Source of the DNA: Oscillibacter ruminantium GH1
GTDB lineage: Bacteria; Bacillota; Clostridia; Oscillospirales; Oscillospiraceae
Assembly (NCBI RefSeq): GCF_000307265.1
Contig: NZ_DF158898.1
Coordinates: forward strand, 329,719-393,718
Length of the DNA: 64,000 nt
Direction: 5' to 3'
The notes beneath the pieces are model-generated. The model saw only the letters and a program-made list of their open reading frames with translations, had not been told where the DNA came from and did no database searches. Positions 1 to 64,000 of the stretch are shown one piece after another (positions within the stretch are counted from its first letter, which is position 1; every line of letters begins with the position of its first letter). Both the position numbers and the translations under genes were made by a program.

Positions 1-12
1 TCCTATGAGAAT

Positions 13-40
13 AGAAAAAACCGCCCCGTGAGGGGCGGTC
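13..40 (-). terminator. Intrinsic terminator of the zinc-ribbon gene
   Basis: A 7-bp GC stem (21-27 with 32-38, GTGA loop) is followed on the minus strand by six T. It lies just past the stop of the zinc-ribbon gene. A nearly identical hairpin sits at 414-433. Confidence 0.8.
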
Positions 41-55
41 GAAAGGGTAACGAGG

Positions 56-331
56 TTATCTTTTATTGCTGAAACAATCGCTGCAGTACACAGGACGGTC
101 ATCACGGGGCTGGAAAGGAACCTTGCAGGGTCTTCCACATTCCGCACAGACTGCATCGTACATCTGGCGGTCGCCGCGATTGGAGGTCATGCCCTTACGG
201 GCCATACGGCAGGACTTGCAACGCTGGGGTTCGTTTGTAAAGCCTTTTTCAGCAAAGAATTCCTGTTCGCTGGCGGTGAAGGGGAATTCCTGACCGCAGT
301 CCTTGCAGACGAGTGTTTTGTCTTGATACAT
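56..331 (-). CDS. CxxC-x17-CxxC zinc-ribbon protein
   Basis: This 91-residue protein has two zinc-ribbon units. The first uses C9, C12, C38 and C41. The second uses C62, C65, C83 and C86, with exactly 17 residues between the two CxxC pairs, the signature of the small CxxC-x17-CxxC domain family. There is no membrane segment or enzymatic motif, so a zinc-stabilised nucleic-acid or protein-binding role is only inferred. The ATG follows AAGAGG by a short spacer. The gene has its own promoter (374-402) and terminator, so it is a single-gene unit. The precise function is unknown. Confidence 0.8.
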   Translation of the reverse strand: MYQDKTLVCKDCGQEFPFTASEQEFFAEKGFTNEPQRCKSCRMARKGMTSNRGDRQMYDAVCAECGRPCKVPFQPRDDRPVYCSDCFSNKR

Positions 332-373
332 GTAATACCTCTTAAAAGTTAGTTCGCCTTAGGCGATTACTTT

Positions 374-402
374 ACAATACACTACTTCAAACCAAAAGTC
401 AA
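374..402 (-). promoter_or_regulatory. SigA-type promoter of the zinc-ribbon gene
   Basis: On the minus strand TTGACT (397-402) and TATTGT (374-379) are 17 bp apart. A 13-bp odd palindrome at 354-366 (TCGCC/GGCGA arms) falls near the expected transcription start and could be an operator. Confidence 0.6.
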
Positions 403-409
403 GTAAAAG

Positions 410-434
410 AATACCGCCCCGGTGACGGGGCGGG
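410..434 (-). terminator. Probable terminator of the cotJ operon
   Basis: An 8-bp GC stem (414-421 with 426-433, GTGA loop) follows the small gene at 443-643. The U-tract on the minus strand is weak and interrupted. Confidence 0.55.
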
Positions 435-442
435 TGCGAGAA

Positions 443-643
443 TCAGGGATTCGGATCTCCGACAGAGCCGTCGCCCTTCAATTCATGAAAAACCTTTAGC
501 TCCGGGCCGGTCGTACCGCCGATGATCGGCTTTGCGTGTTCCTTCCCATGCTTGGCCTTGCCCTGAATCACCGGGACGGGCAAAACGTCGTTGCGGGGCT
601 GCGTGTGCGTCCAGTCGGGACGCGCCATTCCCTTCTTTGCCAT
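443..643 (-). CDS. Small hypothetical protein downstream of cotJ genes
   Basis: This 66-residue basic, proline- and glycine-rich protein begins MAKKGMARPDW. The ATG at 643 is chosen over an upstream in-frame start because GGAGGTGATAA precedes it. There is no signal peptide, membrane segment or Cys pair. It lies 83 bp after the truncated cotJC, on the same strand and ahead of the same terminator, so it is probably co-transcribed and possibly expressed during sporulation. I do not recognise the family. Confidence 0.65.
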   Translation of the reverse strand: MAKKGMARPDWTHTQPRNDVLPVPVIQGKAKHGKEHAKPIIGGTTGPELKVFHELKGDGSVGDPNP

Positions 644-725
644 TTTATCACCTCCGGGCTTAGTATGCCCCATTCACAGATGATCTGAACACGCTGAAAA
701 ACAAATGCGTTGATATTTTTTTACC

Positions 726-875
726 TTATTTGGCGCCGGATACTGCGGCACAGCCTGATTTTTGCAGTTCAGTGAAATACGGACCACCGTACTGGCTGAT
801 GATCAACGCCGCAAGCTTTGGATTGGTGGTTTTAATATTAACGGGGTATTGCAGCTTTTTTTCATAGACAAACAT
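726..875 (-). pseudogene. cotJC: Truncated CotJC (manganese-catalase-like coat protein), N-terminus only
   Basis: This is a 49-codon frame whose ATG overlaps the TGA of the CotJA-CotJB gene (TGATG). Residues 1-32 (MFVYEKKLQYPV, then NPKLAALIISQYGGP) match the start of CotJC, a ferritin-like Mn-catalase family protein of about 190-220 residues. The match stops at residue 32 and 17 unrelated residues lead to TAA. None of the four-helix catalase fold is left. No downstream frame resumes the family before the next gene at 643. This looks like a deletion remnant. A functional short coat peptide cannot be excluded because the start, overlap and stop are clean. Confidence 0.75.
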
Positions 876-1324
876 CAGCTGTTCCCTCCTTCATCCCAGG
901 GCCACGGGTCATTCAGCCAGGTGTACTTTCCATCCTCTGTAATATCGGTCTGAAGCAGGGGGCCGTACATCTTCTGATACTTCTCCCGACCCTCTCGGGA
1001 GAGCTTGATATAGGACCAATAGAGGTTCAGAACTTCCTGATCCTTCGCGTGTGTGGTGAGATACAGTCCCAACTCGTCAATGGCAAAATCCAACGCCATC
1101 AACTCCGCCAGTGCGGTGTTGTTGGTTTTCAACTGGTCGGTCATGGCCGCCTTAAAGGGCAGGTCCAGCCCCGGAAACAGCGTCCCGGTCTGAAGGGCCA
1201 AGGCGTTTTCATAGCGGGGAGGATCCTGCTCCTGCATCGGGACATAGGGAAAGGCCAGCGGCGCGCACTTGCCGGGAAGATTTCCGGCGTTCTGGCCGCA
1301 GGAATTCATTTCAGGTTTTTCCAT
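875..1324 (-). CDS. Spore coat CotJA-CotJB fusion protein
   Basis: Residues about 21-60 (FPYVPMQ, ALQTGTLFPGLDLPF) match CotJA, and residues about 66-143 (LDFAIDELGLYLTTH, KYQKMYGPL) match CotJB. These are normally two genes of the cotJABC operon, whose products are incorporated in the inner spore coat under the mother-cell sigma factor SigE. Here both lie in one 149-residue frame. A TTG at 1330 lies closer to AAGGAG than the ATG used here, so the start may be six bases earlier. The stop overlaps the cotJC stub. A perfect SigE -10 (CATACAAT, 1382-1389) lies upstream. Confidence 0.8.
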   Translation of the reverse strand: MEKPEMNSCGQNAGNLPGKCAPLAFPYVPMQEQDPPRYENALALQTGTLFPGLDLPFKAAMTDQLKTNNTALAELMALDFAIDELGLYLTTHAKDQEVLNLYWSYIKLSREGREKYQKMYGPLLQTDITEDGKYTWLNDPWPWDEGGNS

Positions 1325-1381
1325 CTGCAACTAGACTCCTTCCATTGCACAGGTCGCGCGCGGCGTCGCGCGCTCATTCCC

Positions 1382-1389
1382 ATTGTATG
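1382..1389 (-). promoter_or_regulatory. Candidate SigE -10 element of the cotJ operon
   Basis: CATACAAT on the minus strand matches the SigE -10 consensus, about 50 bp upstream of the coat gene. I do not see a good SigE -35. A CGCGCG...CGCGCG inverted repeat lies in the predicted leader. Confidence 0.45.
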
Positions 1390-1413
1390 CCGGAGAATCT
1401 ACGCAGGTACATC

Positions 1414-1465
1414 TTGCAGGGGGGAACAAAGCGGTGCTATAATAAACTATACACAAAAGCACCGC
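1414..1465 (+). promoter_or_regulatory. Promoter with inverted-repeat operator upstream of cwlD
   Basis: TTGCAG (1414-1419) and TATAAT (1438-1443) are 18 bp apart. An 8-bp inverted repeat, GCGGTGCT at 1431-1438 with AGCACCGC at 1458-1465, encloses the -10, as expected of an operator or a leader hairpin. Confidence 0.5.
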
Positions 1466-1521
1466 CTCAGGGGGTATATGGGAAAAGCCGTCCGTCATAT
1501 CCTGCACGGGAGGCGATAGCC

Positions 1522-2244
1522 ATGATCGTGTTGATACGTAAATCCCATCTGGGTTTTTCCGCACTGCTGTTGGCGGCGGTGGCCGGGATGGCGGCAATCC
1601 TGTGGCAGGGAAGCGAAAGTATTTCCACATTCTCGTCCGCATCAGGCGGCGAGTCCGCGTGTGTGGTGGTGGATCCCGGCCACGGCGGAGAGGACGGTGG
1701 CGCCGTGGCGAGAGACGGCACGGTGGAGAGCGGGCTGAATTTGCAAGTGGCTCTGCGGGTAAACGATCTGCTCCGTTTTTTAGGGCAGGACACCGTGCTG
1801 ACCCGGCGAGAGGATATCTCCATCTATTCTGACGGGGCGCAGACGCTTCATCAGAAGAAAGTATCCGATCTTAAAAATCGGGTGGCGCTGGTAAACGGAC
1901 TTCCAAACGCGGTTCTCATCAGCATCCATCAAAACAGTCTTCCCGGTTCTCCCAAGACTCACGGTGCACAGGTGTTCTATAACGGGGTGGAGCCTGCTTC
2001 GACTCTGGCCGCGTCCACACAGGAGCGGCTGAATCAGAGTGTAAATGCCGGGAGTGGAAAAACACCCAAGCGCATTTCAAATTCCATCTATCTCACCAAA
2101 AATGTGACCGCTCCGGCCATCATCGTGGAATGTGGGTTCCTCTCAAACACAGGGGACACGGCCCGCTTACAGGAACCGGGGTATCAGCTGCGGCTGGCTA
2201 CAGCGGTGGTCGCCGGATATTTTTCTACGGAGGAAACGCCATAA
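1522..2244 (+). CDS. cwlD: N-acetylmuramoyl-L-alanine amidase, CwlD-like
   Basis: CwlD-type amidases strip peptides from muramic acid so that muramic-delta-lactam can form in spore cortex. The 240-residue protein has an N-terminal membrane or signal segment (about residues 10-29) and then an Amidase_3 domain. Zinc and catalytic residues are visible: H54 in DPGHGG, E69, H136 in SIHQN and E203 in VECGF. Overall length and the SDLKNRVALVN stretch fit CwlD. The ATG at 1522 follows GGGAGGCGATAGC; the longer frame upstream has no ribosome site. The stop TAA abuts the radA ATG, so the two are co-translated. The start region has its own promoter, divergent from cotJ. Confidence 0.85.
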   Translation: MIVLIRKSHLGFSALLLAAVAGMAAILWQGSESISTFSSASGGESACVVVDPGHGGEDGGAVARDGTVESGLNLQVALRVNDLLRFLGQDTVLTRREDISIYSDGAQTLHQKKVSDLKNRVALVNGLPNAVLISIHQNSLPGSPKTHGAQVFYNGVEPASTLAASTQERLNQSVNAGSGKTPKRISNSIYLTKNVTAPAIIVECGFLSNTGDTARLQEPGYQLRLATAVVAGYFSTEETP

Positions 2245-3642
2245 ATGAAGGCAAAAACAACTTTTTACTGCACGGAGTGCGGAAATGAAACACCAAAGTG
2301 GGCGGGAAAGTGTCCGGCTTGCGGCGCGTGGAACACGGTGGTAGAGCGTCCGGCGGAAGCCGCGCCAAAAAAGTCCCGGGGACTGGGGAAGGCAGCGGCG
2401 ACCGCCGCCATTTCCTCTGCGGGCAATTCTCACCGTGCCCGCCCGGTCACGGACTTGGAAACTGCGTCCGAAATCCGGTTTCCCACTGGAATGGGAGAAC
2501 TGGATCGGGTTCTGGGCGGGGGAGCGGTCAAAGGGTCGCTGGTATTGGTGGGCGGCGCGCCCGGCATTGGAAAGTCCACGCTAATGCTGCAAATTTGCAG
2601 CAAGCTGTGTGAGTTTTCCAAGGTGCTGTATGTATCCGGCGAGGAATCGGAACACCAGCTTAAGCTCCGAGCCAAGCGGTTGGACGTGGAAAGCGAACAA
2701 CTGTTCGTGATCTCTGAGACTTGTCTGGGAGACGTTTTGGAGACTGTGGCGGAGGAACAGCCGGATATTCTTATCATCGATTCCATCCAGACCCTTTACA
2801 ACGACGCGTTGGAATCTCCCGCCGGAAGCGTGGGGCAGGTGAAAGACTGCACCATGGCGCTGATGCAGCTGGCTAAAGGGCGGGAGATCACCGTGTTCGT
2901 TATCGGCCACGTTAATAAGGAGGGATCTATCGCAGGACCCAAGGTTCTCGAACATATGGTCGATTGTGTGCTATACTTCGAAGGCGACCAGCACAGTTCC
3001 TACCGCATTTTGCGGGCGGCGAAAAACCGTTTTGGTGCTACCAACGAGATCGGTGTCTTCGAGATGGAGGACGCGGGACTGCATGAGGTGGAGAACCCCT
3101 CGGAAATGCTGCTGGCGGGCCGTCCGGCGGATGCGCCGGGAACCTGCGTCACCTGTGTGATGGAGGGGGTTCGTCCGGTGCTGGCAGAGATTCAGGCCCT
3201 GATCGCTCCCAGCAGCTACGGCACACCCCGCCGTACCAGTAATGGTTTTGATTACAACCGGGCGGCTATGCTGCTCGCAGTGCTGGAAAAGCGGGGCGGG
3301 CTGAAGCTCTCCACCTGCGACACGTATCTGAACATCATTGGCGGACTGTCGCTGGACGAGCCTGCCGCTGATTTGGCCGCCGCAGTGGCACTGGCATCCA
3401 GTTATTTGGACCAGCCGATCCCAAGCGATCTGGTGGCCATCGGGGAGGTGGGGCTGACGGGGGAACTGCGCAGCGTCAACCAGCTTGGCCAGCGGGTGAA
3501 CGAGGTGCAGCGGCTGGGTTTTAAGCGCTGCCTGATTCCTGAGCGCCGTTCTCAGACAATTTCTGCTCCGGTGGGTCTTGAGCTAATTCCGGTGCGGAAT
3601 ATTGGGGAGGCTCTGCGGGCAGTGATGCGCAAACAGGGATGA
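2245..3642 (+). CDS. radA: DNA repair protein RadA
   Basis: RadA is a DnaB-type ATPase that drives branch migration of recombination intermediates. The 465-residue protein has the N-terminal zinc finger (C9, C12, C23, C26), a RecA-like core with Walker A GGAPGIGKS at 103-111, the RadA-specific KNRFG motif, and a C-terminal Lon-protease-like domain. Length is typical. Its ATG touches the cwlD stop. Its 3' end overlaps a convergent small Cys-rich frame on the other strand. Confidence 0.95.
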   Translation: MKAKTTFYCTECGNETPKWAGKCPACGAWNTVVERPAEAAPKKSRGLGKAAATAAISSAGNSHRARPVTDLETASEIRFPTGMGELDRVLGGGAVKGSLVLVGGAPGIGKSTLMLQICSKLCEFSKVLYVSGEESEHQLKLRAKRLDVESEQLFVISETCLGDVLETVAEEQPDILIIDSIQTLYNDALESPAGSVGQVKDCTMALMQLAKGREITVFVIGHVNKEGSIAGPKVLEHMVDCVLYFEGDQHSSYRILRAAKNRFGATNEIGVFEMEDAGLHEVENPSEMLLAGRPADAPGTCVTCVMEGVRPVLAEIQALIAPSSYGTPRRTSNGFDYNRAAMLLAVLEKRGGLKLSTCDTYLNIIGGLSLDEPAADLAAAVALASSYLDQPIPSDLVAIGEVGLTGELRSVNQLGQRVNEVQRLGFKRCLIPERRSQTISAPVGLELIPVRNIGEALRAVMRKQG

Positions 3643-3754
3643 AGTGGACACAGCCGCCCCCGGCGGGCAGCACTCCTGCGGCAGCTGCGCAGTCCAGATC
3701 GCACAGTCCGTCTTTCTGGTAGATGCAGGGAGAGGTACAGGGAATAAGGCCCAT
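3521..3754 (-). CDS. Small Cys-rich protein convergent with radA
   Basis: The first 41 residues hold a Cys pattern (MGLIPCTSPCIYQKDGLCDL, then a C near residue 22 and CVHFIP) that resembles small Clostridia proteins of about 50 residues, some of which carry a misleading hydroxymyristoyl-dehydratase name in databases. The remaining 36 residues run antisense to the last 122 bases of radA and look like read-through of a lost stop. The ribosome site is weak (AAAAGGAA about 12 bases from the ATG). The function is unknown, and a metal or redox role is only a guess from the cysteines. Confidence 0.45.
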   Translation of the reverse strand: MGLIPCTSPCIYQKDGLCDLDCAAAAGVLPAGGGCVHFIPVCASLPAEPPQYSAPELAQDPPEQKLSENGAQESGSA

Positions 3755-3872
3755 GCAAATCAGTCCATTTCCTTTTATTTTGAGTGTCCCCGAGTAATTG
3801 ATTCTTCAGATAGGATGCACCGGAACCGGGCCGTTTATGTCCGACGAAGAGTGAAATACCATATGTTTGACT

Positions 3873-3933
3873 GATGCAAAGGAACCGTCACGCAAGACGG
3901 TGGGTCGCGCAGGGAAGGGTAGACACGCGCATC
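3873..3933 (+). other. Possible structured RNA leader
   Basis: The sequence can fold as a three-way junction: GATGC (3873-3877) pairs with GCATC (3929-3933), ACCGTC (3884-3889) pairs with GACGGT (3896-3901), and two CGCG elements can pair between them. It ends 24 bases before the start codon of the broken gene at 3957. I cannot match it to a known riboswitch class. Confidence 0.25.
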
Positions 3934-3956
3934 GGGACAGCTTGAAGGAGGGACGT

Positions 3957-4191
3957 ATGTTCGCATATTTGAATTTGAGCGGGCAGTCCGGCATTGCATC
4001 CTATGATTACGGCGAACCTTACGTCAAGGTGCGCTTTAAGACTGGCGGAATCTATACTGTATAGCTATGAGAGCACCGGGCCCGGCCCAGTGGAGTATAT
4101 GAAGACTCTGGCGGAGTGAGGATATGGCCTGAACGAATTTATCAATTCCGTGGTGCGGAACAACTATGCACTGCACGTTCGGGAGGACTGA
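3957..4191 (+). pseudogene. Broken small conserved protein (KTSC-like)
   Basis: The ATG at 3957 follows GAAGGAGGGACGT and opens MFAYLNLSGQSGIASYDYG. The frame stops at 4062-4064. Removing one base near 4059 restores a family-like continuation (YSYESTGPGPVEYMKTLAE), which meets a second in-frame TGA at 4117-4119. After that, GYGLNEFINSVVRNNYA continues to TGA at 4189-4191. The intact product would have been about 77 residues and resembles small KTSC-like proteins. One frameshift plus one nonsense change make decay more likely than a single sequencing error. Confidence 0.6.
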
Positions 4192-4314
4192 GGACAAGCC
4201 TGCCCGTTTTCCAAATGGCTTCGTCCCACAAACTGTGTTTTATTGTTCAGCAGGGGATCGGTGTAGAAGAAAGCGATTTTAAAAGAGATACTTTACTACA
4301 CCATGCGTAGAATT

Positions 4315-4357
4315 ATTTTAAATGCAAGCAAGATTGAACAAAATACCCGTTTTGTTC
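4315..4357 (+). repeat. Left direct repeat (attL-like)
   Basis: This is a 43-bp copy of the repeat at 7039-7081. The first 31 bp differ at one base, four bases then vary, and eight bases match. It contains inverted arms GAACAAAA/TTTTGTTC around a 6-bp spacer TACCCG, the layout of a tyrosine-recombinase core site. Confidence 0.7.
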
Positions 4358-4401
4358 CTTTTCGGCGGATGGATGTTGAGCCGCCGAACCGGGGACAAGC
4401 G

Positions 4402-4466
4402 AAAAAGAAAGCGCCCAGAGGCCAAAGCCTCTGGACGCTTTCAAGCTAACTTTCGTTAACCCTGCA
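4402..4466 (-). ncRNA. Candidate 65-nt small RNA at the left end of the element
   Basis: A strong minus-strand promoter (4473-4501) is followed within about 25 bases by a 16-position terminator stem (4407-4422 with 4427-4442, one mismatch) and a five-T tract (4402-4406). There is no room for a gene, so the product would be a short RNA. A copy-control role is possible but not shown. Confidence 0.45.
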
Positions 4467-4472
4467 TTAAGT

Positions 4473-4501
4473 ATAATAGCACCGTCCCATTGGTTTGTCA
4501 A
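4473..4501 (-). promoter_or_regulatory. Strong outward-facing promoter, left end
   Basis: TTGACA (4496-4501) and TATTAT (4473-4478) on the minus strand are 17 bp apart. It points out of the element, toward the left repeat. Confidence 0.6.
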
Positions 4502-5200
4502 GCCCTCGTCCGCCGCAGCGCGTAAACCCTGCGCTTCCCCCACCCCCACAGGGGGAGGGGGACGGGAGGGGGAGAGGGGGAAAAAGCCCCGGGGCGCGAT
4601 TGCTTCATGGGGCGCGGAGCGCCACCCGACCAAGCCCACGGGGCGGAGGCGGGGCGGCTCTTGGGGCGACTGGGGGGACCCGCCGGGTAGCGCCGCGCAG
4701 CGGCGCGGACAACGCTAACACCACAGAACCCGCCGTGGGGCAAGGACGCGGAACGCGCCCGGCTCGACCCTTGCCCCACGGCGTGGCTCTGTGGTATGGG
4801 GGCGGGGGGCTGTCGCCCAACCGCCCCACCGGGCGGCGCGCGCAAGGGCGGCAAGGCCACGAACCGCCGCCCCAGCCGCCACCACGCCGCCACACACAGC
4901 CAGACCAAGGACGGCGGGGCTGGCGGGGCGAGGCCGCAGTCCGCCCGCAGACGCAAAAAGGGTCGCGGGCAGGCTTGCCCGCGACCGCGCCGCATACCGC
5001 AGCTGCCACGGCCCGTAGGACGGGGCAAGCGGACGGGAAGCCCCCCGACGGCCCGCAGGACGGAGCGGGGGCAGGGGCCCGAACGCATCCCTTCGGGGTG
5101 TGGGGCCGCAGCCCCACACGTGGCGGCTACGCCGCCACGGCCCCGCCACAGCGGGGCAGGGCGCGCAGCGCCCGGAAGCCCCCCGGTAGACCGCCGGGCC
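4502..5200. repeat. GC-rich hairpin array without a credible gene
   Basis: This roughly 700-bp stretch is extremely GC-rich and packed with perfect inverted repeats: 4690-4706 (7 bp, GCA loop), 4732-4745 with 4769-4782 (14 bp) inside an outer 8-bp pair 4720-4727/4788-4795, 4961-4986 (11 bp), 5098-5119 (9 bp), 5120-5138 (8 bp, TAC loop), 5140-5157 (7 bp) and 5159-5173 (6 bp, GCA loop). Long open frames cross it on both strands, but they are low-complexity Pro/Arg/Gly/Ala products of base composition with no ribosome site. It may form a structured RNA or a single-strand origin. Confidence 0.7.
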
Positions 5201-5204
5201 TCAT

Positions 5205-5241
5205 ACTTGATATAGGGACAGTATTCCGTCAGAAGCGACGG
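5205..5241 (+). other. Candidate double-strand origin (nick site)
   Basis: ACTTGATAT at 5205-5213 matches the CTTG/ATA cleavage core used by phiX174 gpA and pC194-type initiators. The inferred nick would fall between 5209 and 5210. It is flanked by hairpin-forming sequence, including CCGTC/GACGG at 5226-5241, and lies about 80 bp upstream of the initiator gene, a common origin position in such replicons. Confidence 0.5.
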
Positions 5242-5287
5242 GTAGACTGTACCACCTGAAAGTTCCTCGTCCCTTGCCGCGCAAGGT

Positions 5288-6175
5288 ATGACACCATCTC
5301 AAAACCAAATTTACCACAATTGTCGAATCAAGACCTATCCCGACGGAACGTCGGAGGTCTTGTGCTGCAATCGCCAGCTTTTTCGGGAACCCGGCTGGGA
5401 GGCACAACGGCGCGAACCGCGCCCGCTGCCGTCCGGTGCAGAGCCGGACGAGGCCGACAACCTTGACCGCGCCATGAGGCGCGCCTGCTCTGCCGTCCAC
5501 GACATTGCCATGTCCAACGATTGGGCATGGTTCGTGACCCTGACGCTGGACGCGCGGCAGGTAGACCGCTACGACATGACCGCCATTACCCGGAAGATGA
5601 ATAACTGGCTGGACAACCACGTCCGGCGGCACGGCCTTGCCTACGTCCTTGTGCCGGAGCGGCACAAGGATGGAGCCGTCCACTTCCACGGCTTCTTTAA
5701 CGACGCTCTGAGGGCCGTTGACAGCCGTCACAAGGATGGACACGGTCACAGGGTCTATAATCTGCCACAATGGACGCTAGGCTTTACTACGGCTATCGCG
5801 CTGTACGGCAACAAGCAGTCCGCCGTCGGCTATGTGTGTAAGTACGTCAGCAAGCAGCGGGAGAAGATAGGCGGGCGCTGGTACTACTCCGGCGGCGCGC
5901 TGCGTAAGCCGGAAATCCAGCTGACCGACGCGAATATCGAAGACATGGAAGCCGCACCGGAGGCCCGCCGCTTCGAGGTTCCCCAGCTGCCAAACATCCG
6001 CTTTGCGGCGTTGACATCACAGGGTTTCTGTGATGTCAACCAGCCGCCCGCGAAAATTTGCGAAAACGGGGACGGGTTGACATTTTTTGGACTGTCCACC
6101 GCCGCCGCCGCGCCGCCCGCCCCAGCGGCTCCCGTCCACGGGGCCAAAAAAATGACCCCAAAAAAATTGACATAG
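5288..6175 (+). CDS. HUH rolling-circle replication initiator (Rep)
   Basis: Rep nicks one strand at the origin and stays covalently bound through a tyrosine. The 295-residue protein shows the three HUH motifs: FVTLTLD (82-88), the metal site HFH (132-134), and YVCKYVSK with Y182 and Y186. The YxxxY spacing is that of superfamily I initiators such as phiX174 gpA. The C-terminus is Ala/Pro-rich. No clear ribosome site precedes the ATG; a 6-bp CCTTGC/GCAAGG hairpin abuts it, so translation may be restrained or the start may lie elsewhere. The recombinase gene follows after 12 bp. Confidence 0.8.
   Translation: MTPSQNQIYHNCRIKTYPDGTSEVLCCNRQLFREPGWEAQRREPRPLPSGAEPDEADNLDRAMRRACSAVHDIAMSNDWAWFVTLTLDARQVDRYDMTAITRKMNNWLDNHVRRHGLAYVLVPERHKDGAVHFHGFFNDALRAVDSRHKDGHGHRVYNLPQWTLGFTTAIALYGNKQSAVGYVCKYVSKQREKIGGRWYYSGGALRKPEIQLTDANIEDMEAAPEARRFEVPQLPNIRFAALTSQGFCDVNQPPAKICENGDGLTFFGLSTAAAAPPAPAAPVHGAKKMTPKKLT
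6010..6040. repeat. 13-bp perfect inverted repeat inside rep
   Basis: Arms 6010-6022 and 6028-6040 are perfectly complementary with a 5-base loop, and each carries TTGACATCACAG or its complement. Further TTGACA copies lie at 6077, 6167 and 6714. Possible roles are a binding site for Rep or the recombinase, or a local promoter. Confidence 0.55.
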
Positions 6176-6187
6176 GAGGACGCAAAA

Positions 6188-6724
6188 TTGACCACAGAAT
6201 ATCTGCTGCACGAACAGGTAAACCATGTTTTGTCCGCGCTTACGAAGCAAAACGCGCTCATCATTCAGACCGTTTTACATACCGGGCTGCGCATTTCCGA
6301 CGTGCTGGAACTACACACAGAGGACTTGAAGCCCAGCATGTGGGTGGTGGAAAAGAAGACGGGGAAGCGCCACCGCTGCGGCCTGACAAAGCCGCTTCTG
6401 GAAGCCGTCCGGCAGCAAGCCGGGCCTGTGTGGGCGTTTCCCGGCGCGAAGCCGGGAAATCACAAGACCAGACAGGCTGTCTGGAAGGATGTGAAGCGCG
6501 CAGCCAAGGCGTTTCGCCTTGAGCAGAACGTTGCGCCACACAGTTTCCGCAAAATCTACGCCGTGGAACTCATGCAGCGCTACGGCGATATCCGACGTGT
6601 TCAACGGGCCATGGAGCACGCAAGCCCGTCCGTGACGGCGATTTACGTGATGGCTGACGCGCTGCTGTACCGCAAAAACGTCCTCGCCGAGCAGCGGAGA
6701 CGGAAATTTTTGGTTGACAACTGA
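6188..6724 (+). CDS. Minimal tyrosine recombinase of the element
   Basis: This 178-residue protein consists only of the catalytic domain. R35 (TGLRISDV), a Lys near 57-58, HSFR (H118, R121), H144 and nucleophile Y153 are all in place. The usual N-terminal SAM-like DNA-binding domain of 90-120 residues is absent. The TTG start follows AGGAGG with an eight-base spacer. Its position beside rep and between the direct repeats suggests that it integrates and excises the element. How it binds DNA without the arm-binding domain is open. Confidence 0.8.
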   Translation: MTTEYLLHEQVNHVLSALTKQNALIIQTVLHTGLRISDVLELHTEDLKPSMWVVEKKTGKRHRCGLTKPLLEAVRQQAGPVWAFPGAKPGNHKTRQAVWKDVKRAAKAFRLEQNVAPHSFRKIYAVELMQRYGDIRRVQRAMEHASPSVTAIYVMADALLYRKNVLAEQRRRKFLVDN

Positions 6725-6742
6725 TTAGCGCCGTTCTATACT
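6714..6742 (+). promoter_or_regulatory. Strong outward-facing promoter, right end
   Basis: TTGACA (6714-6719) and TATACT (6737-6742) are 17 bp apart. The -35 lies in the last codons of the recombinase gene. The promoter points toward the right repeat. Confidence 0.6.
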
Positions 6743-6743
6743 T

Positions 6744-6786
6744 GTGTCAAAACAACCCTGCACAGGAATGAGGGCTGTTTTGACAC
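6744..6786 (+). repeat. 16-bp hairpin just after the recombinase
   Basis: Arms 6744-6759 and 6771-6786 (GTGTCAAAACA and its complement) pair with one G-U. There is no T tract, so it is more likely an operator or the 5' hairpin of the transcript from the 6714 promoter than a terminator. Confidence 0.55.
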
Positions 6787-7044
6787 GGTCAATACGGCGC
6801 GGAAGGAGGGAGGCAAGCTAGGTTCGGCGACGGAAAAGGTTCATGCCATCGGTTGCCGGAACGGAACAATAACGTTTATTTTGTTGCCCGGAGCGGTCAC
6901 GGCCCAAGCGCGGCGCGGGGCGCGCTCCCGATGCGCTGCTACGACACGCAGCGCGCGCAGCCCGGCGGAACGCCGGGGCGGAGGGCGAACAATCTTGTCT
7001 GCTACAAGGATACTCCGTGACCCCACAGGGGAACGGAGATTTTA
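6749..7044 (+). ncRNA. Candidate 0.3-kb structured RNA at the right end
   Basis: The transcript from the 6714-6742 promoter would start near 6749, inside the 16-bp hairpin. It would cross further stems (GCGCTGC/GCAGCGC, CCCGGCG/CGCCGGG) and end at a CTCCGT/ACGGAG hairpin (7013-7038) followed by ATTTT. The only frame with a plausible start has 9 codons (6843). I infer a non-coding RNA and recognise no known class. Confidence 0.35.
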
Positions 7045-7081
7045 AATGCAGGCAAGATTGAACAAAATAAAAATTTTGTTC
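7039..7081 (+). repeat. Right direct repeat (attR-like)
   Basis: This is the partner of 4315-4357. The inverted arms GAACAAAA/TTTTGTTC enclose TAAAAA here instead of TACCCG. Confidence 0.7.
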
Positions 7082-7470
7082 AAAGTGGGGTAGACCAGTT
7101 CCCCGAAATGGCCGTTTTTGGCCGTTTTTCCGCCTATGTACAGCCAAGTGCTTGTTGCCATGACAATCTTAAGGCTCTGTACGTTTTTTATAATGCTCTT
7201 CATTTACAGATTCTGTTCTGCATCTTTTGTCGGCATTGATTTTGTCTAGTGATCCCAGTGCGAAAATTTCACCATAAGTATTTTACGCGCGGATCGGCCG
7301 TATCTACTGTGGGCTTTGGCACTTTTGCGTCAGACACAGCTTTGCAATCTACTCCGCAGACCGGTTTCCAGCGATTTAAACACCTCCTTATGATGACTTC
7401 TCTGATTGCAGCCCGCTCCAGCAGCTGAAATTTTTCCATGTGAAATTGTAAAACGATTGCAGGTGATTTT
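7082..7470. other. Intergenic stretch without a recognisable gene
   Basis: No frame with a ribosome site and credible composition is seen on either strand. The last bases carry AGGTGA for the recombinase that follows. Confidence 0.5.
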
Positions 7471-8484
7471 TTGAACGATTATCGTACCGAAGCGCCACCA
7501 GTCCTGCGGGATTTTTTGGCGTACCACGAGACGATCAAAGCCCACTCCAAGCGGACTGTGGACGAATATTTTTTGGATCTGCGGAACTTTTTTCGCTACA
7601 TAAAGCAGGTTCGTGACCCATCGTTAAAGGACAAGCGTCTTGACGAAATCTCTATCTTGGACGTGGATCTTGACTTTGTTAAATCTGTAACACTTACGGA
7701 TGTTTACGGCTATATGACCTATCTCAGCCGCGACCGTGTACAGCATCAGAACAGCTCTGCATCTGATTATGGACTGAACGCTGCGTCCAGAGCGCGAAAA
7801 ATTGCGACTTTGCGTTCCTTTTATAACTATCTAACGAATAAAGTCCATTTGATCTCCGAAAACCCCGTGAAGGACATTGACTCCCCAAAAACCATGAAAA
7901 CATTACCCAAATATCTGACCTTAGACGAAAGTATCCAGCTTTTAGACTCTGTGGATGGCAAAAACCGGGAGCGCGACTACTGCATTCTGACGCTGTTTCT
8001 CAACTGCGGCCTGCGAATTTCAGAGCTGGTAGGGCTGGATTTAAACGACATCCAAGACGAGGCGCTCCGAATTCTCGGTAAGGGCAACAAAGTCCGCATC
8101 GTCTACCTGAACGATGCCTGCAAGGATGCCCTGCGCCAATATAAAGCTGTGCGGCAGCCCATCGTGGGCCGGGATCAGAACGCTCTTTTCTTGTCAGCGC
8201 AAAACAAACGCATCAGCCGATCCGGTGTTCACGCGCTCGTGAAAAAACATCTGGGTGATGCCGGTCTGGATGCGACGGAATACTCCGCGCACAAACTCCG
8301 CCACACCGCCGCCACACTGATGCTCCAAAACGGTGTGGATGTGAAAGCCGTGCAGGAGGTTTTAGGCCACGATCATTTGAATACTACCGAAATTTACACC
8401 CATATCGACAACGATGCCCTCCGCGTTGCCGCAAAGGCAAATCCCTTGTCACACGTTAAGCATCAACGGAAACAGGATTCTTGA
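7471..8484 (+). CDS. Chromosomal Xer-like tyrosine recombinase
   Basis: This 337-residue recombinase has an N-terminal core-binding domain (about 10-125) and a complete catalytic domain: R182 (CGLRISEL), K204 or K207, H274 and R277 (HKLRHTA), H300 and Y309. It is longer than typical XerC/XerD (about 295) and closer to single-recombinase XerS/XerH types, so chromosome dimer resolution is plausible but not proven. The TTG start follows AGGTGA. Codon use resembles core genes more than the element on its left. I saw no clear dif site nearby. Confidence 0.8.
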   Translation: MNDYRTEAPPVLRDFLAYHETIKAHSKRTVDEYFLDLRNFFRYIKQVRDPSLKDKRLDEISILDVDLDFVKSVTLTDVYGYMTYLSRDRVQHQNSSASDYGLNAASRARKIATLRSFYNYLTNKVHLISENPVKDIDSPKTMKTLPKYLTLDESIQLLDSVDGKNRERDYCILTLFLNCGLRISELVGLDLNDIQDEALRILGKGNKVRIVYLNDACKDALRQYKAVRQPIVGRDQNALFLSAQNKRISRSGVHALVKKHLGDAGLDATEYSAHKLRHTAATLMLQNGVDVKAVQEVLGHDHLNTTEIYTHIDNDALRVAAKANPLSHVKHQRKQDS

Positions 8485-8515
8485 TTTGAAGATTGCCGTG
8501 AGGAAGACATTACCA

Positions 8516-8544
8516 TTGCAAAACGGTAACAAATCGGTTACAAT
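8516..8544 (+). promoter_or_regulatory. Strong promoter with operator-like repeat for the Cys-rich peptide
   Basis: TTGCAA (8516-8521) and TACAAT (8539-8544) are 17 bp apart. The spacer holds an inverted repeat GTAAC/GTTAC, a possible repressor site. Confidence 0.6.
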
Positions 8545-8590
8545 GACTCTTGTCTTCGCGAGACAAATTCGATATAGGAGGTTTCCGTAC

Positions 8591-8698
8591 ATGTTTTGTA
8601 ATTCTAATTTCAACTGCGATTTCAACGGTGCCAACGGCGGTTTTGACTGCGGCGCTCTCTTCCAGATGCTGAGCAAGTGCTTCGGCTTTGGCTGCTAA
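8591..8698 (+). CDS. 35-residue Cys/Asn/Phe-rich peptide
   Basis: The peptide begins MFCNSNFNCDFNGANGG and ends FGFGC, with five cysteines in 35 residues. AGGAGG lies nine bases before the ATG, a strong promoter lies 47 bp upstream and a strong terminator lies 65 bp downstream, so this is a dedicated transcription unit. The frame stays open upstream, but that part overlaps the recombinase end and the promoter. There is no leader cleavage motif or modification enzyme nearby. It may be a small structural (for example spore) or metal-binding peptide. I do not recognise it. Confidence 0.7.
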   Translation: MFCNSNFNCDFNGANGGFDCGALFQMLSKCFGFGC

Positions 8699-8762
8699 TT
8701 GACACAGAACTTACGGCTCGCACTTACAGTGCCACTAGTGCTGTACTGAGCGATTGACCTTC

Positions 8763-8793
8763 GGCGGTCCCGCCTTGCGGGGCCGCCTTTTTT
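8763..8793 (+). terminator. Terminator of the Cys-rich peptide gene
   Basis: An 11-bp stem (8763-8773 with 8777-8787) is followed by six T. Confidence 0.85.
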
Positions 8794-8812
8794 GCGCCTT
8801 CCCCCTTCCTTG

Positions 8813-8859
8813 AAAAAAGCGCACCGCCGCCGGAGGCTTCCGGCGGCGGTGCGCTTTTT
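8813..8859 (-). terminator. Bidirectional terminator after the SLH-GH18 gene
   Basis: A perfect 16-bp stem (8819-8834 with 8839-8854) has A tracts on the left and T tracts on the right, so it can act in both directions. Confidence 0.85.
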
Positions 8860-8884
8860 ATATGTAATGCTTTAATTTTCGCAA

Positions 8885-10528
8885 TCAGCTCAGCAGACTG
8901 TTCCAGTTCCAGCCATGATTTTGCGGCAGGATTCCAAGCCGCCACAGAGATACTCCGGTAATTCCCAAGAGCTTGGCGGCGTTCGACGATGCCTGCACGC
9001 TATCCCCATCCTGATACCACATGAAATACCGACTGCCATCCTCTGCGGCGTAGGTCGCATAGGGCATCTGGTACGCATCCGACCAGCCCAGTTGCGTCCC
9101 AGCCTGACCCAGCCGCTGGTAAACGGTCTCTGCCGACGGATAGACCGGCGTGCCGGAGAGCAGTTTGCCAGCCGCGTCGATTTTCCAAGCCACCGGCTTG
9201 CTGGAGTAGCCCAGCAGAATCTTAGAAACGTCCTCCACACCGGTGTTGGCGTTGGTAATCGCCAGTAAAGACGCATACACTTGGTCCATGGGGGCCGGAG
9301 CGGCGGTCTTATGGTATTCCGTCCCCACGTAGGAGCTCAGGTCCCGAGCGTCATAGTCATAGGCCATCAAGATCACCTTGTCGGCCAGTTGTCCGATGGC
9401 ACGGTAATCGTAGCCGTCGTAGTAGCTGCCGGTAGTCAAAGCCGGGGAAACGCAGACATATAAGCTCTTGCCAAGGGAATGCACTTTACCGGAAAGCGCA
9501 GTGAGAAACGCAGTGTAATCCGCCTTTTGGGTGCTGCGCAGACCCTCAAAATCAATGGTCACGCCGTTGTAGGGATTCTTTCCAATGGCATTGTAGGAAA
9601 CCGTCAGTTCATTGACGATTTGCGTCACTGCCGCTTCCCTTCCGCTGGTGGAGGAAATCAATTCCTTCACGCCGCCCGCCGCATCCATGAATACGGTGAG
9701 GTTCAGGGGTGTACCGTTGCTCTCCAGATAGCTTATCACATCCTGATAGCCACTGGGTATGGCGTACTCGTTGCTGCTTGCGCTGGTGGTGGACAGCAGG
9801 GCCGATGTCCCGTCCCAAGTCATCCGGCTCCATCCGGCGCTGACTGCCTCCATCCCGCTCGTCAGCCCTATCTGGCTGTAAGAAGAGATGGCGTAGAATC
9901 CATGGACAAAGTCCGTCTTCTGGTGCAGCTTTTCATAGATGCGTACCAGCATGGCGGCTGCCTGCGCCCGAGTGGCGGAGGCTGAGGGTGCAAACGTGGT
10001 GGCGCTGGTGCCGGTGGTCATGCCTATCTGATAGGCCACGGCCACATACCCCTTTCCCGCCGTTACATCCGTGAATGGCAGGGCCGCCTGCTTTTCCTCG
10101 TTGGCGGCGGCCCCCTTCAGCCCCAGCGCACGCACCAGCATCTCGGACATCTCCGCCCGGGTGATGGCGTCGTCCGGACGGAAGTTCTTTCCCCCGTCTA
10201 CCGCATCGTGAGCCGCCGCAGTCTCCGCCGCGGAATACCAGCTGTGGGAAGCGGGTACGTCTGCAAAGGACGGGGTTGCAGGAGTCTCCGTCCCCCACCC
10301 CATCATTCGCGCCAGTACAGCTGCAAACTGCCCCCGGGTCATGGAGTCGGAGTACCCGAAGGTACTGGCACTGTAACCGCTCATCAGGCCGTAATCCACG
10401 GCCTTTTGCACAGCACCCGTCAGAGAGCTTCCAGATGGAATGTCGGTAAAGGAGACGACTGCCGCCGCTGGGACAGTTAGGGATGCCGCCAACGCTGCAG
10501 CCAGAACCCCCGCGCATAATTTTTTCAT
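8885..10528 (-). CDS. SLH-domain surface protein with GH18 chitinase-like domain
   Basis: This secreted 547-residue protein has a Sec signal (MKKLCAGVLAAALAASL, ending near AAA) and three S-layer homology repeats over about residues 27-215 for attachment to cell-wall polymer. A glycoside hydrolase 18 barrel fills residues 225-547. The barrel carries GVTIDFEG, a short form of the DxxDxDxE catalytic motif that retains the proton-donor Glu, as in the YaaH/SleL spore-cortex group. Peptidoglycan or chitin-like glycan cleavage at the cell or spore surface is inferred. The ATG at 10528 follows AAAGGCGAAAGC; an upstream in-frame start lacks a signal peptide. Confidence 0.85.
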   Translation of the reverse strand: MKKLCAGVLAAALAASLTVPAAAVVSFTDIPSGSSLTGAVQKAVDYGLMSGYSASTFGYSDSMTRGQFAAVLARMMGWGTETPATPSFADVPASHSWYSAAETAAAHDAVDGGKNFRPDDAITRAEMSEMLVRALGLKGAAANEEKQAALPFTDVTAGKGYVAVAYQIGMTTGTSATTFAPSASATRAQAAAMLVRIYEKLHQKTDFVHGFYAISSYSQIGLTSGMEAVSAGWSRMTWDGTSALLSTTSASSNEYAIPSGYQDVISYLESNGTPLNLTVFMDAAGGVKELISSTSGREAAVTQIVNELTVSYNAIGKNPYNGVTIDFEGLRSTQKADYTAFLTALSGKVHSLGKSLYVCVSPALTTGSYYDGYDYRAIGQLADKVILMAYDYDARDLSSYVGTEYHKTAAPAPMDQVYASLLAITNANTGVEDVSKILLGYSSKPVAWKIDAAGKLLSGTPVYPSAETVYQRLGQAGTQLGWSDAYQMPYATYAAEDGSRYFMWYQDGDSVQASSNAAKLLGITGVSLWRLGILPQNHGWNWNSLLS

Positions 10529-10647
10529 TGCTTTCGCCTTTCTTCTGTAAAAATAACTGATAAATTCGGCCGCTTTCAGCACCTCAGCATCAAAAGCCGG
10601 TCGAAGACTTTTTTAGTATAACACCGTTAAAATCTCAATTCAAGACT

Positions 10648-11151
10648 TTAGGGCCGAGTGACGCCGATGATCTGGATGGGGCGAATCATGCGGTATTCAT
10701 AACTGGAAAGAGGCCGGTTATCTGCATCGTAGCTGTGGGCAGCCACCAGAATGTTCTCCGGTCTAAACGGCGGCCAAGCCGCAACCACTACCGGCGTGTG
10801 CTGGTAGACGTCCCCTTTAAAAGAGAGCTGGATTACGTCGCCGGGGCGAATCTCCTGCAGGGTACACTCCCGTCCAACCGGCCCCACGGAGGGCTGGGAA
10901 CGGACGAGAAAATTGAAGAAATACTCCACTCCCGTCCAAGACGGGGATTTTTGATTCGCATCAATGTAATACCAGCCAAAGGTCGGCAGGAAGTTCATGA
11001 TGCCGGACCCGGCGAAGACACACTGGGACGCGAAATTGGTGCAGTCGCCGCCCAAGTTCTCATAGTCGTAAAAATCCGGATTTCGACCAAAGGCCCACCG
11101 ATGGGCATACTGCACAGCCGCCCGGCGGTCATAATCCTGCAAAAATTTCAT
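10648..11151 (-). CDS. Amidase_6-like (putative cell-wall amidase) protein
   Basis: The 167-residue protein starts MKFLQDYDRRAAVQYAHRWA and carries GGDCTNFASQC (catalytic-type C37) and a later His (YQHTPVVV), the pattern of the putative amidase domain family seen in Clostridia sporulation and cell-wall proteins. No signal peptide is visible, so it may act inside the mother cell or forespore. The ATG at 11151 follows a G-rich ribosome site; a longer frame exists upstream but has no ribosome site and reads into the adjacent terminator. The substrate is unknown. Confidence 0.75.
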   Translation of the reverse strand: MKFLQDYDRRAAVQYAHRWAFGRNPDFYDYENLGGDCTNFASQCVFAGSGIMNFLPTFGWYYIDANQKSPSWTGVEYFFNFLVRSQPSVGPVGRECTLQEIRPGDVIQLSFKGDVYQHTPVVVAAWPPFRPENILVAAHSYDADNRPLSSYEYRMIRPIQIIGVTRP

Positions 11152-11255
11152 AATAGGCCCCCCTTCCCTCTCTTCAGAGTATGCCAAAAGGGGCGGACGT
11201 GTGAGCATAAGGACCGGGATGGCGATGCTTTCTTTCGAAGAAAGAGCGATAATAG

Positions 11256-11295
11256 AAACCACCCTCTACTTGCATTTTGCAGTAGAGGGTGGTTT
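11256..11295 (-). terminator. Terminator of the sigma-factor operon
   Basis: A perfect 15-bp stem (11256-11270 with 11281-11295) with a 10-base loop lies just past the sigma-factor stop. Confidence 0.75.
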
Positions 11296-11304
11296 GCGGC
11301 GTAA

Positions 11305-12174
11305 TTATACAAATTCGCGCAAATACTTGCTTCGGCTCGGATGCCGAAGTCTGCGCAGCGCTCTTGCCTCTATTTGACGAATCCGCTCTCTGGTAACACC
11401 AATATAGTTGCCAATCTCTTCTAGTGTATGGGGTTCATATCCATTTAATCCGAACCTCATATTGAGGACCATTTGCTCTCGTGGTTGCAAATAGGAGAGT
11501 TGCTTGTTAATTTCCTGACGCATCATAGTTTCTATTACTTCTTCTTCCGGAGAAGCGATAGTGGAGTCTTCGATAAAGTCTCCTAACATAGTAGACTCAT
11601 CACCACCAACAGGGGTTTCCAGTGAAACTGTTGGTGCAGAATTTTGCATCAACTGCTCCACTTTCTCAATGGAAAGACCCGTGGCTTCAGATAAATCTTT
11701 TTCAGTAACCGTTTCTTTCTGCTGATAAACTTCCTGTGCAGCTTTATTGATTTTCCGAAGGTCTTCGTTGAAATGCACGGGCAGTCGTACCGTCTTGTCC
11801 TGATCGGCTATGCTTCTTGTAATCGCCTGTCGAATCCACCATGTTGCATAAGTAGAGAAACGAAACCCCAGAGTATAGTCATAACGCTCCACAGCTTTCA
11901 TCAGACCCAGATTCCCCTCCTGTATGAGATCCAGAAAGGTCATTGACTGCGTATACGATGTATGTTTCTTTGCCAAGCTGACGACGAGGCGCAGATTTGA
12001 ACAGATCAGCTTTTCTTTTGCGTTTTGATCTCCATTGGATGAACGAATCGCAAGCTGGCGTTCTTCTTCCTGGTCAAGCAAAGGTGACGCACTCGCTTGC
12101 TTCAAATAATGCTGCACAGCACTCGTAGCGGCAGTGTCCGTTTGGTTTATAGGTACAGAGTAATCGTCGGGCAT
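11305..12174 (-). CDS. Sigma-70 family RNA polymerase sigma factor lacking region 1.1
   Basis: The 289-residue protein has region 1.2 (about 20-50), region 2 with DLIQEGNLGLMKAVERYD and FSTYATWWIRQAI, region 3, and region 4 with the helix-turn-helix TLEEIGNYIGVTRERIRQIE. It resembles RpoD closely but lacks region 1.1 and is about 80 residues shorter, so it is probably a group 2, non-essential factor. It lies 26 bp after mgtC in the same direction. Base composition here is clearly more AT-rich than in flanking core genes, which hints at transfer or relaxed codon use. No anti-sigma gene is adjacent. Confidence 0.85.
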   Translation of the reverse strand: MPDDYSVPINQTDTAATSAVQHYLKQASASPLLDQEEERQLAIRSSNGDQNAKEKLICSNLRLVVSLAKKHTSYTQSMTFLDLIQEGNLGLMKAVERYDYTLGFRFSTYATWWIRQAITRSIADQDKTVRLPVHFNEDLRKINKAAQEVYQQKETVTEKDLSEATGLSIEKVEQLMQNSAPTVSLETPVGGDESTMLGDFIEDSTIASPEEEVIETMMRQEINKQLSYLQPREQMVLNMRFGLNGYEPHTLEEIGNYIGVTRERIRQIEARALRRLRHPSRSKYLREFV

Positions 12175-12200
12175 TTGAACCTCCTACCTTTTCAAGTATA

Positions 12201-12911
12201 TCAGGCTATTTCTCGTATGTATTCTACACCGTCCAGTGCATAGAGATTATCAAGGATATCGTTATGATTCAGTTTTTGAGTAAGACCAATGGAGAAGATC
12301 AAAGTTCCTAGCTCCTGATTCAGCGTTTTTACATTCCCTCTTTGCATATCAAACAGTTCAAAATGTTGCTCTTGCGTATATTCAGACAGTCTGCGCAGAG
12401 AAAATGAGGAATTGTATTCCAAATAAATATCCATGGTCTTGGCGTGCTGCTTGATGTAGATATCTACTTTTTTCAAACTTACAAGAGCAAATAATGAGAA
12501 ACCAAAACCAATCACGGCTCCCATATAGAATCCAACTCCAATCGCCAGCCCCAGCCCTGCCGCCAACCAAAGTCCCGCCGCTGTAGTAAGGCCGCGCACC
12601 TCATCATTCCGGGTTACAATGATTGTTCCAGCACCCAGAAAGCCAATTCCGCTGACTACCTGCGCAGCAAGACGCGTAGGGTCGGTTTCGGGGTAAATAG
12701 TTGATATATATTGATTTGTCAGCATGATTATGGTTGAACCGATACAAACCAGTACATAGGTCATAAAACCGGCGGGACGATTTCGCAAACCACGCTCTGT
12801 GCCAAGGATACCTCCCACGAGCAAGGCGAGAACGATTCGCAGCGTTATAGAAAGGCCGTTGATCTCACGGAATAACACGCAATTGAACTCAGGCCATTCA
12901 AAAATATTCAA
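12201..12911 (-). CDS. MgtC/SapB family membrane protein
   Basis: The 236-residue protein has about five hydrophobic segments in its first 150 residues, including the family signature around GTERGLRNRPAGFMTYVL and SGIGFLGAGTIIV, then a cytosolic ACT-like C-terminal domain. MgtC proteins affect magnesium homeostasis and stress survival, partly by acting on ATP synthase or transporters; the exact role here is unknown. It sits between an unknown gene and a sigma factor, all leftward and closely spaced, so expression is probably shared. Confidence 0.85.
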   Translation of the reverse strand: MNIFEWPEFNCVLFREINGLSITLRIVLALLVGGILGTERGLRNRPAGFMTYVLVCIGSTIIMLTNQYISTIYPETDPTRLAAQVVSGIGFLGAGTIIVTRNDEVRGLTTAAGLWLAAGLGLAIGVGFYMGAVIGFGFSLFALVSLKKVDIYIKQHAKTMDIYLEYNSSFSLRRLSEYTQEQHFELFDMQRGNVKTLNQELGTLIFSIGLTQKLNHNDILDNLYALDGVEYIREIA

Positions 12912-12995
12912 ATACTGATTTCCCCCTAAAGTTAAATCTCCATGCTATTTTCAGAGACTGGAAACGGTAAATTGCAGAAATTCCGCTTCCTTTGT

Positions 12996-13775
12996 CTAAC
13001 TAACTGATAAGTGGTTGATCCTGCAAAAATACTGATAGAATGCAGTTGCAATTTCTTCTTTTTCGGTTTCTGCGAACAGGCTCGTAATTTGAAGCAGAAC
13101 CTGCTGCATAATGCTATTTGAAAAGTATTTAAACGGAATGTTTCCCCAGCGCGGAAATACCCCGTCATTTTCAAAATAGTCCCAATAGGGTAAAGCAAAC
13201 TTTAAAGGCAATAGAATCCTGTATGTTTCATGCACGTTTACAAATCCGTCGTGGCAATACTCCCCTAAGAAGTCCTCGGCAACCATAAAGGCGCCCAATA
13301 TGAGCCTGTCTTTTTCCTGCCCACCTTTGGGAATTCCCGTCAGCAGACACCCGGAATTTGGTTTTAGTCTGTTTGGAATTCGTGGCTCTCCTTTGGAATG
13401 TCCACTTAAATAACAGCCGGTTGAGATCACTCCACTTTCAAAGATTTCATTAAAGTCATCAATCGAGACATGAAAAGCCGCTTGAGAGTTTGGTAGAATT
13501 TTTATATTTTTCAATTGCCTGCGCCGTTCCTGCTCCTCACATTCCGCTTTCCAGTTTGCTTCCTCTGCCTGAAGCTGCTGATTATATTTGGCAGTGATCT
13601 TTTTTTGCTTTTCAGCGTCCTTCAAGGTCAGATAACGGACAAACGCTTCTGGGTAGAAGAAACGCTTTTCTCCCTTTGAAAAGAGAATAGAAATGATAGT
13701 GCCATCGCTGGAAAGGCCGGTCACTATCCCTTTCCCAAAAGAAATATGCTTTACCGCTTGCCCAACCAATTGCAT
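12996..13775 (-). CDS. Conserved hypothetical protein with N-terminal Tudor-like segment
   Basis: The 259-residue protein starts MQLVGQAVKHISFGKGIVTG. Residues 1-50 follow a pattern (SFGKGIV, GEKRFFYPEAF) seen in many Clostridia proteins of unknown function, and the segment looks like a small beta-barrel. A charged helical stretch (about 55-90, KQKKITAKYNQQLQAEE) may be coiled coil. The remainder is unassigned. The ATG at 13775 follows GGAGGGGAAAAA; the longer frame has no ribosome site. It lies 84 bp before mgtC and 120 bp after the L25 gene in the same AT-rich block. Confidence 0.7.
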   Translation of the reverse strand: MQLVGQAVKHISFGKGIVTGLSSDGTIISILFSKGEKRFFYPEAFVRYLTLKDAEKQKKITAKYNQQLQAEEANWKAECEEQERRRQLKNIKILPNSQAAFHVSIDDFNEIFESGVISTGCYLSGHSKGEPRIPNRLKPNSGCLLTGIPKGGQEKDRLILGAFMVAEDFLGEYCHDGFVNVHETYRILLPLKFALPYWDYFENDGVFPRWGNIPFKYFSNSIMQQVLLQITSLFAETEKEEIATAFYQYFCRINHLSVS

Positions 13776-13895
13776 TTTTTCCCCTCCATTCAGAATAATT
13801 ATAAAAAGGAAAGCCTGCACCGCTCAAACTAAAAAGCAAGTAAGAGCAGCGCAGACTTTTAACAGCCAATATCGTTACAAAAGAATCATCTGCAA

Positions 13896-14471
13896 TTACT
13901 CAGCTGCCTGCTCTACTGTGGAAGCGCCGATACGTTTTGCATCCTTGATCCGCAGAATGATCTCATCCTTGTCGATTTTCAAGTCTATTTTCTCATTGTT
14001 GAGTTCAGGAATATCCCCCACGGTTAAAACGCTGCCTACGGGCATTCCATCCACATCAATTGTAATTGTGTCGATCATGTCCTCCGGTAAAGATGTGTAT
14101 GGGATTTCGGAAACCATCCTTTCCAGAGACGCTGTTACCTTTTCCATGTTTTTTAAGATGATATGGATGACGCTACTAACGAGCTGATTGGGTGCTAATG
14201 CCTGAAAACGGAAGTGGAGGATCTCGTTGTTCAGATTATCAATTGATTTTTCTCGAATCTGCACCGGGATTACCTTCCCGTCCAGTTCAAGTTTGAGCTT
14301 GCTTCCTTCCCGTTTGTGGCGTACCAGCTGCCGTGCAGTGGATTCATCGATCTGAAGGGAGATGGACTCCTTCAAGGGACCGCCAAAAACACTGCCGGGA
14401 ATATGACCATTCCGTCTCAGGTGTTTTGCCTTTACAGAGAAATCTCTCTTCTCTACAGTGATTGTGTTCAT
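13896..14471 (-). CDS. rplY: 50S ribosomal protein L25 / general stress protein Ctc
   Basis: This 191-residue protein of the bL25/TL5/Ctc family has an N-terminal 5S-rRNA-binding beta-barrel (about 1-90) and the C-terminal beta domain found in Ctc. In Bacillus, Ctc is a stress-induced form that binds 5S rRNA. AGGAGGAACATACG precedes the ATG. It has a 165-base leader with a near-consensus promoter and a terminator-like hairpin. It heads an AT-rich cluster with an unknown protein, MgtC and a sigma factor, which suits a stress-related unit. Confidence 0.9.
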   Translation of the reverse strand: MNTITVEKRDFSVKAKHLRRNGHIPGSVFGGPLKESISLQIDESTARQLVRHKREGSKLKLELDGKVIPVQIREKSIDNLNNEILHFRFQALAPNQLVSSVIHIILKNMEKVTASLERMVSEIPYTSLPEDMIDTITIDVDGMPVGSVLTVGDIPELNNEKIDLKIDKDEIILRIKDAKRIGASTVEQAAE

Positions 14472-14551
14472 CGTATGTTCCTCCTGTCAGATTGATTTAT
14501 GCTTAATTTGCAAAATGGGCTGCAAATTTCTGCCGTTGGATATAAAAAGAA

Positions 14552-14603
14552 AAGAAGGGCTTTTCATATAGCACCAAACGGTGTAATACTAAAAGCCCTT
14601 CTT
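14552..14603 (-). promoter_or_regulatory. Probable attenuator in the L25 leader
   Basis: A perfect 13-bp stem (14552-14564 with 14591-14603) with an inner CACC/GGTG helix is followed on the minus strand by TTTTCTTTTTAT. It lies between the promoter (14636-14664) and the L25 start, so it would end transcription early unless it is disrupted. Confidence 0.6.
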
Positions 14604-14635
14604 CAAAAGACGGTTCTTTTTATGAAGTTAAATTC

Positions 14636-14664
14636 AGTATACCACAAACATAAAGCAAAGTCAA
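14636..14664 (-). promoter_or_regulatory. SigA promoter of rplY (L25/Ctc)
   Basis: TTGACT (14659-14664) and TATACT (14636-14641) on the minus strand are 17 bp apart. Confidence 0.7.
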
Positions 14665-14723
14665 ATTTTAAAAAATAAACCAAAAGTGTTTGTCCGAGAC
14701 TAACGGAATAATCCCCATAAGAA

Positions 14724-14765
14724 AGCCAACCCACAAACCAAAAAGTTTGTGGGTTGGCTGTTTTT
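14724..14765 (-). terminator. Terminator after fba
   Basis: A 15-bp inverted repeat (AGCCAACCCACAAAC and its complement, 14727-14762 region) lies 60 bp past the fba stop. T runs flank it on both strands, the stronger one on the plus side. Confidence 0.6.
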
Positions 14766-14826
14766 TAGATATTAACCAATTTTGCCGTTACAATCTCGTC
14801 GGCCGTCAGACAACGCGAAAAACGGC

Positions 14827-15795
14827 TTATGCCTTGTGGTCGCAGCCCAGAACGTTCACGATCTTGTGGGAGACCATCTCTTTGATGGCCTGACGGGCGG
14901 GTTTGAGATACTCACGGGGATCGAAGTGGGCAGGAAACTCCGCAAAGTGCTCACGGATGCAGGCCGTCATGGCAAGGCGCAGATCGGAGTCGATGTTGAT
15001 CTTGCAGACAGACAGCTCGGCGGCATGGCGCAGTTCCTCCTCGGGTACGCCGATAGCGTTGGGCATCTTACCGCCGTGCTCGTTGATGATCTTCACGAAA
15101 TTTTGAGGCACGGAAGAGGAACCATGGAGCACGATGGGGAACCCGGGCAGACGCTTGGAGACATCTTCCAGCACGTCAAAGCGCAGGGGGGGCGGCACCA
15201 GAAGACCGTCCGCATTGCGGGTGCACTGCTCGGGCTTGAATTTGTAAGCGCCATGAGAAGTGCCAATGGCGATGGCCAAAGAGTCGCAGCCGGTCTTGGA
15301 GACAAACTCCTCAACTTCTTCGGGGCGGGTGTAGGAGGAATCCTCAGCACTGACCTTCACGTCGTCTTCTACGCCGGCCAAGGTGCCAAGCTCCGCCTCG
15401 ACCACCACACCGTGGTCATGCGCATACTCAACGACCTTCTTGGTGATTTCCACGTTCTCGGCAAAGGGCTTGCCGGAAGCGTCAATCATGACGGAGGTAA
15501 AGCCGCCGTCAATGCAGCTCTTGCAAGTCTCAAAATCGGGGCCGTGGTCCAGATGGAGCACAATGGGAACGTTGGGGCACTCAATGACTGCGGCCTCAAC
15601 CAGCTTCAAAAGATAGGTGTGGTTTGCATAGGCCCGGGCGCCCTTGGACACCTGAAGGATCAGAGGAGCGCTGAGATCGCGGGCGGCTTCGGTGATACCC
15701 TGAACAATCTCCATATTGTTGACATTAAACGCGCCGATGGCGTAGCCGCCATCATAGGCTTTCTTGAACATTTCGGTTGATGTGACCAGTGGCAT
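14827..15795 (-). CDS. fba: Class II fructose-bisphosphate aldolase
   Basis: The enzyme reversibly condenses dihydroxyacetone phosphate and glyceraldehyde 3-phosphate in glycolysis. The 322-residue protein has the zinc-site HLDHG and the phosphate-binding GSS and NID motifs (HGSSSVP, KINIDSD). The ATG at 15795 is preferred because AGGAG lies nine bases upstream, while the ATG at 15804 abuts it. It is divergent from pfp, the adjacent step of glycolysis, with back-to-back promoters in the 256-bp gap. Confidence 0.95.
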   Translation of the reverse strand: MPLVTSTEMFKKAYDGGYAIGAFNVNNMEIVQGITEAARDLSAPLILQVSKGARAYANHTYLLKLVEAAVIECPNVPIVLHLDHGPDFETCKSCIDGGFTSVMIDASGKPFAENVEITKKVVEYAHDHGVVVEAELGTLAGVEDDVKVSAEDSSYTRPEEVEEFVSKTGCDSLAIAIGTSHGAYKFKPEQCTRNADGLLVPPPLRFDVLEDVSKRLPGFPIVLHGSSSVPQNFVKIINEHGGKMPNAIGVPEEELRHAAELSVCKINIDSDLRLAMTACIREHFAEFPAHFDPREYLKPARQAIKEMVSHKIVNVLGCDHKA

Positions 15796-15926
15796 ATCAA
15801 TCATCTCCTGTTAAAATTATCAGTTTTCCTCACCGATCGGCGCTGCTTGAACGCCTGAATTATCGCTCTGGCAAAGAAATCCGTTACAGTGGCAATAAAA
15901 ACGGAGGAAAACGATTTTCTTTTATG

Positions 15927-15954
15927 ATAATATCACAAAAAAATTAAATTGCAA
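15927..15954 (-). promoter_or_regulatory. fba promoter
   Basis: TTGCAA (15949-15954) and TATTAT (15927-15932) on the minus strand are 16 bp apart. Its -35 is three bases from the -35 of the divergent pfp promoter. Confidence 0.6.
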
Positions 15955-15957
15955 GTA

Positions 15958-15986
15958 TTTACAATCACATTTTATCATGGTAAGAT
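15958..15986 (+). promoter_or_regulatory. pfp promoter with near-palindromic operator
   Basis: TTTACA (15958-15963) and TAAGAT (15981-15986) are 17 bp apart. The near-palindrome TTATCATGGTAA (15972-15983) overlaps the -10 and recurs at the same position in the promoter at 19973-20001. Confidence 0.6.
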
Positions 15987-16051
15987 ATTTTTGCTGATGT
16001 GCACAAAATCAAGCCCGGTTTTTCCGGGATACAAATCAGGAGGAACAATCC

Positions 16052-17290
16052 ATGAGTGAACTGAAAGGCGCCTGCATTCTGGGCCAGTCCGGCGGCCCCA
16101 CTTCCGTTATTAACGCCAGCGCGTATGGCGTGATCGCCACCGCGTTGAAATCTTCCAGCATTACCGCTGTCTACGGCGCGGAGCACGGAATCAAGGGCGT
16201 TTTGAACGACCGTCTGTTCGACATGAGCAAGGAGGACCCCAAGGAGCTGGAGCTTCTGAAGTACACCCCCTCCTCCGCTCTCGGTTCCTGCCGTTATAAG
16301 ATCGCGGACCCCGATGTGGACGACACCGATTATAAGCGGATTCTGGAGATTTTCAAGAAGTATGACGTGCGTTATTTCTTCTATAACGGCGGCAACGACT
16401 CTATGGATACCTGCAATAAAATCTCCAAGTATATGCAGAAGGTCGGCTACGAGTGCCGCGTGATGGGTGTGCCCAAGACCATCGACAACGACCTGTTCGG
16501 CACGGATCACTGCCCCGGCTTCGCCTCCGCCGCCAAGTATATTGCAACCAGCTGCATGGAGGTCTATCAGGACGCCCGGGTGTACGACACCGGCATGGTG
16601 TGCGTAATTGAAATTATGGGCCGCCACGCGGGCTGGCTGGCCGGTGCCGCGGGTCTTGCCACCGCTTACGGCGCTGGCCCCGACCTGATCTACCTCCCTG
16701 AGACTGACTTTAACATGGAAGAATTTTTGGAGGACGTGGATCGCACCTATAAGGAGAAGGGCAACTGCATGGTGGCCGTGTCTGAGGGCATCCACTACGC
16801 GGACGGCACCTTCGTCTCCGAGGCAAAGACCTCTTCCACCGACGGCTTCGGTCACGCCCAGTTGGGCGGCCTTGCCGCTATGCTGGCGGAGACGGTGAAG
16901 CAAAAGACCGGGGCCAAGGTCCGGGGCATCGAACTGAGCCTGCTCCAGCGCTGCGGCGCGCATCTGGCCTCTGAAACCGACATTGAGGAGTCCTTTATGG
17001 CCGGTAAAGCCGCCGTGGAGAATGCGGTCAACGGCATCACCGACAAGATGGTGGGCTTTACCCGGACCGAGCGGGACGGCCACTACGTCTGCAAGACGGA
17101 ACTGCTGAACCTGACCGACGTTGCCAATACGGAGAAGAAGGTTCCCCGGGAGTGGATCAATCAGCGTGGCAACGGCGTGGAGAAAGCCTTCGTTGACTAC
17201 GTGCTACCGCTGGTTCAGGGCGAACCGAAGCTGCCGAAGCAGGATTCCCTGCCCCGGTTCGCAAAGCTCAAGAAGGTTCTGGCAAAATAA
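16052..17290 (+). CDS. pfp: Pyrophosphate-dependent 6-phosphofructokinase
   Basis: The enzyme phosphorylates fructose 6-phosphate. Two positions mark the PPi-using type: GGND at 113-116 instead of the ATP-type GGDG, and K142 in PKTIDND (141-147). The 412-residue length fits the PPi-PFK group. AGGAGGAACAATCC precedes the ATG. Use of PPi makes the step reversible and saves ATP, as is common in anaerobic Clostridia. The promoter shares an operator-like sequence with the amino-acid transporter promoter. A strong terminator follows. Confidence 0.9.
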   Translation: MSELKGACILGQSGGPTSVINASAYGVIATALKSSSITAVYGAEHGIKGVLNDRLFDMSKEDPKELELLKYTPSSALGSCRYKIADPDVDDTDYKRILEIFKKYDVRYFFYNGGNDSMDTCNKISKYMQKVGYECRVMGVPKTIDNDLFGTDHCPGFASAAKYIATSCMEVYQDARVYDTGMVCVIEIMGRHAGWLAGAAGLATAYGAGPDLIYLPETDFNMEEFLEDVDRTYKEKGNCMVAVSEGIHYADGTFVSEAKTSSTDGFGHAQLGGLAAMLAETVKQKTGAKVRGIELSLLQRCGAHLASETDIEESFMAGKAAVENAVNGITDKMVGFTRTERDGHYVCKTELLNLTDVANTEKKVPREWINQRGNGVEKAFVDYVLPLVQGEPKLPKQDSLPRFAKLKKVLAK

Positions 17291-17308
17291 ACTCCGGTAA
17301 AAAACAGC

Positions 17309-17347
17309 AAGCATGCGCGGGTAAAATTTCCCGCGCATGCTTTTTTT
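17309..17347. terminator. Bidirectional terminator between pfp and coaX
   Basis: A perfect 13-bp stem (17309-17321 with 17330-17342) is followed by a T run on the plus strand; it also lies just past the end of the leftward coaX. Confidence 0.85.
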
Positions 17348-17357
17348 GATTTACCGA

Positions 17358-18128
17358 TTACTGGTTCTTCTGATAGATGGCCCACAGTCCGTCCATCAAC
17401 AGATACTTGTCGTAGACGATCTTGTTCCGGCAGTATTTCACGATCACCGGTGCGCTGCCGCCGGTGGCCACCACATTGACGGTCTTTCCGGGAAATTCCT
17501 CCCGGATGCGGTCCAAAACGCCGTCCAGCATCCCGGCAGTACCGTAGATGATGCCGGAGCGCATACAGTCCTCTGTATTCTTGCCAATCAGCGTTTTGGG
17601 GTGCTGAAGGGAGATGGCGGGCAGCTGCGCGGCTCTGCGGCTCAGTGCCTCCAGAGAGACGTTCACCCCCGGCAGCAACAGTCCTCCCTCATAGGTGCGG
17701 TCGTGGGAAATCACTCCTATGGTGGTGGCGGTCCCCATGTCGATGGTGACAATGGGTGCCGTAAATTTTTCCAGTGCGGCTACCGCATCTGCCACGATAT
17801 CGGCTCCCATCTGCGTCTGAAAGTCCATGCGGATGTTGAGCCCGGTTTTCACGCCGGGGCCAACCACCATGGGGGGCTTTCCCAAGAGCCGACCCACCGC
17901 CTTTTCCAGCATAAAATTCAGCGGCGGAACCACACTGCACACGATAGCCCCGCTGACGTCCTTGAGATCGTAGTGATACAGCGCAAATACGTTCATCAGA
18001 TCAATGCTGAACTGGTCCGCGGTTCTGCGGCTATCCGTATCCAGCGTAGCCAAAAACTTCAGCTCTCTGTCCAGACCAAACAATCCCACGGATGTGGTGG
18101 AATTTCCAATATCAATTGCCAAAAGCAT
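17358..18128 (-). CDS. coaX: Type III pantothenate kinase
   Basis: The enzyme phosphorylates pantothenate, the first step of coenzyme A synthesis. The 256-residue protein of the ASKHA fold has the phosphate-1 motif DIGNSTTSVG at the N-terminus, MGADIVADAVAA, the DMGTATT region and GGSAPVI near the end. GGAGG precedes the ATG by a normal spacer. It stands alone, between convergent pfp and the spoIVA gene. Confidence 0.95.
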   Translation of the reverse strand: MLLAIDIGNSTTSVGLFGLDRELKFLATLDTDSRRTADQFSIDLMNVFALYHYDLKDVSGAIVCSVVPPLNFMLEKAVGRLLGKPPMVVGPGVKTGLNIRMDFQTQMGADIVADAVAALEKFTAPIVTIDMGTATTIGVISHDRTYEGGLLLPGVNVSLEALSRRAAQLPAISLQHPKTLIGKNTEDCMRSGIIYGTAGMLDGVLDRIREEFPGKTVNVVATGGSAPVIVKYCRNKIVYDKYLLMDGLWAIYQKNQ

Positions 18129-18235
18129 AGCGCGGCCCCCTCCTGTCTGATGGTTCTATGGTATCACGTCCCGCCCCGGCTTGCAAGGGAAACTGCATGA
18201 TGGGATGCAGACTTTAGTGCCGTTTTAACAGACAG

Positions 18236-18273
18236 AAATCCGGCGGATGCCCAAAAGGCCTCCGCCGGATCAT
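18236..18273 (-). terminator. Terminator after spoIVA
   Basis: A 10-bp stem (18238-18247 with 18261-18270) lies directly past the spoIVA stop. The U tract is short. Confidence 0.55.
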
Positions 18274-18277
18274 CAGA

Positions 18278-19753
18278 TTACAGAATGATACAGATCAGTC
18301 CCCCGCTGCCCTCATTGATAATGCGGGTCAAAGTCTCCTGCAGCTTCTTTCGGGCATCGTCCGGCATCCGCTGGAGCTTGTTTTGCAAGTCCTCGCTGAC
18401 CAGCTCATGGAAGCTGCGGCCGAAGATGTTGGACTGCCAGATTTTGCTGGTATCCCCCTCAAACTCTTGCAGCAGGTAGTTCACCATGTCCTCGGACTGC
18501 TTCTCGTTGCCCACGATGGGGCTGACGGCAGTTTCGATGTCGGCGCGAATCATATGGATACTGGGAGCGCTGGCCTTTAGGCGAACGCCGTACCGGCCTC
18601 CCTGCTTCATGATTTCCGGTTCCTCCAATTGCAGCTCGTCGATGCCGGGAACCACAATGCCATAGCCCGTCTCCCGAACGTCATGCAACGCTCCGGCCAC
18701 CTTGTCATACTCCGCTTTCACCGTGGCAAGGCGGGTCAAAAGGCTCATCAGATCCCCGTCGTCTCCAACCGTAAAGCCGGACTGCTCGGAAAGCGTCTGA
18801 TAGAACAGCTCTCTGGGCAGGCGCAATTCCGCTGTGGCCACACCTGTTCCAAGGTCAATACCGGTGAGTTTGGCGGCGCTGATGCTCTCCCGCTGGCCCA
18901 GCGCGGTGATTACGCTGTCGATCTCCCGGATGTGGTGCAGCGCCGCCGTTCCCTCTCGAACCGCGCCGTACAGCCCCGCCTTGATGGGATGATCCGCCGG
19001 AAGCGCATCCACCCATGCGGGCAGGAACAGGTCCAATTCCTGCATGGGAAACTCGTACAGTACAGCCTTGAGGATATCCGCCACTGCCGCCTCGTCCAGT
19101 TCCAAGCAGTTCACCGCGATGCAGTTGACGCTGTATCGAGAGGCAACATCCTTTGCCACTGCCTGCGCCCGTTCGGATTTGGGTGCGTCAGAGTTCAGCA
19201 GGACAATGAAGGGCTTTCCCAGCTCCTGCAATTCCCGGATAACTCGCTCCTCCGCCTCCAGATAGTCCTCTCGGGGAATGTCCGCGATGGACCCATCCGT
19301 GGTGACGACGATCCCGATGGTGGAGTGTTCTGCGATAACCTTGCGGGTGCCAATCTCCGCCGCCTCCGTCATGGGAATTTCATGGTCATACCATGGGGTA
19401 GTCACCATTCGAGGCTGGTCGTCTTCCGTGGAACCGATGGCCCCTCGGACCATGTACCCCACACAGTCGATCAGCCGCACGGAGAACGCCGCCCCATCAG
19501 GCAGCTGAACCTGAACGGCCTCCTCCGGCACAAATTTTGGCTCCGCCGTCATGATGGTCCGTCCAGAGCCGCTTTGGGGCAGCTCGTCTCTGGCCCGTTC
19601 CCGGCGGTAGACGTTTTCGATGTTGGGGATCACCTGCGTCTCCATAAACCGTTTGATAAAGGTGGATTTTCCCGTGCGTACCGGGCCTACCACGCCGATG
19701 TAAATATCACCGGCGGTCCGGGTGGCAATATTTTGATAGATGGTCGTATTCAT
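18278..19753 (-). CDS. spoIVA: Stage IV sporulation protein A, coat-basement ATPase
   Basis: SpoIVA hydrolyses ATP and polymerises around the forespore to form the base on which the coat assembles. The 491-residue protein has Walker A GPVRTGKST (about 23-31), a TRAFAC GTPase-like core, and the conserved C-terminal end (GGLICIIL) needed for membrane targeting with SpoVM. Length matches the family. A SigE-type promoter precedes it. The SipL-like gene and spoVM, its known partners, lie 3-5 kb away. Confidence 0.97.
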   Translation of the reverse strand: MNTTIYQNIATRTAGDIYIGVVGPVRTGKSTFIKRFMETQVIPNIENVYRRERARDELPQSGSGRTIMTAEPKFVPEEAVQVQLPDGAAFSVRLIDCVGYMVRGAIGSTEDDQPRMVTTPWYDHEIPMTEAAEIGTRKVIAEHSTIGIVVTTDGSIADIPREDYLEAEERVIRELQELGKPFIVLLNSDAPKSERAQAVAKDVASRYSVNCIAVNCLELDEAAVADILKAVLYEFPMQELDLFLPAWVDALPADHPIKAGLYGAVREGTAALHHIREIDSVITALGQRESISAAKLTGIDLGTGVATAELRLPRELFYQTLSEQSGFTVGDDGDLMSLLTRLATVKAEYDKVAGALHDVRETGYGIVVPGIDELQLEEPEIMKQGGRYGVRLKASAPSIHMIRADIETAVSPIVGNEKQSEDMVNYLLQEFEGDTSKIWQSNIFGRSFHELVSEDLQNKLQRMPDDARKKLQETLTRIINEGSGGLICIIL

Positions 19754-19786
19754 AGCATCCCCCGTCCTTCTTGCAATCCTGTTCCC

Positions 19787-19815
19787 ACTCTATGTCCGAT
19801 TCCTGCCAAGTATGA
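19787..19815 (-). promoter_or_regulatory. Candidate SigE promoter of spoIVA
   Basis: On the minus strand TCATACT (19809-19815) and CATAGAGT (19787-19794) are 14 bp apart, matching SigE spacing and the CATAnnnT -10. spoIVA is a known SigE target. Confidence 0.55.
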
Positions 19816-19972
19816 CAGGCTGGGTCTTCGGAAAATCAGCATTGTAAAATACCGCCTATTCCAGCTGGGCCTAGGGTCGGAAAGATTTGCGGGACCTTCT
19901 GATCCCCATTTTTTTGTAGACAGTACACAAAGGGGTACAGCTCTTCCAGAAAAAAATTAACGATATGCAATA

Positions 19973-20001
19973 TTTACAGGATTAATTTATCATGGTAAAC
20001 T
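19973..20001 (+). promoter_or_regulatory. Promoter of the amino-acid ABC operon with shared operator
   Basis: TTTACA (19973-19978) and TAAACT (19996-20001) are 17 bp apart. TTATCATGGTAA at 19987-19998 is identical in sequence and position to the copy in the pfp promoter. Confidence 0.6.
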
Positions 20002-20051
20002 GATAGTGCATTAAATCAGAGGGCAATGCCCTCAGTTTTGGAGGATTTAAG

Positions 20052-20945
20052 ATGAATAGAAGAAAGATTTTGGCTCTGCTCAGCGCGGCGGCTGTCGTGG
20101 GCTCTTTGGCCGCCTGCGGGACCTCCGCTCCCTCGTCCAGCGCGGCTTCCGGGTCCACGTCTTCGACCGCCGCAGCATCCGCGTCCGGCAGCGCGGAACG
20201 CACCACCTTCACCGTGGGTTTTGACGCGGAATATCCCCCCTATGGATACAAGGCCGACGACGGCAGCTATGTAGGCTTTGATCTGGACTTGGCACAGGAG
20301 GTCTGCGACCGCAACGGCTGGGAGCTGGTCCGCCAGCCCATCGACTGGAACTCCAAGGACATGGAGCTGGACGCAGGCAACATCGACTGCATTTGGAACG
20401 GCTTCACAATGACCGGCCGGGAGGACAGCTATACTTGGGTAGGACCCTACGTTAACAACTCGATCGTGTTCGTGGTAAACGCCGACAGCGGTATTACCGA
20501 TGCGTCGGAGCTTGCGGGCCGCCCCGTGATCACCCAGTCCGGTTCCTCTGCCCTCACTGCCCTGACCGATGACCCCGGCGACGGCAGCAACGATGAAAAT
20601 CTGACTTTGGCGGCTTCCTTTTCGGCGCTGGATGAGGTTCCCGACTACAACACCGCGTTCATGAATCTGGAGTCCGGGGTGGACGACGCCATTGCGGTAG
20701 ACATCGGCGTTGCTAATTACCAGTTGAAAACTCGAGGCAGCGACAAGTTTGTGATGCTGGAAAAGCCTCTTTCTACGGAGCAATACGGCATCGGCTTCAA
20801 AAAGGGCAACACGGAGCTGGCGGATCAGGTGAAGGCCACGCTGGACGAGATGTGGGCTGACGGCACCTTTACAAAGATCGCCACCGCCGCCGCCAAGAAT
20901 TACGACGCGCCGGAACTGGCGGGTATGATCTGCTACGGCGAGTAA
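20052..20945 (+). CDS. Amino-acid ABC transporter substrate-binding lipoprotein
   Basis: This 297-residue solute-binding protein of family 3 (polar amino acids or cystine) has a lipoprotein signal with a lipobox ending LAAC near residue 21 and a Ser/Ala linker (about 24-48). The mature domain begins TFTVGFDAEYPPYGY. It is the first gene of a binding protein-permease-ATPase operon. A GC-rich hairpin with a T tract after it (20960-20987) probably makes the binding protein more abundant than the downstream subunits. The substrate cannot be fixed from sequence alone. Confidence 0.9.
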   Translation: MNRRKILALLSAAAVVGSLAACGTSAPSSSAASGSTSSTAAASASGSAERTTFTVGFDAEYPPYGYKADDGSYVGFDLDLAQEVCDRNGWELVRQPIDWNSKDMELDAGNIDCIWNGFTMTGREDSYTWVGPYVNNSIVFVVNADSGITDASELAGRPVITQSGSSALTALTDDPGDGSNDENLTLAASFSALDEVPDYNTAFMNLESGVDDAIAVDIGVANYQLKTRGSDKFVMLEKPLSTEQYGIGFKKGNTELADQVKATLDEMWADGTFTKIATAAAKNYDAPELAGMICYGE

Positions 20946-20959
20946 GCGCTTACATACTT

Positions 20960-20987
20960 GGGCGGCGGGCTTCCCCGCCGCCCTTTT
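20960..20987 (+). terminator. Intra-operon terminator/attenuator
   Basis: A 10-bp GC stem (20960-20969 with 20974-20983) and four T lie between the binding-protein and permease genes. Confidence 0.65.
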
Positions 20988-21012
20988 CATCGATTGAAAA
21001 GGAGAATTGGGA

Positions 21013-21744
21013 ATGGATTTAGGCAGTGTGCTTCAACAGCTGCTGGTGGGCCTGTGGGCCGCCGTGCAGTTGTTTGCGTTGACGCTGGTATTTTCCCTGC
21101 CGCTGGGTCTTCTGGTGGCGCTGGGACGGATGTCTTCTTGGGCGCCTCTGCGCCATCTGGGAACAGAACAGGAACTCGCCGGAAAAGCAAACGGCAAACT
21201 CGTGCTTGCGCTGAGAAATTTTCGGCCCGTGCAGTTAATCGTCAAACTCTTTATCTCCATCCTTCGGGGCACACCGCTGATGCTTCAGATGATGGTGGTG
21301 TATTTTGGGCCGTATTACGTATTCCACGTCAGCCTTTCCGGATACTCCCGGCTGCTGGCAGCGGTGATCGCGTTCTCTGTTAACTACGCCGCCTACTTCG
21401 CTGAGATTTACCGCTCCGGCATCCAGTCTATTCCGCAGGGGCAGTATGAAGCGGCGCAGGTACTGGGGTACAGCCGGAGCCAAACCTTTTTTAAGATCAT
21501 CCTGCCGCAGATGGTAAAGCGGGTCCTCCCCTCCGTCACCAACGAAGTGATCACACTGGTGAAGGACACGTCCCTTGCATTTGTCATTGCCTATCAGGAG
21601 CTGTTTACCATTGCAAAGCAGATTTCCGCCGCCAAAACCACCGTGATGCCTCTGTTCGTGGCGGGAGTGTTTTACTTCCTTTTCAACAGCGTGGTGGCTT
21701 GGATCATGGAACGCATCGAAAAGCGCATGAATTATTATGACTGA
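21013..21744 (+). CDS. Amino-acid ABC transporter permease
   Basis: This 243-residue inner-membrane permease of the HisM/GlnP type has several hydrophobic helices and the EAA loop (around [23 protein letters not shown]) that contacts the ATPase. A variable cytosolic stretch follows the first helix. The ATG at 21013 has GGAG eight bases upstream. A TTG six bases earlier is too close to the ribosome site. Confidence 0.9.
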
Positions 21745-21757
21745 GGAGGCGTCGGAA

Positions 21758-22516
21758 ATGAAAGTTATGGAACTAAACAACGTCCGCAAATCTTTTGCCG
21801 GCGCACCAGAGGTTTTGAAAGACATTTCCATCGAAGTGGACAAGGGCGAGGTTGTGGCCATCATCGGCCCCTCCGGCTCCGGAAAGTCCACTCTGCTGCG
21901 CTGCGCCACTTTGTTGACGGAGATGGATGGCGGTGAGCTGTCTTACTCCGGGGAAAGAGCCGCATGGAACGATGAAAACGGCAAAACAGTCTACGCCAAG
22001 GATTTAAAGAAAATTCGCAGCTATTTTGGTCTGGTCTTCCAGAATTTTAATCTCTTTCCCCATTACACCGTCCTGAAAAATCTGATAGACGCACCCATCA
22101 GCGTGGCGGGCCGAAACAAGACGGAGGCGGAGGCCGCGGCGCGGGACCTGTTGATGAAGATGGGCCTTTCCGACAAGGCGAACTGCTACCCCTGCCAGCT
22201 CTCCGGTGGGCAGCAGCAGCGGGTTGCCATCGCCCGTGCGCTGGCCATGAAACCGGAAATTCTGTTTTTCGACGAACCCACCTCCGCGCTGGACCCGGAG
22301 CTGACCGGCGAGATTCTAAAGGTCATCCGGCAGCTGGCCGAAGAAAAAATGACCATGGTAATTGTGACCCATGAGATGGCGTTTGCCCGGGATGTGGCAG
22401 ACCGTGTGATCTTCATGGATGGCGGCGTCATCGTGGAGCAAGGCGACCCTAAAAGTGTCATTGGCGATCCAAAGGAGGAGCGTACAAAGCAGTTCCTATC
22501 CCGGTTTTCTAACTAA
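21758..22516 (+). CDS. Amino-acid ABC transporter ATP-binding protein
   Basis: This 252-residue ATPase of the GlnQ/HisP type has Walker [10 protein letters not shown], signature [15 protein letters not shown], Walker [13 protein letters not shown] and the switch His in VTHEM. GAGGAGG precedes the ATG at 21758; an in-frame ATG at 21737 overlaps the permease and has no ribosome site. It energises uptake together with the two upstream proteins. Confidence 0.93.
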
Positions 22517-22560
22517 CGCCTCGTCTCCACACGCAGGAGCGCATGTCGTTTGACCATAAG

Positions 22561-22603
22561 AACAAGGAGCGTTCCGGCGATGCCGGAACGCTCCTTGTTT
22601 TTT
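22561..22603 (+). terminator. Terminator of the ABC operon
   Basis: A perfect 18-bp stem (22561-22578 with 22582-22599) ends in a T run. It also serves the convergent SPOCS-LysM gene. Confidence 0.9.
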
Positions 22604-22610
22604 GACTGTG

Positions 22611-24146
22611 TTACGCCCGCTTTCGGGGAATCAGCAGCAGCTTATCCTCCGACGCGCCATCCTCCCCTTCCAGTTCATTTGCAGCGAGGATGGTGGAAAT
22701 GGTGGTGTTATACCGCTTTGCCAGATCCCACAGCGTCTCCTGCTTTCCCTTGCACCGCAGCACAAGAGACGGTGCGCCGGTGAGATCCTTGGGTGTGTCG
22801 CTGTTGACCTTTGCGCCGCAGACGCACACCCGCTTTTTCCGGGAAACGGCCTCTGCCCGGAATTCCACCGGGAAGCGAACCTCGATACCCCGGTCGCCCA
22901 GACTTCCCTGCGCTTCCTCTGCGCAGAAGGCATGGGCGGAAACGCGGCACTCCTCCGGCAGTTCCAACTGGCAGCTCACGTCGATGCTCCGCTCCGCCAC
23001 CAGTGCTGCGCCGCCTTCATCCAGATACAGCGCACGAATAGCGACTGCAGTGCGCAGCGTGATGCTGCCGCCCTCTCGATTGACGGATACCGCACCGGGA
23101 ATGGCGGAAAGAGAAAGGATGGAATCCGCCACTACGCCGATCTCCAGCACCTCCCGCACTGTTTGACGGCGGGTCAGTGTCTCCGCAAAATCGCAGAATT
23201 GCAGAGGTTGGGCGTCGAAATTCAGATCATAGGCCGTGCTGTACAGATCGCACAGCAGCGTCACGTCCTGTTCCTGACGCAGCAGCGCCGCGGCATGAAG
23301 ATAGAGTGTCACGGCAATCTTCCGGTTGTCGTGATCTCCGTCTACCTGGATGTCGGTTCCGGTAAGTTGGAGCCGAACCGTGGCAACGGAGCCTTCGGCG
23401 GCCCCATCCACCTCCATAATCTGAGAAAATGGAAGCTCACCGGAGGAAGAGCAGCACTTTCCCTCCGGGGAACGGTACAGTAGGGCCACCGTGAAAAGGC
23501 CCTTCAAAATCAGCTTACTGCCCACGATTTTTGTCTCTGTCACGGAGCTGGATACCCGGCTGGACAGGATTTCGGCAGCGCCGTCTTTGCCCGGAGACAG
23601 GTCCAACTCATCGGAAAATGTAAAGTCCTTCTCAATAATATGTGTCAGGGCGGTGGTATGCTGGACCTCCTGCCGCTTTTCGATGCACAGCGGCGCCTCC
23701 GCCTCTGCGTCCGTACAAAACTCTGTTGCCGCGCGGCGGTAGCCGGTAAGACGAGTCACCAGCTTGCAATGGGTAAAGACCTTGCGGGGGTTTAGTGCCC
23801 GCGTCTCCAGAAATTCCGGCTCTGTCTCCGCCAAAAGTGCCACGCAATCCGGCATGGCCTTAGCGTCCGACTCGGCGGAAAAGGGCATGGCAAAATCCAG
23901 CGTGCGGACACCGCTCTCCCCATCCGGAGTATAGAGCACCGTAACCCGCACAGTGCCGGAGACTTCTGCCTTGCCTTCCCGCAGCTCTCGGCTGTGGAGA
24001 TAAACCTTACCCTCCGTGTCGATGATGCGGGCGATGTCGGGACAGTAATCCGGCACAATCGTCTCTGCCGTCTCCTCCTGCGTCAGCGTCAGCTCGCCGC
24101 CCACATCATAGGCGTCGAAGCGGGCTTTTTTCAATTCCAGTTCCAT
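22611..24146 (-). CDS. sipL: SipL-like SPOCS/LysM spore coat morphogenetic protein
   Basis: This 511-residue protein has a DUF3794/SPOCS N-terminal part with repeated VSGTVRVTVLY-like units and a C-terminal LysM domain (about 465-509, TLWDLAKRYNTTISTILAANEL). In Clostridioides difficile, SipL of the same build binds SpoIVA through LysM and encases the forespore. spoIVA lies 3 kb away and spoVM is immediately upstream, which supports the assignment. A SigE-like promoter (24184-24213) overlaps the 3' end of spoVM. The gene symbol is assigned by architecture. Confidence 0.85.
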   Translation of the reverse strand: MELELKKARFDAYDVGGELTLTQEETAETIVPDYCPDIARIIDTEGKVYLHSRELREGKAEVSGTVRVTVLYTPDGESGVRTLDFAMPFSAESDAKAMPDCVALLAETEPEFLETRALNPRKVFTHCKLVTRLTGYRRAATEFCTDAEAEAPLCIEKRQEVQHTTALTHIIEKDFTFSDELDLSPGKDGAAEILSSRVSSSVTETKIVGSKLILKGLFTVALLYRSPEGKCCSSSGELPFSQIMEVDGAAEGSVATVRLQLTGTDIQVDGDHDNRKIAVTLYLHAAALLRQEQDVTLLCDLYSTAYDLNFDAQPLQFCDFAETLTRRQTVREVLEIGVVADSILSLSAIPGAVSVNREGGSITLRTAVAIRALYLDEGGAALVAERSIDVSCQLELPEECRVSAHAFCAEEAQGSLGDRGIEVRFPVEFRAEAVSRKKRVCVCGAKVNSDTPKDLTGAPSLVLRCKGKQETLWDLAKRYNTTISTILAANELEGEDGASEDKLLLIPRKRA

Positions 24147-24183
24147 TCAGACCATCCTTTCCCGGCCATTGTGATTCTGGCGT

Positions 24184-24213
24184 ATCCTATGCCGGGAAAC
24201 GGGCGGTTATTCC
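24184..24213 (-). promoter_or_regulatory. Candidate SigE promoter of the SipL-like gene
   Basis: GGAATAA (24207-24213) and CATAGGAT (24184-24191) on the minus strand are 15 bp apart. The -10 fits CATAnnnT. Confidence 0.45.
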
Positions 24214-24281
24214 TTGATCCCAAACAACCGGCGCAGCAGACCGCACAGCGCTTTGGGCGACTTCCAAACGACGATTTTCAT
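24207..24281 (-). CDS. spoVM: Stage V sporulation protein M (SpoVM), 24 residues
   Basis: The frame encodes MKIVVWKSPKALCGLLRRLF followed by GIKE. It aligns along its full length with Bacillus SpoVM, sharing MK at the start, K-x-PK, L-x-G, R and G. SpoVM is an amphipathic helix that senses the convex forespore membrane and recruits SpoIVA. A G-rich ribosome site lies about ten bases from the ATG. In Bacillus, spoVM lies just past the prpC-prkC-rsgA group, and it has the same relative place here. Gene finders usually miss it because of its size. Confidence 0.85.
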   Translation of the reverse strand: MKIVVWKSPKALCGLLRRLFGIKE

Positions 24282-24316
24282 AAAAAATGCACCCCTTTTT
24301 TCATATTAGCATCGTA

Positions 24317-24472
24317 TCAGCGCCGCAAGCAGGCGCTTCCGCAGGCGATCAAAAGGAAGGCGACGAGAAACAGCAGACATCCCGTCGGAAAGATCACCGC
24401 GATCAAAATTCCCACGCCCAGCGCCACCGCGCATACGCCCAGCCAGCCTCCACCGCCGCGGCCACACCACAT
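24317..24472 (-). CDS. 51-residue membrane protein upstream of spoVM
   Basis: The product starts MWCGRGGGGWLGVCAVALGV and is almost entirely hydrophobic (two short membrane spans, residues about 10-28 and 31-46), with five Cys. GGCGG precedes the ATG. It lies 35 bp before spoVM on the same strand and after the rsgA terminator, so it may be part of a sporulation unit with spoVM. I do not recognise the family. Confidence 0.55.
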   Translation of the reverse strand: MWCGRGGGGWLGVCAVALGVGILIAVIFPTGCLLFLVAFLLIACGSACLRR

Positions 24473-24581
24473 CTCCGCCGCACCCCCTCTCATAGTTCAG
24501 TATATACGCAGAAGGGAAAAAGCGTGCGGGCCACAGGGAAAAAAATAGCGAAGAAATTTCGGGACAGGGCGGTAAATATAT

Positions 24582-24621
24582 AAAGTGCGGATACCATCAA
24601 GCGGTATCCGCACTTTTTGTT
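24582..24621 (-). terminator. Terminator at the end of the cdaA-rsgA gene train
   Basis: A perfect 14-bp stem (24582-24595 with 24603-24616) lies 16 bases past the rsgA stop, with A/T tracts on both sides. Confidence 0.8.
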
Positions 24622-24631
24622 TTTATGAGAC

Positions 24632-25519
24632 TTACTTTTTTGCTTCTTCCCACTCTTTCAGGGGCTTTAATTCCTCGTAAAGCCGGAGATAGCTGTCGTG
24701 GCGGCTGCGTTGGAGCACTCCGTCTTTCAGTGCCGCCAGCACTGCACAGCCCTTTTCCTTCGTGTGGCTGCATCCCACAAACCGGCAGCTGTACAAATAC
24801 GGCTCAAAGTCCGGGAATGTCTCCGGCAGGCGACGCTTTAACTCCAGATTCAGTTCCTCCGAGTCAAAGGAGGCAAAGCCGGGAGAATCCACCACGTCCG
24901 CGCCGCAATCCAGATGGTAAAGTTCAATATGGCGGGTGGTGTGCCGCCCGCGGCCCAGAGCCTCGCTGATCTCGCCCACCTGCAGGTGAAATTCCGAATC
25001 CAGCGCATTTAGAATGCTGGATTTTCCTACGCCAGAGTTCCCTGTAAAGGCAGATAGCTTGCCACAAATCAGAGGCTTCAGTTCCGAAAGGCCCTCCCCA
25101 GTTTCCGCGCTGACGCGGATGGTGGGAAACCCGGCGGCGCGATAAATATGATAGAGGTCCTCCGCGCTGTTCAGATCGCACTTATTCAGCACCACCACCA
25201 CACCACAGTCTTTCAGTGCCGCGATGGCGGAGAGCCGGTCTATGAGATATGGATCGGTTTTGGGAATGGCCTCCGACGCAATGATGACGATCTGATCGAC
25301 ATTTGCCACGGCGGGACGGAGAAAGGCATTTTTCCGGGGCTTTACAGCCTCCACATAGCCTTCGCCATTTCCCAGCTCCCGAACCTCCACCCAGTCCCCC
25401 ACCAGAGGAGAAATCCCCTCTTTGCGAAACTTTCCTCTGGCGCGACACTGGAGGAGTTCGCCATCGCCCTCCACATAGTAAAATCCGCTGAGCGCCTTTT
25501 TAATACGGCCCTCACGCAT
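24632..25519 (-). CDS. rsgA: Ribosome small subunit-dependent GTPase A
   Basis: RsgA is a 30S-maturation GTPase and a substrate of PrkC-type kinases. The 295-residue protein has an N-terminal OB fold, a circularly permuted GTPase domain with NKCD (G4) before GNSGVGKSS (G1) and DSPGF (G3), and a C-terminal zinc knuckle (C-x6-H-x-C pattern near FVGCSHTKEKGC). The ATG at 25519 overlaps the prkC stop by eight bases, implying translational coupling. Confidence 0.95.
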   Translation of the reverse strand: MREGRIKKALSGFYYVEGDGELLQCRARGKFRKEGISPLVGDWVEVRELGNGEGYVEAVKPRKNAFLRPAVANVDQIVIIASEAIPKTDPYLIDRLSAIAALKDCGVVVVLNKCDLNSAEDLYHIYRAAGFPTIRVSAETGEGLSELKPLICGKLSAFTGNSGVGKSSILNALDSEFHLQVGEISEALGRGRHTTRHIELYHLDCGADVVDSPGFASFDSEELNLELKRRLPETFPDFEPYLYSCRFVGCSHTKEKGCAVLAALKDGVLQRSRHDSYLRLYEELKPLKEWEEAKK

Positions 25520-27527
25520 TGAAGTCCACCTGCCGCGTCTCAAAGAGCACACCGTCGTAATAAACCTGCACCGATCCGATACCAGTGCCGGACACATCCA
25601 CGGTGGCGGACCCATCACTGCAATTCACATTGCCCTCATAGTTGGAGACGCCATTTACCAGAACCACCATATGAACCGTCTCTCGTCCGTCCTGCGGCAG
25701 AGAAAAGGTTGCGGGTTTGGTAACCACCGCGCCGTTGCCAGGGCTTTGCGTATCGGCAGGCCCCTTGCTGACAGAGAGGGTGATTGTATCGCCCACATAG
25801 GCCTTTGAATTCGCAGGAATGTCCTGATCTATCACAGTTCCGGCGGCCTCGCCGCTTTCCACGTCTTTCTGCGTCACCTTGAGGCCCATCGCTGTTGCCT
25901 GCTCCTTTGCCTTGTCGATAGGCAGAGAGAGGAATGAAATCACAGTAACCGGAGTTTTATTTGGACCGGTGCTGATGATCAGCGTCACGGTATCGCCCTT
26001 TTTCAGTGGGGCATTCACCTCCGGCTCCGTGCGGATTACACAGTTCGTCGTCACATCGTCGTTGCTTTCATCCTTGGTTTCAACCTTTAGGTCCAAATCA
26101 CGGATTAAATTTTTCAGAGCAATCTTGGCCTCCTGCGCTGTTTTTCCGGTCAAGTCCGGCATGTTGTCCGTCTTCACTCCGGCACTCACGGTAACGTTGA
26201 TGATCAGGTTGCTCTTTTTTGGCATATTCTCCGGCGGATCCTGCTCAAGAATGGTGCCAACGGCGGAATTGTCATATACAGACTTCGTCTCCGTAATCTC
26301 AAAAATCCCGGCTACTTCGGGCAGCTTCCGTGCCTCGTCCACGGTATAGCCAACAACCCTGGGAACGGTATAAGTCTCCCCCGCTTCCATAGAGCTGAAT
26401 ACCGCTCTGGCAAGGAAGAAGATTGCCACCAGCGCGACCACCACGACCCCGACGATCATAGCTGTGCGCTTTCCAGAAGAGATTTGCTGGGCCGGTTTCC
26501 GGGGGTTCTCCCGGTCGTAGTCCCGGTCGTAATTTCGGTCATAGCCCCGGTCATAATCCCGCGAGGATTCCCTCTGCAGCTCTCGAGACGAATGGTGCTG
26601 GGCGGTGGCCGCTGCCACCGCACCGGTGTGGATCAGGCGGGTTGGTTCGTCCGTTTCCTCCGGATGCAGATCCTTGGGGTCAATATCCAGCTCTACGCCC
26701 GGATTTTTGCGAAAGGCATCCAAATCAGCGATCATGGCCTCGGCAGAATCGTACCGCCGGTCCCGGTCGGGGGCCATGGCCTTCATGCAGATCAGCTCCA
26801 ACGGTTCTGGAATGTTGGGATCAATCTCCCGGGGAGCCAGCGGAATAGAGCTGAGATGCTGGATCGCTACGGAGACAGCGGAATCCCCCTCAAAGGGCAG
26901 GCGATTGGTCAGCATCTCATAGAGAACCACGCCAGCGGAGTAGATATCGGAACGGGCGTCGGTACGGTCGCCCCGGGCCTGCTCCGGCGAAATATAGTGG
27001 ACGGAACCAAGGGCCTCCTGCGTTAGCGTCTGGGCGGAGTTTTCCAGACACGCGATGCCGAAATCAGCTACCTTCACGCTGCCGTCCCGCAGAACCATAA
27101 TGTTCTGGGGCTTGATGTCCCGGTGGACGATACCACGGCTGTGGGCATGAGAAAGGCCCCGCATGATCTGTGTGGTGAAGTGCAGCGACTCTCTCCAATC
27201 CAGTCTGCCCCGCTTCTCCATGTACTGCTTGAGAGTGATACCGTCGATCAGCTCCATGACGATGTACTCCACATCGTCGCTCTGAGACACGTCGTACACG
27301 GAGACGATGTTGGGGTGGGACAGCATGGCAACTGCCTTGGACTCCGCGTGGAACCGACGGCGGAACTCCTCGTTCTGCGCCAGATCACTCTTCAGAATCT
27401 TCACCGCCACCAGTCGGTTCAGACGATGGCATTTGGCTTTATAGACGACGGCCATGCCTCCCGTGCCGATCCGCTCTAAAATCTCATAGCGGTTGTCCAG
27501 CATTTTTCCAATATAGGGATCTACCAT
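25512..27527 (-). CDS. prkC: PASTA-domain serine/threonine kinase (PrkC/Stk1)
   Basis: This membrane kinase senses muropeptides or lipid II and controls growth, wall synthesis and spore germination. The 671-residue protein has a kinase domain (about 14-275: GTGGMA loop 21-26, K43, HRDIKPQN 135-142, DFG 155-157), an unusual juxtamembrane linker with RDYDRxYDR-type repeats (about 325-345), one membrane helix (about 360-378), three PASTA domains and a C-terminal beta domain. Its ATG lies just after the prpC stop. Confidence 0.95.
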   Translation of the reverse strand: MVDPYIGKMLDNRYEILERIGTGGMAVVYKAKCHRLNRLVAVKILKSDLAQNEEFRRRFHAESKAVAMLSHPNIVSVYDVSQSDDVEYIVMELIDGITLKQYMEKRGRLDWRESLHFTTQIMRGLSHAHSRGIVHRDIKPQNIMVLRDGSVKVADFGIACLENSAQTLTQEALGSVHYISPEQARGDRTDARSDIYSAGVVLYEMLTNRLPFEGDSAVSVAIQHLSSIPLAPREIDPNIPEPLELICMKAMAPDRDRRYDSAEAMIADLDAFRKNPGVELDIDPKDLHPEETDEPTRLIHTGAVAAATAQHHSSRELQRESSRDYDRGYDRNYDRDYDRENPRKPAQQISSGKRTAMIVGVVVVALVAIFFLARAVFSSMEAGETYTVPRVVGYTVDEARKLPEVAGIFEITETKSVYDNSAVGTILEQDPPENMPKKSNLIINVTVSAGVKTDNMPDLTGKTAQEAKIALKNLIRDLDLKVETKDESNDDVTTNCVIRTEPEVNAPLKKGDTVTLIISTGPNKTPVTVISFLSLPIDKAKEQATAMGLKVTQKDVESGEAAGTVIDQDIPANSKAYVGDTITLSVSKGPADTQSPGNGAVVTKPATFSLPQDGRETVHMVVLVNGVSNYEGNVNCSDGSATVDVSGTGIGSVQVYYDGVLFETRQVDFNA

Positions 27528-27528
27528 G

Positions 27529-28284
27529 TCACATCGCCTCCTTCTCGTTCGTCCTGCGCATCAAAACCGCAGTCACGTTGTCTTTGGCCCCCCGGCTCTT
27601 TGAAATTTCCAGCAACCTTGCAAGGCAGACATCTCCCGTTTGGGCGCGATTCACCTCGTCCAGCATCTCCTGATCGGTCACGGTGTCCACCAGTCCGTCG
27701 CTGCACAGCAGGAGAAATTCTCCCGGCTCCAGCGGGCATATGTAACCGTCGCATTCGATCTGTGCGTCCGGCCCCAGCGCCCGGGTAATGAGATTGCGGT
27801 TGGGATGGCGGCGGGCTTCCTCAGCGGTGATGTCGCCCCGCTCCACCATGCTCTCTACCAGAGAGTGGTCCCGTGTCACGCGGGTGATGGCCGACCGCGT
27901 GATGTGATAGGCTCGGCTGTCGCCCACATTGCTGACCACCGCGCCCTCCGCGCAACTGATGGCGGAGACCAGCGTTGTGCCCATGTTGGCGTATTCCTCG
28001 CTCTGCTGCGCCGCCTCCCGGACGGCCCGGTTGGCAAGGCTCACTGCAAAGGACGATGCCTCCCGCAGCTGCTGCGGCGTCATGTCCGGTACGAGGATCT
28101 TTTCAAGCTCCCCTACATAGGTATTTACCGCGATGTGGCTGGCCTGACTGCCGCCGGCGGTGCCGCCCATGCCGTCGCAGACCACACAAACGGTGTGGCC
28201 GCTATCTGTCCGCTCACGTACGGCGTAAGCGTCCTGATTGTCTCTGCGGACCAGACCTATATCCGTGATGCCCCAGACCTGCAT
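27529..28284 (-). CDS. prpC: PP2C-type protein phosphatase (PrpC/Stp)
   Basis: The 251-residue metal-dependent phosphatase opposes PrkC. Motifs RRDNQDAY, VCDGMGG, NVGDSRAY and a final KDNVTAVLM supply the two-metal site. The ATG at 28284 has GGGGAG upstream; the much longer open frame before it is rlmN antisense-frame noise. The stop is one base from the prkC start, so the two are coupled. Confidence 0.95.
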   Translation of the reverse strand: MQVWGITDIGLVRRDNQDAYAVRERTDSGHTVCVVCDGMGGTAGGSQASHIAVNTYVGELEKILVPDMTPQQLREASSFAVSLANRAVREAAQQSEEYANMGTTLVSAISCAEGAVVSNVGDSRAYHITRSAITRVTRDHSLVESMVERGDITAEEARRHPNRNLITRALGPDAQIECDGYICPLEPGEFLLLCSDGLVDTVTDQEMLDEVNRAQTGDVCLARLLEISKSRGAKDNVTAVLMRRTNEKEAM

Positions 28285-28289
28285 GTCGA

Positions 28290-29321
28290 TCACTCCCCTT
28301 TCTGTTCTTCCATGGCCTTCCGGCGGAGCTGTCCGCAGGAAGCGTCGATATCCCCACCAAGACTCCGCCGTACCGTGGCGGTGAGTCCGTGGGTTTCCAG
28401 CCGTTTTTGAAACGCAGCCGTCCGCTTGGACGGCTTGAACGGGCTTTCCACCACATCGTTCAGCGGGATGAGGTTCACATGGCCCGGCATCCCGCGAACC
28501 TTCTCGGCGATGAGATCTGCCTGCCAATCGTGATCGTTCACCCCGTCGATCATGGCGTATTCAAAAGAGATGCGCCGTCCGGTCCGCTCAAAATATCGGC
28601 GGCATGCGGCAAACAGGTCCTCTACAGGATACGCCCGGTTCACCGGCATGATTTTGGAGCGAGTCTCCCCGTCCGGCGCGTGAAGGGATACGGACAGCGT
28701 CAGCTGCAAACCCAGCTCCGCCAAGCGCTCAATCCCGGGGATTACGCCGCAGGTGGACAGGCTGATGTGGCGCATCCCGATATTCAGTCCATCAGGGTGA
28801 TTCACCAGCTCCAAGAACTTCAGCACGTTGTCCAGATTGTCCATCGGTTCTCCAATCCCCATCAGCACGATGTTGGAAATGGGGAGTCCCGAATCTTTCT
28901 GGGTGAAGATCACCTGATCTAAAAGCTCTCCGGGCGTCAAGTCCCGAACCTTTCCAGCAATAGTGGACGCGCAGAATGCGCATCCCATCCGGCACCCCAC
29001 CTGAGAGGAAATGCATACGGTGTTTCCGTGGTGATACTGCATCAAAACGGATTCGATGCAGTTTCCGTCAGCCAGTTCCCAGAGGTATTTGATCGTACCG
29101 TCCAGCTTTGAGACTTGTTTACGCACCGCCTTTGGCGGCGTGAAGGCACAGGTACCCGCCAGCTTTTCCCGGAGGGCCTTGGACAGGTTCGTCATTTCGT
29201 CAAAGGAGCCAACGCCCTTGTGGAGCCATGTAAACACCTGTTTTCCGCGAAAAGCGGGCTCTCCCATAGCTTTCAAGGTCTTGGTCAGTTCCTCCGGCGT
29301 TTGTGATTTCAAATCGGTCAT
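28290..29321 (-). CDS. rlmN: Dual-specificity RNA methyltransferase RlmN
   Basis: This radical SAM enzyme methylates C2 of A2503 in 23S rRNA and A37 in some tRNAs. The 343-residue protein has the cluster-binding CRMGCAFCAST and the two mechanistic Cys near STCGV and the C-terminal SCGQL. It lies between rsmB and prpC with gaps of 12 and 5 bp. Confidence 0.95.
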   Translation of the reverse strand: MTDLKSQTPEELTKTLKAMGEPAFRGKQVFTWLHKGVGSFDEMTNLSKALREKLAGTCAFTPPKAVRKQVSKLDGTIKYLWELADGNCIESVLMQYHHGNTVCISSQVGCRMGCAFCASTIAGKVRDLTPGELLDQVIFTQKDSGLPISNIVLMGIGEPMDNLDNVLKFLELVNHPDGLNIGMRHISLSTCGVIPGIERLAELGLQLTLSVSLHAPDGETRSKIMPVNRAYPVEDLFAACRRYFERTGRRISFEYAMIDGVNDHDWQADLIAEKVRGMPGHVNLIPLNDVVESPFKPSKRTAAFQKRLETHGLTATVRRSLGGDIDASCGQLRRKAMEEQKGE

Positions 29322-29333
29322 ACAAAGATCCTC

Positions 29334-30653
29334 TTAATTCCGCCGCAGACGGCAGATATAAAAGCCGTCGGTTCCGTGGCGGTGGGGCCAGAGCGTCAAC
29401 TCTCCCGGCTGCTCGCCCATCGGCGCGGGCAGCGTGAAGGTTTCCCGGGAAAATTCCGGATGCCCGGAGAGGAAACCATCCACAACCTGACCATTTTCCT
29501 CCGGCAGGATGGTGCAGGTGGAGTAAATCAGCGTGCCGCCGGGCTTTACATACCGCGCGGCGTTTTCCAAAATGGTGGATTGCGCCACGGTAAGTGTAAA
29601 CAGATCATCGGGAGATTTATACCGAATATCCGGTTTTTTTCGGATAATTCCAAGACCTGAGCAGGGAGCGTCCACCAGCACCACATCGGCGCTTTCCGCC
29701 CACTCGGGGCGGAAAACCGTTCCGTCAGCGGCAAAGGCCCAGATGGATTTCAGGCCCAGCCGCGCGGACCCTGCCTCGATACGACTCAGCTTATTTTCGT
29801 GGAGATCGCAGGCAAGAACTTCGCCTCGGTCTTCCATAGCGATGGCCGCGCCAAAGGACTTTCCGCCGGGAGCGGCGCACACGTCGATGACACGCTGGCC
29901 CTTTTTAGGCGCGGAAATCAGGCTCACCAGCTTGGCGGCAGGGTCCTGCACAAAGAATTTCCCGGTCTGAAACGCCTCCAGCGCCGTCAGATCGCCGGAG
30001 CCGGACAACTCCAGACAATCCGGAACCCAAGGGTGCGGGGCCGCGGTTACGCCTGCGGCGGTCAGTTCTGCCGCCAAATCTTCCGCAGTAGTCTTCAGCG
30101 TGTTGACCTGCACGGTCAGCGGCACGATGCCATTATCAGCAGCGAGGAATGCCTCTGCCTCCTCTCGGCCCAGCAGGGTCAAAAGCCGCTTTACCAGCCA
30201 CTTGGGATGGCTGTACCGCACGGAGAGATACTGGGCCTCGTCCCGGCGTGGGATGGGAGGTAAGGTATCTTTATTCAGAGAAACTTTTCGCAAAACAGCG
30301 TTGACCAGCCCTGCGGCTTGTCCCCGCTTATTCCGCTTTGCCAGTTCCACGGACTCATTTACCGCAGCTCGATCCGGAACCTTGTCCAAAAACAGGATTT
30401 GATACGCACCCAGCCGAAGGATATCCGCCAGCGGCGGCTGCAAATGGCCCACCTTTTGAGTGCAGTAGGCCCCCAGATAGAAGTCCAACAATGCCCGATT
30501 CTGCAAAACGCCGTACACCATGCGCGTAGCAAGGCCCGCCTCCGCGCCGGAAAGACCGTCCCGCTGAAGCTGGGCCTTCAGGCTGGCATCTGCCCAAGCA
30601 GAGGCCGTCCGTCCAGCACTCAGCACCCGCAGGGCGGTGTCCCGGGCGCTCAT
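29334..30653 (-). CDS. rsmB: 16S rRNA m5C967 methyltransferase RsmB
   Basis: The 439-residue protein combines an NusB-like RNA-binding domain (about 1-150) with a Rossmann methyltransferase. It carries DVCAAPGGK for SAM binding, DAPCSG and the catalytic STCTILPEEN. Its ATG overlaps the stop of the metalloprotease gene by four bases. Confidence 0.95.
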   Translation of the reverse strand: MSARDTALRVLSAGRTASAWADASLKAQLQRDGLSGAEAGLATRMVYGVLQNRALLDFYLGAYCTQKVGHLQPPLADILRLGAYQILFLDKVPDRAAVNESVELAKRNKRGQAAGLVNAVLRKVSLNKDTLPPIPRRDEAQYLSVRYSHPKWLVKRLLTLLGREEAEAFLAADNGIVPLTVQVNTLKTTAEDLAAELTAAGVTAAPHPWVPDCLELSGSGDLTALEAFQTGKFFVQDPAAKLVSLISAPKKGQRVIDVCAAPGGKSFGAAIAMEDRGEVLACDLHENKLSRIEAGSARLGLKSIWAFAADGTVFRPEWAESADVVLVDAPCSGLGIIRKKPDIRYKSPDDLFTLTVAQSTILENAARYVKPGGTLIYSTCTILPEENGQVVDGFLSGHPEFSRETFTLPAPMGEQPGELTLWPHRHGTDGFYICRLRRN

Positions 30654-31381
30654 CGTCCGCCTCCCCGGCGGTTTCCGTTGTCGCCCCGAGAGGCGAAGAT
30701 CGTCACAAACCGCAAAAGCTGCAAAAGGCTGGTCAGCAGCGCGGCCACATAAGTCAGCGCCGCCGCACGAAGGACCTTTTTCGCGCCCCGCAGCTCGTCA
30801 TCCTCCAAAAGCCCCTGCCCCTCAATTGTCTCAATCGCCCGAGCGGAGGCATTAAATTCCACCGGCAGCGTTACCAACTGAAAAAAAGTAGTAACGCCAA
30901 ACAAGATGATTCCAACCAGAAACAGCATCTGGCTGTACAGAAACAGACCGATAATCAGGAGAATAAAGGAGAATTTAGAACCCAGATTGGTGATTGGGAT
31001 AATTGCGCTGCGCAGCCGCACGGGACCGTACCCTTGGGCGTACTGCACCGCGTGTCCCGCCTCGTGACAGGCCACGCCCACCGCCGCCACCGTGGGCGCA
31101 CCGTATACATCCTCGGAGAGATAGATGGTGTTGTCCCGGGGGTCATAGTGGTCGGTGAGACGGCCCCGGGTGGGGCGGATCGCCACGTTGGAGACACCGT
31201 GGGCCCGCAGAACCGCCTCGGCGGCCTGAGCGCCGGTCATGCGGCGGCGGTTATTCACGGCGCTGTACCGGCTGAAGCTGCCGGAAACCTGCATCTGTGC
31301 ATACAAAGACAGGATGAATACCGGAATCAGCAGAACCCAGTACAGATTGTTCGCGAAAAAGTAAGCGTAGTCGTAGTGCAT
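30650..31381 (-). CDS. YugP-type zinc metallopeptidase, membrane-bound
   Basis: The 243-residue protein has an N-terminal membrane helix, the zinc motif HEAGH (in GVACHEAGHAVQ) and two or three C-terminal helices. This is the neutral zinc metallopeptidase family typified by Bacillus YugP. The substrate is unknown. It is embedded between fmt and rsmB with 13-bp spacing and a 4-bp overlap, so it is co-expressed with translation genes. Confidence 0.9.
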   Translation of the reverse strand: MHYDYAYFFANNLYWVLLIPVFILSLYAQMQVSGSFSRYSAVNNRRRMTGAQAAEAVLRAHGVSNVAIRPTRGRLTDHYDPRDNTIYLSEDVYGAPTVAAVGVACHEAGHAVQYAQGYGPVRLRSAIIPITNLGSKFSFILLIIGLFLYSQMLFLVGIILFGVTTFFQLVTLPVEFNASARAIETIEGQGLLEDDELRGAKKVLRAAALTYVAALLTSLLQLLRFVTIFASRGDNGNRRGGGR

Positions 31382-31394
31382 CGAATCCCTCGTT

Positions 31395-32315
31395 TCAAAG
31401 TTGGATGGGGTGGCCCCGCAGATAATCCGCGGCAGACATCCGCTTGCCGCCGACGGCCTGTATTTCCGTCAAGGAAAGAACCTTGCCATCTCCGCAGGCA
31501 ACAGCAATTCCCCGCTTGTCAGCGGTAAGAACGGTGCCGGGCTTGGCTGCGGTTTGCTCTCCCGTCTCTACCGAACGGAAAACCTTCATCGCCTCTCCGC
31601 TCACTGCGTCGGTAGACGCGGCCGGCCATGGAATCAGGCCCCGAATCTGGCAGTTGATGGCGTGAGCGCTGCGGGTCCAGTCAATGGGAGACAGCTCTCG
31701 GGACAGCATCGGCGCGTAGGTAAACGCGCTCTCGTCCTGCGGTGTCCGGGTGGCAAAGCCGTTTTCCAAGGCCGTCACCGTCTCGGACAGCGTCACCGCG
31801 CCCAGCTCGGCAAGGCGGGCGGTAAGCGTCTGCGCGTCCTCGTCCGGTCCGATGGGTGTGCGCGCTTGCGCGATCACATCCCCTGCATCCAACGCGGCGG
31901 CCATATACATGATGGAAACGCCGGTTTCCGCCTCTCCATTGAGAATCGCCCAATTGATGGGAGCTGCACCCCGGTACTTCGGCAAAAGGGACGAATGGAC
32001 GTTGATGGAGCCGTACTTCGGGTAGTTCAGCAGCTCTTCCGGCAGAATCTTACCGTAGGCCGCCACCACGATTAGCTCCGGATCCAGCTGACGAACGATG
32101 CTCATAGCCTCCCCGTCCCGCGCTTTCTGAGGCTGAAAAACGGGCAGATTTTTTGTCAAAGCATATTCCTTTACAGGTGTTGGAATCAGCTTCATCCCTC
32201 GATTTTTTGGCTTGTCCGGCTGAGTGAGAACGCCACACAGTTCGTGTCCATCCTCCACCAGACGTTTCAGGGACGCCACGGCAAACTCCGGGGTCCCCAT
32301 AAACAAAATGCGCAT
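31395..32315 (-). CDS. fmt: Methionyl-tRNA formyltransferase
   Basis: The enzyme formylates initiator Met-tRNA using 10-formyl-THF. The 306-residue protein begins MRILFMGTPEFAV and carries HSSLLPKYRGAAP with the catalytic Asn/His region. The ATG at 32315 is preferred (GGAG eight bases upstream) over an ATG at 32321 that overlaps the def stop. It is paired with def, which removes the formyl group later. Confidence 0.95.
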   Translation of the reverse strand: MRILFMGTPEFAVASLKRLVEDGHELCGVLTQPDKPKNRGMKLIPTPVKEYALTKNLPVFQPQKARDGEAMSIVRQLDPELIVVAAYGKILPEELLNYPKYGSINVHSSLLPKYRGAAPINWAILNGEAETGVSIMYMAAALDAGDVIAQARTPIGPDEDAQTLTARLAELGAVTLSETVTALENGFATRTPQDESAFTYAPMLSRELSPIDWTRSAHAINCQIRGLIPWPAASTDAVSGEAMKVFRSVETGEQTAAKPGTVLTADKRGIAVACGDGKVLSLTEIQAVGGKRMSAADYLRGHPIQL

Positions 32316-32320
32316 GGACA

Positions 32321-32848
32321 TTACTCCTTCGTCTCTTCGCCTTCTTCGGAGGATTCCTCCGCCTCGGCTTCCATATAGTCCTCCAGTTCCTGATCGGAAA
32401 GGAAATGGTCCACATGCTCAGAGAAGAGATGTCCATCCAGGTGCTCAATTTCGTGGCAAAATGCCCGGGCCGTCAGACCCTCGCCCTCCGCCTCAAACCA
32501 ATTGCCGTCCCGATCCTGTGCCCGGACACGCACCACGTTGGGACGGGAGACAATGCCCCACTTTCCCGGCAGGCTCAAGCAGCCCTCAATTCCGGTCTGC
32601 TCTCCGCTCTGGGCGATGATCTCCGGATTGATAAGCTCCAGATACTCCTCCGTCCCCTCGTCCAGCACCAAACACACCCGGCGCAGCACGCCCACCTGCG
32701 GCGCGGCGAGTCCTGCGCCGCTAGCGTCGGTCAGGGTTTCCGCCATATCGTCCAGCAGTTCCCTGAGGTGCCTATTAAACTCCGTCACGGGACGGCACTT
32801 TTTCAGCAGGCACTCCTCGCCTACCTCCACGATTTTTCTTAAAGCCAT
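32321..32848 (-). CDS. def: Peptide deformylase
   Basis: The metalloenzyme removes N-formyl groups from nascent proteins. All three motifs are intact: GAGLAAPQVG, EGCLSLPG and HEIEHLDGHLF. The 175-residue form has an acidic C-terminal tail (about 155-175, rich in Glu). It is followed directly by fmt. Confidence 0.95.
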   Translation of the reverse strand: MALRKIVEVGEECLLKKCRPVTEFNRHLRELLDDMAETLTDASGAGLAAPQVGVLRRVCLVLDEGTEEYLELINPEIIAQSGEQTGIEGCLSLPGKWGIVSRPNVVRVRAQDRDGNWFEAEGEGLTARAFCHEIEHLDGHLFSEHVDHFLSDQELEDYMEAEAEESSEEGEETKE

Positions 32849-32878
32849 TTGTGTTGACCTCCCAATTGAAAATTGCGA

Positions 32879-35344
32879 TCAATCCATCGCGTTGCAGTCC
32901 GCGAACAGGTTCAGCCCGCGGTTTTCCCGCCGCCTGCCGAACTGGCGCAGCAGCCATGCCACCCGGTCCCGGGTGGGTTTGTCGTTTTTGCCGGAGAGAA
33001 AGACTCGGTATCGAAAGCGGTTGTTCACCTTCAGCACTGGCGCGGGGGCAGGACCGAGAATTTCCGGTTCTGAAGCGCACATCGTCTCGTCCGCCATCAG
33101 CTCCCGCAGCTCGTCTCGCAAGGCCATTGCCGCCCGGAGCACCGTTCCCTCGTCCCCACCAGAGACGGTAAGAGTAATCAAGTCGGCAAAGGGCGGGTAG
33201 CGCCGCAAGCGGCGCATAATAATTTCGCCTTCGTAAAACCGCTCATAATCCTGCTGCGCTGCGCTTTGAATGACCTCGTTCCCGGGGGTGTAGGTCTGAA
33301 TAACCGCCCGCCCCCGCTTCTCACCTCTTCCGGCCCGCCCCACCACTTGCGTCAGCAGGCTGAAAGTCCGTTCGGCAGCGCGGTAGTTGTCCAGATACAG
33401 AGACGAATCCGCGCTGAGCACACCAACCAGCGTCACATTTTCAAAATCCAATCCCTTTGCCACCATTTGGGTACCCAAAAGAATGGGGATTTTCTCTTTT
33501 TCAAATTGATTCAGCAGCTTTTCGTGATCTCCTCCGGTGGTGTCTGCATCCATTCGCAAAATGCCCACGCCGGGAAACAGATCCCGCAGCTCCTCCTCCA
33601 CCCGCTGGGTTCCTGCCCCAATGTGCTTCATGATTCCGCCGCACTCCGCGCAGATGTCGCTGGCTCTCTGGGAGTGGCCGCAATAGTGGCACATTAGCCG
33701 TCCATTGGCAGAATGATAGGTCATGGAGACGCTGCATCGGGGACAGGTAGGGACGTTGCCGCACTCGCCGCATACCAGCATTCGGCTGTTACCTCGCCGG
33801 TTTAGAAAAAGGATGCTCTGCTCACCCCGGTTCAGATTTTCCCGCAGTTCCCGCTCCAGTGGGCTGCTGATCGCGCTGGCATTCCCAGCTTTGATCTCCT
33901 GCCGCAGATCCACGATGGTAACCTCCGGCAGACTCTTTTCATTGTACCGTCTACGGAGCAACTCGTAGCGATACGTACCCTGTTTCGCGTTCCACGCAGT
34001 CTCCACCGTGGGGGTGGCAGAACCGAGCACCAGCAGTCCACCGCACTGGGCACAGCGAAATTTGGCAATGTCGCGGGTGTGATACCGGGGCGCGTTTTCC
34101 GACTGATAGCTCCCCTCCTGCTCCTCGTCCATGATGATGAGTCCCAGATTCTCCATCGGCGCGAACACAGCAGATCGGGTTCCCAGCACCAGCCGAATTT
34201 CGCCCCGGCGGATGCGCTTCCACTGGTCATATCGCTCCGTCATGCGCAAAGCGCTGTGGAGCATGGCAACCTGCGCGCCAAAATAAGAGGAGAACTTTTC
34301 CATCATCTGCGGTGTCAGCACAATTTCTGGAACCAGCACAATCACGGACTTTCCGCGTTTTAAAACCTCTTGCGCCAGACGGATGTAAATCTGGGTTTTT
34401 CCGCTGCCGGTAACACCTTGTAAGAGTGCTGCCTCCGGCTTTGCGGATTCCGTCAGAGTCAACAGGTGGGCAAACGCAGACTGCTGTTCCTCATTTAAAA
34501 TGATGGGCACTCCGGGCTGCACTGTTTTCGGCTCCGGGACACGAAGCTGTTCTTCCTCTGAAAACGCCACAATACCGGACTTCTCCAGTCCCTTCAGGGT
34601 CTTGGCGGAAGCTCCGGTAAAATAACAGATGTCCTGCACCGAGGCGCGACCGGTGGCGGACAACAGCAAAACCACCTCATAGCGCATCGGTGCGGATTTT
34701 TTTCGCGGCTCCACCAGAGCCAGAGCCTCTGACGCATCCATGGTCAGCTCCGCCATACGGCGTTTTTTGTCTCCGATGCGCCGCATAGCGGTGATATCCG
34801 AAGTCAGGACGCCCTTTTTGCAAAGCGCCCGCAGCGTCGGTTCCACCCCGTCGCCGCAGCTGGCCTTCAGCTGAGACAACTCTGCGCTGCCTCCGGCGGC
34901 GAACAACGCATTCAGTGCGCAGTCCGCATCCCGAATTTTTCCGGCAAGAACGACCGCGGCGGCGCGGTCCAATCCTTCCGCCACGGTGAAGTTCTCCTTC
35001 ATCTGATACCAGAGGCCCGCGGGCAGAATGGTCTTCACCGCCTCGTACATGGTGCAAAAATATCGCTGGCGCATCCACAGCGCCAAGGACACGCCCCACC
35101 CGTCCAGCACCGGCCCATCGTCCAAAACGGATTCCAGCGCTTTCACACCGGCGCGTTTTGCGCCCGTTTCCCGAGCCAGAATCACACCCTCGCAGCTGCG
35201 GTTTCCCATGCCGAAGGGAATCATTACCCGCACACCCACCTGTGCCTTTTCCAGCAGCGGTTCAGGAATCAGATAGTCGTAAGGCTTGTCGATGGAATAT
35301 GTCGCGGCGCTGACGGCGACCTTTGCAATTTCTGCGCACTCCAT
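32879..35344 (-). CDS. priA: Primosomal replication protein PriA
   Basis: This 821-residue superfamily 2 helicase restarts stalled forks. Walker A GVTGSGKT, DEEQEGSYQ and the eight-Cys zinc domain (CGECGNVPTCPRC to CAECG) are present. The second ATG (35344) is used because GGGAGG lies at normal distance; the first ATG is one base from it. The coaBC gene that sits between rpoZ and priA in Bacillus is absent. Confidence 0.95.
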   Translation of the reverse strand: MECAEIAKVAVSAATYSIDKPYDYLIPEPLLEKAQVGVRVMIPFGMGNRSCEGVILARETGAKRAGVKALESVLDDGPVLDGWGVSLALWMRQRYFCTMYEAVKTILPAGLWYQMKENFTVAEGLDRAAAVVLAGKIRDADCALNALFAAGGSAELSQLKASCGDGVEPTLRALCKKGVLTSDITAMRRIGDKKRRMAELTMDASEALALVEPRKKSAPMRYEVVLLLSATGRASVQDICYFTGASAKTLKGLEKSGIVAFSEEEQLRVPEPKTVQPGVPIILNEEQQSAFAHLLTLTESAKPEAALLQGVTGSGKTQIYIRLAQEVLKRGKSVIVLVPEIVLTPQMMEKFSSYFGAQVAMLHSALRMTERYDQWKRIRRGEIRLVLGTRSAVFAPMENLGLIIMDEEQEGSYQSENAPRYHTRDIAKFRCAQCGGLLVLGSATPTVETAWNAKQGTYRYELLRRRYNEKSLPEVTIVDLRQEIKAGNASAISSPLERELRENLNRGEQSILFLNRRGNSRMLVCGECGNVPTCPRCSVSMTYHSANGRLMCHYCGHSQRASDICAECGGIMKHIGAGTQRVEEELRDLFPGVGILRMDADTTGGDHEKLLNQFEKEKIPILLGTQMVAKGLDFENVTLVGVLSADSSLYLDNYRAAERTFSLLTQVVGRAGRGEKRGRAVIQTYTPGNEVIQSAAQQDYERFYEGEIIMRRLRRYPPFADLITLTVSGGDEGTVLRAAMALRDELRELMADETMCASEPEILGPAPAPVLKVNNRFRYRVFLSGKNDKPTRDRVAWLLRQFGRRRENRGLNLFADCNAMD

Positions 35345-35368
35345 CTGCATCCCTCCCCGATTGACGGC

Positions 35369-35611
35369 TTAGAGCTGTTCCGTCTCCTGATCGACGACAT
35401 CTTCCTCAATGGTCAGGTCCATACCCCGGGCGTCCAGTTTGCCCTCCGCAACCTCGCGAATGGCCAATGTCACCGGCTTGTCGTTCAGGGGTTCACCCAT
35501 CTCCTCGGCGGCCTCAGAAATCTGCCGTGCCCGGCGAGCCACCACGTTCACCAGCATATAGCGGTTGGGAATGTAGCTGTTCAGCTTACTCATTGCAGGA
35601 TAAAGCATCAT
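35369..35611 (-). CDS. rpoZ: RNA polymerase omega subunit
   Basis: The 80-residue protein carries the omega core (NRYMLVNVVARRARQIS, PVTLAIREVAEGKL) that helps fold the beta-prime subunit. It is preceded by gmk and followed by priA, the usual Firmicute order. The start could be the second Met of the MM pair or the M in AMSKLNSY. Confidence 0.92.
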   Translation of the reverse strand: MMLYPAMSKLNSYIPNRYMLVNVVARRARQISEAAEEMGEPLNDKPVTLAIREVAEGKLDARGMDLTIEEDVVDQETEQL

Positions 35612-35668
35612 AGTAGTTATCTTCCTATCTGCCTTTCGGCTTAAAATAAATGAATGGATCGCTGTGTG

Positions 35669-36265
35669 TCAACGTCCGCTGATAATCTCCATGCGTTCAG
35701 CAGGCTTGCAGTGCTCTGCCGTCATGATGGCGTCCAGTTCCTCCACGGCATCTTCCACGGTGTCGTTGATGACGAAATAATCGTAGGTATGTGCCGTCTG
35801 GAATTCCACCTTGGCCCGCAGAAGACGCTTTTGAATCTTCTCCGGAGAGTCGGTGCCCCGCTCGGTCAAGCGCCGCTCCAACTCCGACCAAGAGGGCGGT
35901 GAGATGAAAATGCGGACCGTTTCCGGTCGCTTGCCGCAGACCTGAAGCGCACCCTGAATCTCTATATCCAAAATCACATCCCGGCCCGCGTTCATGGCCT
36001 CGTCCACGTACCGCTTCGGCGTTCCATAAAAATTGCCTACGTACTCCGCATATTCCAAAAACGCATCCTCTGCAATCCGCTGACGGAATGCGTCCACATC
36101 CATAAAGTGATAGTGAACGCCATCCACTTCACCCGGACGGGGGTCCCGCGTGGTGGCGGAGACGGAGAAGTACAGATCAGGCCGCTTTTCCAAAAGTGCC
36201 TTCAAAACCGTACTCTTTCCCACGCCCGAGGGGCCTGAAATAATAAAAGTCTTTCCCTTTTGCAT
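35669..36265 (-). CDS. gmk: Guanylate kinase
   Basis: The enzyme phosphorylates GMP to GDP. The 198-residue protein has P-loop GPSGVGKST and the GMP-binding stretch TTRDPRPGEVDGVHY. The ATG at 36265 lies one base past the remA stop; a longer open frame upstream belongs to remA in another frame. Confidence 0.95.
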   Translation of the reverse strand: MQKGKTFIISGPSGVGKSTVLKALLEKRPDLYFSVSATTRDPRPGEVDGVHYHFMDVDAFRQRIAEDAFLEYAEYVGNFYGTPKRYVDEAMNAGRDVILDIEIQGALQVCGKRPETVRIFISPPSWSELERRLTERGTDSPEKIQKRLLRAKVEFQTAHTYDYFVINDTVEDAVEELDAIMTAEHCKPAERMEIISGR

Positions 36266-36266
36266 C

Positions 36267-36524
36267 CTATTCTTCCTCTTCCCCCATGATTTCAGTCCCC
36301 AGGCGCCCCGCCAGCTTTTCGCTGGGCAGCGCGGAGAGCACCACATGGTCGCTGTCCATGATAAAAATAGAGGCGGTCTTCCGCCCATAGGTGGCGTCGA
36401 TCAGCATGCCCCGTTCCCGGGACTCCTGAATCAGGCGCTTCACCGGCGCGGAATCCGGACTGACCACCGCCACCAGACGGTCGGCAGAAATCAAGCTCCC
36501 AAAGCCGATGTTAATCAATTTCAC
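36267..36524 (-). CDS. remA: RemA/DUF370 DNA-binding regulator
   Basis: The 85-residue protein of the RemA family ([39 protein letters not shown]) belongs to a group that activates biofilm matrix genes in Bacillus by wrapping DNA. Its place between yicC and gmk matches Bacillus. The targets in this organism are unknown. Confidence 0.92.
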
Positions 36525-36528
36525 GGCC

Positions 36529-37407
36529 TCACTCCACGTTCTGGACCTGTTCGCGGATTTTCTCGACCTCCGCTTTCAAGTCCACTGCTATCTGAGCGAT
36601 GGAGACATCGCAGCATTTAGAACCAATGGTATTGGACTCGCGATTGACCTCCTGAATGAGGAAGTCCATCTTTCGACCCATAGGCTCGTCGGCCTTCAGC
36701 ATTTCCCGCAGCTGGGCAACGTGGCTGTGAAGCCGGACAGTCTCCTCGTCCACGGCCACCTTGTCGCCGTAAATCGCGGCCTCTGTAAGAATCCGCTGGG
36801 GGTCGATGGTGGTGCTTTGAAGCACCTCTTCCATTCGCGCCGTCAGCTTCTGGCGGTATTCGGAAACGGTTTCCGGAGAACGCGCCTCCACTTTTTCCGT
36901 CAGAGTCTCGATGGTGGTGAGCCGACCGCCAATGTCCTCGGCCAGCTTTTCACCCTCCACAGCCCGCATGGTGTTATAAGCCGCCAGTGCTTTATCCAGC
37001 ACCGTGCAGATATCCGCGCCTAACGCATCCAAATCCTCTTCCGCCTTGGTCACGCTCAACACGTCCGGGAATCGGGCCAGCACCTCCGGCGTGATTTTCG
37101 GCTCTGTGCCGCAGACCTCTGCCAACTCCCGCAACGCTGCGGCATAGCCCGCCGCAAGACCGCGATCCACCATCACCTTTGCGGTGTCCGCGCCGGTAGA
37201 ATCAATCGTGAAAAGGACATCCACTTTACCCCGAGAGACGGTCTGCTGCACATGCTTGCGCACCGTATCCTCCGCGAAAGCATAAGCTCTCGGCAGCTTC
37301 ACCGTGCAGTCCAAATACCGGTTGTTGACTGATCGAACCTCCACAGTGATATCCCGCTTTTCCAGCGTCTCTCTTGCCCGGCCGTAGCCGGTCATGCTTT
37401 TAATCAA
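36529..37407 (-). CDS. YicC/YloC family endoribonuclease
   Basis: The 292-residue protein has the YicC N-terminal signature ([23 protein letters not shown]) and the DUF1732 C-terminus ([22 protein letters not shown]). The family acts in RNA turnover. It is four bases ahead of remA, as in Bacillus. Confidence 0.93.
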
Positions 37408-37468
37408 CTTTGACCCCTCCCAAATAAAATCCCTGCTTGGTTCCGCTGTTCAGCAGGGACAGTAAATC

Positions 37469-38122
37469 TCACAGGCACCGGAACCCCATAAATCCGCATC
37501 CGTTGCACAGCAAATACGTGCAGCAAAGCTGCTGACACAGGCTGCTGCCGCCGCACAAATCCGTTCCAAAGCTGCCGTGAGGACTGTAGGCCGAGCGGCC
37601 CGCGCCGTCCATGAAATCCAGCGCCTGCTGATATTCCCGGTTGCCCGGGTCCATCTGCGCGGCAGTCTCATAATACCGCTTGGCCTCATCCAGCCAGCCC
37701 CGGCGGTAGCAGACAGCCCCCTTGAGGAAGTTCCACTCCGCGCTATGGTCCGCATAATTGCCCAGCAGTGCCTCAGCCCGACTCAGGTCACCGGCGTTGA
37801 TGGACATACGCACCTGCTGCAAAACAGAGCTGCCGGACTGCTGGGCAGACCCACCGCCGCCATAACCATATCCATAGCCGGCAGAGGAACCGCCATAGCT
37901 CGCAGAGCTGCGGCTTCCGCCGCCCCGGCTGCTGCCCCGACGCTTGTTGATCTCCTCATAAGCGGCGTTAATCTCTTTCATTTTCTCCTGCGCGAGATCC
38001 GCCAGAGGGTTGTCGTGATAGTTGTCGGGATGGTACTTCCGCGCCAGCTCCAGATATGCTTTTTTCACTTCCGCATCTGTTGCGGATTCGGGAACGCCAA
38101 GAACCTTGTAGGGATCGTTCAT
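37469..38122 (-). CDS. J-domain protein with Gly/Ser linker and TPR-like repeat
   Basis: The 217-residue protein has an N-terminal J domain (about 3-65) with HPD intact (ARKYHPDN), so it can stimulate a DnaK ATPase. A Gly/Ser/Tyr-rich linker (about 66-100) and two TPR-like helices (about 105-165) follow. The C-terminus is Cys-rich. It lacks the DnaJ zinc domain. It overlaps the DUF5685 gene by four bases; the two commonly occur together in Clostridia, function unknown. Confidence 0.88.
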
Positions 38123-39018
38123 GTGGTCTCCTCAACATTTCTATCTTTCTTCCGCGCCGGACGTTCCGCCCGGTACGTGCCGGAAAGTACAGCTTTTCCG
38201 ACCTGAAACAGCCCCGCATACACGGTGCTTTCCAAAATAGGCGCCCAGCACCCAAAATCCCACAGCTCATAAGCCGTGGCGAGTAAACGGATGGAATGGT
38301 CCACGGTCTGGGTAAAAGACGCGCGACTCTCCGGTGTCCAAACCCCGTCCGCAAGACCGTATCGGTAGATCAATGGGTTATAATTTCCGCTGACTGCGTC
38401 CTCTTTCAGGTCGTCCGCAGCATCCATCAAATAAACCCACCGACCCAGATGGTAGAGCATCTGGCGCAGAATGCGGCGGTGGGCTTCGCCCTCCGCTTCG
38501 TCCGCAGCGGCCGCCAACAGCTGGGCAAATGCGTCCGCAGGCTCATCCAACGAGGGAACTTTTGCCTCTTCCATGGCCGCAAGACGCTTTAGCTGCTCTC
38601 GGGTCACGCGGTCAAACTCAGGTCTGGCCGCAGCGGCTTTCCGGTAGCTGTTCTCCAAGGCCAACGCCACGCCGCGATATTTCAGCCCCTTGCGAAAGCC
38701 GTGGTCAGCTACGCCGTCCTTCGCCTGCCAATAGGCCAGAATCACGCTTTCGTCCGCCGCTAAATCCAGCGCCGGATTCCCACCGCAATAGGTTCGCTTT
38801 TTCACCGGACTTGCCACGCACCGGGCGCAGAGCGTCTCCGGCTCCTCCCCGCCTGAGAGCAGGATGGCCAAAAACGCAAAGTCATAGTTTAAAATGAACC
38901 GGGCGGGCAGTCCGCAGCGGCGGCGCAGAGTGTGACACAGTCCGCAGTAGAGCCGGCGGAATCGCTCCCTTTCTTCTTCGGGCAGCTGATCGAGAGGCGG
39001 CCTCACGTAACCAAACAT
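38119..39018 (-). CDS. DUF5685 family protein
   Basis: The 299-residue protein starts MFGYVRPP and has an early Cys pair (YCGLCHTL) and a second Cys group ([15 protein letters not shown]). The rest is helical, with DAADDLKED resembling an isoprenoid-fold Asp motif, although this is only a resemblance. No function is established for the family. It is located between the RseC-like and J-domain genes. Confidence 0.8.
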
Positions 39019-39030
39019 GGGCTGGTTTTC

Positions 39031-39438
39031 TTAAAAGAGTCTGACGATGGTGAAGTCCATCCCGCCCCGCCGCCGGAGACGGCGGTCATAGACCACTGCC
39101 GGAATCAAACCCAGCCCAAATGCCGCCGCAGCGACGACATACTGTATCGTCGTGGAGAAAAAGGGCATGGTGAGGAAATACCCCAGGAAAAACAGCACTA
39201 CCGGCACCATATAAACTAAAAGAATGATTCCCATCATGTTTTTGGTGCTGCTCTCCACCACAACCTTTTGACCGGGCTGTGCCCCAATGGGATTGCTGGC
39301 CCGGGCATAAACCGACGCTCCGGTGGATCCGCACCCGGCGCACTCCGCGCAGTCGTGTGCGCAGGCGGACTGCCGAGCTACGGCAATTTCCGCGTGGTCC
39401 GCGTCCAACAGTTTTTCAATCGTTGCAACTTGTGTCAT
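39031..39438 (-). CDS. SoxR-reducing-system RseC family membrane protein
   Basis: The 135-residue protein has an N-terminal Cys cluster (CAHDCAECAGCGS, a likely Fe-S ligand set) and two membrane helices (about 68-88 and 93-113). This is the RseC/RnfB-associated architecture involved in electron transfer to redox sensors. No other rsx/rnf gene is nearby. Confidence 0.85.
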   Translation of the reverse strand: MTQVATIEKLLDADHAEIAVARQSACAHDCAECAGCGSTGASVYARASNPIGAQPGQKVVVESSTKNMMGIILLVYMVPVVLFFLGYFLTMPFFSTTIQYVVAAAAFGLGLIPAVVYDRRLRRRGGMDFTIVRLF

Positions 39439-39458
39439 GATAACGCTCCTAAATTTCT

Positions 39459-40781
39459 TTACGCTGTCCCATCGGTAGGCGTATTTTCATTGTTTTCAGG
39501 CAGAGGTTCCTCCGGCTGGCTTGTGCCTTCGGAAATGGTGACCCGCACCTGATAATTTCCCCGGACACCCACATCCGCACCGTTGCCGATCTGCACCCGC
39601 GCAGGAACCGTATAGCTTCCGCTGGCGGCAGTAACGTCCGTCAGGTCCGCGATAACCGTGATGTCCTCCGGCGTCACAGATTTGACCGCTCCCGAGGTTC
39701 CCCGCAGGGAAACCGGCAGCTCTGTGGTCAATACTGTTACAGTTTTCCCTTCCGGTATATTTTCACACGTAAAATTCACGGCGTTGACAGTGGCTGTGGC
39801 CATATCCTTGAATTTGACGTTCATGGTGGCCCGGGTTGTCCCGCTTAGATTCTCGCACCCCTCCGGGACGGTAATGGTATACCGATAGGTGGTGGGGACG
39901 AAGAAATCCTCCAGCTCAAAGTCATCCAAGGTGATCGCGTCTATATTTTTCAGCAGTTCTGCATCTCCCGAAACGGTGACGCTGGCGGGCGTGATGCTGT
40001 ATTCCAAATTGCTGATTCGAGCGCCGTCTGCCTCGATAAAGTTCACCTTCAGAGGCAGTTCCTTCTCCACGTTCACCGGCAGCGTCACCTGAATTTGATC
40101 GGCAGTGGCGTGGAGATTGCCGGTATTTTGAATCAGCTGGTCGTTTTCATCGTAGAGCTGGTAATCCAGCGTCTGAGAAACGGTCTGCGTGGCATTTTCC
40201 ACCGAGAGGTTCACCTTGGCGTAAGACACCTTGTCAACCTCTTCCTGCGGTCCGCGGATCTCCAGCATCCCCGGCTGGTACTGAAGTTCGCCGGCGATAT
40301 ACCCTTCGGCAACCGTACCCTCCAGCGCACAACGGATACCAACACTCCGTCTGTACAGCTCACCGATCTCCACCTGCACCGTATAAGAGCTGGCGTTCAC
40401 GATGGTAATGGAGTTTCTGGTGATGCCGTCGGGGTAATAGACCGTGTAGCTGACACTGTGAGTTCCTGTGGAGGTGATATCCGACAGGTCGGCTTGAATG
40501 CGTATTTTGCTGGGGTCCAGCCGGGCAAGAATGCGGCGGCGGGCCTTAATCTCCAGTGTGACGGTCTGGTCACTGTCCGGCAGAAGCATCAGCCCCCGAT
40601 CCGCCAGCGTCGTATCTTCCCCTGCGTATTCAATGGGAATGTCGCTGATGATCTTTTCTTTTTCGCTGCCCTCGGAATTGTCCGCGCTGTCCACGTACAT
40701 CCAGACGGCACATGCAATTGCAACGGAGAGAAGGATGTGCAGAATCTTGCGTCTGCTCCACTTGGACTGATTATTCTCCAT
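39459..40781 (-). CDS. cdaR: YbbR-domain protein (CdaR-like regulator of CdaA)
   Basis: The 440-residue protein has one N-terminal membrane helix (about 12-30) and four extracytoplasmic YbbR repeats. CdaR binds and modulates the diadenylate cyclase CdaA in Firmicutes. The gene overlaps the cdaA stop by 11 bases, which fits the role. Confidence 0.9.
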   Translation of the reverse strand: MENNQSKWSRRKILHILLSVAIACAVWMYVDSADNSEGSEKEKIISDIPIEYAGEDTTLADRGLMLLPDSDQTVTLEIKARRRILARLDPSKIRIQADLSDITSTGTHSVSYTVYYPDGITRNSITIVNASSYTVQVEIGELYRRSVGIRCALEGTVAEGYIAGELQYQPGMLEIRGPQEEVDKVSYAKVNLSVENATQTVSQTLDYQLYDENDQLIQNTGNLHATADQIQVTLPVNVEKELPLKVNFIEADGARISNLEYSITPASVTVSGDAELLKNIDAITLDDFELEDFFVPTTYRYTITVPEGCENLSGTTRATMNVKFKDMATATVNAVNFTCENIPEGKTVTVLTTELPVSLRGTSGAVKSVTPEDITVIADLTDVTAASGSYTVPARVQIGNGADVGVRGNYQVRVTISEGTSQPEEPLPENNENTPTDGTA

Positions 40782-41652
40782 GATCCTCGCCTCCTTCCTT
40801 CCGGATGTGCAGAAGGCTCAAAATCCCCAGCTTCCGGTCTGATGATTCTTTCTCCTGCGGCAGTAACTCATTGCGCAGGAGATTTTCCAATGTCTCCGGC
40901 ATCAGATGCCGCTTCAGCATCCCGCCGATGGCCACAGAGATGGACCCCGTTTCTTCCGAGACGATCACCACCACAGCGTCGGAATTCTCACTCATGCCGA
41001 TACCTGCCCGATGCCGCATACCAAGGTCACGGGACAGATTCACGTTTTTGCTCAGCGGAAGCATACATCCCGCGCCTAAAATACGGCCTTTGCGAACAAT
41101 GACCGCGCCATCGTGCATGGGGGCTTTCACAAAGAAGATATTTTTCAAAAGTTCGTTGGATACGTCCGCGTTTAGAATCGTGCCGCTGCGAACCATATCG
41201 TCCAGCATGATCTCCCGCTCGAACACGATGAGCGCACCGGTTCGGGATTTGGACATCTCTGTACAGGCCAGAACGGTCTGTCCGACCATGCGTTCCAGAG
41301 CGCTCTGCGTCTCTCCCTTTGTGAAAAACAACGCCAGACGGCGGCTGCCCACCTGCTCCAGCACCCGGCGGATTTCGGGCTGGAATAGAATGATAAGGGC
41401 CAGAACGCCCCACTCCACCATGCGGCCCATGATATAGCTGATACCGTTGAGATGGAAAATGGAAGACAGCCACAGCACCGCCAAAAAGATCAGCACGCCT
41501 TTCAGGAGGTTTGCCACCCGAGAGGTCTTGACGAATTTTAACAGCTTGTACAAAACAATAGCCATAAGCAGGACATCCAGAATATCCGTGATCTCAATGG
41601 TCATCAGATATCGGACGATCTCGCCCAGCAGGACTGAGAGCTTCGCGCTCAT
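40771..41652 (-). CDS. cdaA: Diadenylate cyclase CdaA
   Basis: The enzyme makes c-di-AMP from two ATP. The 293-residue protein has three N-terminal membrane helices (about 10-95) and a DAC domain with DGA (MHDGAVIV) and RHR (GMRHRAGIG) motifs intact. It is first in a long leftward gene train behind a near-consensus promoter. glmM, often third in the cdaA-cdaR-glmM operon, is not here. Confidence 0.96.
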   Translation of the reverse strand: MSAKLSVLLGEIVRYLMTIEITDILDVLLMAIVLYKLLKFVKTSRVANLLKGVLIFLAVLWLSSIFHLNGISYIMGRMVEWGVLALIILFQPEIRRVLEQVGSRRLALFFTKGETQSALERMVGQTVLACTEMSKSRTGALIVFEREIMLDDMVRSGTILNADVSNELLKNIFFVKAPMHDGAVIVRKGRILGAGCMLPLSKNVNLSRDLGMRHRAGIGMSENSDAVVVIVSEETGSISVAIGGMLKRHLMPETLENLLRNELLPQEKESSDRKLGILSLLHIRKEGGEDHGE

Positions 41653-41746
41653 AATTGCATCAGCTTCCTTCCCTGGTCGGGATGGCTCCCGGTAAGCGGC
41701 GCGGACCGCGGCGCACAGGGAACGCCCAAATTACAAGAATGCTTAT

Positions 41747-41775
41747 ATTATATAAAAAATAGTGAGAGATTGCAA
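41747..41775 (-). promoter_or_regulatory. SigA promoter of the cdaA gene train
   Basis: TTGCAA (41770-41775) and TATAAT (41747-41752) on the minus strand are 17 bp apart, about 95 bp before cdaA. Confidence 0.65.
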
Positions 41776-41843
41776 GGTAAACTACGCCAAAATTCATAGT
41801 ATGTTCACTGCTTTTCAGGTTTTTTCCTCCAAACGCGGCCTTG

Positions 41844-41877
41844 CCTCCCGCGCCCGGTTTTCAGGGCGTGGGAGGCT
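41844..41877 (-). terminator. Probable terminator after the cysteine desulfurase-like gene
   Basis: A 13-position GC stem (41844-41856 with 41865-41877, one G-T) lies ten bases past the stop codon. There is no long U tract. Confidence 0.5.
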
Positions 41878-41886
41878 TTGTCGAAA

Positions 41887-43023
41887 TCAGGCGGAAAGGC
41901 GCTTCAGAATTTCGGGGAGAGCAGTCAGCAATTGGCTTACCTCTTCTACCCGGTTGAACACGGAGAAACTGAGACGGACCGTTCCGCTTTCCAGCGTCCC
42001 AGCGGTGCGATGGGCCAAAGGCGCGCAGTGCATTCCGGCGCGAACCGCGTAACCTTCCTCCGCCAGAGCGTTGCCCACCAGCTCGGAATCCAGTCCCTCT
42101 GGGACGAAGCTGAGAACACCGGTCTGGGAGAACAGATCCCGCCGTGCGCACACACTGATGCCGGGAATCTGCCGCAATCCCTCGGACGCACGCAGAGCCA
42201 GCTGCCGCTCGTGCATACAGATGGTGTCCTCTCCCAGTCTGCGGACAAAGCGGACGCCTTCCAGCAGCCCCGCAATGCCCGGCACATTGTGGGTTCCGGC
42301 CTCCAGCCGGTCCGGCAGGAACTCCGGCATATCCTGCTGGAGCGATACGCTGCCGGTACCGCCTTCTATCAGGGGACTTGTCTCTGTCTTTTCGCAGCAG
42401 AGCAGAACGCCGGTACCTTGTGGGCCATAAAGTCCTTTGTGGCCCGGCATCGCAATGAATGCAGCCCCCAGTGCCGTCATATCCAGCGGCAGCATTCCGG
42501 CAGACTGGGATGCATCGATGATAAAGGGGACGTCATTTTTCCGGCAGATGGCGGCTATGGCCTCCACCGGCTGAACAGCTCCGAAAACGTTGGACACATG
42601 GGTACAGATTACCGCGTCGATATCCGGCGTAATCTCCTTTTCAAATGCCTCCACCGTCATGTCTGGCTGGAACAACGGCGCGCTCGCCACGCGAATATCC
42701 GCGCCCAACGCCGCCAGCGGACGGGTGACGGCGTTATGCTCATATCCGGAGATTACAACCTTTCCCCCGTAGGGGACCAGACTTTTAATGGCGATATTCA
42801 GTCCGTGGGTAGCGTTCATGGTGAACACCACCCGCTCCGGCTCCGATACGTGAAAAAGCTCGGCCAGTTCTGTGCGGCAGGAGAACAGTGTTTCCGCCGC
42901 CCGCATGGCTTCGGGATAGCCACCCCGTCCGGGAGAACTCATCTCCCGCAGGGCCGTCTCCATCGCGCGGCCCACCGCCACTGGTTTTTGGAAGCTGGTG
43001 GCCGCGCTGTCCAGATAGATCAT
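41887..43023 (-). CDS. Cysteine desulfurase-family aminotransferase class V
   Basis: This 378-residue PLP enzyme has the Lys that binds PLP in PGHKGLYGPQGTG and the C-terminal Cys loop (RAGMHCAPLAH) that would carry persulfide. It matches the subfamily that lies apart from iscU/sufU operons. The ATG at 43023 follows GAGGAGG. The gene just upstream encodes DUF3343, a small carrier often found with selenium or sulfur relay proteins, so sulfur or selenium delivery is a reasonable inference. Confidence 0.85.
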   Translation of the reverse strand: MIYLDSAATSFQKPVAVGRAMETALREMSSPGRGGYPEAMRAAETLFSCRTELAELFHVSEPERVVFTMNATHGLNIAIKSLVPYGGKVVISGYEHNAVTRPLAALGADIRVASAPLFQPDMTVEAFEKEITPDIDAVICTHVSNVFGAVQPVEAIAAICRKNDVPFIIDASQSAGMLPLDMTALGAAFIAMPGHKGLYGPQGTGVLLCCEKTETSPLIEGGTGSVSLQQDMPEFLPDRLEAGTHNVPGIAGLLEGVRFVRRLGEDTICMHERQLALRASEGLRQIPGISVCARRDLFSQTGVLSFVPEGLDSELVGNALAEEGYAVRAGMHCAPLAHRTAGTLESGTVRLSFSVFNRVEEVSQLLTALPEILKRLSA

Positions 43024-43085
43024 AGTCAACCTCCTCATAAATTTTTAAGCAGGGGCCGCCATTCCAAATTCAGGCGGTCTCCGTA

Positions 43086-43108
43086 GCCCGGCGGCAATGC
43101 CGCCGGGC
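43086..43108 (-). repeat. GC hairpin between DUF3343 and desulfurase genes
   Basis: A perfect 10-bp stem (43086-43095 with 43099-43108) has no T tract. It may be an mRNA-stabilising or processing hairpin. Confidence 0.5.
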
Positions 43109-43113
43109 CGGGT

Positions 43114-43371
43114 TTACAGGGGCACTTCCACGTACTTTCCGTGTTGAAGCAGATATAGTTTCGTAGGGTAAAATCCCGCGCCGCGAAGAATCGCCAACGC
43201 GGGACGCACCACCCCACCGGTCAACTCCACAGCATACGCGCAGCCCCGGTCGCTCAATTCCCGGGGCGCGCGGAAGATGCGCGTCCGGATACCCGCTGCT
43301 GTCAGCACTCTCTCCATCCGTTGGGCGTAGGTCACAGAACGGGCGATAATCCAGTATTGTTCCACGGACAC
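43114..43371 (-). CDS. DUF3343 putative Se/S carrier protein
   Basis: The 85-residue protein (starting MSVEQYWIIARSVTYAQRM) fits DUF3343, small proteins that pair with selenium/sulfur metabolism genes. One Cys (DRGCAYAVEL) is in the position expected to carry the chalcogen. It lies 90 bp before the desulfurase-like gene and after the ispF terminator. Confidence 0.8.
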   Translation of the reverse strand: MSVEQYWIIARSVTYAQRMERVLTAAGIRTRIFRAPRELSDRGCAYAVELTGGVVRPALAILRGAGFYPTKLYLLQHGKYVEVPL

Positions 43372-43413
43372 TCCTCCTCTCCAAATATCTTATGCAAAGG
43401 ATCTAACGACGTG

Positions 43414-43445
43414 AAAAAAGAGATCCGTCCTCTCAGACGGATCTC
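43414..43445 (-). terminator. Terminator of carD-ispD-ispF
   Basis: A 10-bp stem (43420-43429 with 43436-43445) is followed on the minus strand by six T. Confidence 0.8.
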
Positions 43446-43458
43446 CAGTGAGCAATCT

Positions 43459-43941
43459 CTATTCCTTTTCCAGCAGCACCACGGCCTGCGCCGCCATACC
43501 GGAGCCGTCCCCCGTGAAGCCGAGGCCTTCCTCCGTGGTGGCCTTCACATTCACCTGTTCCCGATCCACACCCAAAGCGGCGGCCAGATTTTCCTCCATC
43601 CGCTCCCGGTACGGGGCGATTTTCGGGCGCTGGGCAATCAGCGCGGCATCCACATTAACAACCGCGAAACCCCGCTCCCTCAAAAGTGCCGCAACCCTGC
43701 GCAAAAGATCAAGGCTGTCTGCCCCTGCGTACTGCGGATCGGTATCGGGAAACAGCTTTCCGATATCCCCCAGCTTTGCCGCGCCTGACAGAGCGTCCAT
43801 CACTGCGTGGGTCAGCACATCCGCGTCGGAATGGCCCAGCAGCCCTATTTCCCAAGGGATTTCCACGCCGCCCAAAATCAGCTTTCGTCCCTCTGTCAGC
43901 CGATGGACATCGTAGCCCTGTCCAATTCGCAGCCTTGTCAT
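43459..43941 (-). CDS. ispF: 2-C-methyl-D-erythritol 2,4-cyclodiphosphate synthase
   Basis: This is the fifth enzyme of the MEP isoprenoid pathway. The 160-residue protein has the zinc site GYDVHRL and [17 protein letters not shown]. It overlaps ispD by four bases; the two act nearly in sequence. Confidence 0.96.
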
Positions 43942-44669
43942 ATCCGATCCTCTCTCGCGTCCAAAATCGCCTCCGCCACAATAAAATCCAGTGGTGTGGT
44001 GATCTTCAGGTTCTCTTCGTCGCCGTCAATCAAGTACACAGCCTTTCCCAGCCGCTCCACGGCGGAGCAGTCATCCGTCAACGCCGCGCCGGCTTCCAGC
44101 GCGGATTGAAGCGCCGCCTTCAATAGGTTTGCCTCAAACACCTGAGGCGTCTGCACAGCCATCAGCGCACTGCGGTCCAGCGTTTGCGTGACCAGCCCAT
44201 CTTGGACTGTCTTTACAGTGTCTTTCACGGGAATTGCCGGTGCCGCGGCATTGCACCGGGCCGCTTTTTCAATCACACCGTCAATCAGCTCCGGCGTGAC
44301 CAGTGGGCGGGCCCCGTCCTGCACCGCCAGAAGCTCCGTTTTCTCGTCCGCTTCCAGCGCCGCCAAAAGAACGGAGTGCTCCCGGGACTCACCACCCCGG
44401 ATCACCTTGGCGCACTTTGTAATTTCATATGTACGGCACAGATCGGAAAACGGCAGAATGTCCGTTTCCCGGGCGGCGACAACAATGGAGTCTACCCACT
44501 GCGCCTGCTGCAAAGCCATCAGCGTCCGAGCCAGAACGGGGACGCCGTCAAGCTCCTCCAGCAGCTTGTTGATGCCCTCTCCCATCCGGGAGGAGCTTCC
44601 CGCAGCGGCGACAATCGCCGTGCAAAAGGGGCGCTGTGCGTCCCTGAATTTATGAAAGAAACGGCCCAT
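43938..44669 (-). CDS. ispD: 2-C-methyl-D-erythritol 4-phosphate cytidylyltransferase
   Basis: This is the third enzyme of the MEP pathway. The 243-residue protein has the nucleotide-binding [19 protein letters not shown] and TDDCSAVE. The ATG at 44669 follows AAAGGGG; an upstream in-frame ATG lies inside carD. The first residues ([12 protein letters not shown]) are an added N-terminal extension. Confidence 0.94.
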
Positions 44670-44694
44670 GCCGGTCCCCTTTCCTATGTCGGTT

Positions 44695-45174
44695 TTATCC
44701 TTCCATGGCTCCGTCAAGCCGCTGCTCCACCTGTTCGTAATTTCCGACTCCGGTAAGCACGATCTCGGAGATTAAAATCTGCTTGGCGTTGTGAAGCATC
44801 TTTCGCTCTCCGGTAGAAAGCCCCCGCTCTTTGTCCCTGCGTGTCAGACTCTTGATGACCCGGGCCAGTTCATAGAGATCCCCGCTTTTTAGCCGCTGAA
44901 GATTCTCCCGATAGCGCTTGTTCCAGTTGGTGTTGTTGTCGGTTTCCATAGTGGGGAGCGCATTGAGCATATCCTCCACCGTTTTTCGGTCCGACACAGG
45001 GCGAAGACCAATCACATCGCTGTTTGCCGTTGGGATTTTCAAAAGCAGGCCGCCCACCAGCATCTTGAAGACATAATAATCCTGCGCCGCACCGCCGATC
45101 TTTTCGTTGACGATACTGTCAATCACTCCGGCACCGTGCATGGGATGGACTACCATATCTCCGACACTGAACAT
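44695..45174 (-). CDS. carD: CarD family transcription regulator
   Basis: The 159-residue protein has an N-terminal RNA polymerase-interacting Tudor-like domain (MFSVGDMVVHPMHGAGVI) and a helical C-terminal DNA-binding domain. CarD stabilises open promoter complexes. AGGAGACTGAA precedes the ATG. It is the first gene before ispD-ispF, a common Clostridia arrangement. Confidence 0.94.
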   Translation of the reverse strand: MFSVGDMVVHPMHGAGVIDSIVNEKIGGAAQDYYVFKMLVGGLLLKIPTANSDVIGLRPVSDRKTVEDMLNALPTMETDNNTNWNKRYRENLQRLKSGDLYELARVIKSLTRRDKERGLSTGERKMLHNAKQILISEIVLTGVGNYEQVEQRLDGAMEG

Positions 45175-45241
45175 TTCAGTCTCCTTTCCTGCCCCTGTAT
45201 ATCTCCCCGTATTTGTTTAAATTTCAAAGAATCACAAATGA

Positions 45242-45270
45242 ATTATAGCACATTTTTATTGTTTTTACAA
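45242..45270 (-). promoter_or_regulatory. SigA promoter of carD-ispD-ispF
   Basis: TTGTAA (45265-45270) and TATAAT (45242-45247) on the minus strand are 17 bp apart. Confidence 0.65.
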
Positions 45271-45309
45271 GTATTTTCCAAAAAATGTTCTTTAAGAAGC
45301 AAGAAATAA

Positions 45310-45351
45310 CAAGAACCCGTCTTTCAAACAAACGTGAAAGACGGGTTCTTG
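45310..45351 (-). terminator. Terminator of the CoA-transferase gene
   Basis: A 16-bp stem (45310-45325 with 45336-45351) lies 15 bases past the stop codon. Confidence 0.75.
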
Positions 45352-45365
45352 AATAAAGAAGAATC

Positions 45366-46712
45366 TTATTTCTTGTTGGACTGACGCCAGATGTGCATTT
45401 TCTCTGCCTCAGCAATCAGCTGATCCCGGAACTGAGGATGGGCGATATTGATGATAGACTCTGCCCGTTGCCATGTGGACATACCCTTTACGTTCACCTT
45501 GCCGTACTCTGTAACCAGATAGTTCAGGTTTGTGCGGGTTGCGGTAACGATAGAGCCTTCCAACAGAGTAGGACGGATGCGGGATTTCAGCTCGCCGCTC
45601 TTCTTGTCCTTAAAGGCCGAGGAACAGCAGATGAAACTCTTGCCGCCCTTGGACAGGTATGCGCCCAAAACAAAGTCCTGCTGACCGCCCGCGCCGGAAA
45701 TATGGCCGGTACCGGAGGACTCGGAGGACACCTGTCCGAATAGGTCAATATCCACTGCGCCGTTAATAGAGATAAAGTTGGGAATCTGAGAGACGCGCGC
45801 CACGTCATTGACATAGTCCACCGGCGCAACCATGCACTCAGGGTTGCCATCCAGGAAGTCATAGAGTTTCCGGGTGCCGGCGGCGAACGCATAGGTCTGA
45901 CGGCCCTTGTCAAAGGGCTTGTGAATGCCGGTAATCTTGCCGGCCTTGGCCATATCTACGAACGCATCCACGTACATCTCCGTATGGATGCCCAGATCTT
46001 TCAGATCGGACTCAGCAATCATCTTGCCCACAGCGCCGGGCATGGAGCCAATTCCCAGCTGGAGGCAGGCCCCGTTGGGGATCTCCTCCATCACCAGCTT
46101 CGCAACAGCCATGTCTGTATCGCTGGGCTGCACAGGACCGCCCATCTCGTCCAGCGGCTTGTTGTCGCCTTCCACGATCATATCCACATCGTCGATGTGA
46201 ACGCAGTTTTCAAACCCGCCGAAGCAGTACGGCATGGAGGTGTTCACCTCCAGAATGATGCACTTGGCCCGCTCACAGGCAGCCTTCAGATGGGTTCCGT
46301 TGGGGCCGAAGTTGAACCAGCCATGGCTGTCCATGGGGCTAACCTGCATCATGAGAACGTCAATATCGTCCAGATTCTCCCGATAATAGCGGGGCAGCTC
46401 GGAATAGCGGATCGGGCAGTAAAATGCCAGCCCCTCCTTGATCATCTTCCGCTCAATGCCGCTCATGTGCCAGGAGTTCCATGTAAAGTGCTTCGCCGCA
46501 TCCGGTATGTCCGCAATGGCGGGACGGCGGGTCAGAATACCACCGCGAACCTTCACATCGGTCAGCTCGCCCATGCGCTTCGCCAACGCCTTGTCCAGAG
46601 CGTCCACCGTGCATACGCACCAGCCATAGTCCACCCAGTCTCCGGACTTAATGACCTTGACGGCCTCATCCGCCGTGGTCAGCTTCTGCTTGTATATCTC
46701 CTGATAGCTCAT
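45366..46712 (-). CDS. Butyryl-CoA:acetate CoA-transferase-like enzyme
   Basis: This 448-residue protein of the acetyl-CoA hydrolase/transferase family has the Gly-rich CoA-binding [13 protein letters not shown], the likely active-site Glu in GIHTEMYVD, and the GGQQDFV signature. In gut Oscillospiraceae, closely similar proteins perform the last step of butyrate formation. The related 4-hydroxybutyrate and propionyl-CoA transferases cannot be excluded by sequence alone. It has its own promoter (46770-46798) and terminator. Confidence 0.85.
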
Positions 46713-47033
46713 GAAAAGTTCCTCCCCGTTTTTTCGTAGATACCAGCCTGTATTTGTAAGATTGTCAATATTGTAACATATTCATTTTTGAAATGCAATC
46801 CAATCTGTGGGATTTGTTGTCATTTTTCGCAGTGCGTTGTCAGACAACGCAAAACTGCATGAAAAGAAGAAGAAACACTGCTTAACCCCTGCTTTTATTC
46901 ATTAAAAAGCAGGAGGAAACCCGAGCAGCACCGCAGATCCTCGTCAGTTCCGCTTCAAACCCCGAAAATTTTCAGCAATTTGCCGAACGCCTTTTGATTG
47001 TTTTTTGACAAAACCCACAGCGCTTTACAAAAA
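46713..47033. other. Intergenic region with promoter and inverted repeats
   Basis: No gene is visible. Beside the CoA-transferase promoter there is an inverted repeat GCGTTGT/ACAACGC near 46840-46856 and a CCTGCTTTT/AAAAAGCAGG-type hairpin near 46887-46912. The first contains TTGT-N3-ACAA, loosely like a redox-regulator (Rex) half-site pair, but the fit is weak. Confidence 0.4.
46770..46798 (-). promoter_or_regulatory. SigA promoter of the CoA-transferase gene
   Basis: TTGCAT (46793-46798) and TACAAT (46770-46775) on the minus strand are 17 bp apart. Confidence 0.65.
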
Positions 47034-47065
47034 AGCGCTGAGAATGCTTTCGCATTCCCAGCGCT
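47026..47065 (-). terminator. Terminator of the ispH-rpsA operon
   Basis: A bulged stem (47034-47047 with 47052-47065, TTTC loop) is followed on the minus strand by six T. An alternative CAGCGCTTT/AAAAGCGCTG hairpin overlaps it. Confidence 0.75.
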
Positions 47066-47095
47066 CATGTTGCATATTAAACAGTGAAGGTCTGC

Positions 47096-49051
47096 TTACT
47101 CAGCATCGACGGGAGCATTTTCCTCAGCAGCAGGAGCCAGCAGCGCACGAATAGACAGGGAGATCTTCTTCTTCTCCTCGTCCACAGCGATGATCTCAGC
47201 ATCCACTTCCTGCCCCTCGCTCAACACGTCACCGGGCTTTTCAATGCGCCGGTCAGCGATCTGAGAGATGTGAATCAGGCCATCCACGCCGGGAACAACC
47301 TCGGCAAACGCGCCGAAGGTCATCAGCTTGACGATCCGAACAGTGGCCACATCGCCCACATGATACTTGCTCATAAACATATCCCAAGGATTGACGCTGC
47401 GATCCTTCACGCCCAGAGAGATCTTGTGCTTTTCGGGGTCAAAGGAAATGACATACACTTCCAGAGTGTCGCCCACCTTGCAGACCTCGGCGGGAGTCTT
47501 GATGCGGCTCCAGCTCAGCTCGGAGATATGAACCATTCCGTCCACGCCGCCGATGTCCACAAACACGCCGTAAGCGGTCATGGACTTCACGGTGCCGGTA
47601 TAGTGCTTACCGACCTCGATGCTGTTCCAAACTTCCTCCTGCGCAGCCTTGCGGGCCTCGTCCGCCACAGAACGAATGGAACCCACCACGCGGCGGCGGG
47701 CACGATTCACCTCGGTAACGCGCAGCTGAACCTTGGACTTGACCATGGTCTCCAGATCAGCGCCGCGGGGCATGCCGCTCTGAGAGGCGGGCACAAACAC
47801 GCGCACACCCTTGACAGAAACCACGATACCGCCCTTGTTGACCTCGGTAACGATGCCTTCCATAACGGTCTTGTCCTCAACGGCCTGCTCGATGTTCTCC
47901 CAGACCTTGACAGCGTCCAGACGCTTCTTAGACAGTTCGGCAAAGCCTTCCACGTCGTTGACGCGGACAATATAGGCCTCGATCTCGTCGCCAACCTTCA
48001 GAATCTCCTCAGGCTTGACATTGGGATCGTCGCTCAGCTCGCTGGACTTGATGTACGCGGCCTGCTTCGCGCCCACATCCACCTGAACCTCAGTGGGGCC
48101 AATGGCCGTGACGATGCCGGTTACCTTTTCCCCTGTATTTAAAGTCTTAAAAGATTGATTCAGCAGTTCCTCGAAGGATTCCTCGCCGTTTTCAGCGGTC
48201 TTGATTTCTTCACTCATCGTTGCATATACCTCCTTAATGATGCCCGCAGGCGTAGAGGCGCCGGCCGTAAGACCTGCAACAGAGCAACCATTGAAAAAAT
48301 CCGGCGAGAGCTCGTCCGCCTTCTCGATTTGAAGGACGCGCGGGCATCTCTCAATACAAATTTCCGTCAAATGTTTGGTGTTTGCACTTTTACGGTCTCC
48401 CACCACCACCATCGCGTCGACCTGTCCGGCAATGAATGCCGCCTCGGATTGACGCTTATGCGTAGCATTGCATATTGTATCAAATATTTTCGAGTTTGTA
48501 CACTCTTTTTTTAAGATTTTTGCAGAAGTTTCAAAAAGTTCACGAATACAGGTGGTCTGCGCCACCACGGTGACGGGAACCTCCCGCCGCCCGGAGTCCT
48601 CCGCCAGCCATGCCCAGACATCTTCCGGCCCGCTGAAAATCAGCGGATGGGAGCAATAGCTGGCCACGCCCAGAATCTCCGGGTGGTGCGGCTCGCCAAT
48701 AATGATACTCTGCCGTCCCTCCGCTTCCGCCTGCGCCACAAGGGATTGAATGCGCTGTACATTGGGGCAGGCCGCGCTGACGCAGTGAATATTCCGCGCC
48801 TCCAGTGCGGCGACCACCTCACGCCGCTCTCCATGAGAGCGGAGCACCACCGTCTCTCCTTCCCTCACGTCCTGAGGCACAGCGGCCTTTCGAACGCCCA
48901 AATCCTCCAGTTCCGCAATGACGTGGGTGTTGTGGATCAGATCGCCCAGCATGACGCAGCCGCCGCACTCTGCGGCGGTTTTTTTTGCCAACTCCACCGC
49001 GCGTTCGACCCCATAGCAGAATCCGGCGCTTTTTGCCAAAATCACTCGCAC
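47096..49051 (-). CDS. ispH: IspH (HMBPP reductase) fused to ribosomal protein S1
   Basis: The 651-residue frame is bifunctional. Residues 1-275 are IspH, the last MEP-pathway enzyme, with the Fe-S cysteines C12, C95 and C194. From M279 on there are four S1 RNA-binding domains. This fusion is known in Clostridia. The GTG start at 49051 has GGAGG nine bases upstream and overlaps the end of plsC; the frame's much longer upstream extension is plsC read out of frame. An internal start at M279 could also yield free S1, although I see no strong ribosome site there. Confidence 0.92.
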   Translation of the reverse strand: MRVILAKSAGFCYGVERAVELAKKTAAECGGCVMLGDLIHNTHVIAELEDLGVRKAAVPQDVREGETVVLRSHGERREVVAALEARNIHCVSAACPNVQRIQSLVAQAEAEGRQSIIIGEPHHPEILGVASYCSHPLIFSGPEDVWAWLAEDSGRREVPVTVVAQTTCIRELFETSAKILKKECTNSKIFDTICNATHKRQSEAAFIAGQVDAMVVVGDRKSANTKHLTEICIERCPRVLQIEKADELSPDFFNGCSVAGLTAGASTPAGIIKEVYATMSEEIKTAENGEESFEELLNQSFKTLNTGEKVTGIVTAIGPTEVQVDVGAKQAAYIKSSELSDDPNVKPEEILKVGDEIEAYIVRVNDVEGFAELSKKRLDAVKVWENIEQAVEDKTVMEGIVTEVNKGGIVVSVKGVRVFVPASQSGMPRGADLETMVKSKVQLRVTEVNRARRRVVGSIRSVADEARKAAQEEVWNSIEVGKHYTGTVKSMTAYGVFVDIGGVDGMVHISELSWSRIKTPAEVCKVGDTLEVYVISFDPEKHKISLGVKDRSVNPWDMFMSKYHVGDVATVRIVKLMTFGAFAEVVPGVDGLIHISQIADRRIEKPGDVLSEGQEVDAEIIAVDEEKKKISLSIRALLAPAAEENAPVDAE

Positions 49052-49683
49052 AGCGGTTTTCCTCCCACGGTCTGGCCGCCCAGTGCATAGGCCGCCGCCA
49101 AAACGCCGTCGGCAACCTGCTGAATCTCCTCCGCCGTGCCGTGCCGCCCGGTAATCTGGGGCTGATACGGTTCGCCGAAGATGATGCGAGTCTGATGGAA
49201 CAGTTTCTTCTCCCCATCTACGAACACCGGGATCAGCGTGGCTCCGGTGCGAATTCCGATCATGGCCACGCCGCCGTGTGCGTGGGGTGGAAGCCCATCG
49301 GCATAGCCCACGCCGTTGCGGATGGTGGTTCCTTCCGGAAACATCAGCAAATTGTCGCCCGACTTGATAGCCTGCATGGCGGTCTTGACGGATTGGATAT
49401 CGTTGTTCCCCCGGCTGACGGGGAACGCCCCCACTTTCCGTAAAATCCAGCCCAAGACCGGATTGTGGAACAGCTCTTCTTTCGCCATGATGTGCAGTCG
49501 GTAATTCACCGGCAGATTCAGCGCTATCAGCACCGGGTCCCAGTCGCTGGAGTGGTTGGGGCAGAGGAGTGCGCCGCCGGAAGGCAGCTTGTCCATCCCC
49601 TCCACACTCACCGGGTGGAGGAGGCCCGCAATTAGACCCACAAAATAGTAAATAAATACAAAAAAGCGATTCAACGGCTTCAT
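49042..49683 (-). CDS. plsC: 1-acyl-sn-glycerol-3-phosphate acyltransferase
   Basis: The membrane enzyme adds the second acyl chain to make phosphatidate. The 213-residue protein has an N-terminal membrane segment, the catalytic NHSSDWDP (NHx4D) and FPEGT. It overlaps cmk by four bases (ATGA) and ispH by ten, in the usual cmk-plsC-ispH order. Confidence 0.94.
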   Translation of the reverse strand: MKPLNRFFVFIYYFVGLIAGLLHPVSVEGMDKLPSGGALLCPNHSSDWDPVLIALNLPVNYRLHIMAKEELFHNPVLGWILRKVGAFPVSRGNNDIQSVKTAMQAIKSGDNLLMFPEGTTIRNGVGYADGLPPHAHGGVAMIGIRTGATLIPVFVDGEKKLFHQTRIIFGEPYQPQITGRHGTAEEIQQVADGVLAAAYALGGQTVGGKPLCE

Positions 49684-50354
49684 CCGATCTTCTCCTCAAT
49701 CACGCGCAGAAGAGCGGTCAGACTCTCCTCAAAATTCAGCGTCGTGGTGTCCACCACGACGGCGTCCTCCGCCTGCCGAAGCGGCGCGGCAGCGCGGTGT
49801 GTGTCGTCCCAGTCCCGCTGAACGATCTCACTGAGCACCTGATCCAGCGGCTCCGGCGTTCCCCGCTGCTGAAGCTCCAAGCACCGCCGCTTCGCCCGCA
49901 TCTCTGCCGAGGCAGTGAGAAAAATCTTTACGTCCGCGTCAGGCAGCACCACCGTACCGATGTCCCGTCCGTCCATCACCACGCTGTGCTTCCGGGCCAG
50001 CTCCCGCTGCATTTCCAGCAGGAACGCTCGAACACCCGCGTGGGCAGAGACAATGGAGGCGTATTTAGAAACTTCCGGCAGACGGATTTCTCTCGACACG
50101 TCCTCTCCGTTTAAAAACATGTGCTGCAAGCCGTCCTCGCCATAGCGCAGCTCCACCTCTGCCGACCGCAGCAACTCCAACACCTCCACCTCATCCTTTG
50201 GGTCCGCGCCTCTGCGCCGGACATAATAGCCCAAAGTCCGATAGATGGCCCCGGTGTCCACATACAAATATCCTTTTTCCTTCGCCAGCGCCCGGGCAAG
50301 GGTGCTTTTCCCCGCGCCGGAGGGTCCGTCGATGGCGATGCTTACGTTTTTCAT
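49680..50354 (-). CDS. cmk: Cytidylate kinase
   Basis: The enzyme phosphorylates CMP and dCMP. The 224-residue protein has P-loop GPSGAGKST and the CMP-binding MDGRDIGTVV. The ATG at 50354 is used because the open frame before it is the other-frame end of the flavoprotein gene and GGAGC-type spacing fits here. Confidence 0.95.
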   Translation of the reverse strand: MKNVSIAIDGPSGAGKSTLARALAKEKGYLYVDTGAIYRTLGYYVRRRGADPKDEVEVLELLRSAEVELRYGEDGLQHMFLNGEDVSREIRLPEVSKYASIVSAHAGVRAFLLEMQRELARKHSVVMDGRDIGTVVLPDADVKIFLTASAEMRAKRRCLELQQRGTPEPLDQVLSEIVQRDWDDTHRAAAPLRQAEDAVVVDTTTLNFEESLTALLRVIEEKIG

Positions 50355-50365
50355 TGGAATGCTCC

Positions 50366-51604
50366 TTATTCCTTGTTCTCCGCCGCCGCAAATCCGGCGG
50401 CCCGCCCGGTAGCCCAAGCGATCTGCAGGTTGAATCCACCGGTATAGGCGTCCACATCAATCAGTTCGCCCGAAAAGTACAAATCCTTTACACACTTTGA
50501 TTCCATGGTATGGGGATCAATCTCCGATACCTTGACTCCACCGGACGTGACGATGGCATCCTCCACAGGTCTGGGTGCGGCAATATTAATGGAAAAATGC
50601 TTTAAAAGCCGTCCAAAGCCCTGCCGCTGCTCCCGGGTGACATCATGAATTTTCTGATGCTTGGGAATCCCGCTGCGCGCCACCATCACCGGAATCAACT
50701 TTTGCGGCAGCAGATCGTTCAGCGCATTGCAAAAGTCACTATTGGCATACTTTTCAAAGTCGCTCAACAGCCGTTTATCCAGTTGACCCTCGTCCAGCGC
50801 CGGTTTCAGGTCAATTTCCAGCCGATATGTCTTTTTCCCAAAATACCGCATGTGAGCCGAAGCGGACAGCACCAGGGGGCCGCTGACGCCAAAATGGGTG
50901 AACAGCAGCTCGCCGAAATCCGTCTCAATTTTCTTGTTGTTTTCAAAAACCGTCAGACCCACGTTTCGCAGAGACAGGCCCTGTAAGTCCCGGCAGACAC
51001 CACCCTCTTCCTCTTGAAGCGGAACAAGGGAACCCTGCAAGGGCGTGACTGTGTGGCCCGCCTCCGCTGCAAGGCGGTGCCCGTCTCCGGTAGAGCCGGT
51101 GGCGGGATAGGACACGCCTCCGGTGGCCAAGATCACCGCATCGGCGGGCAGGGTCCCCTGCTCTGTCTCTACGCCACGGACTGCACCGTCTTTAATCAAA
51201 AGCCGGACTGCCCGCTTGCGGGACAAGATGACCTTCTGCTTTTTCAGCCGCCGCTCCAGCGCGCCGCTGACATCAAAGGACCGGTCAGACACGGGAAAGA
51301 CCCGCTTCCCCCGCTCCACCTTCAGCGGCACACCCAGCTCCTCAAAAAAGGCCATGGCATCCTGTCCCTCAAACCGGGAAAAGGCGCTGTACAGGAACTT
51401 TCCATTGCGGGGTACGTTTGCCAGCAGCTCTTCCGTATTCGAGTTGTTGGTGACGTTGCACCGGCCCTTACCGGTGATGTTCAGCTTTTTACCCAGACGC
51501 TCGTTGGGTTCCAGCAGCGTCACAGATGCCCCCCGCTCCGCGGCGGAAATGGCCGCCATCATGCCGGCGGCTCCGCCACCGACTACTACAATCTTTTTAG
51601 TCAT
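50366..51604 (-). CDS. HI0933/BaiN-like flavoprotein (NAD(P)/FAD oxidoreductase)
   Basis: The 412-residue protein has the FAD-binding GGGAAGMMAA at the N-terminus, GKGRCNVTN, and the C-terminal VTSGGVKVSEIDP and GFNLQIAWATG typical of the family. Substrates of most members are unknown; some reduce bile-acid intermediates, which must not be assumed here. The ATG overlaps the rpiR stop by eight bases. Confidence 0.9.
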   Translation of the reverse strand: MTKKIVVVGGGAAGMMAAISAAERGASVTLLEPNERLGKKLNITGKGRCNVTNNSNTEELLANVPRNGKFLYSAFSRFEGQDAMAFFEELGVPLKVERGKRVFPVSDRSFDVSGALERRLKKQKVILSRKRAVRLLIKDGAVRGVETEQGTLPADAVILATGGVSYPATGSTGDGHRLAAEAGHTVTPLQGSLVPLQEEEGGVCRDLQGLSLRNVGLTVFENNKKIETDFGELLFTHFGVSGPLVLSASAHMRYFGKKTYRLEIDLKPALDEGQLDKRLLSDFEKYANSDFCNALNDLLPQKLIPVMVARSGIPKHQKIHDVTREQRQGFGRLLKHFSINIAAPRPVEDAIVTSGGVKVSEIDPHTMESKCVKDLYFSGELIDVDAYTGGFNLQIAWATGRAAGFAAAENKE

Positions 51605-52463
51605 CGTCCGACTTCCCAAACACACCATAGGCATCCCAGATATCCTCCAGTTCGGAGAATGTGGCAGACACGTCCTTCCCCATCCGGAAACCGAGCGCCA
51701 CCAGCAAAGCGTTGACCATAGACATGGGCGCCACCATGGAGTCCACGAAGGAAATCATCTCGCTGGGCGCCAGAACAGACGCACTGGCCATCTGCCCCAG
51801 AGGAGACAGTTCATTGTCCGTAATGGCCATAATCGTCGCGCCCCGGTCCTTTGCAAATTTCGCGGTGTTGATGGTGACCTTGGAATACCGGGGAAAGCTA
51901 ATAGCCAGCATCACGTCGCCGGGACCGATGCGGAACATCTGCTCAAAAATCTCTCCCGCAGCGTTGGACTGCACCAGCGTCACGTTTTCCAGCAGCAGAT
52001 GCATGTAAAAGTTCAGATACCCCGCCACAAACGAGGAGGACCGCACACCGAGAATATAGATGTGGCGCGCCTTTACCAGTCCGTCCACCACCTGATCGAA
52101 GTCCCTGCGGTCTGCCTTGTCCGCCACCAGCCGAAGTTTATCAATGTCAGACCTCATCACAGAGGACAGTACATCCTGTCCGCTCAACATACTGCCCGCC
52201 GCCTGAATGCGCTGGGTTGAGGTGAGACGGCTGCGAATCATCTCCTGCAGTGCCCGCTGCATGGCTGGATAACCCTCAAATCCCAACTCATAGGCAAAAC
52301 GAACCACCGTGGACTCGCTGACGCCAGAAAGCTCGCCCAATTTGCTGGCCGTCATGAACGCGGCCTTGTCGTAATTCCCCACAATATAGGAGGCAATGCG
52401 CTTTTGTCCCTTTGAAAAGCCGCTCATGCCGCTCTCCAAGGTATATAGAATGCTTTTAGCCAC
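51597..52463 (-). CDS. MurR/RpiR family transcription regulator
   Basis: The 288-residue protein has an N-terminal helix-turn-helix (about 35-60, LGELSGVSESTVVRFAYELG) and a C-terminal SIS sugar-phosphate-binding domain (about 120-250). The GTG start follows GGAGGAAAAGAATC. The family responds to phosphosugars. No sugar operon is adjacent, so the target is unknown; it heads the flavoprotein-cmk-plsC-ispH run. Confidence 0.9.
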   Translation of the reverse strand: MAKSILYTLESGMSGFSKGQKRIASYIVGNYDKAAFMTASKLGELSGVSESTVVRFAYELGFEGYPAMQRALQEMIRSRLTSTQRIQAAGSMLSGQDVLSSVMRSDIDKLRLVADKADRRDFDQVVDGLVKARHIYILGVRSSSFVAGYLNFYMHLLLENVTLVQSNAAGEIFEQMFRIGPGDVMLAISFPRYSKVTINTAKFAKDRGATIMAITDNELSPLGQMASASVLAPSEMISFVDSMVAPMSMVNALLVALGFRMGKDVSATFSELEDIWDAYGVFGKSDDD

Positions 52464-52886
52464 GATTCTTTTCCTCCGTTGCTCTTCCGATTCAGCGCAC
52501 TACGCGCTTGCTTTGAATAGTCTACCACATTTCCTGCATTTTTCAATACAAATCTGCTGTTTTTTTTGCAGCAATAGATGTAAAATTTCTAATTTTTTTA
52601 TAAAAAACATTGGGTTTTCAATGTGCTCGTCTGCTTCTTTAAGACAATATAAAAATTGCAGGATTTATAAAAATCCTGCAATTCATCCCGTCAAAAGATA
52701 TTCCGCCGTTTTCATTAGTTGCCTGACGCCGTAATTTTCCGTCCGCTCCGAGAACTGAAATTTCCCGCTGTGTGATCTGTCAACTTCCAACTTGACAGGC
52801 GCTTAATGCCGACAAAATGGCAGCGGACTACTGCGCCGCAAAACGAACCCGTCCAGCACAAATGCAGACGGTTCTGTCGATGTATT
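52464..52886. other. Intergenic region with rpiR promoter and rluB terminator
   Basis: No gene is seen. A minus-strand promoter, TTGAAA (52541-52546) with TAGACT (52519-52524) 16 bp apart, precedes rpiR. A perfect 13-bp stem (52654-52666 with 52671-52683), followed on the minus strand by a T-rich tract, probably terminates the rluB operon. Confidence 0.55.
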
Positions 52887-53594
52887 TTATTCGCCCAGCA
52901 GTGCAGTCAGTTCCGCCGCCGTCAGATGCCGCCACTTCCCTACCGGCAGGTCCCCCAGTTCCAGCGTGTGCTCCCGCACCCGCCGCAGGCGGCGGACTGT
53001 AAGACCGCAGGCGGCGCACATACGCCGAATCTGACGGTTCTTTCCCTCGTGGATGACCACGGATAGCCGAGCGCGATCCGCTGCCTTAGAAATCACTTCT
53101 ACCGTTGCTTGATGGATTGCTTCTCCATCAAGTTCTGTGATGGAAGATAGCTTGACAGCGGAATCCGCTTGGAAACCGTTCACATCCACCTGATAGGTCT
53201 TGTCAATCTGAAAGCTGGGATGGATCAGCCGCTGCATCAGTTCCCCATCGTTGGTCAGCAGAAGCAGCCCCTCCGAATCCATGTCCAACCGCCCCACAGG
53301 AAAAACCCGGGTCCCTGCATCCCGCACCAGTTCCGCTACCGTGGGACGGCCCTTTTCGTCGGAAAGCGTGGTCACATATCCCCGAGGCTTATTCAACAAA
53401 ATATAGGTTTTGTTCTCTTTTTTCCGGAGCGGCACACCGTCCACCTGCACATCGTCCCGGTCCGGATCGGCCCTGTCTCCGATTTGGGCCGTGCGGCCAT
53501 TGACACGCACCCGTCCTGCCGCCAGCCAATCCTCCGCTGTGCGGCGGGAACATAGGCCCGCGGCGCTCAACAACTTTTGTAATCGTTCTTCCAA
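52887..53594 (-). CDS. rluB: RluB-family rRNA pseudouridine synthase
   Basis: The 235-residue enzyme has an N-terminal S4 domain (ERLQKLLSAAGLCSRRTAE) and the catalytic Asp in GRLDMDSEGLLLLTND. The KNRQIRRM motif is present. It uses a TTG start at 53594 with GGAGG eight bases upstream. It is last in the S2P-scp-dacF-rluB cluster. Confidence 0.92.
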   Translation of the reverse strand: MEERLQKLLSAAGLCSRRTAEDWLAAGRVRVNGRTAQIGDRADPDRDDVQVDGVPLRKKENKTYILLNKPRGYVTTLSDEKGRPTVAELVRDAGTRVFPVGRLDMDSEGLLLLTNDGELMQRLIHPSFQIDKTYQVDVNGFQADSAVKLSSITELDGEAIHQATVEVISKAADRARLSVVIHEGKNRQIRRMCAACGLTVRRLRRVREHTLELGDLPVGKWRHLTAAELTALLGE

Positions 53595-53624
53595 GCAGCT
53601 TCCCTCCTTTCGTAATTGAAACAA

Positions 53625-53655
53625 TAAAAGCCGCGCCCTTGAGGCGCGGCTTTTA
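53625..53655 (-). terminator. Terminator after dacF
   Basis: A 13-bp stem (53625-53637 with 53643-53655) with A/T flanks lies 15 bases past the dacF stop. Confidence 0.75.
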
Positions 53656-53670
53656 TCTCTCCACGCGTGT

Positions 53671-54783
53671 TCAGCCGTTTCCCAGCAGTGACCGCAGACG
53701 GCGCAGCAGACTGGGCGGTGTTTGAATCGCCAGCAGCACATCACTGCCGCACAGCAATTCGACCCGTCCCACCTCCTTGCCTGCCAAACTGAAAACAGCT
53801 TGTCCGGCAGAGGTTCCCGCCGATACCGGGGCCTGTAAACTCTCCGGCAGGTCAAAACGGATGTCCAGTTTTTCCCCTTGAGCCAGCGGCCAAGAAAAGC
53901 TGTCCGCTGCCACCAGCGGCACCGAGGTCGTCAGTCCGCCGATCACCGCCAGCGTCCCCACCGTCTCACCTATGGTCATGGCCCGCCGGGCGGGATAGGC
54001 GGCAAAGCCGTAGTCATACAGTGCAGCGTGATCCGCCCAGTCATTGCCGTCCTGCAAGGTCACCGCCACCAGCCGCTGTCCGTTGCGCCGGGCGCAGGAG
54101 ACAAGCGTGCGGCCCGCAGCCTTTGTATACCCGGTCTTCAGGCCGATGCAGCCATCCACATAGGACAGGAGTTTGTTGTGATTTGTCAGCGTCCGCCCAT
54201 TCACGTTCACAGTGCGGGTAGATACAATACGGGCAAACGTCTCGTTGTTCATGGCTGCACAAGCCAGCACCGCCATGTCCATGGCGGTGGAGTAGTGCTT
54301 TTCATCGTCCAGCCCGTTGGGGTTTGCAAAGGAGGTGTGGGTCATGCCCAGTTCCTTCGCCTTTTGGTTCATCAGCTTCACAAATTTGTCTGTGTTCCCT
54401 GCCACGCCCTGTGCCACGGCCACGGCCGCGTCATTTCCGGAGCAGAGCATCAAGCCGTATAGCAGCGTCTCCAGCGACAGTTTCTCCCCAGCCTTCAGAT
54501 ACATGGAAGACCCCTCTGTATTGGCGGCCTCCGCCGAGACCTTTACCATGCCGTTCAGGTTGCCGTTTTCCAGCGCAACCAGCGCGGTCATGATTTTCGT
54601 GGTGCTGGCAATCAGCATTTTTGCATTTTCGTTCTGGGCATACAGCACCCGCCCGGAATCCACATCAATCAGCACCGCAGATGTAGCGGAAGTGCTGACA
54701 GCAGACACTTGGCAAGGAAAAATGCTATACAGTGTCAATATGGCGCAAAACAGCGTCAGGAATCTTTTGAAGTGAGTTTGCAT
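53671..54783 (-). CDS. dacF: D-alanyl-D-alanine carboxypeptidase (DacF/DacB-like)
   Basis: This 370-residue low-molecular-weight penicillin-binding protein trims peptidoglycan pentapeptides. It has a signal peptide (about 1-28), SxxK at S60-K63, SGN at 115-117 and KTG at 216-218, then a C-terminal domain and amphipathic tail. The position beside scpAB and ytfJ suggests a sporulation (cortex) role like Bacillus DacF or DacB. Confidence 0.93.
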   Translation of the reverse strand: MQTHFKRFLTLFCAILTLYSIFPCQVSAVSTSATSAVLIDVDSGRVLYAQNENAKMLIASTTKIMTALVALENGNLNGMVKVSAEAANTEGSSMYLKAGEKLSLETLLYGLMLCSGNDAAVAVAQGVAGNTDKFVKLMNQKAKELGMTHTSFANPNGLDDEKHYSTAMDMAVLACAAMNNETFARIVSTRTVNVNGRTLTNHNKLLSYVDGCIGLKTGYTKAAGRTLVSCARRNGQRLVAVTLQDGNDWADHAALYDYGFAAYPARRAMTIGETVGTLAVIGGLTTSVPLVAADSFSWPLAQGEKLDIRFDLPESLQAPVSAGTSAGQAVFSLAGKEVGRVELLCGSDVLLAIQTPPSLLRRLRSLLGNG

Positions 54784-54825
54784 CTACGATCACCTTTCTA
54801 CTCAGGTGATCTTAGTATACCCCTG

Positions 54826-55224
54826 TTAGAACTCCTCTTTTTCCTGCTTTTTGTCGAAATATTTTTCCACTTTATCCAGAATATCCGGGACCATTTCAAC
54901 CACACGGTCCACGGTGGAAACCGGCGGCACGGATACCGGAAGAACCCGCGTCGTCCCTTCCTTAATCACCAAAAATGCCACTGGGTCGATTTTCACGCCT
55001 GCGCCGCTGCCACCGCCAAAGTTTTGGGGCTGCGTTGTCCCGTAGTCTCCACCGCCGCTGCCAAAACCGAAGCTGACCTTGGAGATGGGGATGAGAGTCA
55101 CGCCGTCCGGCGTGGTAATGGGCTGGCCCACGATGGTATTGGTGTCCACCATCTCATGGATTTTCTCCATGGTGGAACGCATCAGGTCATTCAGCGGATG
55201 CTTTTTTTCAACATTGTTGTCCAT
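54826..55224 (-). CDS. ytfJ: GerW family sporulation protein YtfJ
   Basis: The 132-residue protein has the central VIPISKVSFGFGSGGGDYG-like Gly-rich core and an IKDVxxVE-like end region typical of YtfJ/GerW, which contributes to spore germination in Bacillus. It lies 13 bp after the DUF2953 gene. Confidence 0.92.
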   Translation of the reverse strand: MDNNVEKKHPLNDLMRSTMEKIHEMVDTNTIVGQPITTPDGVTLIPISKVSFGFGSGGGDYGTTQPQNFGGGSGAGVKIDPVAFLVIKEGTTRVLPVSVPPVSTVDRVVEMVPDILDKVEKYFDKKQEKEEF

Positions 55225-55237
55225 ATCAATTTCCTTT

Positions 55238-55906
55238 CTACGCGGCAGCTTTTGGCGTCTCAGTCTGTTCGTCCGGCTGCGGTTTATCCTTTTTATGTCC
55301 TTTTTGGAATTGCAGAATCCAGCGGATTCCGGGAATCATAAGGCCAAAGCCCATAGCCAGCATCGTTCCGATTCGCAGGGACACGCCAACCTCGCCCCGG
55401 ATGCGGAGGGCCGCCGCATCATAGTCCACGCCCACATGGAGGGATGGCTTCGGGATATCAATCAGCTCCTCCAGAGGGGGCATCACCGTCCACATCACGG
55501 CGCAGATATCGCCGTATCGCTCCGCGGCCTTCGCGGGGTCATTCCGTCCGCGCAAGGTCAGCGATAAGGACAGCGGATGCACGCGGATACCGCGGCCAAA
55601 CCGGCGCAGCGCTTTTTTTGAGGCAGGCATCAGCATTTGGTACGCGGCCTTTAGATCTTCTTTTGTAGGTCGCGGAAATTTTTTCAGTATTTTGGTCAGG
55701 TCCTTCGGTTCTTTTTTCTCGGGTTCCTTTTTCGGCTTCTCCCTTACCGGTTTCCGCGATTTGGAAGGCGCTACCCGAAAACGCAGAAATCCAAAGGTCA
55801 CGTCCGCCGAAACCACGTCGCCAAACGTCACGCGAACACCCAGCCGCGTCAGACAGAACAAAATAAATAGAACCACAATGCCCGCCAGTATCTTCAGCCA
55901 GAGCAC
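55238..55906 (-). CDS. DUF2953 membrane-anchored protein
   Basis: The 222-residue protein has one N-terminal helix (LKILAGIVVLFILFCL), a Lys/Glu/Pro-rich linker (about 50-75), a DUF2953 domain, and a second hydrophobic stretch near residue 180. The GTG start at 55906 follows AAGGAGG. The family usually precedes ytfJ in sporulating Firmicutes; the function is unknown. Confidence 0.85.
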   Translation of the reverse strand: MLWLKILAGIVVLFILFCLTRLGVRVTFGDVVSADVTFGFLRFRVAPSKSRKPVREKPKKEPEKKEPKDLTKILKKFPRPTKEDLKAAYQMLMPASKKALRRFGRGIRVHPLSLSLTLRGRNDPAKAAERYGDICAVMWTVMPPLEELIDIPKPSLHVGVDYDAAALRIRGEVGVSLRIGTMLAMGFGLMIPGIRWILQFQKGHKKDKPQPDEQTETPKAAA

Positions 55907-55946
55907 AGCGCCTTCCTCCTTCCGTAGTTTTCCCTGTGCGCAGAAA

Positions 55947-56570
55947 TTATTTCTCGTCCTCCGCTTCGCCGGATTCTGCGCTCTCGCGCTTCTCGCTGTC
56001 GGAGTCCACAATCTCCCCGTTGTCGCCCAAACGCATCTGCCCCGTGCCGCCGAAATCCGGCAGCTCCGGCAAATCGTCCAGCGAGTGGAGGTGGAACGAA
56101 CGAAGGAAGTTTTTCGTGGTCCGGTACTGCCGGGGCCGGCCCGGAACCTGCAGCCGCCCGCATTCCTCGATCAGCTTTCGATCCAGCAGCAGTCCCACGG
56201 TATAGGAACTGTCAACACCCCGGATTTGATCCACATAGGCTCGGGTAACCGGCTGGTAATACGCGATGATGGTCAGTACCTCCAGCGCGGGCTGACTGAG
56301 CTTGGCGGGCTTTCGAATCTCAAATGCCCTACGGATCACATCCGCATAGTCCGGCGATGAGCACATCTGCCACGTATCTTCCACATGGAGCAGCCGGACT
56401 CCCCGGCGGTCATAGGCATAATGATCCATCAGATTTTGCAGCACCCGCTCCGCCACCGAACGGTCCATGTCCAGAGCGATGCAGATGCGGTCGATGTGAA
56501 TGGGTTCGCCGGAGGCAAAGAGAATGCCCTCCATAGCGGACTCGATCTCCTTCATGTCGATACTTTCCAT
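55947..56570 (-). CDS. scpB: Segregation and condensation protein B
   Basis: The 207-residue kleisin-associated protein has two winged-helix domains (LQNLMDHY, PAKLSQPALEVLTIIAYYQPV) and binds ScpA and Smc to form condensin. It has an acidic C-terminal tail. It lies nine bases after scpA. Confidence 0.95.
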   Translation of the reverse strand: MESIDMKEIESAMEGILFASGEPIHIDRICIALDMDRSVAERVLQNLMDHYAYDRRGVRLLHVEDTWQMCSSPDYADVIRRAFEIRKPAKLSQPALEVLTIIAYYQPVTRAYVDQIRGVDSSYTVGLLLDRKLIEECGRLQVPGRPRQYRTTKNFLRSFHLHSLDDLPELPDFGGTGQMRLGDNGEIVDSDSEKRESAESGEAEDEK

Positions 56571-56579
56571 GTTGTTTCC

Positions 56580-57365
56580 TTACAGTGTCAAATTTTCCGG
56601 AAGCTCCTGCTCCTGCTTCACAGTGCAGTCCGTCTCAGACCCCGCCAGATGAATGATACGGGCACGGCACAGTTCCAACACAGCCAAAAACGTGGCCACC
56701 ACCTCGCTGCGGGTCCGGTTGCCTTTAAACAGCAGCAAAAACCGGGTAATCCCTCCCTCTTTCAGCTGCCGGACAATCTCCTTCGCCTTGTTCTCAACGG
56801 GATAGGGCTCATGCTGCACAATGTTGGCAAAGGCGGTTCTGGGCGGAGGCAGCGCCCGCTCTGCCCGGTCCCGAATCTCCATCATGGCAGAGATGAGATC
56901 TTCAGAATTCTGATCGTACTCATAGATTTTTCCTCGCTCCACCGACTCGCTGTGGCGGGTGACGATGTTGCGTCCAAACTCGCCCATAGGCTCCAAGCGC
57001 TTGGCTCCAGCTTTTACCACGCCGTAATTTTCGTTGCGGCGGCGCTCTTCCAAAGACTGGATCAGAGCGTCCATTTCGCCCTTGGCCTCCTCGTCTTCAA
57101 TGGACAAAAGCATCCGGGTCTTGAGATAGATGAGATGGGACGCCATGGAAATAAATTCGCTGGCAACCTCTAAATCCATCTTTTTCCGTACCTCCAGCCA
57201 TTGGAGATACTGGTCGCAAATCATGGCGATGGAGATATCCTGAATCTCCATCTTGTTCTTGCCGAGCAAAAACAAGATCAGGTCCAGCGGCCCTTCAAAG
57301 TCCTGCATCTCTGTCTGGGATTTGGCGCGGACCACTTTTTCCAGTTTAAATACAGGACTTTCCAA
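56580..57365 (-). CDS. scpA: Segregation and condensation protein A
   Basis: The 261-residue kleisin has the N-terminal FEGPLDLILFLLGKNKMEI signature and a C-terminal winged helix. It bridges Smc heads in condensin. It appears to use a TTG start with GAGGTGA eight bases upstream. Confidence 0.95.
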   Translation of the reverse strand: MESPVFKLEKVVRAKSQTEMQDFEGPLDLILFLLGKNKMEIQDISIAMICDQYLQWLEVRKKMDLEVASEFISMASHLIYLKTRMLLSIEDEEAKGEMDALIQSLEERRRNENYGVVKAGAKRLEPMGEFGRNIVTRHSESVERGKIYEYDQNSEDLISAMMEIRDRAERALPPPRTAFANIVQHEPYPVENKAKEIVRQLKEGGITRFLLLFKGNRTRSEVVATFLAVLELCRARIIHLAGSETDCTVKQEQELPENLTL

Positions 57366-57377
57366 AAAGCGTTCACC

Positions 57378-58034
57378 TCAATAAAGCAGGTTAATCATCG
57401 CGGTGTATACCGCGGCGATGGCGCGGCTGATAAGTCCCCCACCCACGTTGGCAAAGGAAAGCAGCAGCAACAGCAGCATTCCGTACCGCTCATAGCGCAT
57501 CAGCGTAAAATAAGCCCGGTCGGGCAGCAACGCACCCAGCACCTTAGACCCGTCCAGCGGCGGTATGGGCAGCAGATTGAAAAGTCCCAGCCCGATGGAG
57601 AGGATAGCCGTGGAGAGCAGAAAGTTGAAAATCACATCCCACACCAGGGTGTAATCAGCATAAAGGTAAATTCCCTTGCTGAGCAGAATCAGGGAAAATG
57701 CCAGCATGAAATTGGAAACCGGCCCCGCCAGCGCCGTCAACGCCATTCCCTTTTTGGGGTTTTTGAAGTACCGCGGGTCCACCGGCACAGGCTTTGCCCA
57801 GCCAAATCCCATAGTGAACATCATCAAAAGGCCCAGCCAATCAATGTGCCGCAAAGGGTTCAGGGACAGCCGGTGCATAGATTTTGCCGTGGAGTCCCCC
57901 AAAGACAGGGCAGCCAGACCGTGACAAGTCTCGTGGATGGTCAGGCAAAGCATGACAGACACCACCCGCAGCGCCGCGTCCAGCGCGGAGGAGAGGTCCA
58001 TCTGTTGAAGCAGGGCTTGAATGTAATGCAGCAA
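57378..58034 (-). CDS. Site-2 protease family (YwhC-like) membrane metalloprotease
   Basis: The 218-residue intramembrane protease has HExxH (LTIHETCHG) and the second metal motif in LPIPPLDGSKVL, with about five hydrophobic segments. A TTG at 58034 with GGAG six bases upstream is chosen over a TTG at 58052 with no ribosome site. It precedes scpA, as in many Clostridia. The substrate is unknown. Confidence 0.88.
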   Translation of the reverse strand: MLHYIQALLQQMDLSSALDAALRVVSVMLCLTIHETCHGLAALSLGDSTAKSMHRLSLNPLRHIDWLGLLMMFTMGFGWAKPVPVDPRYFKNPKKGMALTALAGPVSNFMLAFSLILLSKGIYLYADYTLVWDVIFNFLLSTAILSIGLGLFNLLPIPPLDGSKVLGALLPDRAYFTLMRYERYGMLLLLLLSFANVGGGLISRAIAAVYTAMINLLY

Positions 58035-58084
58035 AGCAGTCTCCTCATGCAAAATAGCATTCTTAAAATAACATTAGTCATAAC

Positions 58085-58113
58085 ATTATAACAGTTTTTC
58101 CCTTTCAATACAA
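58085..58113 (-). promoter_or_regulatory. SigA promoter of the S2P-scpAB cluster
   Basis: TTGTAT (58108-58113) and TATAAT (58085-58090) on the minus strand are 17 bp apart. Confidence 0.6.
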
Positions 58114-58145
58114 GGAAAATCCACGCGAGAAAATGGGAAGAACAA

Positions 58146-58169
58146 GCAGGGGGCTTTTAAGCCCCCTGC
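58146..58169 (-). terminator. Terminator after the CyuA-like gene
   Basis: A perfect 11-bp stem (58146-58156 with 58159-58169) is present. The U tract is poor. Confidence 0.55.
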
Positions 58170-58224
58170 CGAAATTGTCGAAAAAGAGTTTCGCCACGTT
58201 TTGGAGATACCGCTTACATTCCCT

Positions 58225-59514
58225 TTACATTCCCTTTTGCAGCAGCATATCCAGCACCAGATCGTCCATTTTGGGAGATCCGTCATTACCCAGCTTGACA
58301 AAGTTGGCGATGGTGACCTCCGGGTCAGACTCCACGATGCCATCGGTGGGTTTCACCGTCTCGTCCCGCAGCGCCATGGCGGCGCAGTGGAACGCTGTGA
58401 ACACGCAGGTTGAGATTTTCAGCGCACAGTCCGCCTTTGCCCCGTCGCACAGCATCCCTGTCACATCGCCCAGCATATTGTTGACGGCGTAGCCGATCTG
58501 CTTCACACCGCCGCCCTGCAGATAGACCAGCCCGCAGGCCGCGCCGGTTGCGGCGATGGTGGCACCGCACAGGCCGGAGAGCAGTCCAAAATCCGCATGG
58601 ATATGAATCGCCATCAGATGACTGAGTGTCACGGCCCGGAATGTCCGTTCCTCGTCAATTCCCAGCGACTGCGCGGCGGACACCACCGGCATGGTAGCGG
58701 TGATTCCCTGATTGCCCGATCCGGAGTTTGTGACTACCGGTACGTTGGCTCCCGCCATGCGGGCGTCCGCGGCGCTGGAGGTGACAGCCACCGCCTCCAG
58801 CATCGCTCCCCTGCCCATCAGTCCAGATTCCTGACTTTTTCGGATGTGCCGGCCAATGTTCAGGCCAAAGTTGCCCTCCGCACCCACTTTTGCAATCTCA
58901 CTATTGACCTTGATGGCCTGTTCGATCATATGGAGATCATCTGTCTTGGGATCCAGTGTCTCCACAAAATCATAAATTGTCTGTATGCTCAGCGTCTCCT
59001 TAATGAGCTGCGGCGTAATCGGGTCTGCGGCCGCCTCCTGCGCCACTGTTTCAACCTCTTGGTGATCCTTCTCCACAAAGGTGACGTTGGTATGGGCACC
59101 CCGAATGACGGCACGGGATTGATGCGACCCGTTGGTCAGCTCCACCTCCACGTAGAGCTTGTCCGGCTCCGGCGTTCGCCCCATCTCCACATTGCCGCTG
59201 CGCACCAGCTCCACGGCCTTCGCCACATCCTCTGCCGTGGCGTCGTCCACCACCTGTAACTGACGGTCTACCCGGCCGCAGACAGCGCCCAGCGCTGCGG
59301 CGTAATTCATTCCGGTGCAGTCCGTCCCCGGTATGCCGGCAGCCATTGCATTCTTGATGATGTTGACGCTGGCAAGGATTTTGACATGGGTAGGCTCCCC
59401 CGTCAAATGCCCCCGCGCGACAGCAGCAGTCAAGGCAATCGCCGCCGGCTCCGTACACCCGGTGGCCAGCATCATCTCGTGGTTGAGAATTTGACAAATC
59501 AACGTACGATTCAT
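58225..59514 (-). CDS. UPF0597/CyuA-like L-cysteine desulfidase
   Basis: The 429-residue protein has the family start ATGCTEPAA with a cluster-ligand Cys and the later SGSGNQGITATMPV and LCGATIAATGAACG. Characterised members are Fe-S lyases that degrade cysteine to pyruvate, ammonia and sulfide. Serine-type activity is possible. It is a single gene with its own terminator. Confidence 0.88.
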   Translation of the reverse strand: MNRTLICQILNHEMMLATGCTEPAAIALTAAVARGHLTGEPTHVKILASVNIIKNAMAAGIPGTDCTGMNYAAALGAVCGRVDRQLQVVDDATAEDVAKAVELVRSGNVEMGRTPEPDKLYVEVELTNGSHQSRAVIRGAHTNVTFVEKDHQEVETVAQEAAADPITPQLIKETLSIQTIYDFVETLDPKTDDLHMIEQAIKVNSEIAKVGAEGNFGLNIGRHIRKSQESGLMGRGAMLEAVAVTSSAADARMAGANVPVVTNSGSGNQGITATMPVVSAAQSLGIDEERTFRAVTLSHLMAIHIHADFGLLSGLCGATIAATGAACGLVYLQGGGVKQIGYAVNNMLGDVTGMLCDGAKADCALKISTCVFTAFHCAAMALRDETVKPTDGIVESDPEVTIANFVKLGNDGSPKMDDLVLDMLLQKGM

Positions 59515-59896
59515 AGCTCTTCCCCTTTTCCTATTTGATTTTTAATGGATATCCAGCTGATTCTTTAACGGTATTCTAGCATCCTGTTCTTCGGAAAGCA
59601 AGATAAGATGCCCACATGCCATCCCGATTTTTTCCGTGTAATTGTCTATTTTGACGGAACCGTGCTCAACTTATCCTACTAATTTAAATTTTCGCGCTTT
59701 TTCACCAATTTGCATTCAACAGAAGGTTTTCTTATAAAAGGCAACGCAGCCGCACCCATTTTCATAAATGGATACGGCTGCTGTTTTATAGGATTTTTCA
59801 TAGTTTCCCATGGCCTCTCCGGTAAAACGGCATCGACCTCTGCCGCAGCGCTCCCGTCGTTTCCAGCAAATTGGCGCCGCACTTTCAGGCCTCTTT
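59515..59896. other. Intergenic region containing the recN terminator
   Basis: A long hairpin (59746-59761 with 59766-59781) followed by GCCTTTTAT on the minus strand probably ends the tlyA-recN unit. A 31-codon frame spans the hairpin but is judged spurious. Nothing else is recognised. Confidence 0.55.
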
Positions 59897-61579
59897 TTAC
59901 AGCTTTTTGCGGTAGGCCTCCGCCTCGTCCAAAAGTTCTCCCGCGCTTTGCAGCAGCGCGTCCGTCACCTTGCTGCCGCCGGTAAGACGGGCCAGCTCCG
60001 CCATGCGCCGCTGACGGTCCAGCTGGACAACCTCTGTGAAGGTTCTTCCCTCGCGTTCTCCCTTTTCCACGGAAAAGTGGGAGTCCGCCATAGCGGCCAA
60101 CTGAGGCAGATGGGTCACGCACAACACCTGCTTATGCCGTGAAACCTGAGCCAGCTTCTCCGCCACTTTTTGCGCCGCCCGACCGCTGACGCCGGTATCC
60201 ACTTCGTCGAAGACCAGCGTTCCCACCCGCTCCTGTTCCGCCAGCACATTTTTCAGCGCCAGCATAATGCGGGCAAGTTCGCCGCCAGAGGCAATTCGGG
60301 CAATGGGCTTCAAATCCTCGCCGGCGTTTGCAGACATCAGAAACCGAATGGCGTCGCATCCGTCCGGCACCGGTTCCTTGGGCATAAATTCGATGGAAAA
60401 ACGGACCCGATTCATATCCAGATCCTTCAGCTCCTTCAGAATCCGCTGCTCCAACTCTGAGGCAGCAGCTTTCCGGGCCTTTGTCAGCGCTGCGCCTGCG
60501 GCGCTCACCGCTTTTTGCGCCTTGACCAGTTGGCCCTCTAACCGGACCAGCGTATCGTCGGCTGTCTCGATCTCGTCCAGCTCCCGGCGGCTGCGATTCA
60601 GATACTCCAGCATCTCCTCAACCGTGGCGCCGTACTTTTTCTTGAGGCGGTACAGCTGGTCGGACCGGCTTTCCACCTGATCCAGCTCCTCCGGTGAGAA
60701 GTCAAACTCCCCCACAAGATCCCGCACTGTCTCCGCAAGGTCATACGCTTCACAGCGCAGCTGTTCCAGCCGATTCCAAATCTCTTCCAGCCGCCCGTTG
60801 TGTCCTTTCACATGGGTCAAGGCGTTTTCCGCCTCCTGAAGCAGGGCCACGGCTCCACCAGTCTCGTCATCCCCGTTGAGGCAATGATCCGCCCCGCTGA
60901 CCGCCGACAGGTACTTTTCCCCATTCCGCAAAAGATCCCGTCGCTCCTGCAACTCCTCGTCCTCGCCGGAACGCAACTCAGCTCGCTCCAACTCGTCAAT
61001 CTGAAAATGGAGGCTGTCCACCTTCCGGGCTTTTTCCGCCTCGTCCATCCGCAGAGCGTCCATGCTCCGGCGCAGTTCCGCCATGGCATCATAAACGCCC
61101 CGGTACTCGTTCAGGGCGCTTTCCAGCCGACCAAAACGGTCCAGATATGCGCCGTGCTGTTCCTCGTCCAAAAGCTGCTGACCGTCGTGTTGACCGTGGA
61201 TGTTCAGAAGGTTTGCCCCCAGTGCCCTCAGCTGGGACACCGTGACAGGCCGACCGTTGATGCGGCAGAAATTCTTTCCGTCTCCGTCGATCTCGCGCTG
61301 GATCATCAAAAGCCCGTCCTCATCCGGCTCTGCACCGCATTCCGCAAGGCCCGGAAGATCACTGGACACACCGGAAAACTCCGCGCTGACCACCGCTTTT
61401 TTGCTGCCGGTGCGGATCAAATCCCGAGAGGTCCTACCCCCCAGCACCGCGCCCATAGCATCGATTACGATGGACTTGCCCGCGCCAGTTTCGCCGGTCA
61501 GGGCGTTGAAGCCCGGACGGAACTGAATATCCGCCTGCTCGATCACCGCAATATTCTCAATGTGCAGCAGTTCCAGCAT
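59897..61579 (-). CDS. recN: DNA repair protein RecN
   Basis: The 560-residue SMC-like ATPase binds DNA ends in double-strand break repair. Walker A GETGAGKS is near the N-terminus, a coiled-coil arm lies in the middle and the ABC signature region (RIASGGELARIMLALK) lies before Walker B. It ends the tlyA-nadK-argR-recN series. Confidence 0.95.
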   Translation of the reverse strand: MLELLHIENIAVIEQADIQFRPGFNALTGETGAGKSIVIDAMGAVLGGRTSRDLIRTGSKKAVVSAEFSGVSSDLPGLAECGAEPDEDGLLMIQREIDGDGKNFCRINGRPVTVSQLRALGANLLNIHGQHDGQQLLDEEQHGAYLDRFGRLESALNEYRGVYDAMAELRRSMDALRMDEAEKARKVDSLHFQIDELERAELRSGEDEELQERRDLLRNGEKYLSAVSGADHCLNGDDETGGAVALLQEAENALTHVKGHNGRLEEIWNRLEQLRCEAYDLAETVRDLVGEFDFSPEELDQVESRSDQLYRLKKKYGATVEEMLEYLNRSRRELDEIETADDTLVRLEGQLVKAQKAVSAAGAALTKARKAAASELEQRILKELKDLDMNRVRFSIEFMPKEPVPDGCDAIRFLMSANAGEDLKPIARIASGGELARIMLALKNVLAEQERVGTLVFDEVDTGVSGRAAQKVAEKLAQVSRHKQVLCVTHLPQLAAMADSHFSVEKGEREGRTFTEVVQLDRQRRMAELARLTGGSKVTDALLQSAGELLDEAEAYRKKL

Positions 61580-61682
61580 GACCCCGATCCCCTTTTCTCT
61601 TTTTGTCGTTAATTGGAAAGCAGCGTCTCTCAGGCATTACGTCCGCCAAAGCGCCCGCTTATCTCTGCAAAGCGAATCCCCT

Positions 61683-62138
61683 TTACATATTAATCATTTC
61701 CTGAATTTCCTCGCAGAAGGTATCGGCAGAAGGGGTGTCCTTCATCACCAAAAACGCCGTGTCGTCTCCTGCAAGGCTTCCCATCATATAGCTCAGGTCC
61801 ATATCGTCCAGCGCAGCGCAAGCGGCGCTGGCAAGTCCCGGCATCGTTTTTACCACCACGATGTTCTGCGCGCTGTCGATGCTGGTGATGCTCTCCCGGA
61901 AGATCGTCCGCAGCTTCTCCGCGAAGTTCAGCCGCGTCCGGTTTCCAGAGACAGAATATTTATACACGCCATGTCCCACCGGCTCCTTGATCAGGTGCAT
62001 CTGCTTGATGTCCCGGGAAATGGTGGCCTGTGTGCTGGAAACCCCCCGTTCCTGCAAGCGGGTCAACAGCTGTTCCTGCGTCTCGATATTCTCCTGTCCA
62101 ATGATCTCCAAGATCAGCATTTGCCGTTCATTTTTCAT
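61683..62138 (-). CDS. argR: Arginine repressor ArgR
   Basis: The 151-residue protein has an N-terminal winged helix (ISRDIKQMHL) and a C-terminal arginine-binding hexamerisation domain (LASAACAALDDM, GDDTAFLV). The ATG at 62138 follows GGGAGGACAGGAAG and overlaps the nadK end by 11 bases. Confidence 0.95.
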   Translation of the reverse strand: MKNERQMLILEIIGQENIETQEQLLTRLQERGVSSTQATISRDIKQMHLIKEPVGHGVYKYSVSGNRTRLNFAEKLRTIFRESITSIDSAQNIVVVKTMPGLASAACAALDDMDLSYMMGSLAGDDTAFLVMKDTPSADTFCEEIQEMINM

Positions 62139-63015
62139 CTTCCTGTCCTCCCGGCAGCATTTTTTTCGCAAAAATTTCGCAAAAACTTTTTTCTGTCAAC
62201 CGCACTAGTTTCAAGCAATATTTGGACCGACGAACCTGCACCTCATCCTCGGCGTGAAGGGAGAAGCCCCGGCTCTCGTCCACGAACAGATACACCGGTT
62301 TGCGTCCGTTTCGCTCCATGCGAATGGACAGCGTATGTCTCGGCGAAAGAACATACGACGAAAAACGCATATTATGCGTACAGATTGGGCAGACCACCAT
62401 GGCCTCCGCGTCCGGCTCCACCACGGGGCCTCCGGCAGAGAGCGAGTACGCCGTGGACCCGGTGGGAGTTGCGATAATAACGCCGTCGCCTGCAATGTCG
62501 GCCAGATGATGGCCGTCGGACTCGATGCGCAGGTGAATTACATGTGAGATGGGGCCTTCGCGGATAACCGCGTCGTTCAGCCCCAGATTCGTATAGACGG
62601 ATCGACCGTCCCTCAGAACGGACACGTCCAGCATCATCCGGTTCTCCATGTCAAAGTCCCAAGTTTCCAACCGCCGCAGCATCTCCAGCTCCCCAAGCTC
62701 TAACTCAGCGATAAAACCGAGACTGCCGGTGTTAACACCCAGAACCGGAACCTTGTTCAGCGCCGCCAGTTTTGCCAGATGCAAAATCGTGCCGTCGCCG
62801 CCAAAGGTAATCATCAGATCCGCAGAGCGCAGTTCCTGTGTCAGCGGGCGCACATCCAGATCGCCGAAAGTCCCCTCCCGTTGATCGCGGAATGGGGAGC
62901 ACACCACCGTCCGAAAACCGCTTTTGCGCAAAATGGATTGGGCGGCTTTTGTGGCACTCATGTCCCGGTCCCGGCTGGGATTGGGACAAAGAATGATCTT
63001 TTTTCCATCTTTCAT
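62128..63015 (-). CDS. nadK: NAD kinase
   Basis: The enzyme makes NADP from NAD. The 295-residue protein has GGDGT and NTGSLGF, and the GSTAYSLSAGGP substrate loop. It overlaps tlyA by four bases (ATGA). Confidence 0.96.
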   Translation of the reverse strand: MKDGKKIILCPNPSRDRDMSATKAAQSILRKSGFRTVVCSPFRDQREGTFGDLDVRPLTQELRSADLMITFGGDGTILHLAKLAALNKVPVLGVNTGSLGFIAELELGELEMLRRLETWDFDMENRMMLDVSVLRDGRSVYTNLGLNDAVIREGPISHVIHLRIESDGHHLADIAGDGVIIATPTGSTAYSLSAGGPVVEPDAEAMVVCPICTHNMRFSSYVLSPRHTLSIRMERNGRKPVYLFVDESRGFSLHAEDEVQVRRSKYCLKLVRLTEKSFCEIFAKKMLPGGQEDEK

Positions 63016-63836
63016 GCTTCCACACCTCCTCGCTCCGGTAAAACCGCATGAGACTCGTCTACCAGAGTTTGCAGGTCAAACGTCGCATCTCCTTCTGACG
63101 CACCGCACTGCAAAAAGCCAAGATATTCGATGTTTCCTTCAGGGCCGCGAATGGGAGAATACGTCAGGCCAAGAACTGTAAAGTCTGATTCCTTTGCATG
63201 ATCTAAAAAGTGCTCCAGCACTTCCCGATGAACCGCAGGATCCCGGACCACGCCTTTTTTTCCGACCTTTTCCCTCCCCGCCTCAAACTGCGGCTTCACA
63301 AGGCAAACTACATGGCCGGTTGGCTTCAAAAGTCCCCGCAGGGCCGGCAGAATCAGCTTCAAAGAGATAAAGCTCACATCCACGCTGGCAAAATCCAGCT
63401 CATCCGGCACCTGCTCATGGGTAAGATACCGGGCGTTGGTTCGCTCCAGACACATTACCCGTTCATCTGACCGCAGCTTCCAAGCCAGCTGTCCGTACCC
63501 CACATCCACGGCGTAAACCTTTACCGCACCGTTTTGAAGCATACAGTCGGTAAATCCGCCGGTGGACGCGCCAATATCGCCGCAGATTGTTCCTTGCAGG
63601 TCGATGGGAAAGGTCTCCATGGCCTTTTCCAGCTTTAGTCCACCCCGGCTCACATAGGCCAGTGCATTTCCCCGCACCTCGATTTCCGCGTCGGCAGGAT
63701 AAGCGGTCCCGGGCTTGTCCGCCCGCTGGCCTTTTACAAACACCAAACCGCTCATGATGGTGGCCTGCGCCTTTTGTCTGCTCTCCTGTAATCCGCGCTC
63801 CACCAACAGCACGTCCAGCCGTTTCTTATCACTCAT
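63012..63836 (-). CDS. tlyA: TlyA family rRNA 2'-O-methyltransferase
   Basis: The 274-residue protein has an S4 RNA-binding domain (RLDVLLVERGLQESRQKAQA) and an FtsJ-like methyltransferase domain (GASTGGFTDCML). Homologues methylate 16S and 23S rRNA cytidines. It lies between the partial gene at the edge and nadK. Confidence 0.94.
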   Translation of the reverse strand: MSDKKRLDVLLVERGLQESRQKAQATIMSGLVFVKGQRADKPGTAYPADAEIEVRGNALAYVSRGGLKLEKAMETFPIDLQGTICGDIGASTGGFTDCMLQNGAVKVYAVDVGYGQLAWKLRSDERVMCLERTNARYLTHEQVPDELDFASVDVSFISLKLILPALRGLLKPTGHVVCLVKPQFEAGREKVGKKGVVRDPAVHREVLEHFLDHAKESDFTVLGLTYSPIRGPEGNIEYLGFLQCGASEGDATFDLQTLVDESHAVLPERGGVEA

Positions 63837-63880
63837 GGTTATCCTCCCTGCGCTCTTTTACACAAAAAAGCGCGGTCTCC

Positions 63881-64000
63881 TCACTGGATTCCCTCCAAAA
63901 TGGTTTTGACAATTCCTTCGGCGTCCAATCCCAGACTGTGTTCCAGTTCCGTCACAGATCCCGCAGGAATAAAGTTACCGCCCAGATTTTTAAAAATGAT
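63881..64000 (-). CDS. dxs: Partial gene, probably the C-terminus of 1-deoxyxylulose-5-phosphate synthase
   Basis: The last 39 codons of a leftward gene are in the window (ends GLDAEGIVKTILEGIQ). The FIPAGSV-x-ELE and LGLDAEGIV stretch resembles the tail of Dxs, and dxs commonly precedes tlyA in Clostridia. A transketolase C-terminal half is the main alternative, as only a short segment is visible. Confidence 0.55.
   Translation of the reverse strand: MIFKNLGGNFIPAGSVTELEHSLGLDAEGIVKTILEGIQ

What the first reader, a model, noticed from the sequence alone, without database searches (positions are those of the whole stretch)
4315..7081. Compact element pairing a phiX174-type initiator with a one-domain tyrosine recombinase
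Direct repeats bound a 2.77-kb unit holding only a HUH Rep (HFH 132-134; Y182 and Y186) and a 178-residue recombinase that keeps R, K, H-x-x-R, H and Y but has no N-terminal binding domain. There are no capsid, relaxase or cargo genes. It may be a minimal integrating replicon or a satellite that borrows a helper's packaging, and I know of no named family with this exact content.
Basis: partly seen in the sequence, partly recalled or inferred. Interest (0 to 1): 0.8.

Follow-up and report, generated by a model that had tools for sequence, protein, structure and literature searches.

The report
Two-gene element inserted at chromosome terminus
A tiny mobile DNA element with only two genes, one to copy itself and one to cut and join DNA, sits in the site where a gut bacterium resolves its finished chromosomes; at least eleven relatives exist, and one group of copies lies in a row with a filamentous virus that may carry it.

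Summary
The direct repeats are dif half-sites: window 7058-7083 (TTGAACAAAATAAAAATTTTGTTCAA) is a palindrome found in 64 of 86 same-genus genomes (up to 3 mismatches), just upstream of xerC in 29 of 30 loci checked, and GC skew reverses there. The element has inserted into the host's presumed chromosome-dimer-resolution site between radA and xerC. The pair Rep (PF23343, inovirus G2P type) plus one-domain tyrosine recombinase was found in 12 genomes; 8 of 12 lie beside xerC at intact dif, 3 more show radA, dif-like or skew evidence, 1 has no flanks. All 12 have a conserved motif upstream of rep; in 11 it holds the phiX174 nick core ACTTG/ATA. One tandem array abuts an inovirus at dif, like RS1/TLC-CTXphi. 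The Reps form one clade among inovirus Reps. Best reading: a minimal dif-integrating rolling-circle replicon of inovirus descent that works like an IMEX but carries its own mini-Xer. Packaging by an inovirus helper is plausible but unproven: only 3 of 12 carriers have a detected Zot gene, and no shared sequence was found. The recombinase's role (integrase, Xer partner, resolvase, relaxase) is open.

The parts
2245..3642 (+). radA (chromosomal left neighbour of the dif locus)
   Evidence: ORF; homologues on the other side of dif from xerC in 17 of 30 genus loci
4334..4359 (+). attL: dif left half plus divergent right half (TTGAACAAAATACCCGTTTTGTTCCT)
4346..7069 (+). inserted element, about 2.72 kb (ends approximate within the core)
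   Evidence: attL/attR comparison with other carriers and empty loci
5204..5231 (+). putative double-strand origin TACTTGATATAGGGACAGTATTCCGTCA, holding the phiX174-type nick core ACTTG/ATAT
   Evidence: close matches upstream of rep in 11 of 12 family members and a one-base variant of the core in the twelfth, G136; phiX174 origin checked at NC_001422 4306
5288..6175 (+). rep, HUH rolling-circle initiator, 295 aa, PF23343 REP_ORF2-G2P
6188..6724 (+). one-domain tyrosine recombinase (mini-Rec), 178 aa, Phage_integrase catalytic domain only
6744..6786 (+). 16-bp inverted repeat after rec, possible terminator (function inferred)
   Evidence: I5
7058..7083 (+). attR = intact dif-like palindrome TTGAACAAAATAAAAATTTTGTTCAA
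   Evidence: 64 of 86 genus genomes hold the pattern with up to 3 mismatches; GC skew flips here
7471..8484 (+). host xerC-like recombinase, 337 aa, next to dif

Best explanation
A two-gene, dif-integrating rolling-circle replicon of inovirus descent. Shown: it lies inside a dif-like site at the skew switch (replication terminus), with one intact site beside xerC and one imperfect copy at the far end; its attachment site keeps the left half of the host's own dif and a divergent right half; it carries an inovirus-type Rep, a conserved phiX-like nick motif and a one-domain tyrosine recombinase with all catalytic residues; it belongs to a family with single and tandem insertions at dif. Inferred: Rep nicks ACTTG/ATAT and makes circles and ssDNA from the insertion or from tandem copies; the circle re-enters dif by recombination begun at the shared left arm, by host XerC together with the element's mini-Rec; spread between cells uses inovirus virions where a helper is present (unproven, about 0.45).
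For: dif identity: palindrome in 64 of 86 genus genomes (39 of 42 good ones), one match in 44 of the 64, reversed control 0 in the rows shown; just upstream of xerC in 29 of 30 loci; skew positive in 10 of 10 sampled 20-kb blocks before and negative in 10 of 10 after it in G001, 10 of 10 (two of them overlapping) and 4 of 4 in G000. Same place in other carriers: 8 of 12 beside xerC with intact dif. The element's left arm follows the host genus's dif arm (TTGAACAAAAT, CTCAACAAAAT, CGCAACAAAAT). mini-Rec in 12 of 12, Zot inside the element in 0 of 12; 10 of 10 virus contigs with this Rep have Zot and none a mini-Rec at E < 1e-40. Reps one clade, 98/91, among inovirus Reps. Nick motif 11 of 12, variant in the twelfth. 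Element-element-inovirus array at dif in G086. Inovirus-like prophages at the same dif in G047 and G033.
Against: No circular form or recombination product of the window element was seen; no reads were available. Inovirus-like prophages at dif in G047 and G033 have no mini-Rec match, so host Xer may suffice and mini-Rec may do something else. Zot is found in only 3 of 12 carriers (G000, G073, G086): genus 2 of 5 against 5 of 81 (p 0.051), family sample 1 of 7 against 16 of 293 (p 0.34). No nucleotide match between 6 elements and 6 inoviruses at E 0.01. Mini-Rec also lives on small plasmids with unrelated Reps. The tree's letter make-up is uneven for 7 rows, 4 of them element Reps.
Confidence: 0.8

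Rival explanations
1. It is a true inovirus satellite, as RS1 or TLC is to its helper: replicated by its own Rep, packaged and exported by the coat, Zot and exit proteins of a filamentous helper that shares dif.
For: G086 array of two elements (plus a tail piece behind an assembly gap) directly abutting an inovirus, ending in a dif palindrome at the skew switch; Rep clade nested among inovirus Reps; an inovirus in the window's own genome about 72 kb away and three Zot matches in G073; L178, a viral contig with mini-Rec beside inovirus genes.
Against: 9 of 12 carriers have no Zot match (several are fragmentary genomes); no shared sequence with inoviruses; sharing dif could explain adjacency by itself; the recombinase query against 50,697 phage records gave 39 records, Streptococcus 33, Listeria 4, 'Bacteriophage' 2, all below 60% identity (20 of 39 shown).
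Confidence: 0.45
2. It is an integrative plasmid: a self-sufficient rolling-circle plasmid that parks in dif; no phage takes part, and transfer is by transformation or mobilisation.
For: Mini-Rec relatives on seven 2.2-3.8 kb circular plasmids of a rat cecum and on a 3.4-kb contig with 77-bp terminal repeat; initiators of those typed were Rep_1 (L054, L161), RepL (L163) and Rep_OBD (L159); 5 of 9 mini-Rec replicons carry a dif-like core against 0.17 expected.
Against: The element Reps are a clade next to inovirus Reps and match inoviruses (best E 1e-33) better than plasmids (best E 2e-11).
Confidence: 0.4
3. The one-domain recombinase is not an integrase but a tyrosine-recombinase-like relaxase (MobK/TcpM type) that mobilises the element by conjugation, host Xer alone doing the integration.
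For: MobK of the small plasmid pIGRK is a tyrosine-recombinase-like relaxase beside a rep gene (PMC8152469, passages); dif inoviruses have no mini-Rec.
Against: Mini-Rec goes with dif-like sites on replicons with several unrelated Reps; its profile matches phage integrases, XerD, XerA and XerH among solved structures. No oriT was sought.
Confidence: 0.15
4. Mini-Rec is mainly a multimer resolvase acting at the element's dif-like sites, as Xer/cer does for plasmids.
For: Small circular carriers; an extra dif-like site, attP-like when read on the other strand, 48-185 bp from the right end in 4 of 10 elements (two of the four are near-identical), shuffled mean at most 0.10.
Against: Tandem arrays persist in the chromosomes of G282 and G086.
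Confidence: 0.2

Closest known systems
[quoted passage not shown]
   Same: dif-like attP with one conserved arm and one divergent arm; insertion at dif leaves one intact and one altered dif (PMC5357621 and PMC9765430, passages)
   Different: Carries its own tyrosine recombinase; only two genes; in Oscillospiraceae with an xerC-linked dif
RS1 and TLC satellites of CTXphi in Vibrio cholerae
   Same: Rep without coat genes, integration at dif, tandem arrays next to a filamentous prophage
   Different: No regulator, antirepressor or XafT-like gene; own mini-recombinase; helper packaging not shown; unrelated host (gene content of RS1 and TLC recalled; XafT named)
Inoviridae of gut bacteria (bajarodino and Dulem viruses; Ino-06)
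   Same: Same Rep family; related prophages here use dif; Ino-06 carries a tyrosine recombinase after rep (PMC8530359, passages)
   Different: Those carry Zot and coat genes; the element has none
Small circular plasmids of the rat cecum metamobilome (HG796404, 830, 380, 394, 788, 421, 829; PMC3913684, passages)
   Same: 2.2-3.8 kb circles with a one-domain recombinase, 4 of 7 with a dif-like core
   Different: Where typed, Rep_1, RepL or Rep_OBD initiators; no integrated form looked for
pIGRK (RepR + MobK)
   Same: Small replicon with rep beside a tyrosine-recombinase-like protein
   Different: MobK is a relaxase; its sequence was not compared here (record not held)

Membership tests
IMEX | inserted at chromosomal dif, intact dif kept on one side | tested here: met
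IMEX | element carries a dif-like attP | tested here: met
   end sequences of 10 elements, G136 cut by its contig end; no circular attP seen
IMEX | integration catalysed by host Xer | tested here: inconclusive
   element encodes a tyrosine recombinase; inovirus-like prophages at the same dif have no mini-Rec match; catalysis not testable
Filamentous-phage satellite (RS1/TLC kind) | own rolling-circle Rep, no morphogenesis genes | tested here: met
Filamentous-phage satellite (RS1/TLC kind) | found with a helper inovirus | tested here: inconclusive
   G086 array, G000, G073; no Zot match in 9 of 12 carriers
Filamentous-phage satellite (RS1/TLC kind) | packaging signal shared with helper | tested here: inconclusive
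   no hit in 6 x 6 comparison at E 0.01; only 3 pairs share a genome and short signals would be missed
Filamentous-phage satellite (RS1/TLC kind) | transmitted in helper virions | not testable with these tools
   needs virions
Inoviridae | Zot (pI) and coat genes | tested here: not met
   Zot profile: 0 of 12 elements; coat genes not searched by profile
Microviridae | major capsid protein | tested here: not met
   only two genes found; no capsid family matched by either protein
TR-like Mob (MobK) mobilizable plasmid | relaxase activity and oriT | not testable with these tools
   for the precedent
Integrative and mobilizable element | relaxase of a MOB family | tested here: not met
   no such family matched by the two proteins; a TR-like relaxase is not excluded

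The most novel reading that the evidence does not exclude
A family of two-gene inovirus satellites in gut Gram-positive bacteria that share dif with their helpers and carry a stripped-down Xer (mini-Rec) which pairs with host XerC on a hybrid attP: host XerC on the conserved left arm, mini-Rec on the divergent right arm.
Probability: 0.3. Interest if true: 0.82.

Novelty: new variant of a known kind. Interest (0 to 1): 0.64.

Why it matters
It describes a recurrent minimal element in a common gut family, gives that family's likely dif site with its linked xerC, and suggests that the arrangement of dif, filamentous phage and satellite known from Vibrio has a counterpart in Gram-positive gut bacteria. 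The mini-Rec makes a direct question testable: can a catalytic-domain-only recombinase act at dif, alone or with host XerC.

Tried and rejected
Close-relative scans of IMG/VR with the single Rep and Rec proteins found none; alignment scans found 9 Rep and 17 Rec loci. In the six-frame search Pfam Zot (PF05707) missed the window genome's own inovirus, though the same protein scores over the cut-off when scanned directly; so an alignment of five Zots was used. A two-mismatch look-alike core inside the window at 53394 was set aside as chance. The idea that the motif before rep is a promoter was dropped by reasoning only (hexamer spacing too short). The recombinase tree is weak and unsettled, and its G266 row was cut to 47 aa by a wrong frame; only the grouping of the L054 plasmid recombinase with the four same-genus elements (98/94) is used.

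Rows left out: the Rep tree has 39 rows: 7 of the 9 IMG/VR Rep loci (L172, L173 left out), and not the truncated hits of G040 and G041 nor second tandem copies. Of 22 Rep places several are split pieces of one gene. G176, next to the element clade (92/77), has only a weak XerC-like match after rep and was not counted. The 300-genome samples share handles but their full lists were not printed; the six family carriers were therefore searched again by handle, 0 of 6 with Zot (the tool warns that an empty answer without a positive control shows little, but the same alignment rang). In one search the 10 virus contigs are 3 named phages and 7 IMG/VR. Distances and sizes of inovirus stretches are approximate.

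Papers: search listings; passages of PMC6813254, PMC3913684, PMC9765430, PMC5357621, PMC8530359, PMC8152469. None of the passages seen describes this pair; that is no proof of absence, since most subscription papers and all preprints are missing.
Full report
Observation. The window holds a 43-nt direct repeat (88%) at 4315-4357 and 7039-7081 around two genes on the + strand: rep 5288-6175 and a 178-aa tyrosine recombinase 6188-6724, here called mini-Rec. Rep matches Pfam REP_ORF2-G2P (E 5.4e-15) and mini-Rec matches Phage_integrase over residues 5-157.

The site looks like dif. The repeat core at 7058-7083 is the palindrome TTGAACAAAAT-AAAA-ATTTTGTTCAA. A pattern search finds it, with up to 3 mismatches, in 64 of 86 genomes of the genus (39 of 42 good ones), once in 44 of the 64; the reversed pattern gives none in the rows shown. 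In 29 of the 30 loci fetched it lies just upstream of the same xerC-like gene (not in L083), and in 17 of 30 radA is on the other side in the same 3-kb locus, which is the empty arrangement. GC skew switches sign at it: in G001 10 of 10 sampled blocks before are positive and 10 of 10 after negative; in the window's contig 10 of 10 and 4 of 4. A near-palindrome at the terminus, linked to its recombinase gene, is what is known for the single-recombinase difSL/XerS and difH/XerH systems (PMC5357621, passages). That this xerC acts alone, or at this site at all, was not tested.

The insertion. The window element lies between radA and xerC. The right end is an intact dif; the left end keeps TTGAACAAAATA and then diverges (CCCGTTTTGTTCCT). 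Other carriers show the same: after the left arm G006 has ACGTC, G073 ACGTG and G031 GGGCG, each followed by TTTTGTGCC. In other genera the dif arm differs and the element's left arm differs with it: CTCAACAAAAT in G203 and G266, CGCAACAAAAT in G282. The attachment site is thus a hybrid with one host arm. Vibrio TLCphi and the gonococcal island have the same kind of one-armed site (passages).

A family. Twelve genomes carry Rep plus mini-Rec: G000, G006, G031, G073, G066 (same genus; 12 of 86 genomes have some Rep match; 6 of 86 a mini-Rec match, the sixth being G019 with a Rep_1-like initiator), G203, G266, G136, G243, G295, G282 (same family; 14 of 300 genomes have a Rep match at E 1e-35; 7 of the 14, with G000, are carriers) and G086, an Oscillospiraceae MAG (SVOZ01000001). 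Eight of 12 lie next to xerC with an intact dif between (G000, G006, G031, G073, G203, G266, G295, G282). G136 has radA on one side and its contig ends inside a 35-bp repeat; G243 has a dif-like palindrome after mini-Rec but no xerC match in 9.5 kb; G086 sits at a skew switch with a dif-like palindrome, its best xerC match 83 kb away; G066 is a contig of two head-to-tail copies with no flank, which may be an array or a circle assembled twice. Lengths run from 2.5 to 5.0 kb (G243 is cut). G282 and G086 are chromosomal tandem arrays.

Origin motif. TACTTGATAT..GGAC.TATTCCGTCA, with small changes, stands upstream of rep in 11 of 12, and the twelfth, G136, has a diverged form with one base changed in the core. 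Its start equals the nick-site core of phiX174, checked in NC_001422 at the annotated origin 4306. Related loci L217, L218 and L222 have TACTTGATA before their rep too. That Rep cuts there is inferred.

Link to filamentous phages. The best outside matches of Rep are Inoviridae genomes (bajarodino virus 76, E 1e-33); plasmid matches are weaker (best 2e-11). In a 39-row tree the 12 Reps form one clade (98/91) among Zot-bearing inoviruses (the tool flags uneven letter make-up in 7 rows). All 10 virus contigs examined carry Zot and none a close mini-Rec; 12 of 12 elements carry mini-Rec and none has Zot within it. In G086 two full copies and a tail piece behind an assembly gap run straight into an inovirus (Rep, Zot, coat-like and secreted proteins) that ends at a dif palindrome. 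In G047 and G033 inovirus-like prophages with Zot sit alone at the genus dif, with no mini-Rec match. The Zot-like proteins match PHROG 197 and 1675.

What speaks against a helper. Zot was found in 3 of 12 carriers: 2 of 5 in the genus against 5 of 81 others (p 0.051), 1 of 7 in the family sample against 16 of 293 others (p 0.34), and G086. No nucleotide similarity links six elements to six inoviruses at E 0.01. So packaging by inoviruses remains a hypothesis.

The recombinase. Mini-Rec relatives occur on seven small circular plasmids of a rat cecum and on two contigs of this genus (L054, L055). Initiators typed there are Rep_1 (L054, L161), RepL (L163) and Rep_OBD (L159). Five of these nine replicons carry a dif-like core, against 0.17 expected from shuffles; four do not. 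The L054 recombinase groups with the same-genus elements (98/94), so the gene seems to move between replicon types. It looks like a module linked to dif-like sites rather than to one Rep. Because dif inoviruses do without it, it may help or regulate rather than be required; a relaxase role like MobK (PMC8152469, passages) is not excluded.

Mechanism, by step. Shown: position in dif, hybrid attachment site, catalytic residues in place, conserved nick-like motif, tandem copies. Inferred: rolling-circle copying by Rep; entry through the shared left arm by XerC with mini-Rec; stability through the imperfect left copy. Unknown: how it moves between cells.

Verdict. A real and recurrent element, not met in the papers searched, and a variant of the known dif-exploiting elements and filamentous satellites. 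It is not filed as a member of either: the host-Xer feature of IMEX and the packaging feature of satellites are unresolved.

Noticed in passing
G047 L050:8416-14680; G033 L045:3064-9750; G010 L123:9685-17408: Inovirus-like prophages with Zot inserted at the same dif between xerC and radA; no mini-Rec match in G047 and G033.
   Followed up: partly
L056:5200-12700 (G000:C3 from about 408 kb): An inovirus in the window's own genome, about 72 kb from the element and not at dif, with a 1000-aa secreted protein and a Zot-like ATPase; a transposase-like gene next to it is partly masked.
   Followed up: partly
L054 (G073:C44): 3,373-base contig with a 77-base terminal repeat, so probably a 3,296-bp circle, with Rep_1 and mini-Rec.
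   Followed up: partly
L178:601-8850: IMG/VR contig with a mini-Rec gene (43%) next to inovirus genes including Zot, and a 14-base repeat at 1879 and 8846; maybe a second element-inovirus array.
   Followed up: partly
G203, G266, G282, G006 elements, 48-185 bp from right end: An extra dif-like site, attP-like on the other strand, inside 4 of 10 elements near the right end (shuffled mean at most 0.10); a weak look-alike in the window near 6871-6885.
   Followed up: partly
window 4315-4333 and 7039-7057: 19 bases of near-identity outside the dif core at both ends, not seen in the three other same-genus dif carriers; origin unexplained.
   Followed up: no
G084, G034, G080: Three or four dif-like palindromes per genome (up to 3 mismatches), more than the usual one.
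   Followed up: no
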